This document shows positions 1 through 64,000 of a stretch of 64,000 nt of DNA, one piece after another. Origin of the DNA: Trichosporon coremiiforme (taxonomy: Eukaryota > Basidiomycota > Tremellomycetes > Trichosporonales > Trichosporonaceae); assembly GCA_039545355.1 (NCBI GenBank), contig BCJJ01000027.1:525648-589647 (forward strand), written 5' to 3'. Made by a program: the position numbers and the translations under genes. The first letter of the stretch is position 1; every line of letters starts with the position of its first letter. The notes under the pieces were generated by a model. The model was not told the origin of the DNA. It did no database searches and saw nothing but the letters and a program-made list of their open reading frames with translations.

Positions 1-191
1 GCCAGGGAACAGCCCGCGCGGAGGAGCCAGGCGACCCGAAGCGAACAGATGTCCGACCTCATCAGCCTGTAGCCGCTCATGCATTTCAGACCAGTCTTGT
101 TGTCGACATTCACATCCACATCACTCTTCACACTCACGCTTGACTGATCCCACCGTCGCCGACGACAGCAACAGCAGCGGCACTCGGAGCA

Positions 192-1910
192 ATGAAACGC
201 GCCCTCCTCCCCAACGCCCGTGACCGGCCCAAGAAGCCGCGCGTGTGGGACTGGGCCGAACCAAACCCGAACCCGAACCCGATACCGCTCCCGCTGTGCA
301 CGACTTGGAAACCGAAAACAACCACGCCACCGAAAACAACCACACCCCCGACTCCTCCCTACACGCCCGCAGCGTCTGCAGCTGGCCCGAAAGTGCCTGG
401 CACGATTGACCACCTCGCGTATCCCCATCTGTTCGGGGCTGTTCTCTCTGCCGTCATTGAGCGCCGCGATGCGCCGACGTTACGAGCGCTGCGGGGGACG
501 TCTCGCTCTGTCGCGGCACGCATCGACAGCGTCTTCCTCTCCGACGTCACCTACGCCCTCGAGACCGCCGAAGCTACAGCGCCGCTGAAGATGGCGAGGC
601 ATAAGCCGCTCCCGCCACAGAGCCGTTTGCTCGGCCTCCCGTGGCGGGGCCAGTCTGTGTCGACGGCGACGATCGAGGTCGGGCCCTGCGAGTGTCATGC
701 CAAGTTCACGCCGGACACAGCTGACGCTGATGCGGATGCCGATGCGGATGCCGATGCGGACGCCGATGCGGACGCCGACGCAGATGCCGACGCGGAGACG
801 GAGATGGCCGCGGATGACGAGACGCACGACGAGGCGCCGGTCAAGTGTCCCGCGCACGCGCACGAGGCACGGATCCGCGACGATGACCTGGGGAGGCTCG
901 ACTACGTCCGTTTCGTGGGCGACCCGCACGCGCACGCGGCCAACTGGGCCCTGCAGGCCGACACGGAGGTCCATGTCTTGGACATGTTTCCCCGGAAGGG
1001 GAACGGGTGGACACGCATGAATAGGGCGACGCTCGACTCGCGCCGCATCGCGCTCCAGTCGGCCGGTTCACCGCCGAGTCCCGCTTGCGAACTGGACGAC
1101 GCCGACGACGACGCAGACTCGGACGTGCCCGACCTCGAGCTCGGCGCTGCTGCTACTGTCGCTGCCCCTCCTCTCGTAGTTCCGGGAGGCTCGCCCCGAC
1201 CCCAACCCCACGACGAGCGCGCAGACCGCCCCCGCCGGCGCGTGCTCCACTTCCGCCTGCATGCCGAGTACGAGTGGCTGTTCGACTACTGCATGCTTCC
1301 CCCCAGCGACATAGCGCACACGACGGTGCTCGTGTCCAAGTATCGCGGGCCAGTGCAGCTCGAGGCCCCCGAGGACTTTTGCTCCATGTGTTCCGACGCC
1401 AGTGGGTGCCGCACCGATCCGGGCATGCTCGTGCACGTCAAGCCTGATCCGACACGCCACTTGAGTCCGGCCGAGGGACCCCTGTTTGGTCTGATCACGA
1501 GCTTGGCAGACGACTGGACACAGCGCCTGCGCCATCTGCTGAAGACGCCGTACCCGCCCCCGATGAACCAGCACACGGCGGGAACCATCACCTTCGTAGG
1601 CACCGAAAAGTGGGAGAACAGGTGGATCCAGAGCCGGCCGAACGACGTGCTTCTGCCGAGCGGGTACGCCAGGGAGAAGATCAGACAGTGCTTCTACTGG
1701 CGCTGCCTCAGCAATGTGCAGGACGCGATTCTGGAGTGCTTCACGGACGAAATCGACTACACTACGCGCAACCCAAAGATCAAGCGCTGGTGGGAGTTCG
1801 TCTACCTCTTCATCAACGAGGAGAGCTGCTTCCGCTTCTTGACCGTGGATGAGTATGCGCAAGAGGTCGGGGAGAGGGAGTTCGAGCTTGTCCTGGCCGA
1901 GGACATTTAG
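192..1910 (+). CDS. Hypothetical protein with Asp-Ala repeat, F-box-like N-terminus
   Basis: Intronless 572-residue open frame starting at an ATG that follows a short A/C-rich leader. The first 60 residues are Pro/Thr/Asn-rich. Residues about 70-120 (HLAYPHLFGAVLSAV...LRALRGTSR) resemble the short helical segment that opens many F-box-like hypothetical proteins in basidiomycete yeasts; this likeness is from memory and weak. Residues about 177-200 are an uninterrupted Asp-Ala repeat encoded by a GATGCN/GACGCN hexamer array. The C-terminal half has ordered-looking sequence with several Cys (CSMCSDASGC) and Trp/Tyr-rich segments. No catalytic motif is visible. The length and codon use support a real gene; function unknown. 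Confidence 0.75.
   Translation: MKRALLPNARDRPKKPRVWDWAEPNPNPNPIPLPLCTTWKPKTTTPPKTTTPPTPPYTPAASAAGPKVPGTIDHLAYPHLFGAVLSAVIERRDAPTLRALRGTSRSVAARIDSVFLSDVTYALETAEATAPLKMARHKPLPPQSRLLGLPWRGQSVSTATIEVGPCECHAKFTPDTADADADADADADADADADADADADAETEMAADDETHDEAPVKCPAHAHEARIRDDDLGRLDYVRFVGDPHAHAANWALQADTEVHVLDMFPRKGNGWTRMNRATLDSRRIALQSAGSPPSPACELDDADDDADSDVPDLELGAAATVAAPPLVVPGGSPRPQPHDERADRPRRRVLHFRLHAEYEWLFDYCMLPPSDIAHTTVLVSKYRGPVQLEAPEDFCSMCSDASGCRTDPGMLVHVKPDPTRHLSPAEGPLFGLITSLADDWTQRLRHLLKTPYPPPMNQHTAGTITFVGTEKWENRWIQSRPNDVLLPSGYAREKIRQCFYWRCLSNVQDAILECFTDEIDYTTRNPKIKRWWEFVYLFINEESCFRFLTVDEYAQEVGEREFELVLAEDI
720..795 (+). repeat. GATGCC/GACGCC hexamer microsatellite inside a gene
   Basis: Tandem GAtGCn/GAcGCn hexanucleotides, about twelve copies, encode the Asp-Ala run of the surrounding protein. 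Copies differ only at synonymous positions, which points to an older array or to selection on the peptide. Confidence 0.85.
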
Positions 1911-2018
1911 TCGGCTTCAGTAGTACAGTACAACCATAGAACCTGTTAGCATATCGCAAAACCACACACTGTAAAACCTGTTGTTGTATGCATCACCATC
2001 ACCATCATCATCTAGACT

Positions 2019-2427
2019 CTACGCCATGATCTCGTCAATCCGCTCCATCAGGTACTTGATGACTCCGTCGGGACCGACCTTGACCTGGAGTCCGGTCGGG
2101 ATCGCATGCGTCTTGATCCCCGGCACGGTTTCGCGTGCGATGCGCTGGATCTCCTCCTGTTCCTCTGGTGTCCACTGGTGAGCGTTAGCGAGCGAGCCAT
2201 ACATCTAGCGTCTCGGCTCGGTGACTGTGACTCACCATGCTGGCGCAGAACAAGATGCCCGGCGGCGGCTGCACACTCTCCAGGAGGGGCTTGACGCCCT
2301 CGATCGTCGTGGTGTTTCCAGCATGCACAATGTCGTACTTGTCCTTGACGTTTTCGATGACGGTGCCAATGACGATCTTTGCGCGCTCTGGCGCCGTGTT
2401 CACGCTGATGAGGTTGACGGGGGCCAT
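2019..2427 (-). CDS. Small conserved-looking hypothetical protein
   Basis: Two exons on the minus strand. Exon 1 runs from the ATG at 2427 to 2236. A roughly 60-nt intron has donor GTGAGT at 2235 and a GCTAACGCTCACCAG acceptor ending near 2176, and exon 2 ends at the TAG at 2019. Joining keeps phase 0 and gives about 115 residues, starting MAPVNLISVNTAPERAKIVI and continuing after the junction with WTPEEQEEIQRIA. The protein looks like a compact alpha/beta domain. I do not recognise the family. It converges on the upstream hypothetical gene and is divergent from the FAA-hydrolase. Confidence 0.6.
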
Positions 2428-2853
2428 GGTGTGGAATTGGCTTGGGGATGCTGAGCGGTTAGTAGCGAGCGAGCGAGCGAATGGGCACATGATGGCCGCC
2501 ATCTTATCTATCGATGGACGCCGCAGCATGGACGCCGCAAGGCATCGGAGAGCTCGGGGCCGTACCTCGCGGTGTTGCGGCGACTAAAGCTCGCAGCGGC
2601 AGTAGACCAGATTAGAAATGCGCGAAATGCATTCACTAACTCGTAGTATTCCATTAGGATTGCATTACCACGAGTCCTAATGAGCCGCTGCAGTCAATGA
2701 CACCGGGCGCGCCGGGCCGGCCGGCTCGTCCGCCCCCGAGGTCCGGTCCCCGGCCCGACCTCGCTGCTGCCCACTACCCTCCCTCCTCCCTCCTCCCTCC
2801 TCCCCCTCTCCCTCCCTCCTGTCTCCTCAACATTTCCTCGTCGCACAATCTCG
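2428..2853. promoter_or_regulatory. Divergent promoter region with pyrimidine tract
   Basis: The 426 bases between the small minus-strand gene and the FAA-hydrolase hold an inverted repeat (CATTAGGA at 2652-2659, TCCTAATG at 2675-2682). A long CT tract at about 2775-2822 lies just upstream of the hydrolase start, as is common before basidiomycete transcription starts. No other gene is seen. Confidence 0.4.
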
Positions 2854-3897
2854 ATGCTCCCAAGTCTGATCAGAATGGGCGCGTCGCGACTCATCCGCTT
2901 CCTGCCGTCTGGCTCCTCGGCGCCTCGCATCGGCGAGCCCGTCGGCGACATTGACGTCGGTCTCGCGACCTATGCCGGCGACAAGGTCGAGGTCGAGCTG
3001 TACGATGGCGACTCTGTGCTGGACCCAGGATCCAAGACGGGCGAAAAGGTCACGCTCGACAAGGTGCTCGCGCCCGTGACGCAGCGCGAGTGCGGCACGA
3101 TTCGCTGCATCGGTCTCAACGTGAGTTGTGTTTTACTCTCTCGGCGTCGAGGCTCGTGCAGCTGGAAAACTCACGGCTCGCGGCTACGGCTCGCGGCTCG
3201 CTTCGCTCACCCCTCGCCCCCTCACCTGCTGACGACAGTACCTCTCCCACGCGCTCGAGGTCGGCATGGAAGTGCCCTCTGTCCCGACCGTCTTCTTCAA
3301 GGCTGCGCAGGCGCTCGCCGACCCGTTCCCTGCACCGACTGTGATTCCGAAAGCGTTCGTCCGCGACGACGCGGCCGACTACGAGGCCGAAGTCGCCATC
3401 GTCATCGGCAAGGACGCAAAGGACGTCTCGGAGGAGGACGCGTGGGGCTACCTCGGCGGCATCACTGCGAGCAACGATGTGAGCTCGCGCAAAGCGCAAT
3501 TCGCGACGAGCCAGTGGAGCTTCTCCAAGTCGTTTGACGGGGCTGCTCCCCTCGGGCCCGTGTTCGTGCCCCGCGACGCGCTCGACCAGAACAACATCGG
3601 CGACGTCACCGTCAAGGGTATCCACAACGGAAACGTCGTGCAGAGCTCGAACCTCAACGATCTCATCTTCTCCATTCCCAAGATCATCGCATTCTTGAGC
3701 CAGGGAAGCACCCTGCCCAAGGGCACGGTCATCATCACCGGGTGAGTTAAAGTGACGCGCGAGCTGACGGCAGAACACCCTCTGGCATCGGATGGTCCAG
3801 GAACCCCAAGTCGCTGCTGCACGACGGGGACGAGTTCCGCGTCGAGGTGTCGCACGGCGTGGGCACGCTGATCAACAAGATCGTCGAGGAGAAGTAG
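2854..3897 (+). CDS. Fumarylacetoacetate hydrolase (FAH) family protein, FAHD1-like
   Basis: Three exons: 2854-3120, 3239-3741 and 3774-3897, with introns 3121-3238 and 3742-3773 (32 nt). Splicing reconstitutes the family C-terminal block ITGTPSGIG across the last junction, which fixes that intron. Other hallmarks are GLNYLSHA, VPTVFFK, YEAEVAIVIG (metal-binding Glu) and the ITASNDVSSR segment. At about 297 residues the size fits the FAHD1/YcgM type, which hydrolyse acylpyruvates or decarboxylate oxaloacetate, often in mitochondria; the substrate here cannot be read from sequence. An in-frame ATG at 2875 is an alternative start. Confidence 0.85.
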
Positions 3898-3998
3898 TAA
3901 AAAAACTTAGAAGTGCTAGATTTTCATTGTTGCATTTTTTTTTGAAAACATGTACTTATGCTTTTAACTACACTTGACATTGGTATTCGCTCACGCGC

Positions 3999-5467
3999 TT
4001 ACGTGCGGTACTGTTTGGTCAGCTGGCACTCTGAAAGTTCAGGCAACTCACGTCTCCGTTGATGGTCACATAGTCGTGAGACAGGTCGCAGGTCCAGTAC
4101 GTCGCGGCCTCGCCCTTGCCCTGGCCGAGGTCAATGTCAATGGTGATGTTCTCGCTCTGGATGAGGTTGGTGGCGCGGTCCTCGTTCGCCTCGAGGTTGG
4201 CGTCGGGCTCGCCGTCCTTGAGGAGAACCATGGGGGTCTGGACCGGGTCGTCCTTGGCGGGGATCATGGAGACCGAGACCTTGTGGGGGTCAATCGTGCC
4301 CTCGGGAACCGAGCTGTAGCCGACAGCGCACAGGATGCGGCCCCAGTTGGCGTCCTCGCCGTACATGGCCGTCTTGACGAGGTTCGAGTTGGCGACGGAC
4401 GAGGCGACAGTCTTGGCGATGTCGTACGACGGCGCACCGTGGACTTGGACAGTGACGAACTTGGTCGCGCCCTCGCCGTCGCGCACGACGAGCTTGGCGA
4501 GCTCCTGCGCAAAGTCGGTGAGCTCGTTGCGGAACAGCTCGTACTCGGCGACCATGCCCTCGTGGATCTCGCTGTTGCCCGGCGTGCCCATGCCGTTGGC
4601 GAGGACGAGGATCGTGTCGTTCGTGCTCATGTCGCCGTCGACCGTGATCGAGTTGAACGAGCGGTCAACGGCATAGTTGAGAGCAGACTGAAGGGCAGAA
4701 GGAGCAATGGCAGCGTCGGTAGCGATAACACCAAGAAGAGTAGCGTGGGGGACGGCGGGGCCCATGTTGGGCGCAATCATGCCGGCGCCCTTGTCGATAC
4801 CGACCATGCGGATCGTCTGGCCGGCGAGGTTGAAGGAGCGGCAGCGCAGTTTCGGGAACGTGTCAGTCGTCATGAATGCCGTGGCGAGGTCCATCCAGGA
4901 CTTGGAGTCCAGGCCGAGGTTGCCGGCCAGCTTGGGGACGGCAGACGTGATCTTGTCGATCGGGAGCTGCTGTCCGATGACACCCGTCGACATGACGAGC
5001 GAGCCGGCCTTCTCCTTGCCCCAGCTGTCAGGCTGGGGCGCGAGCGCGTTCGTGAGCGACTTGCTCATGGCCCACGCGTTGTCCAAGCCCTGGCTGCCGG
5101 TGACGGCGTTGGCGCAACCCGAGTTCACGACGAAGCCGCGGACGCGTCCGTCAGTGGACGCGAGCAGCTCGCTCGTCACAGTGACGGGCGCGGCCTTGAA
5201 GGCGTTGCGGGTCGTGCACGCCGCAGCGGCGGTGGGGCGCTCAGAAACACTGACGAGGACGCCGAGGTCGAGGGCGCCGTTCTTCTTGATGCCGCAGTGG
5301 GTCGCGGCGACACCGAAGCCGCGGGGGAAGTCGTCGTCGTTGTACTGCACAATGTGGTGGTCCTTGTTCGGAGTCGGCTTGCCGCCCGAGCCCTTTGCGA
5401 CGGCCGCGGTCGTGGAGAACGCGCGCCGCGCCAGCGTAGGCAGAGCCCGCGCCGGTGAGGTCGTCAT
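3999..5467 (-). CDS. ARG7: Arginine biosynthesis bifunctional protein ArgJ, mitochondrial
   Basis: Glutamate N-acetyltransferase (ornithine acetyltransferase), which recycles the acetyl group in the ornithine cycle. The N-terminus (residues 1-25) is rich in Arg/Ala/Ser and acid-free, as expected for mitochondrial import. Diagnostic stretches are GFGVAATHCGIKKNG, VVNSGCANAVTG, the GIDKGAGMIAPNM block, and HATLLGVIATDA, where the precursor self-cleaves before the Thr nucleophile. The uninterrupted frame would end in an atypical tail, but a 41-nt intron at 4011-4051 (donor GTGAGT, GCTGACCAAACAG acceptor) joins INGD to YRT-stop, the usual C-terminus of fungal members. The last exon is then only 12 nt, stop included. 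The gene symbol follows yeast usage. Confidence 0.93.
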
Positions 5468-5985
5468 GATGCTGAGATGGTGGGAAGAGACGTAGCTCGG
5501 TCTTGCCTTTTACTCTTGCGATTAATTGATGGAGCCCTCAGTCTCTTTCTATTATATCATCGATCTTTCTCGAGTCAAGCATCACGTGACTCGCTTATCT
5601 CGCCCTTTGTCTTGTTTGTTCCTAACTCGATCTTCGCCGACAGACCGAGTCAATGATGACATGGGCCGTGTCCTCCGTCTGTCGGAGAGTGTCCGTGACC
5701 GAGTCGCACATCTATTAACAGGGGTGCGAGGGATATGTGCGGTGACAAGAGACGGCACTGATAAGGACGACGTGAAACGCACGCGACGGAAAATGTCAGG
5801 CGCGCTGAGGACGTAAAGTGGAGGTTGGTTGGTTCAACCGGAAATGACGACCCCGACTTGGGCCGGGTCGCCGCTCGCCGCTCGCCGCCCGTCATGGTTA
5901 AGCTCCTCCTCGCTGTCTCTTGACTTTCTCACTTCACTCTAACTCTCACACCTTTAGCAAGTGCAAGCGAGCACACAACATCAAA
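5468..5985. promoter_or_regulatory. Shared divergent promoter region, ArgJ / CCS
   Basis: 518 bases between two divergently transcribed genes. AT-richer than the flanks, with no supported ORF. No recognisable named element beyond short CT tracts next to each start. Confidence 0.3.
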
Positions 5986-6995
5986 ATGACTCTCGCCAGT
6001 TCTGCGTTTAGGGTGCGCTACACTCGTGACCGAATCAGCTGACAAAGCACAGACCGAGTTCGCCGTCGACATGACGTGCCAAAACGTGAGCTTTGTGGCC
6101 CCCTCCGAGCTGACCACCAGTGTGTCAATGCCGTCGAAAAGGCTCTCAGCAGTGTTCCCGGTTAGTGTTGTCAGGTGTGCCCTTTGTGTATCCATTCTCT
6201 CACAGTGTGTTTGGTTCACGTCCAGGTGCGCACCCTAATCTCTCCAGCTACATCGTCCGGCAGTCTGAGCTAACAGCAGGCATTGATAGGTACGACATCG
6301 AGCTCGACAACAAGCGAGTAACCATCACCGGCAAGAGTGAGTTTAGACAAAGCTGGAAACATTGCTGGAACCTGAGCTGACACCCAGCTCCCCCGTCACA
6401 GCTCCTCTCGGCGCTGAAGTCGACCAAGCGTCAGGTGCTCGTCCGCGGCGCATCGTCGGCCGACCCGAATATCCCCTCCGAAGCCGCCATCTCCATTCTC
6501 GAGTCTCCTATTGCTCTTCCTTCACCTGACGCCTCCAAGTCGCTTCCAGGTCTCAAGGAGGACGAGTTCTCTCAGCAGGTGTACGGCATCTCCCGCTTCG
6601 TGCAGATTGCGCCCAAGAGCATCCTGATGGACCTGACGGTGCGCTTCCCGCCAAACGCAGCGCAGGACAAGTTCAACGTCTACGTCTCGAAGACGGGCAA
6701 TCTTGTCGACCCGCCAAAGTCGACGGGCGGCGAGTTCGTGAGCCTCGGTCAGCTGAAGCTGGACGGCAAGGGCTACGGCGACCTGTTCAAGGAGGTCGAC
6801 GGGCAGCTGTGGGAGTGGATCGGACGCGCGTGCGTGGTTCAGAAGGCCGGAGAGGACGACGGCAAGCCGGGGAGCGTGTTCGCCGGTGTCGTCGCGCGCT
6901 CCTCCGGCGTGTGGGGCAACGACAAGACGGTCTGCGCCTGCTCTGGCAGGACAATGTGGGAGGAGGGCCGCGAGATGGAGAAGAAGGGCGTCTAG
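5986..6995 (+). CDS. CCS1: Copper chaperone for superoxide dismutase (CCS)
   Basis: Five exons: 5986-6012, 6053-6085, 6121-6160, 6280-6336 and 6388-6995. Splicing yields an N-terminal heavy-metal-associated domain with the copper site MTCQNC, whose last Cys sits across a 35-nt intron, then a CVNAVEKAL helix and an IDRYDIELDNKRVTITGK strand. A degenerate SOD-like domain follows (VRFPPNAAQDKFNVYVSKTG, LGQLKLDGKGYGDLF), and the C-terminus carries a CxC copper-transfer motif (VCACSG). The full domain order and the final CxC identify CCS, which delivers copper to and oxidises the disulphide of Cu/Zn-SOD in cytosol and mitochondria. About 254 residues, the usual size. Confidence 0.9.
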
Positions 6996-7316
6996 GCGTG
7001 GGATGCACCACACTGTAAACTGCTCGGCATTGCCGCGCTGCCGAGGTGATAGGAATGCGACTCATAGGCGACGTACCGTGGACTGACAACATTACTGATC
7101 GCACCCCAGGCTCATATCGAATCTGACCCCAGACACGTCCACCGTGACATTCTCCACGACACACGCATTCCGCAGCACCGACGCCGTCGCACCCCATAAC
7201 CAGTCGCTCGGCACACTCGCTCTCGATCTTCCCATGTCGCACGTCCATGTCCGGAGCGGGGCAAGCGGAGCACCTCTGCCGACGCTGCGGCCCCAGCCAC
7301 TCAGGTCCTGGGGGGG

Positions 7317-7323
7317 ATATAAG
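7317..7323 (+). promoter_or_regulatory. TATA-like element
   Basis: ATATAAG preceded by a G-run, about 100 nt upstream of the ATG at 7422. It supports transcription of the small gene that follows. Confidence 0.35.
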
Positions 7324-7421
7324 ACCGTCTTATGCTGTTTTTGCTCCTCACCGCCCCACAGATGGTCACCCCGGCACCGCCGGCTCATCCAGCACGCACC
7401 GCCAAAACCCAAAAGCCCGTC

Positions 7422-7709
7422 ATGTTCGGCCCCTGCACGCACACCCTCAACCGTGGTCGTGAGCCCAAAGGCACTGGCAGTGCTGACGACAAAGGTCCCT
7501 GCCACGGCGTCGCCCTTGGCAGCGGCGATCTGATCTGTATGTACTGCGGCCAGTGGATGGGATATGCGTTCATCAGGCCCCTGCCTATTCTTCCCGTGCT
7601 GCCCGTGACGAGGCCGGGGGTCGCGACGCAGGTCAAGGCGGTTTCAAGAAGTGACCGTGGGGGCCATCAGAAGACGCTTCGTCGTCGATCTGATCGTTCC
7701 CTGCAATAA
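7422..7709 (+). CDS. Small Cys/His-containing hypothetical protein
   Basis: Candidate start at 7422 (an upstream in-frame ATG at 7362 also exists). The reading contains a C-x3-H-like start (FGPCTHTLNRG), then GDLICMYCGQW with a C-x2-C pair. A 36-nt in-frame intron with donor GTGAGC and branch GCTGAC may be removed between the two, which would bring Cys and His pairs to the spacing seen in the next small gene at 7829-8116. The C-terminal half (Pro/Val- then Arg/Ser-rich) looks non-conserved. It could be a zinc-binding micro-protein or a decayed copy of its neighbour. Confidence 0.35.
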   Translation: MFGPCTHTLNRGREPKGTGSADDKGPCHGVALGSGDLICMYCGQWMGYAFIRPLPILPVLPVTRPGVATQVKAVSRSDRGGHQKTLRRRSDRSLQ

Positions 7710-7828
7710 TCGCCTCCGTCATTGTTCGACACACCCGACTCGCTCGACACCTGTATCATTCAAAAGAGCACTGCCCACAACTTCCCCTCCTTCGTCCTCC
7801 TCTCAACGTTGTATCCCCTTCAAAAGCC

Positions 7829-8116
7829 ATGCTCGACGTCTACTACCGCCTCTCAACGATCTCCTCCGACTCCGCCACCTTCTGCCCCGCCAACGTGCAC
7901 TCGATACAGTCCTGTGGGTTTTATTTCTCCCCCCTTCCATGCATGCTCAGAACTTGTTGAGGAATGAGAGTATAGCTGACCGCAGACAAGCGCAACCGGC
8001 ACGAACTGATCGCGCTTGCAGGCTCGTACACCTGTGTCTGGTGCGCGCGGGAGTTCTACACCAACTGCCTCGTGCACGGGACGCGGTGCCGGATCTGCGA
8101 GGAACGGCCTCGCTAG
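7829..8116 (+). CDS. Small putative zinc-binding protein
   Basis: Two exons, 7829-7913 and 7986-8116, joined across a 72-nt intron (donor GTGGGT, acceptor GCTGACCGCAG) into 71 residues. The product carries FCPANVH, then YTCVWCAREF (C-x2-C) and CLVHGTRCRIC, giving a Cys/His pattern that could hold one or two zinc ions. It shares the order C...H...AL-G-x-x-x-C-x2-C with the gene just upstream, so the two may be tandem paralogues. The family is not recognised. Confidence 0.5.
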
Positions 8117-8558
8117 TGCGTGTTGATAAGTCATGGCATCTGAAGTCGCTTCACTCTTATCTGCTGGCACGGAGGGACGTACTGACCGACTGGCCAACTG
8201 ACGGAGCGCTGTCACTGACAGTACCGCGGGGTACCGGGCCAGTCGCTGCACGTCCGACACATAAAGGGCGTACACATCCGGCCCTCCTAACTTTGCGCTC
8301 TTCTCGCTCCGCCACTCCCTCCGCGACACTGCACTCGTGCATCTCGGTCCACATCGCCTGCAGCACCAGAGCGGCGTCTACCTCTTCCTTCTGCATCCAC
8401 AAAGTTTTCTCCATCAACTTACTCACTACCTGACAACCACCAAGTCACCGCGCCTCCTCTGGACAGACCGGCCCATCATCGCCTCGCCCACACCACCAAT
8501 CAAACTCACGCAGCCTCTAACCCACCCAATCGCGACACTCGACTTCAAGACCCGCCCG
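8117..8558. other. Intergenic, no gene seen
   Basis: Mostly C-rich sequence. Open frames here are non-conserved readings of a C-rich composition. It probably holds the promoter of the decayed gene that follows. Confidence 0.3.
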
Positions 8559-9211
8559 ATGCCAACCCCCGAGGAACTCTTACGCTCAGCTCCTCCGGGA
8601 AGAACGCGTGATCGCGTCCGACTATGACGCATTCGTAACCTGGCGGAAGCGCGAAGCAGCCGCGGAGGGCGGGCCGCGCGCCGAGAGGGATTCGACCAGT
8701 GGGCCAGGCTGCAAACCGAGTTGTGGCGCCGATTCACGCGCGACTCGAGAGCTGGGAGGCTGCACGGGGAGGAAAGGAGAACGAGGCTGGTTTCAAGGCA
8801 TTCTGAGGGAGTGGCTTAATGGGCCCGAGTGCGGTCTTTCCGCCGGTATGTACAGTAACTCCACCACACACTGGCCCGATGTCGATGTCGCCTCGCCCTG
8901 CCCTCCATCACCACCACTTGTCACCTCCACCGTACAATCCACCCCTGAGCTCGACTGCTGAACTTGCCCTCATCGACCGCTGAGCTCGACTGACGCCCAG
9001 ACAAGAAACAACGACTCAAGACGAGCGTGCGGCGTTGGATCGCCCACCGTCGCGCAGAGGGCGAGGACGAGCTGACCACAACCACAGAGCGCGCGACAAT
9101 AGTCCCGCTGATCCCTTCCCGGCGGCGTCGTGATGGATCAGCAGCGGCGGGTGCGCAAGGCCGCGAACCAGCGCCGGCCCCAGAGCAGGCAGAAGCATGT
9201 GTTTGAAGTCA
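8559..9211 (+). pseudogene. Decayed gene with several frameshifts
   Basis: Protein-like pieces follow one another but in different frames: PTPEEL, then YAQLLREERVIASDYDAFVTW, EGFDQWARLQTELWRRF, WEAARGGKENEAGFKAF, then LREWLNGPECGLSA. A consensus intron (donor GTATGT near 8846, acceptor CTGACGCCCAG ending near 9000) joins the last piece to a KKQRLKTSVRRWIAHRRAEG exon that ends at a stop near 9211. Each piece has the charge and aromatic pattern of a helical protein, yet at least three or four indels are needed to read through. The family is unknown; a chance assembly remains possible. Confidence 0.45.
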
Positions 9212-9640
9212 AGCTGCGCAGGGCAACCGAGGTTGCTGAGTATCTCCGGGAGATTGTTGTGGGATGCTTGCGGCCGGAGAATAGCGGGCGTACGAAGGAC
9301 AGGCGGACGGGCAGGGAGGGCAGGCAGGCAGGATGGAACGGGTGGGGCGGTAACCAGTGAGACCGTAAAGAAGGAGCCGAATGATGGAGGCTCGGACGCG
9401 CATGGCCGTCGGGGCACGCTCAAAGCGTCATGTGCTCAACGGTCCCGTGTTCCAACGCAGCTGGTTAGCTCGTCGTCGGCGCAGCTTGTCGAGTTAGTCA
9501 GCGCCTTGAATCTGGATCGCACGAGTACACCACGCACGCTGCCATCTGTTACCCCTAGGACCCAGCACTGAGTACACGCAGGCGCGTTCACTGGCTGTCT
9601 CCGAAGCTTCTGCGACTGCTATCTTTGAGCCCGCCGTTCC
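9212..9640. other. Intergenic, no gene seen
   Basis: Nothing supported. It lies between the 3' ends of two decayed genes, which converge here. Confidence 0.3.
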
Positions 9641-9649
9641 GAACATAGC

Positions 9650-10464
9650 TTATCTCTCCTCCGCGGTGAACTTGTGGTCCCCGATCTGGAGCATGTCAGG
9701 CCGTTTCCACGCCCCCGGGCCTGAGGTACCGGCCAGCGCGGCCTGGGACTCAATGATGCACGCAGCGCTATCCTAGCGCGGCTGGATGTTCCCAGTCGTG
9801 CGCCAGAGGTTTGCCATGGGCGCGGCTCAAGTCCAAGGCTTCGTGTACCCATACTCTGAGATCGAGTACGTGATCTCGCGCCCCTTGCCAGTCGCGACGA
9901 GCGCGTCGCGCATCTTCTCAAACGTCGGCTGATGCGCCAGCCCATCCTGGTCCGCAAGACACCAATCGTACTTAAGGTACTGCACGCCCCACGCCGCCAA
10001 CGTGTCCGCGTCCTGCTGCTCGTGCCCCTTGCTGTCCAGCCCGGTGCCGGGGTACTTGTCGTAGATCAGTGCGCACGTCCGCGTCCCCGGCGATCCGTAG
10101 TGGCCAAACTTGAGTCCTTTGGAGCGCACGTACGACGCGAGTGCCGCGATGCCGCTGGGGAACTTGGTCGGCTGCGCGCGCAGCGCCCCGTCCGCTCCGC
10201 GCTTGTAGTTCTGCCAGCAGTCGTCGAGGACGACGTACTCGTACCCGGCCGCCGCCGGGGCGGTTCGACGACCGCATCGGCGGCAGCATGCACAATCGTC
10301 TCGTTCACGGTGCACCGAACTGCCTTCCACGAGTTCCAGCCCATGGGCGGCGTGCGCGCGAGGCCATTGTCGAGCACGTTTTTTATCGCGAGGAGGAGAG
10401 CGGCCAAGACCGTGATCGCGGAGGTACCAGGAACGAGGAAAATGGCGTGCGGAGGCGCGTTGAT
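9650..10464 (-). pseudogene. GH27 alpha-galactosidase pseudogene
   Basis: The family core is clear on the minus strand: ARTPPMGWNSW, GYEYVVLDDCWQ, FPSGIAALASYVRSKGLKFGHYG, CALIYDKYPG and YLKYDWC, whose Asp is the GH27 nucleophile. The gene is broken in several ways. The frame changes near 10255, between the MGWNSW block and the DDCW block, with residues missing. A TAG lies in frame at 9773-9775. Past it, in the same frame, a PGAWKRPDMLQIG block still matches the family (normally ...WNDPDML...), then the frame ends at 9650 with the remaining C-terminal domain absent. The likely initiation site reads CACC-ATC at 10464-10462, one base from ATG, ahead of a hydrophobic signal-like stretch. Secreted enzyme in origin; non-functional as written. 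Confidence 0.8.
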
Positions 10465-11393
10465 GGTGGCTTGATGCGCTGATACGGCTGCTGACGTGAG
10501 GGTGAAATCGCGTTAGCCGGCCTTTTTGGACATTTATGGAGCAGCCGGCTACCACCGCCCACTTGGCGTGTTGCGTTCGGCGACCTGCCCGAATCGCAGG
10601 GGTCCGCTTGCGGACAAGATTAGATCCCCCAGCATCAGCACCCGGTGACATCCGCATGCTTGCATGCTTGCTTCGGCGGGACCACGTTGGGCCAATGTGG
10701 GGCCGCAGAGCCCTGGGATATCCCTGCGAGACCCCTCATGGCCCCTCATCCCCCTCATTCAAGCATAGGATTTATCGCGTACCACCCACAGACGCCCACC
10801 CACCGTTTCCTTGCTAACACGCCGTTTTCGCCGCACTTCCCGATATCGCGCCTCACCAGTGCTCAGTAAGAGTTAAGCGGTCGATCTTCGCGACCCCGCT
10901 AGACTCCCCTTAGCCCGAGCAACGTTAGCGCGCATTGGCAACCCTCGACGCCTCGAACGGGAATTTTCCCCCTCGAGCTGATCACCGGGCCTCTCGCGAA
11001 CGGGAATTTTGGCCTCGGCGTCATCAACAAACGCAAATGCGGGGCCGCGTTCTCGGCCGCCCCCGGGCTAGCCCGGCTCGCGCGACTCGTCGATCACTAA
11101 CGTTTGCAATCGTCCCTTGAGGTGTCCCGCCAAGCCCACGGAGCGTATGGAGCCCGAGCATACGCGCATTCACATACGGCTGGTACGCCTAGCGGGGCCC
11201 AGTACTTCCATTGGCCCCATTCAGCGACGGCAGCGATAGCGCCGCTTGCCCCGCCATGATCCGCCATGGGCCGCCGAGGAGCTAAGCATGATAGCCCGTC
11301 CGAAAGTGTATTTATGGCCGGGGTGTTATCCTTTCTTTCGTCGTTGGCCCCACGCACTCACCTCTTACTCATACCACTGCAACAGCAAGTAAC
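10465..11393. promoter_or_regulatory. Intergenic region between alpha-galactosidase remnant and sugar transporter
   Basis: About 930 bases between divergent genes. A direct repeat GAACGGGAATTTT occurs twice near 10955-11010. Several GC-rich palindromic words (for example GCATGCTTGCATGC near 10656) are present. No ORF with protein character. It is likely the upstream control region of the transporter. Confidence 0.35.
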
Positions 11394-13063
11394 ATGCCCG
11401 AGTCGGTGCACTCGATCGGAAAGGAAGACGAGAAGGTAGATGTTGCGCACATTGACCACGGCGTCGACGCTGCAACCGTCCTGTCGGCGGCGCGTCTGGC
11501 AGACCCCGGACCTGGATGGAACGACCCCAGGTGGTACAAGTTCATGGCCATCGTGACCATTGCGTGTGCCGCGTCCGCCGACGTCGGCTTTGACGGCACC
11601 ATCATCGGAAGCGTCAACAGCATGGACACGTTCCACAAGTACTTTGGCCTGTAGGTACCCTCCTATCAGTTACACGGCGCTAACGCGGCAGCGAGGACGC
11701 GCTGACGGGCACCAACATCGTGTTCGGCATCTACACTGTCGGAATGGTCGTCGCGTTCTTCCCCTCAATCATCATCCCCGACTGGATCGGCCGTCGCTGG
11801 GCAATGTTTTTCGGCAACGCTCTGCTCATCATGGGCTGCTTCATCAACGGCTACGCCAAGAACATGGACTGGCTGCTTGCCGGCCGATTCTTTGTCGGTC
11901 TCGGCGGCACGCTCGCCGGAACCGCGGCCAAGGTGTACCTTGCCGAGGTGTCTTCGCCGTGGAACCGTGGTTTCGTGCTCGGCCTCTGTAACTCCTGCTG
12001 GTACGTCGGCAACATTGTTGCGACGGGCGTGGCAATCCCGTACGGCCTCCGGAACGACGACTCGAGCTGGCGCGTCCCCTTCCTGCTGCAGATGACGTTT
12101 GCGGCGCTCAACTTCCTCTTCATCATGCTGTGCCCCGAGTCGCCGCGCTGGCTTTTCTCCCGCGGCAAGAAGGAGCAGGCCGCACGCATCCTCGCCAATC
12201 TGCACTCGCGGGACGACGACGTCAACTCGCCCCTCGTGCAGCTCACCATGGCCGAGATCGAGGAGAACATCAAGCTCGACGGCGCAGACAAGCGCTGGTG
12301 GGACTTCCGCCCGATCTGGCGCACCCGTGGCGACAGGTACCGTTTCGGGCTCTGTGTCATTGTCGCGTGCTGGGGCCAGCTCAGCGGTAACGGCATGGTG
12401 AGCTACTTCATGCCTTCCCTGCTCGAGAACGCGGGCATTACGAGCGGCAACGAGCAGCGCACCCTGACGCTCGTCTCGAGCGTCGTCGCCATGGTTGGCG
12501 CGATGAGCGGCGCCGCATGCATCGACTACGTTGGCCGCCGGCCGCTCATGCTCGGATCCGAGATCTGGGCCGCGTGCTGTCTCGGCATCATTGCGGGTCT
12601 CGTGCAGCCGCACGGCGTGCAGAACGACGCCCGCTCCAAGGCCGGTATCGCATTCATCATGCTCTGGAACGTCTTCTTCTCCTTCGGCTGGACACCGCTG
12701 CAAGGGCTCTATCCCGCCGAGATTCTCAGCTACGAAGTCCGCGCAAAGGGCATCGCGCTCCAGGGCTGGTGCGCCGCCGTCTTCTCCCTCATCAACACGT
12801 TTGGCATCCCCGACGCCATGAAGGCGCTCGGATGGAAGGTCTACCTCATCTTCATGTGCTGGGACGTCGTCGGCTGTGTGGTGATTTGGCTCTTCGTGGT
12901 GGAGACAAAGCAGCTCTCCCTCGAGGAGCTCGACGACGTCTTCGAAGCGCGCTACCCCAAGGCACGCAGTGTCGAGATTCGCCGCGAGGCAAAGCTCCGC
13001 GCAAAGGAGCACAGGGAGGCAGAGGGAGCCCTCCAGCTCCAGCCCGCGCAGATCAACGCGTGA
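11394..13063 (+). CDS. MFS sugar transporter (lactose permease/hexose transporter type)
   Basis: Two exons, 11394-11650 and 11692-13063, joined across a 41-nt intron (branch GCTAACGCGGCAG) into 542 residues. Twelve hydrophobic helices in two bundles can be traced. Sugar-porter signatures are present: GFDGTIIG in helix 1, DWIGRRWA after helix 2, VGLGGTLAGTAAKVYLAEVSS, PESPRWLF closing the first bundle, DYVGRRPL in the second, and a VVETKQLSLEELDDVF tail. The long acidic N-terminus and these blocks are typical of fungal lactose/glycoside permease-like members. Substrate is not readable. It lies head to head with an alpha-galactosidase remnant, which hints at a former galactoside-use pair. Confidence 0.88.
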
Positions 13064-13411
13064 ACAAATGGTGGATCGAATCGGATCTGTTAGGGAATCA
13101 TTTCGTAATAATCAAGCTTGTAAAACAAGGGAATGGGATGGATCAGTGGCTTATCTTGCAGACGTTGATGCATCGGAAAGTAACTGACTGAAACGCACAC
13201 TGACTGTGGGAAGCACCAGCACCTTGCACACACTTCGCACTCTGTGCGCTGCGGAACGTCGGCTACTCCATGTCAGCAACACACTGGCGTGGCGCGGCCG
13301 CTATCCTCTTACAAGCCTCTTGTGCTTGTTCCTTCCTCTTCATCCCATTGCCGACTTCAAGTGTCAAGAGAATGTGAGCTACCATCTCGGTATCCAAGCC
13401 GACTCTCAGAA
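13064..13411. other. Intergenic, no gene seen
   Basis: 3' end of the transporter and leader of the next gene. An open frame extends upstream of the ATG at 13412 but begins with a non-ATG codon and reads as leader sequence. Confidence 0.3.
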
Positions 13412-14020
13412 ATGTTCGACCTCTCGACCTCGAGCAGCGAGGGGGGCAGCTTCCACTCGCTTTCCTCGAAGTCCACCGACGCCCAGGCGTTCTTGCCCCT
13501 TCCGACCAAGTACCTCTCCATCACCGAGTACCTCCCCATCCTCAAGTGGCTGGCGGGCATCCTCTCGCCTCCTCCACCCACCCCATGGCGCACCTTGCGC
13601 GGCCTCCCTGCCATCCTGGACGCCTTTGAGGCTTATGATCCCGCCTTCCGCGCAAAGGTGGAAGCCAAGCTCGACCCTGACTTGCACGACTATGTCGTCG
13701 TTGGGCTCGAGGACATCGGCCCCGCCGAGCAGCGTACCAACGACATCTCTTCATCTGATGAGTTCCCGCCCCTCTTCAGCCTGGTCGATAAGCAAGCGCA
13801 TCTCTTCGCCTCTGTCGCCAGAGTCCTGGACGAACGTCTCTGTCCCCGCCACGAGAGGGTTCACGCCAGCCTCGTGGGCCAGTTCATCGACGCGGCGAGC
13901 CAGGAGGGGAGGAGCAACGTGTTCTTCGCCATGCTCGCGATGTCTGAGGATTTGAACAACGCGGAGGTGCGCGCGCAGCTTGACACATGGAAACTGGAGT
14001 GGAGGGCTCTGAACGAGTAG
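13412..14020 (+). CDS. Hypothetical protein, 202 residues
   Basis: Single exon from the first ATG in a good context. Acidic, helical-looking, with Ser-rich N-terminus (LSTSSSEGGSFHSLSSKS) and no transmembrane segment or signal peptide. Balanced composition and lack of low-complexity runs after residue 25 suggest a folded domain. I do not recognise the family. Confidence 0.65.
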   Translation: MFDLSTSSSEGGSFHSLSSKSTDAQAFLPLPTKYLSITEYLPILKWLAGILSPPPPTPWRTLRGLPAILDAFEAYDPAFRAKVEAKLDPDLHDYVVVGLEDIGPAEQRTNDISSSDEFPPLFSLVDKQAHLFASVARVLDERLCPRHERVHASLVGQFIDAASQEGRSNVFFAMLAMSEDLNNAEVRAQLDTWKLEWRALNE

Positions 14021-14629
14021 TGCTAAGCGCGTCGATGGTAAGGAGCGCACGGGCCACCGTGCCGTACTTCACTACCCACGTCAGTCGTCGTCAACCCCAC
14101 GTTCGACCTCAAGATTTTCGCCTGTATATCTGTGCGCTTTCAAGTGTAAAAGCATGCAGTAGTCGCTATGCATATGTCAACTCGTCAGGAGGGCACTGCA
14201 AGACATGCCTATGGCATGTGGCGGTGTGGCGCATTCCGCCGATCAAACTGGCCATTTTGCACCTGATATCAGCTCGCAACGGCAATCTCACCGGATACGC
14301 ACTCTCTAACCCTGGTGAACATCTGATTGATTGGTGAAGGCGGCCGTAATAGGAAAAATGAGCCGAAAGACGCCGATCTGATTGGAAAGAGGGTCGAAGG
14401 TACTCACAGACGAGCACACATGCCGCTCGATGAGGAAGGTGTGGATGACTCGACAACCATCGATGAGGACGGGAGACCCACAGGTAGGATGTACTTTCAG
14501 ACTGTGTGCCTCTCTGTCCATCAGTGAACACCACAAGATGCTAGATCAGAACCCAACAGATCAGTACATAACCGGCCGATCTTGACAGGTCTGACATTGC
14601 AGTTCACTCACAACCTAGCCAACAGCATC
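14021..14629. other. Intergenic / possible 5' exon of next gene
   Basis: A short possible coding exon ends at about 14483 (donor GTAGGA) and could splice to TTCACTCAC at 14603 in frame with the next gene. This would extend its N-terminus by about 25-30 residues (in-frame ATGs at 14430 and 14445). Otherwise nothing seen. Confidence 0.3.
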
Positions 14630-15333
14630 ATGGAGTCCACTCTAAAGCCCTACAAGAGGCTCATCAGCGATCACTGCCACCGCCTTTACGTCAACTTCAC
14701 GAAGGAGCATGAGTGCACGGAGTCTGAATATTTGCACGGTTTCTTTGGGAGGCGGATCGGCTGTCCTGCCGACTTGAAGTCGGAGATGGAGTATCTCGGT
14801 CTCGATATCATCGATAAGAAACTCTACATTGCCAAGCTGGAGAAGCAGATCAGGATCTTCGTGACTGCTCTCAATCCCATTGGTAAGTTTCCAAGCTTGA
14901 AACGGACTTGTTTCGCCGGCTGACATCAGGGAATGCCCAGGATAACCTCGAGGGTGTCAAGGCTCTCGCCCTCAGCAAGGCTCACGAGCGCCGTATGCAG
15001 ATTGCCGAGCTGCGGAGGGGCTACACTGTTGACCATGTTGCCAGGACCAACAAGACCAAGGCTGCGAAGAAGAAGCGGCCGCGGAGGTCTCCCCAAGAGA
15101 CCCTCAAGCGAGAGGTCCAGGCCCTTTCCCTTGAGAAGGCTTGTCAAGATGACCTCATTGAGCTGTATAAGGTCGAGTTGAAGGACCTGCATGAGCAGTA
15201 CTGCGATCAAGGTGGGTAGTAAGTAGAATCAGCGCTAATCACAGGTGATAGTGCCTCCGACGAGCCCACCCAGAACAAGCGGGCGACCAGCGACCATGAC
15301 GACTTCCTCCCTTTGAAGCGCCGCCGCACTTGA
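14630..15333 (+). CDS. Hypothetical nuclear-type coiled-coil protein
   Basis: Three exons: 14630-14882, 14930-15211 and 15245-15333, with 47-nt and 33-nt introns that keep frame. About 207 residues beginning MESTLKPYKRLISDHCHRLY. Heptad-like charged helices dominate. Two basic clusters (KAAKKKRPRRSP and LKRRRT at the extreme C-terminus) look like nuclear localisation signals. No DNA-binding fold is recognisable. It is the first of three neighbouring plus-strand genes with Lys/Arg-rich, disordered tails. An extra 5' exon is possible. Confidence 0.6.
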
Positions 15334-15865
15334 TGGCACCGCTCGCTTCAGCCTCCCGATCCGTTTTCTGTTTCCCTGGCCCGAGTATTCAAGGACGTTG
15401 GTGCTTCCTGTTGGCAGGACTTTTCCTCCTTCGAGAGTGCTTTAGCTGTTTTACAAGCTGCTCATCTCATTACTGTGTCAAGATAACGCTGTCAGGCAGA
15501 GCAGGTATCGCAGTTTGGCAGTGTAGTTGTTTCGTAAACTCGTTGTACGGGGCGCTATGCAGTTGCTGGTTCTCAGATCCGAATGTACACTCTCGCACGT
15601 ACGCTTCACAGGCCCTCCAAGCATGTGCAACACGAAGCCGGATCTGATCACGCAGTCCGTCTCGCCCTTTCGCACAGAGGTGACTGTGTTTGCGTCGCAC
15701 TATTCAGAGCATAGGATTGCCAAAGGGGGGGAACCGTTCGATGTGCGTATGTGTGGCCACAATCCATAGCACAAAAACCCCATCACTCAACTCCTCACAT
15801 CGCCCATTCTCTCACCTCTACCTTTCGTAAGTGGCACAAATGTTCATTGTGCTGACCGCTAGGCC
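15334..15865. other. Intergenic, no gene seen
   Basis: About 530 bases of balanced composition with a short CT-rich leader just before the next ATG. No supported gene. Confidence 0.3.
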
Positions 15866-18397
15866 ATGAGTCACCCGTCCTATGAGGTGATAATCACTGC
15901 CGAAAAACGGCTCGAAACTGCAAGTCGAGCCGCCTGCGAGGCTGAGAGCAGCCTCGCCGAGGCTCAGTTGCAGTTCGACGCCACCGACCTGACATCCCTT
16001 CCACAGCCGAGCACTTGTGTAGGGGGCTCGGAGGCTCGCCTCTACACCGCCCGGGACACGGAGAAAAAGGTTAGGGCTCTCGTCACTGTTCACCGAGAGC
16101 AACTTGAGACCGTCTACGGCCCCAGAAACGATGAGTCGCGCACCCTGGCGGAGATCGCGGAGACACACAGCGAGCTCATTGCCCTCCACCACATCAACCC
16201 CGTGGAGGTCCACCACCGCGGCTATACCTGCGCAGAGAGCTGCTGGACCTGTCGTCGTACCGGAATGTCAGCCTGCCGCATGCTCCCCGGTGTACCAAAA
16301 TGCGCAGGTTGCGTGGATAAAGGTGTCTCGTGCACTACCTCCTCTGATCCCGACGACTTTGGAGAATTTTACAGCTCGATCGAGCTCACCCACGCCGAGC
16401 TGGTACAGTTGGGAGTTTACCCGGCCGTTCCAGCCAGCCAGTGGAAGAAGAAGAGAGGAAAGCGACCCTCGAGCACCACCGCAGCCCAACTTCTTCCAGC
16501 CGCCGTCGAGGACGAGGACGATTTGCACGACGACGACGACAACCTCACAGGTGATCCCGGGGCCGCAGCCCGAGCGCTGCGACGTCAAGCTATCATGAAT
16601 CCGAGGACGCAGCAGCTTCCTGATGGCACTTTCGTTGCGCCGCCCAAGCCCAGCCACTCACACAGCAGTAACCTCCCTCCAACCGAACTGCCCGCGCTTG
16701 ACGCCCTTGATGTCCCCCGCGATGGAGTCGCTCAATCCACCGGTGCTCGTTTGGCACCTTTGATTGCCAACACGCCGACTCCCCGCCGCAATCCTTCTCG
16801 CAGCGCCCGAGCTCGCGCCAAGAAATCGCCCCAGAAGCCAGTCCCTACGGCTATTGTCGTCCCTCAAGGCGGACTCGACCATGCTGCTGCGTCAGGGTTA
16901 CTGCGCTCCATTACGCCCCCTCCGGAGGCTGACCAACGTGAGGCACCGAGCACAGAAGTGATGGACGCCGAAGGCAGTGCCTCAAGGTTATCCTCGCCAT
17001 CTTCACTCTCCGAGCTCTCAACAGGCAGCGCAGCACTGCCCGCAGACTCAGCAGGCTTGGAAGCCGGTCGCCGCCGCTCAAGCGCTCCATCCCCAGCTGA
17101 AGCCCCAGCTGAAGCCCCAGAGACTGCCAATCCCACCAGGCTCTCTGATGTGAACTCGGATACCATCCAGTCCCCGTTGAATCTCATCGTGCACGTGGCA
17201 TCGCTAGAGACGCCTGCCGCCGCTAACGACGGGGCCGCCTCGTCGAACTACACCCGAAAAAACATTACGGCTCCCTCGCTGTCGCGTAGTGTTGCTCACC
17301 ACAAGACGAGGATTGCTCCTGGTGTCCACGGTTCTTCGTCCAAGTGCACAACTAGTCCTGCGTCTCGCTCGAAGAACACCGACCAAACTGTTTTACTCCG
17401 CGTCCTGCCCAAGCTCGTGACGCGGCTGCCCCATCCCCCCCATGCGCCGTACTCTGCCGCCGCCAGTATCTCGCCCTTTAACCCGCAGCGTCAGAGGAGG
17501 CTGTGGTGGAAGTCCCAACCAGCAGCTGATGATGTCTCCAACCAGCCTGCTCCCATTGCTCCTGCCGAACAGAGCGCCAGGGGCAAGGACCTAAAACGCA
17601 CCGAGCCCCCCACAGCCGACCACGCGAAGAGTCCGGGGCGGCCCAAGTATCCTGTAATCGACAAGGGCAAGAAGCGCGCGCGAGAGGTAGAGTGCCCACC
17701 CGAGCCCTGGGAGAACGGCCACCGGCGCACACTATCCTACCGTTCGTCCGCCCGGTTCGATCAGGGCTACGCAGTCATCTACGGCCACACCAAGCTCCCA
17801 TCTCCGTTGCCCGATAGCAGCCCCACCTTGGGCCCCCGAGTCGCCCCACCGGTCACGCGAATCGAGGTACCCAAATCCAAGCTTCGCCGAACCGGTCTTT
17901 TCGAACCTGACCGATACACTTTGCCCTACAATGATTCGGCGCGCCTCGACACTGTCCGCCGCGAGACCACCGAGGGCCCCTCCTCGGATGGGAGGCTGCT
18001 GTTCAACAAGTATCCTGCCACAGATCTCCCCTCCGCACTGCGGCCAGCCTATGCGTCCTTCTCGACCGCTGTTCAACCCGATCGTCGTGTTCCCGCCCAC
18101 CTGAGCTATCGCCGTGCCACGATGCAGGACCTGACGCCCATTTTCCAGCGAGCCGTTCAAGCTTGCAGCAACGTGTACCGCCAGTACCTTGCTGATAAGA
18201 CCGAGCTGGACACTCTGAACGACACGTTCCGGGCCGCCGTGGCCGACGGCGACACTGTTGGCGCGCAGTCCGCCTTCTTCCAGGTGGCTGCCAAAGCCTT
18301 GCTGAAGTTGAACGGTAAGGCGAAGAAGGGCGTCGAGCAAGTAATGGAGGACTTCAGGCAGGTGTGCATTCTGATTGAGAAGAAGAGGGCCGTGTAG
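15866..18397 (+). CDS. Large hypothetical protein with Cys cluster, 843 residues
   Basis: Intronless frame from an ATG after a pyrimidine-rich leader. Residues 1-110 form a predicted helical hairpin (TAEKRLETASRAACEAESSL...). Residues about 120-152 contain a Cys cluster, CAESCWTCRRTGMSACRMLPG then CAGCVDKGVSC, which resembles but does not match a Zn(II)2Cys6 binuclear cluster. Residues about 190-640 are disordered, rich in Pro/Ser/Ala and with basic patches. The last 110 residues (LTPIFQRAVQACSNVYRQYLADKTEL...) are a helical domain. The layout suggests a nuclear regulator or chromatin protein, but nothing in the sequence proves it. Confidence 0.65.
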   Translation: MSHPSYEVIITAEKRLETASRAACEAESSLAEAQLQFDATDLTSLPQPSTCVGGSEARLYTARDTEKKVRALVTVHREQLETVYGPRNDESRTLAEIAETHSELIALHHINPVEVHHRGYTCAESCWTCRRTGMSACRMLPGVPKCAGCVDKGVSCTTSSDPDDFGEFYSSIELTHAELVQLGVYPAVPASQWKKKRGKRPSSTTAAQLLPAAVEDEDDLHDDDDNLTGDPGAAARALRRQAIMNPRTQQLPDGTFVAPPKPSHSHSSNLPPTELPALDALDVPRDGVAQSTGARLAPLIANTPTPRRNPSRSARARAKKSPQKPVPTAIVVPQGGLDHAAASGLLRSITPPPEADQREAPSTEVMDAEGSASRLSSPSSLSELSTGSAALPADSAGLEAGRRRSSAPSPAEAPAEAPETANPTRLSDVNSDTIQSPLNLIVHVASLETPAAANDGAASSNYTRKNITAPSLSRSVAHHKTRIAPGVHGSSSKCTTSPASRSKNTDQTVLLRVLPKLVTRLPHPPHAPYSAAASISPFNPQRQRRLWWKSQPAADDVSNQPAPIAPAEQSARGKDLKRTEPPTADHAKSPGRPKYPVIDKGKKRAREVECPPEPWENGHRRTLSYRSSARFDQGYAVIYGHTKLPSPLPDSSPTLGPRVAPPVTRIEVPKSKLRRTGLFEPDRYTLPYNDSARLDTVRRETTEGPSSDGRLLFNKYPATDLPSALRPAYASFSTAVQPDRRVPAHLSYRRATMQDLTPIFQRAVQACSNVYRQYLADKTELDTLNDTFRAAVADGDTVGAQSAFFQVAAKALLKLNGKAKKGVEQVMEDFRQVCILIEKKRAV

Positions 18398-19087
18398 TTA
18401 TGTTGTGCTGTAACTGAGGTTGCTATCGCTGTTCGTGGGTCGTGTCAATAGCCCTGGCCTTATGTATACCCTGTCTATAGCTGTGGCGGATCAACGCTTT
18501 TGCATGGTTTCACGAGGTTTTCACTCCTGGCGTTACACCCTGGCCGGTGAACACATTGCAACAACAACTTCAGAGGCTGCGTTTCAACTAAGTTGTTGAT
18601 TGCAGAAGACGTCTGAAGGATGAAGGAGGGCAGGCCGCGTGGTCGTCCGTGGCACGCAGACACCCGAGTAGCTCCCGGTCGCGTCACCTCTGGACACACA
18701 TTGCGACGCGTCTGATGCATGCCGCAGTACAGGTGTCCCCGACAGCAGTGCGGGCCAGGCGGCGCACACTTGCTCCCTCGTACCCCCATCAGCCTTCCTC
18801 TGTGTCTATACCTGCTCTGCCTCGTCACCGTCATTTCTCCCCTCTCCACTCGCTTCATCATTCTTCTCTTTCTCCATTCTCATCATTCCTCACTTCCCCA
18901 TTCTCTCATCATTCTCCTTTTGTCTCCTCATTACCCTCGTCCCCTTTTACTCCAACATCCCCCTTACTCTCTAAACTCGTCACCCGAGAACCCTCGAAGC
19001 CACCCTCAACCCCTTGGAATCCTCAACTCATCAATCCCCTCGACATTTTTGTCCCGCACCTTCGAAGCATCAAGAACCCCCTGCGCC
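18398..19087. promoter_or_regulatory. Upstream region with long pyrimidine-rich leader
   Basis: The 3' half (about 18770-19080) is strongly C/T-rich and A/C-rich, typical of a leader/promoter in these fungi. An open frame runs through it in phase with the next gene but is low complexity, so the later ATG at 19088 is preferred. Confidence 0.35.
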
Positions 19088-20161
19088 ATGTCAGACGCTC
19101 TCCCCAACCGCGCAGAGCTTGAGGAGAGACTTGCGCATGCGCAAGCCGCCTATGAGTTGGACAACACAGCGTACCTGGCCATCTGCCGGCAGCCCATTGC
19201 CCTGGGCACGCCAAACCTCTACAGCCAGCGCGACCCGCGCAAGATCCACCTGTTTATGGCGAAGTACCGTAGTGGAGAGGAGGTCGAGGCGCTCAAGAAG
19301 GCGATCAAGGCACTCGACAATCCTGCCGCTACTGATGGTATCAAGGTGACTGTGCAGAAGCCCACACCCAAGCCTTCGCCCGTCATGGAGCGCGGCCGCG
19401 TCTGGAACCTGCCGGCGGCTGGGATAGACGTCGACCCCGCGTGGGAGAAGACCACAGTTCGGGAGAAGACTCCCGCTGAGGAGGAATCTCCCACCGAGGG
19501 GACCGAGACCACTGACGCGGAGGCAGCTGCTGCGCTGATCATCGAGAGAGTCAGCAACCTGATTGTCTCCGAGCCCAGTCTCAAGGAGGAGTCGAAGGCG
19601 AAGGGCACCCTCTACGCCGAGATTTGCAGGCGCGGAGCTCTGACTCTTTTTGACCAGGAGCTCGCCGACAAGCGCTATAAGAAGATTGTGACGGGTAAGA
19701 AGGGGAAGCATGTGAGGTTTGCTGCAGTCTACAAGTCCCAGACTAAGGACTCCACGCCTGCAGCCAAGCATACCGAGTCTCAGAGCTACAGTCGTTCTGA
19801 CGTCAAGACCATCAAGCCCACCAAGTCCACCAAGTCCGGCAAGGACGCCAAGGAGTCCAAGATTGAGGGCAGCTTTACCCAGCACCGCACCAACGACAAG
19901 ACCGGCAAGGACTCCGTCTCCATGCACAAGTCTGACCTCAAGAACCTCAAGCGTCCCCTCTCCGACGTCGGGAAGTCCGAGGCCGAGTTCGAGCCTCGGG
20001 GCGCCAAAAAGCCCAAGAACCCCTTCCGCCCCATGGCGCCCAACAAGCCGCTGAAGACTCCCAAGCCCTTGCAGCCCATCAACCCCCGTCGCCCCCGCAA
20101 GCCTTGCAACCCGCTCAACAAGCCGAGCTGGGACGATGCTACGTTCGGAGTGCATTCCTGA
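19088..20161 (+). CDS. Hypothetical Lys-rich protein, 357 residues
   Basis: Starts MSDALPNRAELEERLAHAQAAYELDNTAYLAICRQP, an N-terminal helical segment similar in style to the one opening the 843-residue protein upstream. A middle segment (LYAEICRRGALTLFDQELADKRYKKIVTGKKGKHVRF) looks structured. The C-terminal 140 residues are Lys/Ser/Pro-rich with repeated KPxKxPKP and PRRPRKPCNPLN motifs, so probably disordered and nucleic-acid- or chromatin-associated. Family not recognised. Confidence 0.6.
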   Translation: MSDALPNRAELEERLAHAQAAYELDNTAYLAICRQPIALGTPNLYSQRDPRKIHLFMAKYRSGEEVEALKKAIKALDNPAATDGIKVTVQKPTPKPSPVMERGRVWNLPAAGIDVDPAWEKTTVREKTPAEEESPTEGTETTDAEAAAALIIERVSNLIVSEPSLKEESKAKGTLYAEICRRGALTLFDQELADKRYKKIVTGKKGKHVRFAAVYKSQTKDSTPAAKHTESQSYSRSDVKTIKPTKSTKSGKDAKESKIEGSFTQHRTNDKTGKDSVSMHKSDLKNLKRPLSDVGKSEAEFEPRGAKKPKNPFRPMAPNKPLKTPKPLQPINPRRPRKPCNPLNKPSWDDATFGVHS

Positions 20162-20482
20162 GACTCCGCATGATGTCCTCGAGCCTTGGACGTCGTATAA
20201 TCTCTGCAACCATGGTAGGAGGTAGGGGGCGGTTGCTTCCGCCAGGTGGGGGCCGCACGGTCCGCCGCACCGTGAACTTATCATCTGCTCCAAGACCCGG
20301 CAGCACAATGACGGCCATTCTACTCGATCTCCAAACGACAAGCAGGGCTGGACCCGACAGAGAACAAGGGACTTTCGGTTTTCACACGCTGTACACATAT
20401 CATATCATGCACACTCCTTTCCTTTAATCTGCTGACAACGTTTTACCACATGTCTTCTTTTACTTAACAACTTAGGGGCCGG
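20162..20482. other. Convergent intergenic region
   Basis: Lies between the 3' ends of the Lys-rich protein gene and the enoyl-CoA hydratase. AT-richer near 20400-20470, consistent with polyadenylation signals. No gene seen. Confidence 0.3.
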
Positions 20483-21528
20483 TTAGAGCTTGGCGTCACG
20501 CTTGTCCTGCTTGTGGGTGCGCACGTCGACAGTGTTCCACCAGGGGTAGTGTACGGGCGCGTCCGCCGCGAGCGTGCCGGTGAACTTGACGGGCCTCTTC
20601 TCAAGGAAGCTCGCGACGCCCTCTTTAATGTCGGGGGTGCCGTAGAGGTCGAAGATGAGCTTCGAGTCGAGGAGGTGCTGCGCCTCCGGACTGTCCGTGC
20701 CTCGGTACATCATCTCCTTCATGAGTGCGATGCTGACAGACGAGCAGTTGGCCGCAATTTCCTCTGCAATCTGGAGCGCGCGGGGGAGCACCTGCTGCGG
20801 CGTGTCGAGGAGCTCGGAGAAGAGGCCGTCGAACAGCTTGTCGCTGGCCGGGTAGACGGCGCCGGTCGTCACGAGGTGAAGCGCGCGAGACATGCCGATC
20901 AAACGGGGAAGGAAGAAGGACGAAGCAGCCTCCATCACCAGACCGCGGCGCGAGAAGACGAAGCCGACCTTGGCGTCCTTCCATGCGACACGGATCGTGG
21001 CCGGAAGCGTCATCGTGACGCCCACACCGACGGCGGCGCCATGCATCGCCGCGATCGTGGGCTTGGGGCAGCGATAGATTGCGAGGGCGACCTGGCCACC
21101 ACTGTATGTCAGCTACAAATGCCCTCGTCCAGCATCTCATCAAGACCGGCGCATTGATCAGCCGAAGAAGGTCCTGGCGGCCTTTCCCGCACATCTCGGG
21201 ATACTCACGTGTCACGGTGTCCATTGATGTCATCGTCGGAGCGCTGGAACGCGCCAGAGAGGTCGGCGCCGGCGCAGAAGATCTTGCCGTCGCCGGCCAG
21301 GACGATGGCCTTGACGCGGTCGTCGACGGCAAACGTGCCCCAGGTGCGCACGATGTCGGCGGCCATCTCGTATGTGAACGCATTGTGCTTGCCGGGGCGG
21401 TAGAGCTCGACGACCTGGATGGGGGTGACGCCTGGAGCGTTCTCGGGGTGGTTTTTGATACGGATGTGGCGCACGGGGAGCTCAGAGTAGGTCTTGGGGA
21501 CCGAAGGAGGGACGATGGGGGCGGACAT
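20483..21528 (-). CDS. Enoyl-CoA hydratase/isomerase family, peroxisomal
   Basis: Two exons, 21209-21528 and 20483-21101, separated by a 107-nt intron. About 312 residues. The crotonase fold is shown by FCAGADLSGAF (first oxyanion-hole block), AAMHGAAVGVGVTMTLPATIRVA (second block), the FVFSRRGLVMEAASSFFLPRLIG helix and LFDGLFSELLD. The protein ends in Ala-Lys-Leu, a canonical type 1 peroxisomal targeting signal, so it most likely acts in peroxisomal fatty-acid beta-oxidation or a delta3-delta2 isomerisation. An Arg stands where the catalytic Glu of hydratases is often found (SRRG), so isomerase or another crotonase activity is possible. Confidence 0.88.
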
Positions 21529-22289
21529 GGTGCTTGGTGGAAGAGAGAGAAGGATGGAGGACTTGGAGGTGGGCTGGACGACATGGTGGAGGACGGTGGT
21601 GGAGGTTGATATAGTATATCTGGGTTTCGGCCTTGTCCGCTGGCGAACCGGCAACTTGCTCACCGGGCGCAGCCGTGGGAGACTGGGCTGATTAGATTGC
21701 TCTGAGCAATGTCATTAGCGGGACCAAAATCTGATTAGATCCGGGCCACCTCCGTATTCGGCATGGACGGCGGAGACTCGGTGTCTCCCCCGGCCGTAAC
21801 AGCAAGGAACGCGAGCATGATCGCGATCGCTGACAGACGGGCCGCCGAGGGATGTACCCAACTTCCATTGCCTGGGGTACGACTGTCGTCTCCTGGTGTT
21901 GTCATGAACGTCAGTGGGGCGCCGGCGCCTCACTCGCAGATGATGGCGCTCAGCCCCGCCCCCGCATTCCTTACCCCAGCGGATGCACTCCTAGACCTGT
22001 TGGGCTCAAGCTAACTGGAGCGCGCGGTCCATGTGGAATACACCACCCACACCACCAACTGGCGTCATCTGGACGGTGGATGCTGATGTGAGCCTCCGTG
22101 TGGTCAGCAAGTGCGGAAGCTGGTGATTCCCGATCGGCCTCGGCAGCTCCGGTTCCTGAAGATGCCGAGCGAATGTCTCCACCGAGGACCAGCTGGGTCC
22201 GTCGGTGTGTTTTCACCTTTCATCCATCTCTCCCTCTTCCCATCCCCCTCTCATCCCACTCCACCCCGCAGCACCTGCTTGCGTACGCC
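21529..22289. promoter_or_regulatory. Divergent promoter region, hydratase / hydrolase
   Basis: About 760 bases between divergent genes. The decamer CTGATTAGAT occurs near 21687 and again near 21730. A CT-rich leader precedes the start at 22290. No gene supported. Confidence 0.35.
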
Positions 22290-23818
22290 ATGTCGCAGGT
22301 CCGCGCCGACTACCGCAGCGTGCGCGTGCCCCAGAAGCCGTCGATCTTCCAGCATCGCGGCGACATCGCCTCCTACCCTGCGCCGAAGGAGGGTGTGTGG
22401 CCCAAGGTCCTCGTCCCTTATCGCCCTTTGCTGGGACTTCTACCCCCTCCAGAGGACAAGGCGCGCCCAGAGCCGAAGCGCGAGCCTCTGCCGCCTCCTC
22501 CCGAGGGATGGGTGAGGACGCACCACGCCGCGCCCGCAGCGTATCCCCGGCTGTATCGCGAGGGACACGGCAACCTCGGCCACGACTCGCAGCCTTGGGG
22601 CACTATTCCAGAGGAGGAGAGCAAGGAGCAGCGCGCAGCTAGGCTTAATGAATGGTGCAGCACCCTCGTCCGGGGACGGTACGACTCGCATGCGTGGAGT
22701 CTCGAGGACGCTAAGTCTGCCGCTCCGCCGAAACAGTGGATTAGCGTCGAGCGCTGGGCGCGGGAGGAGCCTGTCGGCGGGTACACTCTGGTGTGCACGC
22801 ACGCGGGTGGATTGCAGAAGGAGGTAAGTCCCCATCTTTCGATCGAACGTCCACTGACGACTAGCACTGGCACACGATCATCCGCGAGATCATCGCGCGC
22901 GACCCCTCCACGTCGGCTCAGGCCTTCGGCGGCGGCCCCCTCGGCCCTCACAACGTGCGCATAGACGAGGTCTGGATGATGGACGACCTGCACCACAACG
23001 AGAGCGTGTACCTCAGCGACGGCCGCCTAGGTCCACTGCAATCATGGGAGGACACGGGGCGCGACTTCCTCAACCTCGTCGCGCATGTCGTGACTTCTGC
23101 GCCGGCGTGCTCGGAGCGGAAATGGGACCTGCCCTGGTCCCCTCAGCCCGAGAGCCCACGTAAGGTCATCGGGCTCGGGCATTCCTTCGGTGGCGCGGCA
23201 ATCTGTCACGCGGCGCACGCGCGTCCAGAACTCTTCGCGGGTATCTGTCTCGTCGACCCAGTGCCTGTGCCGTGGTATCTCCCCCGCGAGCTCGGGTATG
23301 CTCAGCCCACCGTCGCGTTCCCCGTGACGCCCGTCGTGCTCAAGCGGCGGGACACCTGGCCCTCGCGCGCTGCCGCTCGCGAGCTCCTTGCCTCGAATCC
23401 CTTCTTCGCCGCCTTCGACCCAGAGCAGTTTGAGGTGTACCTCGCGCGCGCGCTCATACCCGTCGACGCCTCCAACCCCGATGGCAAAGTGACGTTAGCC
23501 ACGCCAATCTGGGCCGAAGCATGCACCTTCACGGAGCCCGAGGCCGGAGCCAGGGCATGGGACAAATTACCTAGCATCCCTGTCCCTGTGGGTTGGATCA
23601 TGGCCGGCAACTCGGCGACGACATACGGCGACAAGAGGAGCCAGCAGATGGTGCATCGTCCGCCAAGGGCTAGGAACGAGAGGTGGCTGAAGGCGGAGCA
23701 CCTCCTCGTGCAGGAGAAACCGAGGTGGGTTGCTGAGAGTCTGTGGAGATTCCTTGCGACGCTGGATGCGGGAGAGTGGGACGCGCCGAGTCCCGATATG
23801 AGGGACGCGAACTTGTAG
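22290..23818 (+). CDS. Alpha/beta hydrolase
   Basis: Two exons, 22290-22823 and 22865-23818, with a 41-nt intron. About 495 residues. The second half contains the nucleophile elbow GLGHSFGGAAICHAAHARPELF, followed by LVDPVPVPWYLP. HAGGLQKEHWH at the splice junction fits the early strand and oxyanion loop. The family commonly includes lipases, esterases and toxin-neutralising hydrolases; the substrate is not readable. The N-terminal 100 residues are an unusual Pro-rich extension. No signal peptide, so cytosolic or peripheral. Confidence 0.8.
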
Positions 23819-23944
23819 TGTTTTGTTTTTCGATCTTGACGTCGTGCATAGATACAGGTACAGTGATACAGTGATGCTAGACTTGGTTATGACTACGTTG
23901 GGCATGATCGGCTACAGAGAGTAGGTAGTGACTAGCGGCCGGGC

Positions 23945-24479
23945 GATCACAATAAGCCGCGGCGGATGTACCAAGCGCCGTTCGCTATTGTCAATGTAGC
24001 CACCTAGGTAACTCACTGCTTAGCACACCCAGCAGCTGCTCGCGTCTGTTCTGTATGCGCTCGAGATTCCTCTGTCGGCAGACCTCAATATCGTAACACC
24101 TGCGATAATACTTCTCCTGAGCGCGGGCCAGACGGTGTCGGTCGCGCGGATGGACAGGGTATCCGTGCCCTCCTGCTTCCATTCCTCCTCCTGTTCCACC
24201 CAATCCACCCCCCATACCCTGCAGCTGCCCCGGATAGTTGAGGTTGGGATGCAGGCCGGCGTGCGAGGGATACACCGCCTGCGAGGCGTAGCCGGCGTGT
24301 CCGTATGCACCACCGTAAGAAGAGCCGTAGCGTGTAGAATTAGAGTGGAGCGGTCGGATAGCTTTCCAATACCGATACTCGGCCCTCGATCTCTTCTCAG
24401 CGGCACTGTATTCGATGCGCAGCTCTTGGTCGTGCAGTTTGCGCAGAGTGCAGAGGTAGTAGCCTTGCGTGGAGTTCAT
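23945..24479 (-). CDS. Small helical hypothetical protein with Gly/Tyr-rich linker
   Basis: Starts MNSTQGYYLCTLRKLHDQEL at 24479. Two charged, aromatic-rich helical segments (YSAAEKRSRAEYRYWKAI and LARAQEKYYRRCYDIEVCRQ) flank a Gly/Tyr/His-rich middle. The plain frame stops at 23991. A 32-nt intron (GTGAGTTACC...GACAATAG) would instead add a short exon ending near 23945. First of a run of small minus-strand genes of similar character up to 28.9 kb. Function unknown. Confidence 0.5.
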
Positions 24480-24911
24480 GGCAATAAGTATGATCGTAAG
24501 ATCTGGGAGAGGATAGGGGCATGCTTATATCCCCTTATCGATGCTTGTTGCCACCCGCTGAACCTGGGATTGCTGGGCGCTCGTTGCCATAACAGTGAAT
24601 CTGCGTGGTGAGCGTGAACATGGAGGAACAGGGCGCGTAGGTTTGCAGATATGGTCCCGTCAGTGCATGTTTGTGCGCCTGCGTCCTTTGTCCCTACAAC
24701 GCCTGACACTGACGAGGCTTGTTACGCAGCAGCCTCCAGTCAGTGACGATGCATGCATAAAGCATGCTGAGATCAGCGCAGCGTGAACGTCAGCGGCGTG
24801 GCGGCGCCTTCCATTTCTGTGCATTTATCCTAATTTCCTGAACGACCGAACAATAACACTTCACTTTCTCATATAAACTTGGTCACGTGGTGTAATACCT
24901 GGACTGTCCAG
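24480..24911. other. Intergenic, no gene seen
   Basis: Contains the downstream end of the next minus-strand gene's transcript and the leader of the previous one. No supported ORF. Confidence 0.3.
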
Positions 24912-25706
24912 CTAGTAGCCAGTGTAAACCTCCGGGCTGAGCACGACGATGAAGCTCAGCGCGATCATGCCGTCCTCCATGACCGCGACGCGGATGAAGA
25001 CGACGACGAAGGGGATAGCGGCGAAAAAGCTCCGCAAGTCCTGCAGCATGCGCGCCTGGTAGACTGTGTCGTTCGGGTAGAGCACAATGTAGGCGGGCAT
25101 GCCATCCTCAATCTTCTCCCAGTAGAGGGGCACGTTGGCGTCAATGTGGCCGTTCGCGCGCGCGGCGTCTGGTGTCAGCGTGCTATTGGTCATCCAAGCT
25201 GCTGACGGGGCATGCGTAAGAGAGGTCTGCATGGCCAAGCACAGCAGTAGGAGAGAGACTCACAATACGCGACCTGGGCGTCCCACCAGCTAACGCTCTG
25301 AGTGGCAAACATTCCCCCGTTCCAGGGGGCCGCTCTGGAGGCATGCACCGGCACGAATGCAAACGCGGCGGAAGAGGGTCTGGACAGCCTGGATGCGCGC
25401 AGCGAAGTGCTCGACCTGCCCCGGCGTGTCAAGGGGCGCCTCACAGTCCCTGTCGATGGTCTCCCAGACTGCATAATCCGAATCCGCGGGAGTCAGACGG
25501 AAGACACGGACGCCTCTCTCGTCCACCGTCAGCGTTGGTCGAGGAGCGGGGGGAGTCATCCAGTACGGGGCTTGGAAAAGGGGAACGGTGACCGGTTCGG
25601 GGATCATGGAGGTGGTAGCGGTGCTGTTTGGGGTGTTGCCAGCCGTTTCGGGGATGCCGTCGTGCGCGTTGGTAGTGGCGCCGTTCGTGGTGTTGTTCGC
25701 GTGCAT
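24912..25706 (-). CDS. Hypothetical protein, reading frame unresolved
   Basis: Starts MHANNTTNGATTNAHDGIPE. A first coding segment runs to about 25340 (RPTLTVDERGVRVFRL...GQVEHFAARIQAVQTLF). A second segment, WWDAQVAYS, splices cleanly over a 60-70-nt intron to WMTNSTLTPDAARANGHIDA and ends PEVYTGY at 24912. The C-terminus has a hydrophobic run (FAAIPFVVVFIRVAV...IALSFIVVL) that could be one or two membrane helices. The first and second segments lie in different frames and I found no consensus intron to join them near 25340, so either an unusual intron or a frameshift is present. Family unknown. Confidence 0.4.
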
Positions 25707-26210
25707 GACGGTCTGCTGTCAATACGAGTCTATGCTGAACTGTAGGTAACCTACATTGATATTTGCTGAAGTTGGATGATGGGAGTTGTTATGTTCGAAG
25801 ACGCAAGGAGGAAATGTGACCAGCAGGCCACGATGTAGCGGACACATTGATGAGCAGACACGCTAATGCCGTGCGGTTTGGACGGATGGACTACGACGTG
25901 CGAGTGCGGTGCTGTGCTGGAAGTGGTGTGGAACGGTGCAAAGCCACATGGACACTACCCAGACGTAAGCTGACGGGCTACTTGCTGGACGTGCCCAAGG
26001 AGGGTCAGGCTGTACAGCAGCGGGCCTCAGACAGCTTGCACCTATCAGCATTCGCCCCGTCAATGCACATGTGTCTGCAGCCGGATTTTGAATTATGTTA
26101 CATAAAGAATAGTATTCACAGGAAGGGTCCTCGGCCTGTGGAGCCGGAAGTCGGGAGAGTCTACGGACAATCAGTTCCCACCCTGTACCGATATGACTCA
26201 CGTAGAGCTA
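25707..26210. other. Intergenic, no gene seen
   Basis: Open frames on both strands lack protein character and start at non-ATG codons. No further signal recognised. Confidence 0.3.
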
Positions 26211-26495
26211 CTACTGCGGAGTGACCTCGAACTCAAGTACAGCGCGGACGCACGTTGTGAACTCGCACGACTGTGCCTCGCGCTGGCGCTTGTAGTCGCG
26301 GTTCAGCGCCGCTAGCTTGAAGAGGTACTCGCTCTCGTTGCGGCTGTGCCTGCTAATGTGGACGAGAAGCAGATGGCGCTCCTCGTCAAGACGCTTCATG
26401 GTCTTGACATGGAGCGCCACAAGCTCGTCCACAACAGCCTGCTTGTGGGGGTTGGTTGGCATCGGAAGGTGGGTCGGGGACAGAGAAGTAGACAT
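26211..26495 (-). CDS. Small helical hypothetical protein, 94 residues
   Basis: ATG at 26495, stop at 26211. After a Ser/Pro-rich start, residues 20-90 form amphipathic helices (QAVVDELVALHVKTMKRLDE, NESEYLFKLAALNRDYKRQR). The pattern of Leu/Tyr/Arg in heptads matches the neighbouring small genes at 27141-27464 and 28331-28857, suggesting one rapidly diverging family. No motif recognised. Confidence 0.5.
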   Translation of the reverse strand: MSTSLSPTHLPMPTNPHKQAVVDELVALHVKTMKRLDEERHLLLVHISRHSRNESEYLFKLAALNRDYKRQREAQSCEFTTCVRAVLEFEVTPQ

Positions 26496-27140
26496 GGTGG
26501 GGTTGTGAATGGAGAGAGGGGGTTGAAGGCGAAGTGAGGAGTACAAGAATTGACAGGAAGTTTAGCTCTTCAGCAGCGACGTGGTCTCCATGTCACACTG
26601 CAGCACATACCGACGTGTGTCCACACTCGGCAGGCTCGGTCGCTCGGCGATCCCGGGGGAGCTGTGTCGAGGTGTGCCGAGTCTCACCTTGGGATCAACG
26701 TCCTCGCCTCGTCGCACTTCTCGCAGTGGAAGTGTAGCCGGACACTTGGAGGCTGCGGAGTTTGGTTTTTGACGACACTGCTGAGAGGGGAGGGCCCCTC
26801 GGGCACGAGGAGAACCACAATGCGGAGCAGCCCATGTTTGTGCGACCTTCGTTAGGTATCCCATTGTGAGATGCAGACCTCACCATAAATGCATAGATCT
26901 AAGCTCAGATCGAGACGAAAAGATGCATGCCTCGTCGAGAACGCGTGGCCGGATTATGATGATTTCTGGCCTTTGTATGGCGCACAGACCTCATGTAATC
27001 TGGTGGCCCTCCAGATGAGGCGTCAGTGGCCTTGGCGTTGTGGATGCTTAATCGACTGAGGGCTACTCTCGGGGAGAGGGTACTGAGCATAACACTATGA
27101 CATGGCTATCTCTTGAGATCGTGCTTGGTCATGCTTGTTG
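26496..27140. other. Intergenic, no gene seen
   Basis: About 645 bases without a convincing coding segment; short open frames only. Confidence 0.3.
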
Positions 27141-27464
27141 TCACTCGAGCTGCGCGTTGCGAATGATGTCGAAGATCTCATGCGTGAGCGCTAGACGGTT
27201 GGCGTGACACCTGCGAAGCTTTTCTTCTGCCTGCTTGCGGTCACCGACGATAATTTTCCACATGTTGGGGGCGTTGTACACGTTAAAAAGCTTTTCCAAG
27301 CAACGCATGTAGTCCGTTTTGGCTGCGTACATGCGCTTCAAGATGCTGACGATAATGCTACTGTAGATGTTCAGACTTTCAATGACAGCCTTGCGTTGCG
27401 CCTGCTGCACTAGTTGACGAGACTTGCGATTGGTCTTCGAAGGTGACGACAACTTTTTGACCAT
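27141..27464 (-). CDS. Small basic helical hypothetical protein, 107 residues
   Basis: ATG at 27464, stop TGA at 27141. A basic start (MVKKLSSPSKTNRKSRQ) precedes long helices with Tyr/Leu/Arg spacing (YSSIIVSILKRMYAAKTDYM, RKQAEEKLRRCHANRLALTH). A 17-bp tandem repeat lies in its 5' leader at 27517-27570. Resembles the neighbouring small proteins in style. Function unknown. Confidence 0.5.
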   Translation of the reverse strand: MVKKLSSPSKTNRKSRQLVQQAQRKAVIESLNIYSSIIVSILKRMYAAKTDYMRCLEKLFNVYNAPNMWKIIVGDRKQAEEKLRRCHANRLALTHEIFDIIRNAQLE

Positions 27465-27516
27465 TGTGAATCTTGGCGTTGGAAGAATGAGAGTGAAGGA
27501 TAGCGAGATACTGTAC

Positions 27517-27570
27517 GTTGAATGTAGACAGTTGTTGAATGTAGACAGTTGTTGAATGTAGACAGTTGTT
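27517..27570. repeat. 17-bp tandem repeat, three copies
   Basis: GAATGTAGACAGTTGTT repeats with starts at 27520, 27537 and 27554, directly upstream of the small minus-strand gene, probably within its leader or core promoter. Confidence 0.8.
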
Positions 27571-28330
27571 ATGGTTGGGAAAACAACGACAACGCCAGCG
27601 CCCGTTTTTGAAGGAGAAGATGGTGGGGGGTCCGGTGATGGGCCAAAGGGATGGGGGGCCGCTGTTGTTGATGGCACCCCCAGCTCTTGTAGACGCGAGT
27701 GATGCAACAACGACGCGTGTCAGGAGTACCCCCGGCACATTTTATTATAATGCACCCTCTGCATTGTGCTCCGTTCTGAACACTCACCTTCGGCGTACGA
27801 TCCAGCCTAATGGGCTCCCTAGTGCAATGAGCGCGAGCAAAGCCCCGCATGCGCGTGCCTAAACAGGCTCGTGGCATGCTTATGGCCAGAGACTACATTA
27901 TGGGAGTCCATCTTGCAACGTCGAGACCCGGCACTGGCAGGATCAGGCAGGTGGTCGAATCGCATCGTAATACCAGTTGAGCAACGTATTGCAGCGGTAT
28001 TAGAACGCGCGGTGCCTCCCATAGGAATTGTCCAGAATATCACATAATTTCACTACTTTTATTTGACTGTCACATAATTTCATTACAAACCAGGTCATCC
28101 TGGTCGTCGGGGTCCGTATTTGCTTGTTGTTATTCATGCTGCCATACTGTCATACTGTCATTTGTTTCGTGTTTGATCTCAGTCGCTCTGCCCTTCTTCG
28201 TCGCCCTGCTCGCCCGCAAGCTCTCCATCATCAGCGTAGTCCCCTATCCATGCGTCATTGTCGGGGATTGCGAGGGGGGAGCCAATTCATCCCATGCGTG
28301 CACCAGGTCCGTGCCGTTCACAGGTGTGGC
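27571..28330. other. Intergenic, no gene seen
   Basis: 760 bases. AT-rich patch near 28030-28090 with a repeated CACATAATTTCA word. No supported gene. Confidence 0.3.
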
Positions 28331-28857
28331 CTACTGTAGCACCGCCTGCCAGGGATTCTTCTGAGACGCAAGAATGTACACAGCATGTGCGAAGTAGCGC
28401 TCGCCAGCCTCGACGTATTCTTCCTTAGCGCACTCTCCGAGAATGTACTCCGCCTCCAAGTAAATTTTGAAAATGTTGGTGAATCGGGCGGCGTTTCGAG
28501 TCCTCATTCCGTGGAGTGCATGAAGTCGAGTCTCTTCGAGAGCATCCACGATGCCAGGAGTGGCTCCTCGCTTCTCGAACATGACGACGCAGAATCATCC
28601 GAGAGATCGTTAAGCACGTCATTCTCTGTCTCGAGCTGCACATTCAGTCGTGCCAGTGCCGTTTGCAGAGCAATAAGGAGGGCGGGTGGAGTGAAGTATG
28701 GAAGCTCGGGGTGCTCGGGGTGCTCGGCGGCGGTGGTGGCAGGGGTGGCGGCGCACCTGTTGTCGAAACTAGAGAAATCCTGGCTGGTCAGTCGCACGTC
28801 GTGGCGCTACAACTGTGAGGCGTACTTCGGGAGGAGTAGTTGAGGGAGACATAGTGG
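28331..28857 (-). CDS. Small helical hypothetical protein, probable frame break
   Basis: An ATG near 28849 (MSPSTTPPE) splices across a 45-nt intron (GTACGC...CTGACCAGCCAG) to DFSSFDNRCAATPATTAAEH and helices PALLIALQTALARLNVQLET. That frame stops soon after. The next frame continues with a much more protein-like stretch (FEKRGATPGIVDALEETRLH, then TNIFKIYLEAEYILGECAKE) to the stop at 28331. The two halves look like one protein of the neighbouring small-helical family, with either a frameshift or an unrecognised intron near 28582. It is also the first substantial ORF downstream of the mini-intron array on the same strand. Confidence 0.4.
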
Positions 28858-31807
28858 GACCGGAGATTCAGCTCGCGGATCGATTCCCTCAGCTGTAAGA
28901 CCCACAAGGAAAGCAAGGCTAGAGCAGGACTGGGTTATCAGCTGTAGCCAGGTCATTCTAGCTCGAGACCTAGTGACGGTGGCACCTGTAGCCCGTCTTC
29001 GATGTCTCAGCCTAATGAGCCTGAATAGCTGCTGGTCTGCGATTTCGGCAGTTGGGACACCCACTTTCGCTTGTTGAGATGGTGACAGAAAAAGTGCGGG
29101 CGACTGCCGTTTCAGCTTTTAACTCCGTTTACAAATTGGTATACTTACGTTGCTTCGTGTCTAGAGTTTCAGCCAACTTTCGCTCCTTTCGATAGCTGGG
29201 CCACTCACCGGACTGAAGACAGCTCAGCGCATGCAGATGTTCGAGCTCGGCTCACCTTGACTCGCGGGACCTGGGCCTCCGCCTTCGTTATCGCGGGGGT
29301 TGAGGTGCTGGAGTGTCAGCTATCACATGTCTCATGCTGCACATGCCCGTACTTTGAGACTGTGAGAGGCTGAGGTATCAGCTTGCTATCGTCGCCCAGT
29401 AAGCTGTACAGCTGGGCTGCCTGCCTAGTACTGAGTGTCAGTCAAGTTCGACCAGTTGCTAACATGTCGACTCACGTGGCGGTTGCCTGGGCTCGGCCTC
29501 GCCCGATAGTCTGCGATATCTCACACGCGAGGACTGACGTGCCAGCTTGGCTCAGTACCGTCGCAGCTGGTCCACCTACCAAATGCTGCGTGTCAGCTAG
29601 TTCGCAGAGATCAATCAGCTGGATGACATTGACTCACTGAAGGGGTCGCTGGTCGTTAGCTTCGTTTGTACTCGTCGAAGCTACTCACAAAGAAGAGGTC
29701 GTGAGTGTCAGCTACGTCTCTAAGACTCCAACTTGTGGGCTTACCTTTGTGTCTGCGTCCGCGGATCAGCTAGTATTCGGCAACGTCCATCTAGCTTTGT
29801 AGTCACACGACTCACTGGGCTGGGACACGGCTGGTGTCCGCTACGGCAATGCGCACGACAGGTGCTCACGTTTGTTCTGTGTGTCAGCTAGGCTTGCACG
29901 CTACCCAGCTTGTCTGCCCACCTTTGTGTCCAATGATAAGCTGCGTCTGAATATCAGGGTAGCTCGCAGTAGCTGGGAGTTGACTGGCGATGAGCTTGTA
30001 CGTGGTCGTTGAAGCTCGACCTACCTTGCTGATGGTCAGCTTCCACTGGTATGCGCAGCTTGGCTCACCGTACGAAAGTGATGGCCGGAGTGAGCTCGAT
30101 TGTAAGTGTGTTGTGAGCTCTTACCTGTGGAGTTGCCTGGGCCCTCGATCTCAAAGCTACTCACGTGAAAGGGCTGGGTGCCAGTTAGAGACGTTTGTGT
30201 ACACAATTCACGGCCACTTGGGGCTTGGAGCTGGGAGATGGCTGGGAGGAGAAAGGCTGCGTGTCAGTTTTTCTTTCATACTGACAACTCACAGAGAGCT
30301 GGTGACTTGTGGCCGTGACAGGCGCGCTGCCACGTCAGTTACAGCTCTGGCCATCATCAACTGACAGTATCTGTCTTGAGGAATGGACTGAGGTGTTAGT
30401 TACTCGGTTGGGGCTGGATAGCTCACGGCTTCAGTTGGTGATGGGGAAGGCAGTCGAGGAGCGGGCTGGCGAGTCAGTTCAAGTTCAATACTCATGATTC
30501 TGGGAACTGACGGTGATCGGGTGCTGTGATAATGACGAGGGCTGGGCGTCAGTTCCAGTTCCTTCAAAATAACTGACAAGGACTGTTGAACCAGGTGCTA
30601 AACAGAGGCTGGTTCCCGCTGGCCACCAAGGAGGATACTCGAAGTGCCGACTGTTGACCGGGTACTGTTGGGCGAGGGGCAGACTGGGATGTCAGTTCAT
30701 ACGGTTCAGTTGCTCGAATTCACAGTGCCTGTTGCCGAAGACTTAGGGTAGTGGGGGCTGCTGCTTGTCAGTTAGTCGTCGGATTTGACTTGACTGACGG
30801 TAGTCGGTGGGGAAGGAGGGTGCGGCTGGGAGTCAGTTTATGGAGGACATCCAAGAAACTGACGATTAGAGAAGGCGCTGTTATGTCAGTTGTTTTGTAG
30901 TATCAAATCACTTTCAACTCACAGAGGTTGAGCCTATTGGATAAGAAGCGTCGAAGGGCTGGGTAGTCAGTTAACATCCGTGTTTGGCTAAATAACCGCT
31001 TCTACGTGGAGAGGCAGCCTTGAGACCTGCTTGTCAGTTCAGGCGCCGCGTCAAACAACTGACCCGCGTCAGTGTAGTGGAGAGATAGACTGGAATGAGC
31101 TAGTACTCAACGGCGACGTAGCTACCGAGAGAGCTGGATGTCAGTTCGAAGCACCGTAAGCAGAACTCACAGTGGATTTGCCAGCTCGCAGCGGCCAAGA
31201 AGCTACCGAGATATCGAAGGGGCTGGATGTCAGTTCGAAGCGCCGCGAGCAGAACTCACAGTATCGGTCGACGCTCAAGGGCGCTGTGGGTCAGCTTTAC
31301 CTCTGCTTCCTCTAGCTGCCGTGCAATCGTGGAAGGATGTCGGAAGGCGGCTGAAGGTCAGTTTGGTCCGTCTTCTCACTGAAAACTTGCAAGCTTTCTC
31401 AATCGGCACTCGAAGCTCGAGTTTAGGCTGCGTGTCAGTTCGTCGCGTAGGCGCAGTAGGCGCTAACTGACTCTCGTTGACTTTCATGGTGTTGTCGTGG
31501 ATGTGTGAGAGAGTCTGGCGGTCAGATTGACGTCGAGGCTTGCGCAGCTCACGTGTTCGTCTGAGGTAGACTGGCAGTCAGCTAGAGTTCGAGAGCGAGA
31601 CAGCTACCGATTACTGGGATGAGCTCGAGTAAGGAGAACTGGTAAGCTCACCGAGTCGTCTAGGGAAACCGAGGGTCAGCTCATACTCGTCGTCAACATA
31701 GCTCACCCGAATAAGGGCTGGCAGTTAGCTGTCATCCACCAAGAGACCAGCTCACCGATAATGTGATGGAGTGGAATGAAGATGGATGAAGAGTGAGCGA
31801 AGGCTAG
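28858..31807 (-). other. Mini-intron array: about 35-40 consecutive short introns with micro-exons
   Basis: Read on the minus strand, this 2.9-kb stretch is a nearly unbroken series of intron-like units. Each has a donor (GTGAGT, GTGAGC, GTCAGT, GTAGCT, GTAAGT), a CTGAC or CTAAC branch site, and a CAG about 5-8 nt later. Examples are 31718-31755 (38 nt), 31223-31259 (37), 31134-31170 (37), 30542-30577 (36) and 29586-29637 (52). The pieces between are C-rich and about 4-50 nt long, a few longer. A TATA box stands upstream of the first unit. No ATG occurs before 31487. Joined exons keep frames open for about 75 and about 110 codons in two stretches, but in different frames, so coding status is undecided. 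It could be an intron-dense gene, a spliced non-coding RNA, or a long leader of the small ORF at 28331-28857. Confidence 0.7.
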
Positions 31808-31816
31808 CTTTATATA
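31808..31816 (-). promoter_or_regulatory. TATA box upstream of the mini-intron array
   Basis: TATATAAAG on the minus strand, about 50 nt upstream of the first donor site (31755). Position and orientation agree with a transcript entering the array. Confidence 0.6.
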
Positions 31817-32666
31817 CACGGCCATGTCAAGGCATCTCGGAGCGGCCCGGCGTTTGTCGTGCTGACCTGCTGGAGACAAAGCATGGGGAGGGTGAGGTGC
31901 GACGTTGGGGCGGGATTCCGCAGCGACAAGTCGAGCGCAAGGCGGACGAGGAGAGGAAGACCAGTGTGCGAAGAAGGGAGCGGTGCGGATGTGTGTCTGC
32001 TATGGGATGTCCAGACAGTCGTGGCCTGTCTGGGATCTCGCTCTTCCTTGCCAGTCGTGGCCTGAGTCTCGGCCTGAGAAGGCAGGCGGCCGGAAGGGTT
32101 GCAATAGGACGAGGAGAGGATGCGTGCGAGAATGTGTGTCTCGAAACACCACGTCGAGTCCCGTCACCTCTGACGGCGTGCCGGTTTCGAGAGCGCGGCG
32201 GAAAGTTGCACGGGAGCGAGAGTGTGTCGCTGTCGTGACCGATAGTCGCCGATCCTCAGAACGGTTGCCCCACGAGGGCGTTGAGAGAAAGGAAGGGCTG
32301 CAATGGTCAGCGCCAGATTAGTTCGGGTGTGAGTGCACGCCGAGTCTGCCACCACTCTCCGCGTGTCGACCAATCTGCCCTCTGCATCCACCGACTAGCC
32401 CTGTAATGTCGATGAGGCGGGGTTTGCAGAATCTCACCGTCGTGAGAAGCAACAGGCGAGCGCCCCGGCATAGTAATCACCCTCAAACTCCTCAGTTCTC
32501 ACGACGCCATCGTCGTCCTTCAATTGCCGTCGCGCCGTCCACGTTCTCCACACTCCTTCCCCTCCTCCACTCAGAAAATCGACTGCCACTGTGCCACTCC
32601 TCTCCCGCTTACGTAACATTTACCCAGCCCGAACAAATTTCAAAAAGATTGAGGTAGTCAGTTTAA
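31817..32666. other. Intergenic, no gene seen
   Basis: About 850 bases between the array promoter and the tRNA gene. Plus-strand open frames are Arg/Gly-rich readings without domain character. Confidence 0.3.
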
Positions 32667-32752
32667 GGCCACTTAGCTCAGTTGGTTAGAGCGTATGCTT
32701 AACACTTGGTGTCTTACGCATAAGGTCGGCGGTTCGACCCCGCCAGAGGTCA
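32667..32752 (+). tRNA. tRNA-Val (anticodon AAC) with 12-nt intron
   Basis: Cloverleaf can be folded. The acceptor is GGCCACT against AGAGGTC with one A-A mismatch at pair 5-68. The D arm is GCTC-loop-GAGC. The anticodon stem TATGC/GCATA encloses loop TTAACAC after a 12-nt intron (about CTTGGTGTCTTA) is removed just 3' of position 37, and the T arm is GGCGG-TTCGACC-CCGCC. Anticodon AAC reads valine codons. A-box (TAGCTCAGTTGG) and B-box (GGTTCGACCCC) promoters are internal. Confidence 0.92.
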
Positions 32753-32754
32753 TC

Positions 32755-32759
32755 TTTTT
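32755..32759 (+). terminator. RNA polymerase III terminator
   Basis: Run of five T on the coding strand, 3 nt after the tRNA 3' end. Confidence 0.8.
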
Positions 32760-33469
32760 CGATATCGTCCCGGTTGTCGGCTACTCAGGGCATGGTTGGC
32801 GGCTGGAGGTTGCTTTTTGGACCAGAAGCCGAATGCAGGACATGGTGAGAGAGCAGAGGACGGCCGGAGATGTCGGCAAAGGTCAGGCGTGCCGTGGTGG
32901 GAGGTGTGGATGGTCGTGATGCCGAGCCAAGACTGTGGCGGCGATGAAGGGGTCGACGAGTCGATGGCTGCAATGGAGTTGGTCAGTCTGGCCTGGTCCA
33001 TGTCACTGCACTGTATATGTACTTGCTATACGTATCCGAGAACAATAGATCTACCCATTACCTGTCAGTCTCAAGTTAGTACAACAACACGCCGACCGCA
33101 TCACGTATGTTGCTGGACTCCAGGGAGACAAGAATGCGCCATTCTGAGTTCACTACAATTACACAAAAGTCATTTCCTTAAGAGAGCTAAAGTATGAGAA
33201 AGAATGTTCACAGCCCTCGCGCGTGCGCGGCACGGACAGTGTTCGCGCAGAGAGGGGATAACCATGGATGTCATAGATGGAACAATGTCTGCTGGCCTGG
33301 GGCCGCGTGCTGGTGATGCTAATGACGACGGACATGCTCGTGCGTAGGAAAAGATATGTCATCGGCGGGGCAGCGACTACGCCGAGCGCAGTCGCATATG
33401 CTTGTACCGATTGCTATGGCGCCGGTGCGCCCTGGGGATATTCTCGGTCGGACTTAATGGTCTGGCGCA
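32760..33469. other. Intergenic, no gene seen
   Basis: Downstream region of the RhoGAP gene on the minus strand; no supported ORF. Confidence 0.3.
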
Positions 33470-35701
33470 CTACGCCTCGCGCACGACGCGGCGCATGCGG
33501 TTCGTAAAGTCGGACACGCGCTTAGTCGGGAGCGTCTTTCGGCGGAGGAGACTGGTCGCGCCGCCGGTCGGCTTGGGGCTGTTGGTGCGCCCGTCCGCGT
33601 TCCACAGTGCGCCGCGGCGCGGCAGCGGCGACGGGCTCACCTTCTTGTTCTCGTAGATGATGTAGCCTCCGGCTGGTGCGTCGTCGTCCGAGTCGGAGGG
33701 GTACATGCCCGTCGCGACGCCGGCGCGCCGGCGAGATGGCGAGGGACTGACCGGATCTGCGCTCCGGGTCTGCTGCCGCGACGTGCCCCGCCGCCTCGGC
33801 TTGGGCTGCTCCGGCAGCAGGTCGGTTACGCTCGCCTTCGGGAGGGCCTTTGGTGGCGCGGTCGGCGGCTGCGGGCTTCGCGGCTTCTCCACGATGTAGT
33901 ACCCGCCCTTCGGCGCCTCGTCGTCCGAATCGGAAGGCAGCATGAAGTCCGTGTCCGCACGCTGCGGCTGCGGCCGGCTCGGCGACTGGCCGCGCGAGCT
34001 GGTCGGCGTGCGAGCCGGGTGCGGCGACGGCGTGCGGGGGGACGTCGGGCTCTTCAGCGACGCCCTCGCCGCAAGCGAGCTTGTGCGCGGAGACAGCCCG
34101 CTGACAGCGAGTGACGAAGAGGAGACGCCGAGATTCTCACGCTTCGACGAACTCGGGATCGGTCGCGGCTGAGCAACGGCGTGGCTGCTGGCGACGGCGT
34201 GTTCCGGCACAGAAGACGGGATCGAGATGCCGCCGGCACCGCTGGCCGGGTACTCGAGCGCCGTCTGGTAACTGTCTCCGCTCTCTCGCCGGACGACGGG
34301 TGGCCGGCTTGCGCCTCGTGTCGGCGAGTCGGTCCGCATGTCCTTGCCAGATCCCCGCCGTCCGAGCGGCGTCGGGGAGGGCGGTGCTGCGGGCGTCTCC
34401 CGGTTCTCCTGTCGAGACGCGTCCAGCCCCGTCGCAGGTCGAGCGCTAGGGTCGCCTGACGACCCGAGAGTGGGGACGACTCCGCTGTTTTGCCGGGAGG
34501 CGATCCTCTGCTCTGTCAGCTTAATCCCGCTTTAAAAAAAGCTCACCATGGTCATGCCAAAGACGAAGGATGCCTCGTGATCGATCAGGAACTTGACGAC
34601 GTCCTTCGAGACGGCGCTCTCTGCTGGTCGCATGTCGTGGCCGCGGTGGTGCAGAATGCCGGGCTGGAAGATGACAGCCAGATCTGGTACCAGTTAGCGC
34701 AAGTAGGTCCTGGTAACTTACTACCCGCGGTCATGAGATTCTTATCCGACTCCTTTGCAAAAATCCCCAGGAGATCGAGCACGTACAACAGCAGGAACTG
34801 GTTCTCAGCCGGCATGCGCCGGATGAGCCGCTTGTACTCGCGTATTCTCTGGTCGTCTGACAGGCCGGGCATCGTCGCAATGTCGCGGAACTGAAGCTAG
34901 TTAGTCTCGGTGAGATACCGTTCAACTTACCCTATTGTAGAACGAGCATGGGATGACGGGCTCTGGCATCTGGGTGAGGAAGCGTCGGAATATCGTCGCA
35001 ACGTCATGCGGCGTATAGAACGTTTCTGACCAGTCGAGATGGAGGCCATACTGTGTGTGAGCGCACTGCCGCGGTACAGACCGAAGATCGGCAAGACTTA
35101 CGTCGGGTCCAGTGTCGAACGCCAACTGGAGATCTCGCATGCGCTTCGCCGAACCGGAGATGCGGAAGACACCCTCGATATCCGTCTTGCCCTTGAGGTA
35201 GGCCCCGCAGCGGGCGACGGCGATGGGGACCTCGCCCCACATGTTGAGCGAGCCGTCGGGTGCCTGTGTCGAGATGGACATGCCGGCGTACTGCAGCACG
35301 ACATGGAGCGGGACGCCGAACTGGAGTCGAGTGTTCATCGTTACCGGCGTACGCGTCGGCGCCGACGACTTCGGATTGCTGCTGAACGCCTTCCACCATG
35401 TCTTCAGACCTTGAGTGCTCTTCTCGCGCTCAGACATCTCAGCACGAGCATCGGGCGAATCGCCAGATGGTGCAGGCTTGCGCTTGGTGGTGGTTCTGCG
35501 TCGAAGGAGTCCAACAGCACCGCTGCTTATAGGCTTGTCATTCTCGTAGCACTGTCCCGCAGCCTGGATAGCCTGCGCCTGTGTGGTCGATGACTCGCCC
35601 AAAGTGGGCTGCGCCCCTGCGTCACCGGCTGTGTAGGCGTCGGCAGAAGGGTAGGCGACACGGCCGCGCGCCGGGGCAGGCGGCGGTCGAGTCGAAGGCA
35701 T
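33470..35701 (-). CDS. Rho GTPase-activating protein (RhoGAP domain)
   Basis: Five exons: 35102-35701, 34931-35050, 34725-34890, 34547-34683 and 33470-34507, giving about 686 residues. All junctions keep frame. The RhoGAP domain (about residues 130-310) starts FGVPLHVVLQYAG and contains GVFRISGSAKRMRDL with the catalytic arginine finger. It continues with YTPHDVATIFRRFLTQMPEPVIP, ENQFLLLYVLDLLGIFA and LAVIFQPGILHH. Order and spacing resemble the yeast Sac7/Bag7 group, which stimulate Rho1 GTP hydrolysis in cell-wall and actin control; that subgroup is an inference. The C-terminal 350 residues are Ser/Pro/Arg-rich, with the motif MxPSDSDDxAPxGGYxI twice. Confidence 0.9.
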
Positions 35702-38700
35702 GGAAGAACGGTGCCCCAGGGCGTTGTGGGCCTAGGAGTAGAGGCGTCGCAAGAGTTGGGGGTGGAATGGTGTGTGGAATGCTGATACCGTGTTGATGGC
35801 TGATGCGGAGATATAGCCTGCGGTGGGTGGCAAAGCAAAAGCGATGGTATGGATCAGCTTGGGGAGCGCGACGGTCGTCGGTTGGTCGTAAGCGAGATGT
35901 GTGCTGTGACAAAGACGTGTGCTGTGACAAACGCAAGACAAAGGGGGGGAGAGGTCAGCTTGGGGGTTGTCCGACGTCACTGGCGACACTCCCTTGTGGT
36001 CACTGGGTCAAGAGGTCAAGACGTTGCTGAAACGAGGCCGAACGCGTTGACGCAGACAAGGTTCTCGTTGATGGGATGCGATATGAGAAGAGCAGGGGTG
36101 CACACGGAGCGCACACGGCGGCAGGTCTGGAAGGCCACGTAAAGAAGGATCTAAGGGATTCGTCTGATTCAAACACAGATCAGATGAGCCCGCGCGTGAC
36201 TTTATGAGGTAACGGACAGCGGACGGGTGGTTCTGGCAAGACGCGCGGAAGAGGAGGGCGTGATGGTCTTGGTGACTGATGAGCTGTGCGCTGCGTGCCG
36301 CAGAGCCGCGCGGGCGATGGCGATGGCGATGGCGATCGGGCGGGAAAGCGAAGCGGCGGTTCGTCTGGGACGAGCGGCGGCGCGATCGGAGGATGTTCAG
36401 CGGGCAGAGGTCGAGCGCAAAAGCGAGTGCTGCCGGTGGCCGGTGCAGTGACTATCCGAGTCGCGCGACGTGCGATTGCGACGTGCGCTGGGCTCCGAGT
36501 TGGAATGCGAAATCGAAAGGAAGCACAGGAGCGGTCGAAGCGGAACACGAAGCACCCGAAAGTTTGTGAAGGATGTGTAAGAGAGTTGGGTGATGCGCGA
36601 TGCGCTCGAATTCCCCAGAGAGTGGACGGAGATAAGGAAAGGCAGAAAATGCTGTTGGCTGATGGCTGATGGTGGTCGATGATGGTTGGGATCTCGGTGG
36701 GTCAGGCGGTCAGGCCGGAGGGGTGCGGCAGGGCTCGGTAGAGATGGATAGGGTGTGCCAGGGCGGCGGCGGGGGCTCGAACCGGTTGGCTGGCTGGCTG
36801 GCCGGCCGGGCTGGGTTGGCGCACAGGGTGGGAGTGAGGGAATGGCGATTGAGGGTGGTGTCGAGGTCTGAATGAGGGTGTGTGAAGAGGCAAGAGGGGG
36901 GAGGATGGGCACGGGGGTGGGTGTCGGCTTGGGCTTGGTGGATTGTGGATCTGACGTCGGGCCCGTCGAGCACCCACTTTTGGATCTGGCAGAGCTGCCC
37001 GACGAGGGTTGGGGTGGGGATGGTGTTCTTTCTTCGCTCGCTTCGGAAAGTCTGAGCCTGTTGTGTGCTTGGTCGCTGTTGGCTGTGTGCGACGGACAAA
37101 GACTTCTGTGGACGAGGAAGGATGAGGGGAGGGTGAGGGAGGGTGGTGAGGGGTGGGTGAAGGATTGAGGGAACGCGAGGTGGGAGGTGCGCTAGGTGCG
37201 GCCACGGCCTAAGGGAAGGTCGCGGCGGCGGCAAGGGACGGCGAAGGGCAGGAGCAGGGATGGCAGGGCTCTTCCGGCTCGTCGAGAGACGTGAAAAGTC
37301 AAGGGAAGACGCGGGGTACAGGGACACAGGGTCAGTCCAGGCCGAGAGGGTGCGTCGTGCAAAGTTTGACCGCTCGCGTGTCCTCTTGCGTCCAGTGGCC
37401 AACTCGTAGTGTGTGTGCGTGGTGGGCTCGGAGGCGTGTGAGGGTCAGTCAAGATACGAGGGTCACCGTAATGGCGAGTAAGGGCCATATCGTGCAATGT
37501 GCAGCGTCAAAGCCAGAGTCTCAGACTGGGGGGCATGCACTGTGCAAATGGGACAAGCCATGCAGGCTATGCAGGCCAGGTGGCGAGGTGGATTCATTAT
37601 ATTCCGTCCATTCGAACTCGATTAGGACGATTATGAGGGTGCGCAGAGAGGGTAAGGATCGACCGAGGTACAAATGGGTTCCGACTGCAGCGCATGTAGC
37701 GCATGTAGCGCATGCAGGGAACGGGCCAAGGGTGCCAAGGTGGCAAGGGCTAGGCCGCGACCACAAGAGCCATGCACCACCGTGCTAAGGGTTGCACGCT
37801 GCAGGTGAGCAATGCGCTATGCGCCGCTGGCTGGTGGGGGGGGGGAATGCATCTGTTTATACATGACCTACCTGCTGGTTGTCAGTGCATGCAGATCCCG
37901 CATAACGGTGTGCGCGTCGTACGCGTGCATGCCATGCTCCCAAAGTAAAGTGTGTGTGTGTGCTTGGCAATGCTTGCGCGGGTAATCAGTGTTCTGCTGG
38001 TTTGTCTTTGGGTGTGGTGCTGACGCCGCATTGTCAGTGTCGGGTGCAGGAGGCAGGAGGGCGAGCCCAAGCGCTTAAGCGCACGTCAGGATGGCATATG
38101 GCATGAGGCATGCTGCGAGGGGCCAAGCGTCCAGTTATAGTGGGCTTGGCATTCACTGCCCGTCCACCAGGCTTCCTTAACTTAGAGTTACCGGCACCCG
38201 CTGACACCCACTGACACACTGAGAGATGAGAGAGCAAGCCCGCCCCGCTGGATGCGCTGGATTCGATCCAGGTACTCTGCTTAAGCTTTGCTAGTCTGCA
38301 GAAATGACGGAATACTCGAGCTTCATGCCCGGCTGGTACGGGCAGATCTCACCGTCAATTGACGGGCGAGGTCACAAGCCCGACAACGGTCTCTGCCCGA
38401 CCAGCCGACCACCAGCGTTCCAACTGGTGTCGGACACGCTCGCAGGTCGCCGGGAAGATAGCCGGGGCTGCGGCAGATTGATGACTGCTGCGGGATGCCG
38501 ACGGATGGTGGGGTTTGCCGTTCAGTGTGCACAGTGGATGCCGCTCGAACCTCTGCTTCTTCTAGAGGCTGAGGGGTGAGGCGGAGGCCGACGCACAGGG
38601 AGAAGCAGGCGACGTCGGGCAAGCACGCCTAGCACGCCTACCACCTCGATTCGATGTAAACGAGGTGGCAGATGGCATGCGAGCTCCAACGATTGAAAGA

Positions 38701-39576
38701 ACGGTTTTTCTCACATCGCCTGGTTCCCAGCTGCATTCAGAGTTCGGCAGGATCGGACAGCGGACAGGTGGACCGGGAAACACGGTTGGAAAATGGGCAA
38801 AAAAGCATGACGATCGGGGGATTTTCCTGGATGGGCGATTATTAACTTTGGTTGTGCGCTCAAGAGTGCGAAGAGTGCGAAGAGTGCGTCAAGGCAAGAG
38901 TGAAAGCGACACGCGTTCTAGCAGACGTCACAGGCACACGTGCCTGCTAGGCTTGTTCCTGGGAACTGCCGCCAACCGACTGTTGAAAGTGCTGGACTGG
39001 ACCTGGGCTCTCAATGCTAACAGCCTTGGCTTGGGCCTCCCCTTGCCATCTCACCAGTCCCTAATGTACCCTAATGCCCTATTCATCACAGCGCGAATCG
39101 CGATATTCAGCAAAATAGAAAACCATTCAACCATGATCAGTCATGACGGCATGTGTCCAGGGCAACGCGGATGAGCCGTACCCTCGTTTTTGGTGGCCGG
39201 CCTCAAGCCTCACGGCAGCAATCTCAGCTGCATGGCTTGCAGATCTGCATTGTCGCATACCTTACCTACGGGTGTCGTTAGTACCACTGTATCTCGAGCT
39301 ATGCATGCTATACGCCAGTGGCATGCAGTGCAGGCAGCTGTGGCTCAGGTACCTGCCAGTACGTCATGCCTTTATCCGGGGCATGGGCAAGCAAAAGTCG
39401 TCGCCATCCTCCCTGAGCTGCTTGGCAGACTTCGGCGTCAAACTTGACTGTGTGGTGGGCATTGGGCAATGCTTTGGCCACATACACGTTAATCATGGCA
39501 CTAGTGCCAGAGCTGCCAAGGCAAGGTCGGCACAGCTAATCCGAAAACCCTGCATAATCTAGAAACCTAACCAAGT
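35702..39576. other. 3.9-kb region without a supported gene
   Basis: The part nearest the RhoGAP start (to about 37.4 kb) is strongly strand-asymmetric: CT/CA-rich on the minus strand, as expected for a long leader or promoter, and its open frames are low-complexity Pro/Ser/His readings. It holds an 18-bp tandem duplication GTGTGCTGTGACAAA at about 35898-35933, a GCGCATGTA triplication near 37692-37715, a G-run at about 37837-37845 and a short TG repeat near 37951. 38-39.5 kb is balanced and GCATGC-rich. A long upstream regulatory region or unannotated non-coding RNA could be here. Confidence 0.35.
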
Positions 39577-41322
39577 CTACGCGTTCATAGCCGACTCCTC
39601 GTCGTCGCCCGTAGCGACCTCGCTCGTCTCGCCGCCGCTCTTGCCGGCGGCAACAGCGTTGCGCTCGCGCTTCTTCTCGGCCTTGCTCTTTTTCCTCTTC
39701 TTGGCCGGAATGTGCACATCGTGCCCCTGCGCCTTGAGCCGTCCGAGCCTCTTCGGGGCCAGCTCGTCCACGTTGGCGGGGAGCGAGGACTCGCCAGCCT
39801 GCGCCTCGTCCTCCTCGAATCCGGGCCAGCGGGGGAGGATCTGAAGGTCGCCGTAGAGGTTGAGCTTGGACGCCTCTGATTCGGGGATTTGAAGCTCCGA
39901 GGTGGAGAGCGAGGCGTGGAGGGAGGCAAGAACGGGAGAGCCGGAGGGAGCGAGGGATCCGTCGGCGGCAACGGAGACGAGCGCGACGGGGGAGGAGGTA
40001 GAGGTCGCGGGGCCAATGGCGGCGTGCGTGTTGTCGAGCGTGACGAGGACCTTGTCGCCAACCTGAGCGAAGCCGAGGACGGGGTGCTTAAAGCTGACGG
40101 CCTTGACCTCGCCCGCGCTTCCGTCTTCGTTCAGCGTGAACGCGTGCAGCGCGCTCGAGCCGCGGGAGTAGAACAGGACGACAGTCTTGCCCTCAATCTC
40201 GACAGAGCCGATCTGCGTGATCGCAATGCCCTGTCCGATCGGGTACATGTGTCCCTCGGGCGCAGTGAACCAGCCCGCGGCGGCCGGGTCGTCGCTCGGC
40301 GGCACGCCCGAGTCGGATCCGACCGCCTTGCGCTTGCCCTTGATCTTGCGTGTCGGGGGACGCACGGCGCGGTACGGCGAGACGGCAGAGAGAATGTCGA
40401 CCCGGCCGAGGAGGGAGCCGGTCGTCCAGTCGAAGACCTGGAGGGTGGGCTGGCCGCCGCCAGAGAGGAGGAGGTTCGGGCGGCCCGAAGGGATGTGGAT
40501 CGCCGAAACGAATCTGCTGTCAGCTTATGGACGTAGACAGCCTAGCTGCCACTAGGGCTGGCGTGCGACGCAGATTCCCGCCGCCTTCTTCCGCCATAGT
40601 ACTCACCCCTCAGAGCCCCAGAGGAAGCGGTCGATGACATACGCCTTCGGGTAGCGAGAGACGCGGATGTGCTCGTCACGGTCGGCCGTGATGATGTGCT
40701 TGCCGTCGGGCGTCAGGAGCGTCTGCGTAATAAGCGAGACGTGGCCGAGCAGCAGGTCACCGTCCGGGTTCAGACTCGGGTCGGACGCGACGACAAAGCC
40801 TTGCGGGCGGTTCTCCACGGTGCGGGGCTCGAACGGGTAGCTGCGTGTTAGCTCAAAGTCGGAGTCAACAGCTAGCCTGGTACATGCAGCGCTGCAGTGT
40901 CGTACAGTGGCCCCAAGCCCCCAAGCCGCTCTCAGCCCTCGGGTACAGGGCCCAGCGGCTGGCTCGGCAGCGACTCACCTGAAGACGTCTCCGACCTTGT
41001 CGGTGACAACGATGTTGCCGTCCTTGTCGAAGCACATGTCGGCGACGCGCTTCGTCGTCTGGCGGGTGGACACGAGCCCGGGCTTGTCCTTCAGCTCCCA
41101 GATGCGGAGGCTCTTGTCGTCGCCGGCCGTAACGGCGTACTTGCCGTCAGCGCTGAGGGCGACCTTGCGGATAACGCCGGCGAGCTCGGCCTTCGCGTCC
41201 TCGGCGCTCGAGGCTGAGGCGACCTTGTCGCCGGTGACCAGGTGGACGGTCGATCCGGACGCGACGACGGCGTGCGCGCTGCTCGACGCCACCGTCGAGG
41301 GGGGCAGGGATGTTGTCGCCAT
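39577..41322 (-). CDS. TRM82: tRNA (guanine-N7) methyltransferase non-catalytic WD-repeat subunit
   Basis: Three exons: 40979-41322, 40607-40840 and 39577-40513, about 504 residues. WD-type blades are visible: [24 protein letters not shown], a [32 protein letters not shown] block and [20 protein letters not shown]. The [12 protein letters not shown] segment after the LLGHVS blade is characteristic of Trm82/WDR4, partner of the Trm8 catalytic subunit that makes m7G46 in tRNA. The C-terminus carries a Lys-rich nuclear-type signal ([17 protein letters not shown]). Head to head with the Chz1-like gene, 237 bp apart. Confidence 0.88.
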
Positions 41323-41559
41323 TACTGCTATGCTTGCTGTTGGCGGCGTAGGGCTGAGGTGGTTTGTTATGGCGAAGGGTGAACTGAACTTTTGGGAGGG
41401 TAGTGCCTCGGGGTCACGTGCACGTCTGATTTTATTACGTGTGACGCGCGTGTCACACCCAAAATGGCACTGACGTACATTGCACGCTCATGTTTGTTTA
41501 GAGGCGCGAAGCGAGGGGAATAGGTCTTGCATCACACGCATACCCACACGCCATCCACC

Positions 41560-42181
41560 ATGAGCGCCGAGGAGACCAAGTCCGAGATCGCCGCTGCTGC
41601 CCCCGAAGCCGCCGTCGATGCCGCCAAGGCCGAGCAGGCCGGCGAGAAACGCAAGGCTGAGGATGCCGCTCCTGACGCTGAGAAGAAGTGAGTCACCCGC
41701 CCTGACGCGTCTGGCACAGACGCAGGCGCGCACGCGATTGATCCCATTGCTGACTGTCAAGGCAGAAGACGGACGCCGCCGCGGCCGAGTCCGCTGCCGC
41801 CGATGCCGATGTCCCTAAGGACAAGGGTAAGGGCAAGGCTGCCGCCCCCGCCGAGAACGAGGACAAGGAGGACGACGAGGACGTTTCGGACGACAGCGAT
41901 GACGAGCTCATCGTCCGCGGCCCCCGCCGCAGGAAACAGGTCGACTACTCCTCCGTAAGTCACGCCCAGCGTGCCATCCACCCTATACCGCCGTCGCTAA
42001 CGTACAGGCTGAGGCGCTCGCCGCCGCGGGTCTCAAGGAGGGCGACGAGGAGGACGAGGAGGAGGACGACGGCGAGTTCCAGGCCGGCGAGGACGACGAG
42101 GATGAGGACGGCGACGAGCCCGCCGCCGAGGAGCCGGCAGCACCGGCGGCCGATGAGGACGACGACGACGAGGAGGTGTAA
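41560..42181 (+). CDS. CHZ1: Histone H2A.Z chaperone Chz1-like
   Basis: Three exons: 41560-41687, 41762-41954 and 42008-42181, about 164 residues. Strongly acidic (long Glu/Asp runs at the C-terminus) around a short motif DDELIVRGPRRRKQVDYSS, which matches the core of the Chz domain (small residue block, basic RR(R)K, then xDY/F). Chz1 delivers H2A.Z-H2B to SWR1. Acidic composition alone would not identify it, so the assignment rests on this motif and on size. Confidence 0.65.
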
Positions 42182-42266
42182 GTAGACGGCAGTTAGAAGA
42201 TTAATAGCCCAAAACTTGCCTTGCGGGCCGAAGAATGCAAGAATGCATGTCACCACGACACCCTTA

Positions 42267-44333
42267 CTATGTGACTGAGATGCGGCGGCGGGCCTCCTCT
42301 TCCCGCGTCCGGAAGAAGGAGAGCTCGGACTGCAGGTGCGGATTCGTTGGGGCGCCGGGACCAGCGACGAGCTCGCGCATCACAATCTCGTACGTCGACG
42401 ACAGGAACGACTGGCGAGCCGGCACGTCCTTGACCTTATCGCCCTGGATCTTGATCAGGCGAATCAGCTCGTTGCGCATCCGGAGCATGCTGAGGGTTAG
42501 CCAGGCAACAGAAAATTGACCCACCTGGAGAAAAGCATTGCGTCCTCAGCCTGGTCGGCGAGAGCGACGACGCAGGAGAAGAGCACGGCGTAACGCAGCG
42601 CGACGTGCCGCACCTGGCTGTCCTTGACGGCTTTGCTGACCCAGCTCGTGAGGCCCTTGCCCTCGGCCTGGTCCGCGAGCGCCTTGATGCTGTCGATGTG
42701 CGCGTCCATCGCCTTGCGGTACACGGGCCAGAGGGCCAGCTTCCACCCCGTCAGGTACGGGATGAGCGGGAGGGCGCCGCGCGACTCGGCCGTCTTGATC
42801 AGCTCGTCGTTCAGGCGGATGATCGTCAGTAGCGACGCGGCCGACGGGGGCGTCGTCACGATCGACTGGAAGAACTGCGTCGTGTACTCGAGAGCAGAGC
42901 CGAAGACCTCGTTCCAGATTCGCTCCGCGTCCTTCAGGCTCTCGGCGGAAGCTGCTGCCGCATTCGCTCGTCGCCGCCCGCCCCGCGACTTGCCCGCGTC
43001 AGACATTGGACCCAGGACAGGCGAGTCCAGCGGTGTGCTGTTGGGTGACCGCACGTTCGGCGGCTTCGGCGTCGACGAGCCAGATCCCAGTCCTGCCCGA
43101 GCGAAGAACCGCACGATGAAGGTGAACTCGGCTGAGCCGTTGTCGAGGAGCACGAGGCCAAGTGATCGGAACAGCTGCTCCACTGAGGCAGTCTAGGGTC
43201 AGTTAAGGGTGCATGCAGGTGGCAACAACTCACAGTCTCCTTGTTGTCCATCGTGTATGCAAGCACGACAGCCCCCTCGTCGTCTTCCATATTGAGCTCT
43301 GCAAACTTGAGTTTGGCGTACGTCTGCTTCGCGCTCTGCGGTGTCCTGTCGACTGGCGCCGCTGCCTCCTCGGCTGACACGACGCCGATGAGCTCCGACT
43401 TCTCCGGTGTCCGCGCGCGGACAGTGGAGAGTGCTCGGGCGTATCGTCGCATGGCAGTCTCGTAGTACGAGCGCGCGGCGTTGACGTACCCACGCTCGAC
43501 CTGCTTGGCGTGCCGCGGGCTCTGCCGGAGCAGGAAGCTGTAGAAGGGCTGGTACTTGAGCAGCAGGCTGGTCTGCATGACGGCGAGGTTCGTGCTGAGT
43601 CCTTTCGACGCCGATCGGAGCGGGCGGATCAGCGTGAGCAGGAACGGCGGCAGCGCATGCATCGCTTTCAAAGCGAGCGCCTCCAGCACGCCCTCGAGGT
43701 CCCGCGCCGCCTTCACCTTCGCACCGCGTGCCTTGACCGACGCAAGCTTCTCCTCCAGTTCCTGCACGGCCTGCAGCCACAGTTGCGGGTTCTGTTTCGG
43801 CTCGGTGTCGCGGATAGTGAGGACGAGGGAGGTCGGGATGATAAGGTCGGAGAGTAGGGCGTTCAGCGGAGGGAGGATCACCTGTCCCAGTCAGTTCCGT
43901 GCAATCCATCGAACTCACTCGTCGGCCCTTCAGCTGCCGCTCGATCTCATCACTTCGCTGTTGCAGGTCCGCGATCTGGCCGGAAACCTCTGAGAGGTTG
44001 TCCTGGAACGTTTCCAGATATGACCCCAGCGACGTCAACAGCTCGGCACTGGCCTGCGAAATAGTTAGCGCGATGTGCGACGGTCATGGGACGCACCTCA
44101 ACCGAGCTCTCCAGATCGGTGTACTCCTTTTGCCTGCGCAGGACTGAGGTCAGCTGGAACTGTCCCACTCGCTAGCTTACAGAGCTCCCTGTCAGCATCC
44201 TCCTCGGCCTCGTCGAGGAGGGGTTCTGGGAGTGCGGGAGGGCTTGGCGGCCGCGATGGTCCAGCACCGGGTGTCTCTAGAGCGCCCTGGTCGTCAGCTT
44301 TGCAAGCCGTCGTAAGCTTACCTCCTGCTTCAT
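42267..44333 (-). CDS. VPS52: Vps52/Sac2, GARP tethering complex subunit
   Basis: Several exons starting with a 12-nt first coding exon (MKQE) at 44333. Introns of 30-50 nt restore one frame through RRQKEYTDLESSVE, ASAELLTSLGSYLETFQDNL, SEVSGQIADLQQRSDEIERQ and beyond. The N-terminal coiled coil of this form, then LPPLNALLSDLIIPTSLVLT, RDLEGVLEALALKAM and KYQPFYSFLL, are Vps52 hallmarks. The C-terminal half has IVRFFARAG and the TREEEARRRISVT end. The GARP complex tethers endosome-derived vesicles at the trans-Golgi. About 650-690 residues, a normal size. Divergent from the exomer gene, 432 bp apart. Confidence 0.85.
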
Positions 44334-44765
44334 GGTTGGTGTTTGCTGTCTTTTGGTGGTTGGACAGTGTGGAATGCAGTTGGACCAGCCAGGCGTGACG
44401 GGTGGTCGGTCGGGTTCGAGTGTCAGGAAGTCAAGTCAGGTGTGTCAGAATGTCAGGATGTCCACGCGGCAGCGGAGTACGCAGAGACGAGAGCTGAGAC
44501 GCGACCAGTCGACCCGTACCTGGCTCGACCCTGTGCCTCTGAAGCCTCCTACACCCAAGCCTATCCAAGCCTATGCAGAGCCATGCCACATCATCCAGGC
44601 TTCATTACAGCACCTTCACCTGGCACCTCGCATCGCCGCATTTCACTCCGAGCACTTTACTCCGCACTTTCCTTTCCTTTCCTCCCCCCTCTCAACTTCC
44701 CCTCCCTCTACCCCTAAAACGAAGAGCTCGGCTCACTCAACCACCCCCATCCTCTTCTTCCCGGG

Positions 44766-47176
44766 ATGTCTGAGCTCTTCAAGGACATCCCCGAGTTCGT
44801 CGAGGTGCGTTGCGACCCTGGTGCCCAGCATGTTGCGACATGAGACTTACACCCCCAGACCGACATTGGAGAGTCCATCACCGCAAGGACTGAGACGCTC
44901 GGTAAGCTTGTCCCAGCGCATCCTTAATGCTGACAAGCAGGTTCCTTCCGTGAACTGGGACCTCCCGATCTGTGCCATGTCGTGAAGTCCTACGGCCAGA
45001 AGACGACGCAAAAGGATGTCGGCTCTTATCATTACTGGTAAGCTAACAAATGCTCGTGTCAAGCTAACAACAGCTCCGGTGTTGAAGCCTCATCATCTGC
45101 GTCACTCGCGGCGTATCTCAACTCGCTTCAGTTCCACATCGAGGAGTCTCCGGCGTGGTTCGGCAAGGGCAACGGCTGGCGCGTCCGAACAGGCACCTAC
45201 TGGCAAGTGTTTTTCGGAAGTACTGATTGCTGACGGGCTAGCTGTTTCAACGCCTTCTCGCGGGTTGACATGCGCGTCGAGGTGCGCATCCCCGGTGGAG
45301 TCGATGCGTATGTCGTGGATGTCCGAGGCGAGCGGTAAGTTGTTCCCGTCATGTGCTTAACTGACAGCAGGCATGAGGCTACGCCGCAGCTGTGGCAAGA
45401 GACGTACCTGTCGGCGCTCCTGCGTGCGATCCGGTACGCGGACGACGCGTCGTACCGGTTGGCGGGATACCGGAAGATGGACCCGATCACGACGATCGAG
45501 GGCGAGCAGCGCTTCCTAAAGGCGGCGGAGGACATGTTCTTCTCTGGCTGGCACCTCGGCTCAGACCCGGAAGTGCAGGTCGCGACGATCGTGTCCAACC
45601 ACCTTACGGCCGGTATCATCAAGTACTTCGCCGACGCGTACCGGCTCGAGCAGGCGGCCAACCTCTTCGAGCGGATATATGAGAAGGAGCCCGAGGTCGC
45701 CGCCCTCCTGGCGCAGAGCTACATCGGCATGAGTGAGTTACTTGATTCCGCAAGGGCTAACTCTCAGACGAGGAGATTAAGGCTGTCCAAGTGATGAATG
45801 CGGCTCTGAAGGCGGCGCCCAAGTCCTATCCGATCCTGCTGCAGCAGGTCGACTTCCTGCTCTCGAAGGGCAAAGCGGAGTGGGCGTGCCAGGTGGCTCA
45901 GCAGGCCGTGAACTCGGCGCCGAGCGAGTTCCTGACCTGGGCCAAGCTGTCCGAAACCCACATCGAGCTGGGGCAGTTCGACAAGGCGCTGCTCACGCTC
46001 AACTCGTGTCCGATGTTCACCTTCAACGAGCGAGACCTGCACCGCATGCCGCCGCCTGCGCGGACGCACCTGCCCGTGAAGAAGTTCATCGCCGAGTCTG
46101 GGCTCATTGACGAGGAGTCGGCGCGCGATAACGAGGCAGACGTCGCGCTCCTCCGCCTGCCCGCGCCGGGACTGCGTGGAACGTTCTCCAAGGCGTACGA
46201 GCTGCTCGCCAAGATGGTGTCGCAGATCGGCTGGGACGAGCTGCTCAAGACGAGATCGGCCGTGTTCGTCATGGAAGAGGAGTACCGCCAGCACAAGAGC
46301 AGTGCGTCTATGGACGCGAGTGCTCTTGCCCGAAACGGCGATGGCGACGACGAAAACGCGTCCACGCGCGCGATCCACTCCCCCGACTCGGACGACGGAA
46401 TCTCCCGCGCGACAACGCCGACGATCATGGTCTCCCACCACGACGAGGACACGAACGAAACGAACGGGGATGCGAAGCCCGAGGACGACAAGGAGACGAA
46501 ACACATGGACTCGAAGGCCGACGACAAGGAGCAGGCCGCCGATGCCGAGAAGGACGCGCAGAAGGAGGAGAAGAAGAAGGTGCCGCACCCGGCGCTCGAG
46601 AAGCCCGAGCAGCTTGCACACGACTCGAACACGGACGAGGAGTTTGAGGGCAGTGCATTCAGCAACAAGCGTCTCTGCGAGCGATGGCTGGACAACCTCT
46701 TCCTAGTGCTGTACGAGGATCTGCGCGTGTACACGATCTGGCGCGCCGAGATCTCGCACTTCCAGACACAGCACATGTCGTACCGCAAGACAGGGACTGA
46801 GTGGGAGATCCTCGGCGAGCTGGCGCTGCGCCTGCACCACAAGGACGAGGCGAAGGATGCGTTCCAGCGCTGTCTCGATGCCAAGTTCTCGGCTCGCTCG
46901 CTCCTCAGGTTGCTCGACATGTATGCCGCCGACGCGGATCTGCCGAGGACTCTGAACGCGGCCATCAAGTTGACCGCGTACCACCACAGGTGGTACATGG
47001 AGAGCAGCTACCCATCCTCCATCGCGCATGCCATCTTCACCCTCGGCCAGGTCCATGGCCTCGCCAAGATCGAGTACACACTCCTGTCCATGAACCTCCC
47101 CGACGGCATCTTCAACCTCATGATGGGATACCTGACCTATGGCAAGAAGTTCAACGTCGAGGGATCAGATTACTAG
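44766..47176 (+). CDS. Chs5-Arf1-binding protein (ChAP) of the exomer, Bch1/Chs6 family
   Basis: About seven exons. Short introns separate MSELFKDIPEFVE, ARTETLGSFRELGPPDLCHV, VKSYGQKTTQKDVGSYHYW, a YLNSLQFHIEESPAWF block, the HCFNAFSRVDMRVEVRIPGG block and the long 3' exon from 45777. The TPR-like helical array (ALLAQSYIG, AALKAAPKSYPILLQQVDFL, SEFLTWAKLSETHIELGQFD) and the closing NLPDGIFNLMMGYLTYGKKF are typical of ChAPs, which with Chs5 sort chitin synthase and other cargo from the trans-Golgi to the plasma membrane. An acidic Lys/Glu/Asp-rich insertion of about 130 residues sits in the middle (DAKPEDDKETKHMDSKADDK). About 710 residues. Confidence 0.88.
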
Positions 47177-47469
47177 TTTACGAGTAGACACACGCTATCG
47201 CAATGTTATTAGAGGACCCCTTCTTGCATGCCTGACGCTCAAGGCGGTCGTTATACCAGTCACAGACACGGGAGAAGTTAGTGGCAAGCGCGGGGAGAGC
47301 AGTACAATGTGCACCGTTTGTAACATGTGGGACAACAATCATTAAAAAACACCCTAACTGCTGTAGTATCTGTATCGACCCGTAATCAGCCCGCAGCGGG
47401 CAAGAGCAGCATCACGGTCCGTCGTCTGCGCGGCATGCCGCGCCGGCTGGCCCTCGCTGGCCGGAGCAA

Positions 47470-48363
47470 TTACCAATCCTTGGACAGCTTGAAGCCTGGG
47501 ATACGTCAGTGCTCTGTCCTGGACCTTGTCGTGGGCGTTGCGAAGGCGAGGCGGTGAAACTTCGCACCTACGCCGCGCCTGAGACTGCTCTACTCACCCC
47601 ACTCGACATCGATCCAGACGTTGTTGTCGTCGTCAATGAGTCGCGAGCGCACCGCGTACGAGCCGGAGCGCGCGAGCATGCCCGTAGGCGCCTCCTCCGA
47701 AGCGAACTGAGGTCAGTTAAGGCAGGGGGGTATGCAACTTACGACTTTAGTGTACGGCTCCTCCTGGGGTCCATATGATCCGAGCATTGCCTCCGTCTTG
47801 TCGACTGTCTGTCAGTTGCGGAGTGCAGCTGCCAACTCACCAGTGACACCCGCACGCTTCACGACCTGGAGGTACTTGAGGCCGGAGACGATCTCGCTCT
47901 TGACGCGGAACTTGATACCGACGCTGTACTCGACTCCCTCCTTGATGGTGACTGGGGTCAGTTCAGTTGGCGGCCGACGAACTCACTAGGGTCCTTCTTC
48001 AGCTTGGCAATGTCGGCGGGGGGCATGGTGAGGTCGAGGGTGATGTCGCCGCCGGGGCGAGTGGGGGAGGTGAGGAAGAGGGAGACGGGGACAACCTCCT
48101 TCTTGCCGCTGCCGCCGGCGGCACCGGTGAGACCGAGCGAAGCCTTCCAGCGCTGCAGCGACTCGTCCTCCTGGTCGAGGGCGGCGAGCTCGGCCATGGT
48201 CTTGGCCTCACCGACCTGGGCGTTAACACATTCGTTCCAGAGCGGTGGAAATCTTGAATGAGATGACGAACCTTGTAGCCCTCGGTCTGGGTCGGGAGAA
48301 GCTCGTCGTCGTGATGCTGGAATGTCAGCTTTGAAAGCGGAGTGTCTAGCTCACGTCGGCCAT
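47470..48363 (-). CDS. RDI1: Rho GDP-dissociation inhibitor
   Basis: Six or so exons from the ATG at 48363 (MAD, then HHDDELLPTQTEGYK, VGEAKTMAELAALDQEDESL). Later blocks are LQRWKASLG, DITLDLT, IKEGVEYSVGIKFRV, LKYLQVVKRAGV, MLGSYGPQEEPYTK, EEAPTGMLARSGSYAVRS and the GFKLSKDW C-terminus. Each is a Rho GDI landmark, including the isoprenyl-pocket immunoglobulin-like domain. The protein extracts prenylated Rho/Cdc42 GTPases from membranes and holds them in the cytosol. The last exon (GFKLSKDW-stop) is only about 26 nt. About 200 residues. Confidence 0.93.
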
Positions 48364-48888
48364 TTTGGGTGGTATCTGGTTGAATGCAGGCGGAGTTGAT
48401 TGGGGGAGTATGCAAGTGTAAGGTTGTGGGAGGTAGTTGGGTGTGGGTAGAGAGGGAGTAAGCAGTGAGAGAGTGAAAGTGTTGAACGGAAGGAAGGAGA
48501 AGTGTTAGAAGTCTTGTGGTGGTCGGAGGACTAAGGGGCGCGTTGCTGGCACACAGCGCACGGGCTTCCCCATCACGTCACGTCCAGCAAGCAGCGAGCT
48601 CACTAGCTTAACCCTAGGGTACGGCAAATGCGGGGTAAAATTGACCACGTGGCGCCAGGTCGATCGCAGAAATATCTTACAGGGAGGGTCGCTTAAGCGT
48701 AGGGCAGACCCTCCACCCGCACACCCTGGCTGTGCGACACGACGCGGCACGGCGACGCACCGCTCACCGCTCACAAGGCCACAGACACACGAGGTCAAGG
48801 CAACGCTCGACGGCTCCCTCGACTCTTCGCTTCGTGACTTTTCTAACGCCTCGGCCGCGCAACACCACAAGCGCTACATCTGCCCGCC

Positions 48889-50363
48889 ATGGCGAGCCTC
48901 GGTAAGCTTATGCGGCTGCTGTCTTGGCTAACGTCCAGTCGCCATCCTCGACATGAAGGGCAAGGTACGATTCCAATGCTGACTCAAGCCTCGTCCGTTC
49001 CTTCGAGCTGATCAACAGTCCCTAATCCAACGATCATACCGCGACGACGTCCCCGCCTCATGCGTTGACAAGTTCCTGCCCCTGATCCTCGAGATGGAGG
49101 AGGAGAACATTCCGATCCAGCCCTGCTTCTCCGACGAGGGGATCAACTACATGCACATCCGGCACAACAACCTTTACCTGCTCGCCCTGTCGAAGCGCAA
49201 CTCGAACGCGGCCGAGATCATACTCTTCCTGCACCGGCTCGTGAGCGTGCTAGCCGAGTACTTCAAGGAAGTGGAGGAGGAGTCGATCCGGGACAACTTT
49301 GTGATCATCTATGAGCTGCTCGACGAGATGATGGACTTTGGATATCCACAGACGACCGAGTCCAAGATCCTGCAGGAGTACATCACGCAGGAGTCGCACA
49401 AGCTCGAGGTCCAGGTCCGCCCGCCCATGGCCGTCACGAACGCGGTCTCCTGGCGCTCAGAGGGCATCCGGTACCGCAAGAACGAGGTGTTCCTGGACGT
49501 GATCGAGAGCGTGAACCTGCTCGTGAACGCGAGCGGCAACGTCGTGCGGTCCGAGATTCTCGGATCCGTCAAGATGAAGTGCTACCTGAGTGGAATGCCG
49601 GAGCTGCGTCTCGGCCTGAACGACAAGGTCATGTTCGAGAACACGGGGCGGGCGGCGCGCGGCAAGTCCGTCGAGATGGAGGATGTCAAATTCCACCAGT
49701 GCGTGCGCCTGTCGCGTTTCGAAAACGACCGCACCATCTCCTTCATCCCGCCCGACGGCGAGTTCGAGCTCATGTCGTACCGTCTCTCCACTCCCGTCAA
49801 GCCCCTCGTCTGGGTCGAAGCTAGCGTCGAGCGGTACAAGAACTCCCGCATAGAGTACATGGTCAAGGTCCGCGGACAGTTCAAGCGCAAGAGCACGGCG
49901 AACAATGTCGAGATCTACGTCCCCGTTCCGGAGGATGCGGACAGCCCAAAATTCCGCGCCGCGACGGGATCCGTCGTCTACGCGCCGGAGAAGAGCGCGT
50001 TCATTTGGAAGATCAAGCGTGAGTCTCCCTTTACTCCCCCCCCCCCCCCCCCAACCTCCCTTCTCGCTTCCTGGCCAATAGCTAATCGCAGAACTCGGCG
50101 GAGGAAAAGACTACCTGATGCGTGCGCACTTCGGTCTTCCCTCAGTTGTCGGCGAGGAGCTCGACAAGCGCCCGCCTCTGCGCGTCTCTTTCGAGATCCC
50201 CTACTTCACCCTCTCCGGCATCCAGGTCCGGTACCTCAAGATCGTCGAGAAGAGCGGGTACAGCGCGCTCCCGTGGGTGCGCTACATCTGCCAGAGCGGA
50301 GACGACTATGTCCTCCGCACGATCACGGATGCCAAGTCGTCCTCGATCATCACGCCGTTGTAG
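48889..50363 (+). CDS. APM1: AP-1 clathrin adaptor complex mu subunit
   Basis: Exon 1 encodes only MASL. Two introns separate it from VAILDMKGK and SLIQRSYRDDVP. A long exon follows, then a final exon at 50092 after intron 50019-50091. The longin-like N-terminus (residues 1-140) and the mu homology domain (NVVRSEILGSVKMKCYLSGM, FIPPDGEFELMSYRLS, SRIEYMVKVRGQFKRKSTAN, FSLPSVV-like HFGLPSV, YLKIVEKSGYSALPWVRYIC) are complete. The protein recognises Tyr-based sorting signals at the trans-Golgi and endosomes. The ending ...SIITPL differs slightly from typical but in length is normal (about 430 residues). Confidence 0.93.
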
Positions 50364-50648
50364 GCTCGCTTAAGGCTCGCCGTATGTTTGGTTATGTATA
50401 CGCCATGTAGACCAGGAGATGCCAGGATATAATAGAGATGGGCATGAGTCTTCCGAATAAGTGCGAGCTGGGCATTCTGCGCCTTTGATAGAGTCTACGG
50501 AGTCGGCACACCATTCTTCAATCGGCAAACTTACACAAGCCACACCCACACACCTTCACAGCCCAAATTCGCGTGGCGGGTACCGATGCATATCCCTCTA
50601 GTATACAAGTTGTGCTATTGTCTTCTGACAACTCTAAAGTTCTTTCGT

Positions 50649-51480
50649 TACGTGAACGTCGCGAGATAGCTCTCGGCGACGATACGCGCGCGCGCGTTGA
50701 GCGACAGCTTCATCTCCGAGATCTCCTTGTCCACGTCCTCCATGAACTGGATGATGAAGTCGACGAGCTTGTGCTTGAGCATCGACTCGGAGTGGAAGTT
50801 GGTGATCAGGAAGGAGATGTCGTATCCCTGGACGTTAGCTCACGTCTCGACCGACTGTGTAGCTTGGCAGAACGGCCCGGTCTTCAGCGACACGTTTCCG
50901 CAGGACTCGAGCGTTGTGATCAGGCTCAGGCTCCAGCTGACGCTGGAGTCGGCATACTCACGGGGAGAGGCTTTCGGCGCAGAATCACAAAGTTCTCAGC
51001 ACGCATCATCATGAAGCGCGTGAACTTGTGGCAGAGGATCTTCTCGATGTCGTCCGCCTGCTTAATGGAGATCGAGACGCGGATCGAGTTGATCGACGGC
51101 TCAATCAGCACCCGCTCGCTCTCGTTACGCGAGATGATCAGAGGGTGCAGCAGCACCTCGGGCGTGTTCCTGATGTCAGCTGTGCTTATTGCAGTTGGCA
51201 GCTGTGGACCCGCCCGGCTTGATATGGTAATGTCCTGGGCGCGCACCAGGGGCGGCACACGAAGAGGGTAAGGGAAGGAGCTGGGCGCCGAACTGATGGC
51301 GCCATCTTGCAGAAGACTCACTTCGACTCGACCTCGGGCTTGTTGTGTCGCTCGACGACCTGGGACGAGAAGTTCTCGAGCGTGAGCGCGGCGGTGAGCG
51401 TCGCGCGGACCGCGTTCAGGTATGGACGGAGGGTGTTCGACTGTTTCTGTCAGCTCGTAGATGCCCAGCAAGCTCACCAT
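50649..51480 (-). CDS. ARC19: Arp2/3 complex subunit ARPC4 (20 kDa)
   Basis: The first coding exon is only the ATG at 51480-51478. A 36-nt intron follows, then [20 protein letters not shown] and [20 protein letters not shown]. The next exons carry [73 protein letters not shown] and [20 protein letters not shown]. Nearly every block matches the strongly conserved ARPC4 sequence. Core subunit of the actin-branching Arp2/3 complex at endocytic patches. About 168 residues, the usual size. Confidence 0.95.
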
Positions 51481-51837
51481 CGCTGCTGCTCGCTGTCGGT
51501 GTCGAGGTCGAGGTGTGTGCGTTGCGTGCTGTAGCTATCGGGCACTGCGCTGAGTCCGGTGCATGGTGACGTGCGTCACTGCCCAGCGCTGAGCCCAGCG
51601 CCCAGCCACGTCATTGTATCACCGAAGCGCCATCCACGCCCTGCACGCGTGGGGCATTGTTACGTAAGGATGTGCAAGGGTCCCACGGTCGCTTCTGAAA
51701 AGTTGATCGAGGGCTGGTCCAGGGGGGGCGCCGAGATGACGCCGGGCGTGTAGAACGTTCGTGGAACATCCTTCCTCCTTCCTTCTCACCTCTCTCTCAC
51801 CTACCTCGCACCTTACACTTTCAAACAACCCGCAAAG

Positions 51838-53628
51838 ATGACCGTCCGCATGAACCTCTGGGTGAGTAGTAGCTTGTTGAGCTCGAAGGTAGAGTTGGGG
51901 TTGAGCCCCTCGGTCACTTCGTTGTTTGTCCCGCCGCTGGCTGGCCCCGCAATCGGTAGCGTCATCCGATCTCTGATACCGATGAGGGATCCGCGGTCTT
52001 GGATCTGGACGAAAGGCTACGCTGTGGCAGAGAGCAGTGGGTCAGAGTAGTGACATCGCTACTCGTCGTTGCTTGAGCCTCAGAGGGAGGCTCGCCGGCG
52101 TCCGTGCGGGGGGCGACACAAACATCAAAACAATGTCCCAGGGTGGATGTTGCTGAGGTCACCGAGCCGGCAGATTTTCATCCAACTCTACCTCAGAGCA
52201 CAACTCTCTGCTCAGTCAACGTTAGCTGACATCCAGTCCCTCACCCTCATCCCCGGAGAGCCCATCCCTCTCTACGTCAACCGCGACTTCCAGATCACCA
52301 ACGCCGCCCTCGCCGAGGACCTCCTTTCCGAGACCGGCCGCTCGGTCGTCAAGGTCACCCACAACCCCATCTCGCAGTCTGCTTTCGATGAGGACTCCGA
52401 GTTCGACTCTGATGAGGACGACGAGTCGTTCGAGGGCCCCGAGGGCGACGACGACGAGGAGTCTGAGGACTCTGAGGAGCAGGAGGGCGAGGACGATGAC
52501 GGTGAGGACGACGATGAGGACATGGAGGAGGACGATGACGATGAGGACGACCTTGAGGAGACCTCTGTCCTCTGCTCCCTCACTGCTGGCAAGTGTGAGC
52601 AGGCCGTCCTCAACCTCACCTTCGTCGAGGGCGAGGTCGTGATCTTCGAGGTTTCCGGCGAGAAGTGAGTTCACGTAATGTCTGGCGATAACTGACACTG
52701 CAGCGCCGTCCACCTCATGGGCAACTACGTCAACCAGTTCCCCGCAGACGACTACTCTGACTCTGACTCGGAGTACGAGTCTGACGACTATGATGACCTC
52801 TCGCTCGACGAGGAGGACGAGTTCGATGTCGAGGAGGTCGAGGTTGCCCCCAAGGGCAAGATCGAGCTGATCGAGCCCGAGTCGAAGCCCGCCAAGCAGG
52901 ACAAGAAGCGCAAGGCCGAGGAGGAGGCCCCCGCCGCCGAGGAGCAGGAGCTCTCCAAGAGCCAGAAGAAGAAGCTCGCCAAGAAGGCCAAGGTTGAGGA
53001 GGCCGCCGCCGCGAACGTCAAGAAGGAGAAGGAGGTTACCCCTAAGAAGGAGTCGAAGAAGGTGAGAAAGTAAGCTGGAGCGATATGCCGGTCCAACCCA
53101 ACACCCCAAGAACTTTATAGAATAGCAAGACGACATTAATTGTAGGAAGTAATGCAGTAGCACCCAAACGCTCCGCTTCTTCCTGCACTGATGCTTCCGG
53201 CTGTGCTGTGAACTCTTGGGCTGGCTTAGCCGTTCGATTTCAGACTGGGCACTGGCTACCGCTTCCAGCTTTCTCCGCCGCGACGCTAGCTGACACCGCA
53301 GACCCTCCCCTCCGGCCTGATCATCGAGGATGTGAAGCAGGGCAACGGCCCCGTTGCCAAGCCCGGCAAGCGCCTCGGCATGCGCTACGTCGGCAAGCTC
53401 GAGAACGGCAAGCAGTTCGACGCCAACACCTCGGGCAAGCCGTTCTCCTTCGTCCTCGGCCGCGGCGAGGTCATCGCCGGCTGGGACCAGGGTCTCGCCG
53501 GTATGGCCGTCGGCGGTGAGCGCCGCCTCACCATCCCCGCCAAGCTCGCGTACGGCAAGCAGCGCATCCCCGGCATCCCCCCCAACTCGACCCTCAAGTT
53601 TGACGTCAAGCTCGTCTCCGTCAACTAA
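51838..53628 (+). CDS. Nucleolar FKBP-type peptidyl-prolyl isomerase
   Basis: Four exons: 51838-51861 (MTVRMNLW), 52237-52664, 52704-53061 and 53302-53628, about 378 residues. The first intron is 375 nt, long for this genome. An N-terminal nucleoplasmin-like fold ([38 protein letters not shown]) surrounds an Asp/Glu/Ser-rich acidic loop. A second acidic stretch, then a Lys-rich nucleolar-type segment ([12 protein letters not shown]), precede a complete C-terminal FKBP domain ([60 protein letters not shown]). This order matches yeast Fpr3/Fpr4, histone chaperone-prolyl isomerases. Confidence 0.92.
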
Positions 53629-53931
53629 GCGAACGCTACGAATAGAGTGAACGTCTGATATCCGGTATCTGGTGTCTCGGGGAGAAGAAGCACTGGGGCG
53701 ACCGCGGCCGCGAGCTAACGCGACGACCACCGCGATCTGGCCAGCTCAAGCTGGCATAAAAGCTACTGTTTTTGCAACATACAACCTAAAATATGCTGAT
53801 TCCGATGCATTGCAGATAATAATAGAGAGACATGCACATCCGGGTGCCCAAGTGTCCATACTAACGTTATTCACAGTATAACGACAGTCAGTTCTCGATG
53901 TAGCTCATCGCGAGAGTTGGTCGAAGGAGAG

Positions 53932-54963
53932 TCACGGAGTGTGCAGCGGCGGCGAGAGTGACGGCGCGATCGAGGGCGCACCCATGCTCGATCCGGGTGT
54001 GAGCATTGAGGGCGTCGACAGCGCCGACGTCGAGCCCGATGCCACGGAGGGCGTCGGGTCCATCTCACTGAGCACGACACGCGTATACCGCCCCTCGAAC
54101 TCGTACCGAACGATGGAGAAGGCCTGCTTCACGGCGTCGAACGCGACTGGATCCTCAGTCTCCAACAGCAGGACGCGGGTGCCCCTGTGATAACAGCGGA
54201 GGAGGAAGGAGACGAGTTCCGGTGTCGCGTTCGTGGGCACGGGGGAGAGCCGCAATGCCTCTGCGCTAGGATCGAGGCGGGGAAGAATGAACGCTGCGAA
54301 GTGCGCGGGGAAGTCAACGTGCAACGTAGACAGGCGCGGGAGGGATAGGGCGCGGTACATTGCCTCGAGCTGGACGGCCTGTGATTAGCTGTTGCCCTCA
54401 CGGCCTGAGCTGATATGATTGTCTGATGAGGAGAGACAAACCCAAACCCAAACCCACCTTGATCCTGCGAGCACGGTAGACGGCCGACTTGCCACCCTTT
54501 GCCTTGATGCAGGACCAGCCGGTGCGGAAGGGCGAGAGGAACTTGACGTCGACGAGCCCGTCGAGCGTGTCCAGCTCGCGCAGCGGGCGGTCCTTGATGG
54601 CAACGGTGAGCTGGATCTGGACTGAATGTTAGCTTGAGTGGTCGCTTCCTACAGCTTTCCTACCACACCCTCGTAGTGCGCGTGGAAACTGCTAGTGCCC
54701 AGTCCGGCGATCATTCCCCAGAGACAGTTGGAGGAGCTACCTCAGTCTCCAAGTGGGGACCGCAGTCTTGCCGACGCACGAGACAGTTGATAGAATGGGA
54801 TCGGTCAGATGGGCGGGCCCAACGGTCAGCAATGAGACTTACTCTCCTCTAGCTCATTCACGAGCTGGTGCGCGTACATCTTGCGCTTGGTCGGCGGGGT
54901 CGGTGCCGTGACGGCAGCCAGCGCAGACGTCATCTGGATGTTGCCGTGTTCCGTGAGGGTCAT
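53932..54963 (-). CDS. Hypothetical protein
   Basis: Three exons from the ATG at 54963 (MTLTEHGNIQMTSALAAVTA). A roughly 200-nt intron separates KMYAHQLVNELEE from IQLTVAIKDRPLRELDTLDG, and a shorter one lies before AVQLEAMYRALSLPRLS. About 250 residues. The middle has an ordered beta/alpha look (LVDVKFLSPFRTGWSCIKAK, SFLLRCYHRGTRVLLLETED, IVRYEFEGRYTRVVLSEMDP) and the tail is Ser/Thr/Pro-rich. I do not recognise the family. A 15-bp tandem repeat lies in its upstream region. Confidence 0.6.
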
Positions 54964-55132
54964 GTTATTGTCAACTTCTACTTATGCGACCAACGCAGAT
55001 GAGGTGACAAGGGGGGTGCGGAGGTGAGTGTGCCCGCTCGTGCGGAGTGGAGGTGGGCTGTTGTGAGGGCGCGTCGGGGCGAGCGGAGGGCGTGCGAGTA
55101 TGCGAGCGTGAGAGCGAACGGACGTGTGATGG

Positions 55133-55190
55133 GGAGTGTGCGATGAAGAATGTGCGATGAAGAGTGTGCGATGAAGAGTGTGCGATGGTG
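55133..55190. repeat. 15-bp tandem repeat
   Basis: GTGTGCGATGAAGAa/g occurs about four times with single-base differences, within the leader or core promoter of the minus-strand hypothetical gene that starts at 54963. Confidence 0.75.
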
Positions 55191-55491
55191 ACAACGACGA
55201 TGGGTCCTCCAGGCAGTGAAGTAGTGAGCGGCCGGGATAGGCATGTGAGAACATTGCAAGTGCCAGAGGGGACGTGCATTGGGCGTGGGATGTGCACGAC
55301 GTGTGTTGCCACTGCACAGCCCACAACGCGCCCGCAGGCGTGGCTGAGTCGCGTGCACGGCGTCAATCACGCGCCGCGCACAGTCCAGCTTGCCATTCCA
55401 GTAGCGCCATGTGACTGAAGCATGCAGAAGTGGGTGAAAGGTGGAACTCATGGCCAGCCAGGCGCGGTCATCCGGCACTCAACTATCTTAG

Positions 55492-55710
55492 TCTTCCTCC
55501 AAGTCTGGCAAGCACTGTTTTGGCGACCAGGTCACTCTGGCGGACGCTACTCTCGCTCCCCAGCTCATCACTGTGCAGCGCTTCTGCCCCGACCTCGTTG
55601 CAAAGTACCCCACCATCAGCTCGGTCAACGACAACATCACCAAGCTGCCCGCGTTTGTCAAGGCCGACTTCCGCCACCAACCGGACACTCCCGAGGACCT
55701 GCGTGCGTAG
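55492..55710 (+). pseudogene. Orphan 3' exon of maleylacetoacetate isomerase (GST zeta)
   Basis: The reading SKSGKHCFGDQVTLADATLA, PQLITVQRF...YPTISSVNDNI and RHQPDTPEDLRA-stop is the C-terminal third of a zeta-class glutathione transferase/maleylacetoacetate isomerase. It begins right after an intact acceptor (CTCAACTATCTTAG), but no upstream exon with the catalytic N-terminal thioredoxin domain (SSCSxR) can be found in the 500 bases before it. The fragment is therefore most likely a remnant. In tyrosine catabolism this enzyme feeds fumarylacetoacetase, whose broken gene lies 490 bp downstream. Confidence 0.7.
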
Positions 55711-56196
55711 AGCACACGCGTGTAGACTAGCAGAGTAGATGGCGAGAATGCAGTACAGTTGCGGCAGAGGCAAGAGTTCGGAGATCGGCGTCTTAGCTCG
55801 GTTATCAGCGCCAGGATCGGCCGTATGGAGCATTCTTAAGTGATCTCTTTGTGGAGTCTTGTCCCCCCACACTTGTGAGCACCACCAGCTCAACTAGCTG
55901 CCGACTCATGCACGCTACTCTATGCCGCTGCACGATCGCAGCCGACGTCTTGGCCCGCCTGGGTTGCCCACCGCGGGGCTTATCGCTCGCTCCCAGGAGG
56001 TGCTTGATTTACCCGCTTCGTTCATCCACTCTTGGTCGCTGACGTCAGGACGCAGCTAGTCACGCCGGCTCATCGGTGGACGGGTGACAGACGGCACAAG
56101 TGTTCTAGCAGCATTCCTACTGCAAGAGCTAGTGCGACAACCGTATTCCTTCATAAGAACTCGCCTCTTGGGACGACGTCTTCCATCTCCGCCACA

Positions 56197-57317
56197 ATGT
56201 CCTTTGTCAAGTACGCCGCCGACTCACAGTTCCCGATCCAGAACCTGCCTTATGGCGTGTTCTCGACGGCGGAGAACCCCAACCACCGCCCAGGTGTCGC
56301 CATTGGCGACTTGATTCTCGACCTCGACGCCCTCTCGAGGAGCAAGCACTTTGAGGGCAGCCCCGTCCCCGCCGAGGTCTTCCAGACCACCATTCTCAAC
56401 GAGTTCATTGCCCGCGAGCCAGAGGAGTGGTCTGCGTTCCGCAAGTTCCTCCAGAAGGTCCTCGCGACCGGCTCGCCCGCCGAGGCTGATCAGGCGACGC
56501 TGCTCGTCCTGCAAAAGGACGCCCAGATGCACCTCCCCGCCGAGATCAACGAGTACACCGACTTTTACGCTTCGTACGAGCACGCGTTCAACTGCGGTGC
56601 CCTCATCCGCGGTCCCTAGCATGCTCTCCAGGCCAACTGGAAGCACCTCCCAGTGGGCTACAACGGCCGTGCGTCGGCCGTCGTCGTGTCGGGGACGCCG
56701 TTCAACCGCCCCATCGGCCAGATTCTCGACAAGCCCGGAGACAAGCAGCCAATCTGGGCGCCGTGCCGCCGCCTCGACTATGAGCTCGAGATAGGCGCCT
56801 TCATCGGTGGCAAGCCCAATAAACTTGGTGAGCGCCTCACCCCCGAGGAGTCGCGCCGCCATCTGTTTGGCTTCACTCTTCTGAACGACTGGTCGGCCCG
56901 CGACATCCAGACCTGGGAGTACGTTCCTCTCGGCCCCTTCCTCTCCAAGAATTCGTGTACCTCGATCTCGCCGTAGATCGTCGCTGCCGAGGCGCTCCTG
57001 CCGTTCAAGACCAAGCAGTACGATCACGACCCCGCCCTTCTTCCTTACCTCGTCGACAAGGACGGCTTCAACTACGACATTCCGCTCACCATTCAGATCA
57101 AGCGTGAGTCCAGCCACCCGGGTGATAGCTGACATCAGCCAAGGAAGGCTCAGAGTACGTCCACATCTCGAGCTCGAACATGAAGCACCTGTACTACACC
57201 ATCCCGCAGATGATCACCCACCACGCGAGCACCGGCTGCCCGATGCGGCCCGGCGACCTCATCGGCTCCGGCACCATCTCGGCGCCCAACGACGACGGCC
57301 TGGCGGCGCGGGCCTGA
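56197..57317 (+). pseudogene. Fumarylacetoacetase (FAH) pseudogene
   Basis: Starts MSFVKYAADSQFPIQNLPYG, the normal FAH N-terminus, and keeps [69 protein letters not shown] and the intron-spanned IQIKPKEGSEYVHISSSNMK block, up to RPGDLIGSGTIS. The frame is interrupted by a TAG at 56617-56619 (in the R-G-x-x-ALQ segment) and another at 56974-56976, exactly where the invariant Trp of TSISPWIV belongs. After SGTIS the sequence leaves the family and stops at 57317, so the last roughly 70 residues are missing. The enzyme would have made the last cleavage of tyrosine/phenylalanine breakdown. Confidence 0.85.
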
Positions 57318-57322
57318 GTGAC

Positions 57323-57683
57323 TCATTCCTGGACAAAGCCGCGGAACGGCGCAATGCCGGTGCCGCTGGGATCTTGGTCGCGCCGGGGAGGCGGAAGGTC
57401 GAGCGGCGTGTGTGAACCGGGGTGCGGACAATGTTGTCGCGGACGTGGAGGTCGCGCGGGCCAGAGAAGTTGTACGACGGCAGCGAAGTCGGGACACCGT
57501 CAAGGCGGATAGCCGTGTCGGCCTTGCCCATGTGGCCGTTGTCCATCTTGCTGTGGACGTTGAGGAGGAAGTTGGTCGTCAGGCCAAAGATGGGTCGTGT
57601 CGGGTCCCCGTTCAACCGAACAGGCACGTTGTCGTCTTGGACGCCACGCGTCGAGAATGATCGAGTGAAGTCGAAGTCCCATT
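57323..57683 (-). pseudogene. NADPH-cytochrome P450 reductase (CPR) remnant
   Basis: On the minus strand the frame reads FDFTRSFSTRGVQDDNVPVR, FGLTTNFLLNVHSKMDNGHM and TPVHTRRSTFRLPG, then, one frame over, SGTGIAPFRGFVQE-stop. The x-VATNxLL, PVH(V/I)RRSxFRLP and GPGTGIAPFRGFVQER blocks are landmarks of the FAD/NADPH-binding half of CPR. About ten residues between RLPG and GTGIAP are lost, with a frameshift. It ends 6 bp from the end of the FAH pseudogene on the other strand, so the two meet at a rearrangement junction. Confidence 0.7.
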
Positions 57684-58223
57684 ATGAGGGTTGTCGATAA
57701 TTCGTAAGATGCGCCGAACTCCCCGAAATCAATACCACAGAACAGTCCTCAATGGAACGCGGGCTCTGCAGGTCGTAAAGAAGCGAAACAAACTTACATA
57801 ATTTCGGGAACCTGGGTAAATGGGCAGCACTGAAGAGACTCTCAGAAATGTGTCCCGCCCCTTGACCGTCGGCACATTAGAAGGATTCTACGTTAAATGC
57901 TCTGTGAATGCGCCGGAAGAGGGAGATCCGGGAGGTCTTAGGCTGGGTTGGACCCTACACTATGTCTTTCCGCGAGGACGGGGAGGTGTCTCTCCAATCA
58001 ACTGCGATTGTCCGACGTCTACTCATCCTGCATGCTGTGCGATCTTTTGCGCGTAATTATGGACGCACATGATGCCATGGGGATGATCCGAGGTGAGAAA
58101 CCCCAAGAGGACATGCAACATATTGTATAAGAGGGGTACATACTGTATAAAAGGCATGTTCTGAAGCTCAGACTCACCACACTCACCACACTCACCACAC
58201 TCACCACACTCACCACACTCACC
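57684..58223. promoter_or_regulatory. Upstream region of the aspartic protease
   Basis: Two TATA-like words in similar surroundings, TGTATAAGAGG near 58123 and TGTATAAAAGG near 58144, then a tandem ACTCACCAC repeat (about six copies, 58172-58223) forming the immediate leader up to the ATG. No gene in the rest. Confidence 0.6.
58172..58223 (+). repeat. 9-bp tandem repeat in the 5' leader
   Basis: ACTCACCAC repeated about six times without interruption. The last copy merges into the start context (CTCACC-ATG). Confidence 0.9.
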
Positions 58224-59539
58224 ATGAAGTTCGTTGCTGCGTTTGTCGTCCTCGCCGCGCTGGTCTCTGCCGCTCCGGCGGACAGCAGGGCCATCGAACC
58301 GACCCACATTGGTCTCACCCACCACAAGGGCGGCAAGGCCAGCCTCGACAAGATTGTCCGCCGGACTCTCAAGACTGAGCTCAAGTACGCACGGAACCTC
58401 CCCGAGGAGGACCGCGCCAAACTCCAGAGGCGAATCACCGAGTTTGATGCGTCGCTCGTGAAGCGCAAGCAGAGCGGCTCTCTCCCTCTCGTCGACCTTC
58501 AGAATGACACAGCGTACACTGTACCGGTTTCCGCTGGTACTCCGCCACAGACCTTGGACATCGAGATCGACACCGGCTCCAGTGCCCTTTGGATCACTTC
58601 AGCCAACTGCACTGATATCATTTGCAACCGTGGTTTCAACATCAACGAGTCGTCCACCATCGTCGACCTCAACAAGGATCTCTTTCTGGCCTTTGGTGGT
58701 GGTTCCCTCAGGGGCGGCTACTTTAAAGATGTTGTCGGCCTTGGGAACGTGAAGAGCACTGCGGAGTTTGGTCTTGGATGGCATGTCTATTGGGGTGACT
58801 TTTGGCGCCCGTCAGGCATCCTTGGCCTGTCGTTCCCCGCAGGTGGAAACGTTTCCGACCCTATCTGGTACCAACAGGTCCAGGCTGGCCTGTGGCGCGA
58901 CGAGCAGTTTGGCGTCTATCTTGGCCGCGTCCCTGACGATGCACCCGAGTCCAACCCCAACAAGGGCCAGATCACCTTTGCGTGAGTGTTACAGATACTT
59001 GAACGTAATGCTGACCTTGCAGCGGTATCGACCACAGCCTCATCAACGGCAAAGTCGACTACATCCCGTTGCAGTCGGCCGGCGAACTGTTCGAATTTGC
59101 CTGGGCGGTGCCGATGGACAATGTCAAGGTTGGCGGCAAAACTCTAGTGCAGAACAACAGCCTCGCCATTATTGACACTGGTACCGCCGGTATCTTCGGC
59201 CCCTCGGCCCAAATCGAGCAGCTCTACGCCAACATCCCCGGCGCTGCCCCTATTCCCAACTACCCAGGCATCTACAAGGTCCCATGTGACGCTAAGAACA
59301 TGGGCGTTAGCTTGAACTTCAACGGCATTGACTACCCTATCAAGGATGAGGACATTATTGGAGCCCCCGAGAAGCTGCCTGGGTCGGACGAACTTATCTG
59401 TGCCGGTGGTATCATGAGTTCGGACGCCTACAATGGCCACTGGCTCGTCGGCTCCGTCTTCCTCAAAAACGTCTACAGTGTCTACCGCTATAACCCCAAG
59501 GCGGTCGGCTTTGCCCAGCTCAAGAAGGAGTACAACTAG
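58224..59539 (+). CDS. Secreted aspartic protease (pepsin family A1)
   Basis: Two exons, 58224-58981 and 59023-59539, giving 424 residues. A signal peptide (MKFVAAFVVLAALVSAAPA) is followed by a propeptide containing a dibasic-like processing site (SLVKRKQSG near residue 78). Both active-site motifs are intact: DTGSS at residues 116-120 and DTGTA at 304-308, in the contexts LDIEIDTGSSALW and SLAIIDTGTAGIFG. C-terminal WLVGSVFLKNVYSVYRYNPK matches the family. Conserved Cys are few (NCTDIIC; VPCDAKN...ELICAGG). It is probably an extracellular or vacuolar digestive protease. Confidence 0.92.
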
Positions 59540-60286
59540 TGTGCAGCACTACCAGGGGGTGTCACCAAGCTCGCAGTGCTAGCGATAAGACCGAATCTAA
59601 ACACGAGCCTGATTTCAATATAGTCGTGGTCGTATGATCTCGATGCATTCCTGTATTAAGAATGATATACAGTACAAAAGTAGCCGAGATTGGCCGCCTC
59701 ACGTGATCGGCTGTGTCGAGCTTACCGAACCCCGCTAGTCGCCGGGCAAGTGGATGAGGATATGCTCTTCTCATCAAGCCTGTGCTTCTCATCACTCGTA
59801 TACAGCGCAGCCTACAAACATGCCGACTAGCGAAGCGTTCCCCTCTCGCATTGGAATCAGTGGGCAGGCCACCCTGAAGACGAGTTGACTTCAGTCGGAC
59901 TGGGGGCGATGGGCTACCCCTTTGTCGTATCCCCGGGATGCAGACCTGCGTGAGACCGGGATCGGCGAGAGCGGGTTTGATCGAGGATAAGAGATGTGAG
60001 ACTATTCATACGATGAGGCTACGGATATGGAGGTTCTCGCCTTTACATACGTGTTCCGCCTCAGCGTAGGATACAGTCGAGCCTTCGGGAGGCGGTTCTG
60101 CTAGCGGGACGCCACGTGGGCGGAGAGCCGACCGATGTCCGTGAAGTGGTTTCACGACACTGTGGTACCCTAATCCGCTCAGCCTGTTCAAGCAATTTCG
60201 GCAAAGTGTCCATCCACACAGGAGCGCGAGTCTCCAGATGGTAATGACCATGATGCAACCTCCACTTCAACAACAAACATTTCACG
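59540..60286. other. Intergenic, no gene seen
   Basis: Balanced composition, no supported ORF. Contains the leader of the GrpB-family gene. Confidence 0.3.
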
Positions 60287-60862
60287 ATGCCGATCCAAGT
60301 CGTCGAGTATGACCCGGCCTGGCCGACATACTTCGCCTCCCTCTCCTCTGAGCTCGCCACTATTCTCGCCGGCGTTCCAGCACAGATAGAGCACGTCGGT
60401 TCCACTTCCGTTCCAGGGCTAGCGGCAAAGCCAGTCCTAGACGTCGACATCATCACTGCGCCTGCGCACATTCCAGCCGTCATCGCCGCCCTATCGGCAG
60501 CAGAGTACACGCACAGAGGCAATCTCGGGATACCAGGACGCGAAGCCATCGCCAGCCCCTCAGACCCCGAGCACAAAGCCAAACATGGCGGCCTGAAGAG
60601 GAACATTTACGTGTGCGCCGAGGGCTGTCTCGCGCTGAGAAACCATCTCGCAGTGCGTGACGTGCTCCGCGAAAGGGAAGACTTGAGGGAAGAGTACGCA
60701 GCGACGAAGCGACGGCTGGCTCAGGAGACGGAGGACATGGACGTCTACGTCGAGGGGAAGAGCGATGTCCTGGCGCGGATACTGGAGGCTGGCGGCATCG
60801 GCGCAGTGGAGAGGGATGACGTGCGGGAGGTGAACCGTGCGCCGGAGCCGGCGGGGGCTTAA
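60287..60862 (+). CDS. GrpB family (UPF0157) protein
   Basis: Intronless, 191 residues. VVEYDPAWPTYFASLSSELA, IEHVGSTSVPGLAAKPVLDV and DIITAPAH are the GrpB nucleotidyltransferase-like core (HVGSTSVPG...KPxxDxD, with the metal-binding Asp pair). The following GYxxRGxxGIPGR-like stretch (YTHRGNLGIPGREAI) and HLAVRDVLR are also typical. Members occur widely in bacteria and in scattered fungi, so old horizontal transfer is plausible. Cellular function is not established for the family; RNA or nucleotide transfer is suggested by the fold. Confidence 0.85.
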   Translation: MPIQVVEYDPAWPTYFASLSSELATILAGVPAQIEHVGSTSVPGLAAKPVLDVDIITAPAHIPAVIAALSAAEYTHRGNLGIPGREAIASPSDPEHKAKHGGLKRNIYVCAEGCLALRNHLAVRDVLREREDLREEYAATKRRLAQETEDMDVYVEGKSDVLARILEAGGIGAVERDDVREVNRAPEPAGA

Positions 60863-61400
60863 TCGTCGGCGAATCGCGTTGGAGGGACAGCGGCACGACT
60901 TGCATGTGATGAGCGTGCGAACGGCCGGTGATGACGATAAGGCGATATGCATAAGCACGGCTGAGCGCCGTGCACTCTGACCTGGGCGATGACGAGTGCA
61001 TGGGCATGAGCGTACCGGTTACCAGCTTGACAGAAGCCGTCCTCGGCCAAATCCGACTGTGCGCGAGGTGTTTCTCGCTGCACGCTAGCCAGACGATCAA
61101 ACATACATCGTCTCCGTGGCAGAGCTACCAGTCTGCTGGCATTCCCCCCTCTGTGGTTAGCTCATGGCGAGTACATCGCGTTCGGTCTCCTGCAGCCTGC
61201 AATACAGCGAAACCGTATTCCGTTATCAGCATGAGATCGCCGACAACCCGGTCACGCTCGGCCTCGGCATGGCCGGCTAAAGGCACACCCGAGCTACATC
61301 GGCTGTTCCTCTCCGCTCGAGGTGGAGATAATCTGATAAAATCAACATCCACTTCTCTCCACTCCTCACCTCTCCCACGGCCTCTTGCACACCTTCCGCA
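60863..61400. other. Intergenic, no gene seen
   Basis: No supported ORF; short CT-rich stretch just before the next start. Confidence 0.3.
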
Positions 61401-62593
61401 ATGGCCCCACCGAAACAGAAGAAGCGCGCTAGACCGTGGTACATGAACGCAGTGCCGGGTCCGTACTCGGACCACGTGTACAAGAGCGAGCACGGCGTCG
61501 ACATTCCTTTGAGAGTCTGGCCCGCGACTAGTGGAGAGGGTCCGCGGCCGTATTTAGTGTGGTATCACGGTGGTGGCTTCACGTACGTCTCTCCAGTGAC
61601 TGTGTGCTGATGATAGCTTTGGGAAGCACTTCACACCGAACCCGTGGATCCTCCCCGGCTTCCGTTCGCGCGGCTACCACGTCGTCTCCGTCGGGTATCG
61701 GCTACTCCCTCACGTATCTTTCTTCGAAATCATGTCGGACTCGGAAGCGGCGTTCAGCTGGCTCCAGTCGAATCTCCCTTCTGTGCTCTCCACTTTTGGA
61801 GCCGAGGTCGACCTCTCGCGCTGGGTGACCGGGGGCGACTCCGCCGGCGCCGCGATCGCAGCATGGGGATCACTCCGCTTCAGCCCAATGCCCACAGCCT
61901 TCGTGTCAGTGTACGGCATGTCGACGTGCAGCGATCCATACTTCCTGCCTCCCGGTCGGGACCCGCCATTGAAAAAGGTCGTGAACTCGCTGTCCGCGAT
62001 CCAGGCGTTCTGCGACGAGCGCGATCCGGCCAAAGCAGAGTTCTGCGGCGTGTTCAAGCACGAGCTCCCGCCCAACTTCACGCTGCAGCAGTTGCGCGCG
62101 TACTGGGGCATGCCCTCAGACTGGGAGCCGCCAAAGACAGCCCAGATGCGCACCGACATGATGACCTACGAGTATGAGCGGAAGCTCATGAGCGTGATTG
62201 GCGGGCGGAGGGAGAGGTTCGGGAGTGACGAGGACTGGATGGAGAGTTTGAAGCCGCTGGACGTGGTTCGGCAAGTACACGAGAGGAAGAGGTTCCCGCC
62301 GGCCTTCATGGCGCACGGCGACAAGGACTGGACCGTGCCGACGTACCACACGCGAAACCTTGAGGCAGCCTTACGTGCCGAGAATCTGCCGTGCAGGGCG
62401 ATGTACCCGCCCGGCGAGCTGCACAACTTTGACCTGAAGATTGCCGTGAGTCCTCTTCCCTCCAATGCATGCTGATGGTCAGGGCCCTCAAGATCCTGAA
62501 TGGGACACGATCATTACCCCGCTGCTCGACTTTGTCGACTCGTATGTGTACGGCGACGCGGCGGACCAGGCGCCAAAGGAGAGTCGGCTCTAG
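61401..62593 (+). CDS. Alpha/beta hydrolase-3 type esterase/lipase
   Basis: Three exons, 61401-61582, 61617-62445 and 62483-62593, with 34-nt and 37-nt introns, about 373 residues. YLVWYHGGGFTFG carries the HGGG oxyanion-hole motif of the hormone-sensitive-lipase-like group, spanning the first splice junction. GGDSAGAAIAAWG is the nucleophile elbow (GDSAG). HGDKDWTVPTYHT provides the acid and ELHNFD the His of the triad. No signal peptide; intracellular esterase or carbamate/ester hydrolase, substrate unknown. Confidence 0.85.
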
Positions 62594-62797
62594 TCCCGTC
62601 GCGTGCCGGAGTCCGGACCGAACATCTCAGACCTGCAGAATGGATCGGTTTAACTCTCACACCACATGAGCACAGTCTTCTCAGCCGGCAGATCTCGTGC
62701 ACCAGGTCACGCTCAGTCGGTTCATCTAGAAATGCATACATATAAGCATGGTCCAAATCCCCCCGCGGCCCGGGCGATTCTGCCCACACCACTATCA

Positions 62798-62989
62798 ATG
62801 ACTTTCACTGATACGATTACCACTACCGCGGGCGAGGCGAAGAAGCCCCAGTGGCAGTGGGACCTCGAGCGCGACGGATTCTGCGTTGTACCTGGTGTTA
62901 TCGACGCCGCCGCCTGTCGCAACTTCGAACAGTCTGCCTGGGCGTGGCCCTCAATGCCGTTGGCTGGTGACTCGGCGTACACGGCGTAG
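62798..62989 (+). pseudogene. Phytanoyl-CoA dioxygenase-like (PhyH) N-terminal remnant
   Basis: MTFTDTITTTAGEAKKPQWQ followed by WDLERDGFCVVPGVIDAAAC and a Trp-rich segment resembles the start of fungal PhyH-family dioxygenases (xxxGFxVVPGVI...). The frame stops after 63 residues, before any of the iron-binding HxD/H residues, and the next 500 bases show no continuation. It is therefore probably a truncated copy, though an undetected intron is possible. Confidence 0.45.
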
Positions 62990-63503
62990 TATCTACTGTA
63001 CTACGCACTACCAGTGCTAGGAATCTACGGAGGAGGCACGAGTGGCCAATTCCACGGAGAGATGCCAGGGCGGTGCCACTCGCCCTCTAGTTCTTTCACA
63101 TGTCAGCCTAGCGCCGTGATCATGCACCACTCAGTCCTGCGATATCCAGGGCAGAACAGACTGTCAGCTCGTTGGCATGGTTCCGCCATTGCAACACCGA
63201 GCGCCATCCTCCGAAATGGACCCATACCCCTGTTGCCAGAGCGACACTTGCGCGTCGATGGATGCCTCCGGGGCATACGCTCGGAGCGCCGGTTTGCGGA
63301 GCAACGTGCATCGCGGACCTAACTTAGCGCCGACCCGTACCAAGACCTGCCACTGTGAGATGCCAATGCATAATGCCAAAAGCAAACTAGCCTACTGCAG
63401 ATAAGCGCTGCACCAGGGCGGTACTCGCCTCTCCTAGACGAACTCGATTATGTCCACCCGGTTACGGTCGAGAGAACCATGCCCCAAATAAAGACACCTT
63501 TGC
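62990..63503. other. Intergenic, no gene seen
   Basis: Possibly degraded continuation of the PhyH-like remnant; no reading frame with family motifs was found on either strand. Confidence 0.3.
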
Positions 63504-64000
63504 TTACTCCTTCTTCCAGACACGCTCGCCGGCAACCCAGGTCTCGGCGACGCCGCGCTGAGCCTTGCGGAGCGAGTCGAGGCCTTGCGCCCACGGGTCG
63601 ATGTCGAGGATGCAGAAGTCGGCGCTCTTGCCGGGCGCGAGCGTCCCGGCCTGGTCGTCGGTACGCATCGCGAACGCCGAGCCAGCGGTGTAGTACTTGA
63701 TTGACGTCTCGAGCTGGATTGTCAGCGCTACTCTCACAATCCTCTAGGTATACTCACGCTGACACAGAGGCGGGCGAGGTTCTTCTCGCGCTCAGTCGTC
63801 GGGTCGGGGCGGTCGGGGTCGATGGCGCTCTTGTGTGTCGTGGCCGTGTACGTGTTCGGCAGTGGGTGGTAAGGGGCCGTCGGGGCGTCGGAGCCAAAGG
63901 CGACGTTGGCGTTCTCGTCCTCGAACTCGCGCCAGGGGAACATGCGGTCGCACCTGTGGTCGTGGTTCAGGACGTCGCACCAGTTGACGACCTTGACGGG
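63504..64000 (-). CDS. Amidohydrolase family 3 (YtcJ-like), C-terminal part
   Basis: Minus-strand gene entering from beyond the window end. Visible are DVLNHDHRCDRMFPWREFED, NVAFGSDAPTAPYHPLPN (the metal-site Asp block SDxP), a short intron (GTGAGTATACC...CTGACAATCCAG), then AGTLAPGKSADFCILDIDP and ETWVAGERVWKKE-stop. The GSDAP block and the A-G-x-L-x-x-G-x-x-AD(F)xxLD C-terminal strand are characteristic of zinc-dependent amidohydrolases of the YtcJ/AmidoHydro_3 group. Substrate unknown. Confidence 0.85.

Follow-up and report, generated by a model that had tools for sequence, protein, structure and literature searches.

The window, a stretch of 64,000 nucleotides, lies on contig C27; the genome measures 42.0 Mb in 134 contigs. 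On its minus strand, between 28.86 and 31.82 kb, lies a dense array of very short predicted introns behind a TATA-like box. Upstream of the array are a tRNA-Leu gene with anticodon TAA (32667..32752, plus strand), about 850 nt before the TATA box, and a strip with a RhoGAP-domain gene (33448..37300, minus strand), which is 82% identical to C11:1014921-1018780 and provides a synteny anchor. On the downstream side, the minus strand carries an 87-aa open frame (28331..28594), which the initial annotation had named and which has a single place in the genome at E <= 1 and no Pfam match, and a relative (26171..26742; 69% DNA identity, 66% protein identity at 26214-26495) of the small gene that directly follows the homeologous array. 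Small, fast-evolving frames cluster beside the array, at 24000-28800 on the minus strand of the window and at 3399-6230 of L016; those searched with Pfam, at 27144-27719 and 28331-28594, gave no match.

Segments of the window have second copies on contig C11, with DNA identities of 78 and 82% and their order kept, an arrangement as in a hybrid. Hybrid Trichosporon species are on record (PMC6642101). The homeologous tRNA, at L016 1450-1538, was found by Rfam and not by ARAGORN. Among the records listed for a sugar-transporter-like protein of the window, the closest named ones are from Cutaneotrichosporon (68 and 64%) and Vanrija (60%), and metagenome proteins match it at 90 and 84%, from which the source is taken to be a fungus like those of the Trichosporonales.

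Introns were parsed with a donor/branch/acceptor model trained on 127 consensus introns located outside the window array, L049 and L016, up to twenty of which came from L050-L052, loci that later looked array-like themselves. The training search pattern covered about 28-46 nt and the parser up to about 64 nt, and longer introns are invisible in array and non-array sets alike. On the minus strand of 28300-31830, the model places 28 introns at threshold 14, 31 at threshold 12 and 33 at threshold 8. Dinucleotide shuffles (20 per threshold) gave a mean of 0.95 and a maximum of 4 at threshold 14, and a mean of 5.05 and a maximum of 11 at threshold 8. Degenerate donors that the model skipped were recognized by eye (GTAGCT at 31607 and 31125, GCAGCT near 31319) and raise the total to roughly 36-40, which is not a computed count. 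The 35-40 minus-strand mini-introns of the initial annotation are thereby borne out with corrections, as 28-33 modelled introns against about 1-5 in shuffled sequence, and about 36-40 with the additions made by eye.

When the minus strand was divided into 3-kb bins, the array region reached 28 introns, compared with 7 in the best bin clear of it and 1 in the median bin; on the plus strand the best bin clear of the region held 6. The plus strand of the array stretch itself scored above shuffles, with 9 introns at threshold 14, because the splice motifs are partly palindromic. At threshold 24 the contrast between the strands is 17 introns on the minus strand against 1 on the plus strand, and the sense strand is clear from the scores to be the minus strand. 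The array is real, and its oddity is the density of the introns and not their type.

The front of the array (30257..31755, minus strand) parses at threshold 14 as a single chain of 18 introns with exons of 14-106 nt, several of the longer of which conceal weak introns when inspected by eye. The far end (29029..30068, minus strand) is more degenerate and less regular than the front at 30.26-31.76 kb, and contains further introns, many of them 40-54 nt long. Between 30174 and 31471 on the minus strand, 14 of 16 parsed introns are of one type, with T at donor position +6 and A before the branch motif CTRAY. This run includes several GTCAG donors and is flanked by stretches of the C/G type, which suggests local spread by duplication. 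One intron-exon unit is duplicated in tandem (31108..31262, minus strand; 31108-31173 and 31189-31262, 78% identical over 74 nt). A simple degenerate satellite, which the initial annotation had offered as a competing explanation of the periodicity, was not found as such: Tandem Repeats Finder reported no array within 28.86-31.82 kb (score at least 40), the stretch does not consist of tandem copies of one unit apart from this 74-nt duplication, and the introns match those of ordinary genes.

The TATA-like box TATATAAAG (31816-31808, minus strand) is present where it had been annotated upstream of the first donor, but the spacing is 61 nt from its first base to the donor at 31755 and not about 50 nt. 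The box is not conserved in the C11 homeolog, which has TATCTGGGC there. The earlier observation that no ATG occurs for 320 nt holds if introns 1 and 2 are both removed, in which case the first exonic ATG is near 31487; if the weak intron 31706-31660 is left in, as in the parsed spliced RNA, an ATG follows about 78 nt past the TATA box.

The 127 training introns measure 32-44 nt, with a mode of 36 nt, and have donor GTRAGYT, branch ARCTRAY and acceptor YAG. Array introns have the same donor, branch, acceptor and length (about 37 nt) as introns outside arrays, and they also share a dependence between two positions. Donor position +6 and the base before CTRAY combine in array introns as C-G 216, T-G 25, T-A 19 and C-A 7 times (267 of 290 introns, Fisher 8e-12), and in non-array introns as C-G 112, T-G 64, T-A 40 and C-A 8 times (224 of 245, Fisher 7e-9); these counts cover introns with C or T at +6 and G or A before the branch, and array introns related by duplication are not independent. 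G-T is tolerated and C-A avoided, as is typical of RNA pairing, which here would join donor AGYU to branch ARCU. At +7 the combinations exceed expectation only slightly, and at +8 and +9 little or not at all. Minimum-energy folds pair donor with branch in 255 of 480 introns, compared with 243 when the interiors are shuffled, so that folding contributes nothing beyond the motifs. The pairing rule marks the predicted array introns as the same kind as other introns.

Non-array introns are mostly 34-41 nt long and have an AGYT at +4 to +7 that is complementary to ARCT, for example at 47986, 47840 and 47742 (minus strand) and 45335 (plus strand) of the window. Donor-branch complementarity may be a feature that ultra-short introns use in general. 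At 29029-30068 (minus strand) and in L052, inspection by eye shows introns of 40-54 nt with the putative branch-pairing AGYT (AGCT) displaced several bases downstream of the donor, as if the pairing site were movable.

The spliced product of the window array has a longest ORF of 141, against a mean of 144 in shuffled sequence (P 0.475), which speaks against protein coding, one of the three readings proposed initially; spliced non-coding RNA is the one that fits best, and the third, a leader of the frame at 28331, is taken up below. In all 11 arrays tested the longest ORF equals that of shuffles (P 0.215-0.915), whereas five of six ordinary gene blocks in the window exceed shuffles at P <= 0.01, the sixth giving P 0.06. 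The control loci L053 and L054 also exceed shuffles at P <= 0.01, and as chains alone they give P 0.055 and 0.135, respectively, which shows that the test is weak on short chains. Its sensitivity is imperfect in another respect, as the coding-looking L058 was not flagged (P 0.58). Among 13 newly found clusters, 10 had P > 0.3 and three (L072, L075 and L081) had P 0.055-0.07. The absence of a long or conserved frame in 11 of 11 arrays is what a spliced long non-coding RNA would have, and by this ORF test the arrays examined are shown to be non-coding in character.

The window array occupies one place in the genome according to a genome search, and its architecture recurs elsewhere. A pattern of branch, acceptor, exon of 4 to 20 nt and donor has 170 matches in the genome, compared with 4 for a reversed control. 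Among the first 100 matches listed, 74 lie in 24 same-strand clusters, whereas uniform placement, with an approximate genome length, gave a mean of 0.46 and a maximum of 3. We inspected 23 of the 24 clusters, C7:603k only in part; the remaining one, C4:1543395, shares an exon word with the coding-like L054. All 13 further clusters that were fetched carry chains of 7-20 introns at 10.7-17.6 per kb. The largest counts at threshold 12 were found in C12:443k (43), C12:422k (41), C1:2037k (39), L073 (34) and the window (31), followed by L072 and L079 (30 each), C6:457k (28) and C5:734k (25). Over 23 array loci, a set that leaves out L052, L058, L062, L072, L075 and L081, there are 480 modelled introns with a median of 37 nt, and the exons of up to 130 nt (n=421) have a median of 26 nt. 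Pattern and synteny searches together gave 22 separate places that are array-like and apparently non-coding, with 7-43 parsed introns each: the 11 ORF-tested arrays, the C25 partner of C1:2037k and 10 of the 13 new clusters. The window array is thus not unique and belongs to a dispersed class in the same genome.

Members of this class have little sequence in common. When 16 sequences were compared, matches between different arrays were limited to 32-43 nt, the homeolog and one flank match apart, and one further match between arrays spans 73 nt at 77%. Inspection of a few loci by eye found no promoter common to arrays. Internal tandem duplications are present in the window, L049 and L056 arrays. 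One cluster, L059, has no chain of four or more introns. Another, L058 (C4:805500-806600, minus strand), has introns mostly of 42-53 nt and exons often of 21, 27, 30 or 33 nt, and by eye resembles a coding gene made up of repeated micro-exons.

On C11, the array at the syntenic place consists of 7 parsed introns within 640 nt, where 20 shuffles give 0-1. The part of the window array that aligns to it (31428..31755, minus strand) contains four introns as labelled in the window. With these labels, splice motifs are identical at 64 of 67 positions, compared with 59 of 78 in the rest of the introns and 163 of 215 in exons (P 0.0009 and 0.0002 for the motif excess, respectively), and circular shifts of the comb of labels reach this excess in 0.35% of cases. 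The excess weakens when the five introns of the homeolog provide the labels: motifs are then identical at 60 of 69 positions, compared with 56 of 79 in introns (P 0.027) and, with no significant difference, 170 of 212 in exons (P 0.28). Over the two labellings, with four to five introns, identity is 87-96% in splice motifs and 71-80% in exons and intron interiors. The corresponding values for the neighbouring gene strip, with three introns, are 45/50 for motifs, 34/55 for intron interiors and 3221/3584 for everything else. At this one measurable locus, selection appears to see splice sites more than what they separate. Past the front part the two arrays scarcely align, and the intron number is about fourfold higher in the window. 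Tandem copies within arrays gave no clear excess of motifs over exons in L049 (16/17 vs 53/69) or in L056 (40/51 vs 52/65 for one pair of copies and 14/17 vs 81/101 for the other).

Array retention in the second genome copy was followed at six loci: the array is kept at four, absent at one and without a partner at one. In a second pair, C1:2037k and C25:382k have 39 and 9 introns, and align over about 50 nt at the array start and otherwise only in pieces under 20 nt. The partner of C1:2242k (L051) in the second copy lacks an array, and the search for a partner of C5:734k (L056) found none. Two divergent C12 arrays are paired with C6 through flank matches that span 107 and 99 nt. With a further match, 727 nt long, they suggest that the 16-kb segment between the divergent arrays is inverted between the copies, with breakpoints in or near the arrays (L063 1-721, L055 258-360, L064 148-859 and L065 722-817). 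This segment was also considered as a centromere; the idea was dropped, as the segment has long open frames and a GC content mostly near 0.6, and it contains no parsed chain of three or more introns. Inside the C6 array, a 364-aa frame (L064 2931-4025, minus strand) matches the Tc1-like transposase families HTH_Tnp_Tc3_2 and DDE_3.

On balance, we lean towards regarding the arrays as dispersed non-coding, intron-saturated transcription units, for which being spliced many times would be what selection keeps; transcription, splicing and function are here predicted from sequence. In the window, a Pol II transcript of the minus strand would start near 31.78 kb and be cut at some 30 ultra-short spliceosomal introns, giving a micro-exon RNA that lacks a meaningful reading frame. 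Small units, of one intron to a few, would duplicate in tandem and get lost, which would lead to fast turnover of sequence and intron number, with donors, branch sites and acceptors retained. If sequence and number turn over and the splice sites are kept, it would be the act and number of splicing events that matter, and the exon or intron sequence itself would not be the point. Co-transcriptional splicing could then hold the transcript or locus in a properly processed state, or occupy spliceosomes, or it might serve transcription through the locus. A more specific proposal, which we offer tentatively as a possibility, is that of a dispersed gene class, staying in place in both diverged genome copies, that would be conserved for being spliced dozens of times and not for a sequence, structure or product, and whose predicted function is the splicing load itself, e.g., by buffering the spliceosome supply or by marking the transcript or locus as processed to escape surveillance. 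The great difference in array length between genome copies makes a poor fit to a dose-like function.

The main rival is a neutral intron satellite, in which intron-exon units spread by tandem duplication in low-level non-coding transcripts and the locus has no function; such a satellite may be spliced, as cells may tolerate introns better than unspliced sequence. It accounts for turnover and duplications just as well, and several of the above observations agree with it: the internal tandem duplications in three arrays, the long local run of one intron type and the degenerate units at the far end of the window array, array bodies that align between copies only in short pieces, the Tc1-like transposon within the C6 array, and the lack of a clear motif excess in tandem copies. 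Motif identity between the homeologous arrays is similar to that in the introns of the neighbouring gene strip, which counts against neutrality. What mainly holds this explanation back is that the arrays sit at syntenic places: four of five partnered loci have kept one despite bodies diverged nearly beyond alignment. We regard a neutral satellite as rather unlikely.

A protein gene made of micro-exons, with a frame obscured by rapid evolution and by exons joined wrongly in the parse, is improbable. The chains of micro-exons and the small fast-evolving frames nearby would suit such a gene, as would the near-significant ORFs of L072, L075 and L081 (three of the 13 further clusters) and the short chains that are mostly open, namely L016 (87%), L072 and L081 (78%), L078 (74%) and L080 (70%), in a range of 24-87% across all 21 array and cluster chains. 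However, one long joined frame was not found in the window or the other large arrays. In the window, L049, L055, L056, C12:422k and L060, the longest ORF equals shuffles and takes up 31-47% of the spliced chain, compared with 94% in L054 and 98% in L053. The lengths of exons up to 60 nt are spread evenly modulo 3 (117/109/102), and array exons match the homeolog at 76-80%, far short of the 90% in the neighbouring gene strip.

Even less probable is that the array forms a long spliced 5' leader tuning the small ORF at 28331, as the initial annotation had proposed among its readings. The array does point towards this ORF, and its last parsed intron ends at 29029, which leaves about 180 nt to a possible start codon near 28850. 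However, array and ORF are not kept together: a genome search at E <= 1 gave no second place for the ORF, and it is missing from the homeologous strip, in which an array is present and is followed by the relative of the window gene at 26.2 kb. The 28331 ORF and the homeolog's small ORF, which seemed related by eye, are not significantly alike (BLASTP E 5.7), and in the genome search the latter matched better at 26.2 kb. Furthermore, the C12:422k and C6:450k arrays end tail-to-tail with a neighbouring gene, with an opposite-strand frame open in both copies. Unspliced DNA-level hairpins or inverted repeats that resemble introns by chance are hardly credible: the complementarity of donor AGYT and branch ARCT, the perfect inverted repeats that some window units form (GTCAGTT...AACTGAC) and the plus-strand scores above shuffles speak for them, but the strand asymmetry of 17 to 1 at threshold 24 and the same complementarity in introns outside arrays argue against them.

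The non-coding, splicing-centred reading places the arrays near several known systems. Cryptococcus neoformans is in the same fungal class as the source organism. For this yeast, 1,197 miscRNAs have been described, 765 of them with spliced introns and 1,434 introns in all, and the maximum intron number is 42, in a coding histidine kinase gene (PMC3990503). Introns of 40-60 nt are reported to be spliced most efficiently in C. neoformans (PMC11913375). The arrays resemble its miscRNAs in being non-coding and, as predicted here, spliced, which these RNAs often are, and in belonging to an intron-rich genome; unlike these, with about two introns per spliced RNA (PMC3990503), the largest arrays have 25-43 in one place. 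Among the titles and abstract openings listed from open-licence papers, none showed a locus of the present form. Aphid bicycle genes have many micro-exons. Micro-exons and fast sequence turnover are common to them and the arrays, but bicycle genes encode proteins (PMC9168663), whereas no frame was found in the arrays.

Like snoRNA host genes, the arrays would have non-coding exons and introns that matter, but no snoRNA match was found in the loci searched: Rfam matches in the window and 14 loci, and in the array at E <= 0.5, are tRNAs only. snoRNAs also seem too large for introns of about 37 nt. Fungal introner-like elements are near-identical copies inserted into genes. With these the arrays share the presence of many introns of one kind; in contrast, array introns have little in common beyond splice motifs, local tandem copies apart, and near-identical intron copies dispersed in genes were not found in the arrays. 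The arrays may represent an extreme form of spliced non-coding RNA locus, their splicing being predicted.

If spliced as read, these loci would be extremely intron-dense (chains of 11-18 introns per kb) without a protein to explain the density. They would make it possible to test directly whether selection can favour splicing as such, and how the spliceosome copes with 37-nt introns when the exons between them measure only some tens of nucleotides. A testable rule for ultra-short introns in general comes from the pairing of donor and branch motifs.

Some further features lie near arrays. A link with tRNA genes was considered, as these are near the window and the C12/C6 arrays, and rejected, as none was found in the 13 further clusters, whose flanks are short. 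Genes that by eye are BTB/POZ-like adjoin two array loci or their partners (L069, and L049 from 5832 onward); a 35-aa piece of such a gene matched no Pfam family. In the flank of the L051 array, a 294-bp stretch (L051 108-401) recurs at 99-100% identity on C7 and C3 and is probably a young repeat.
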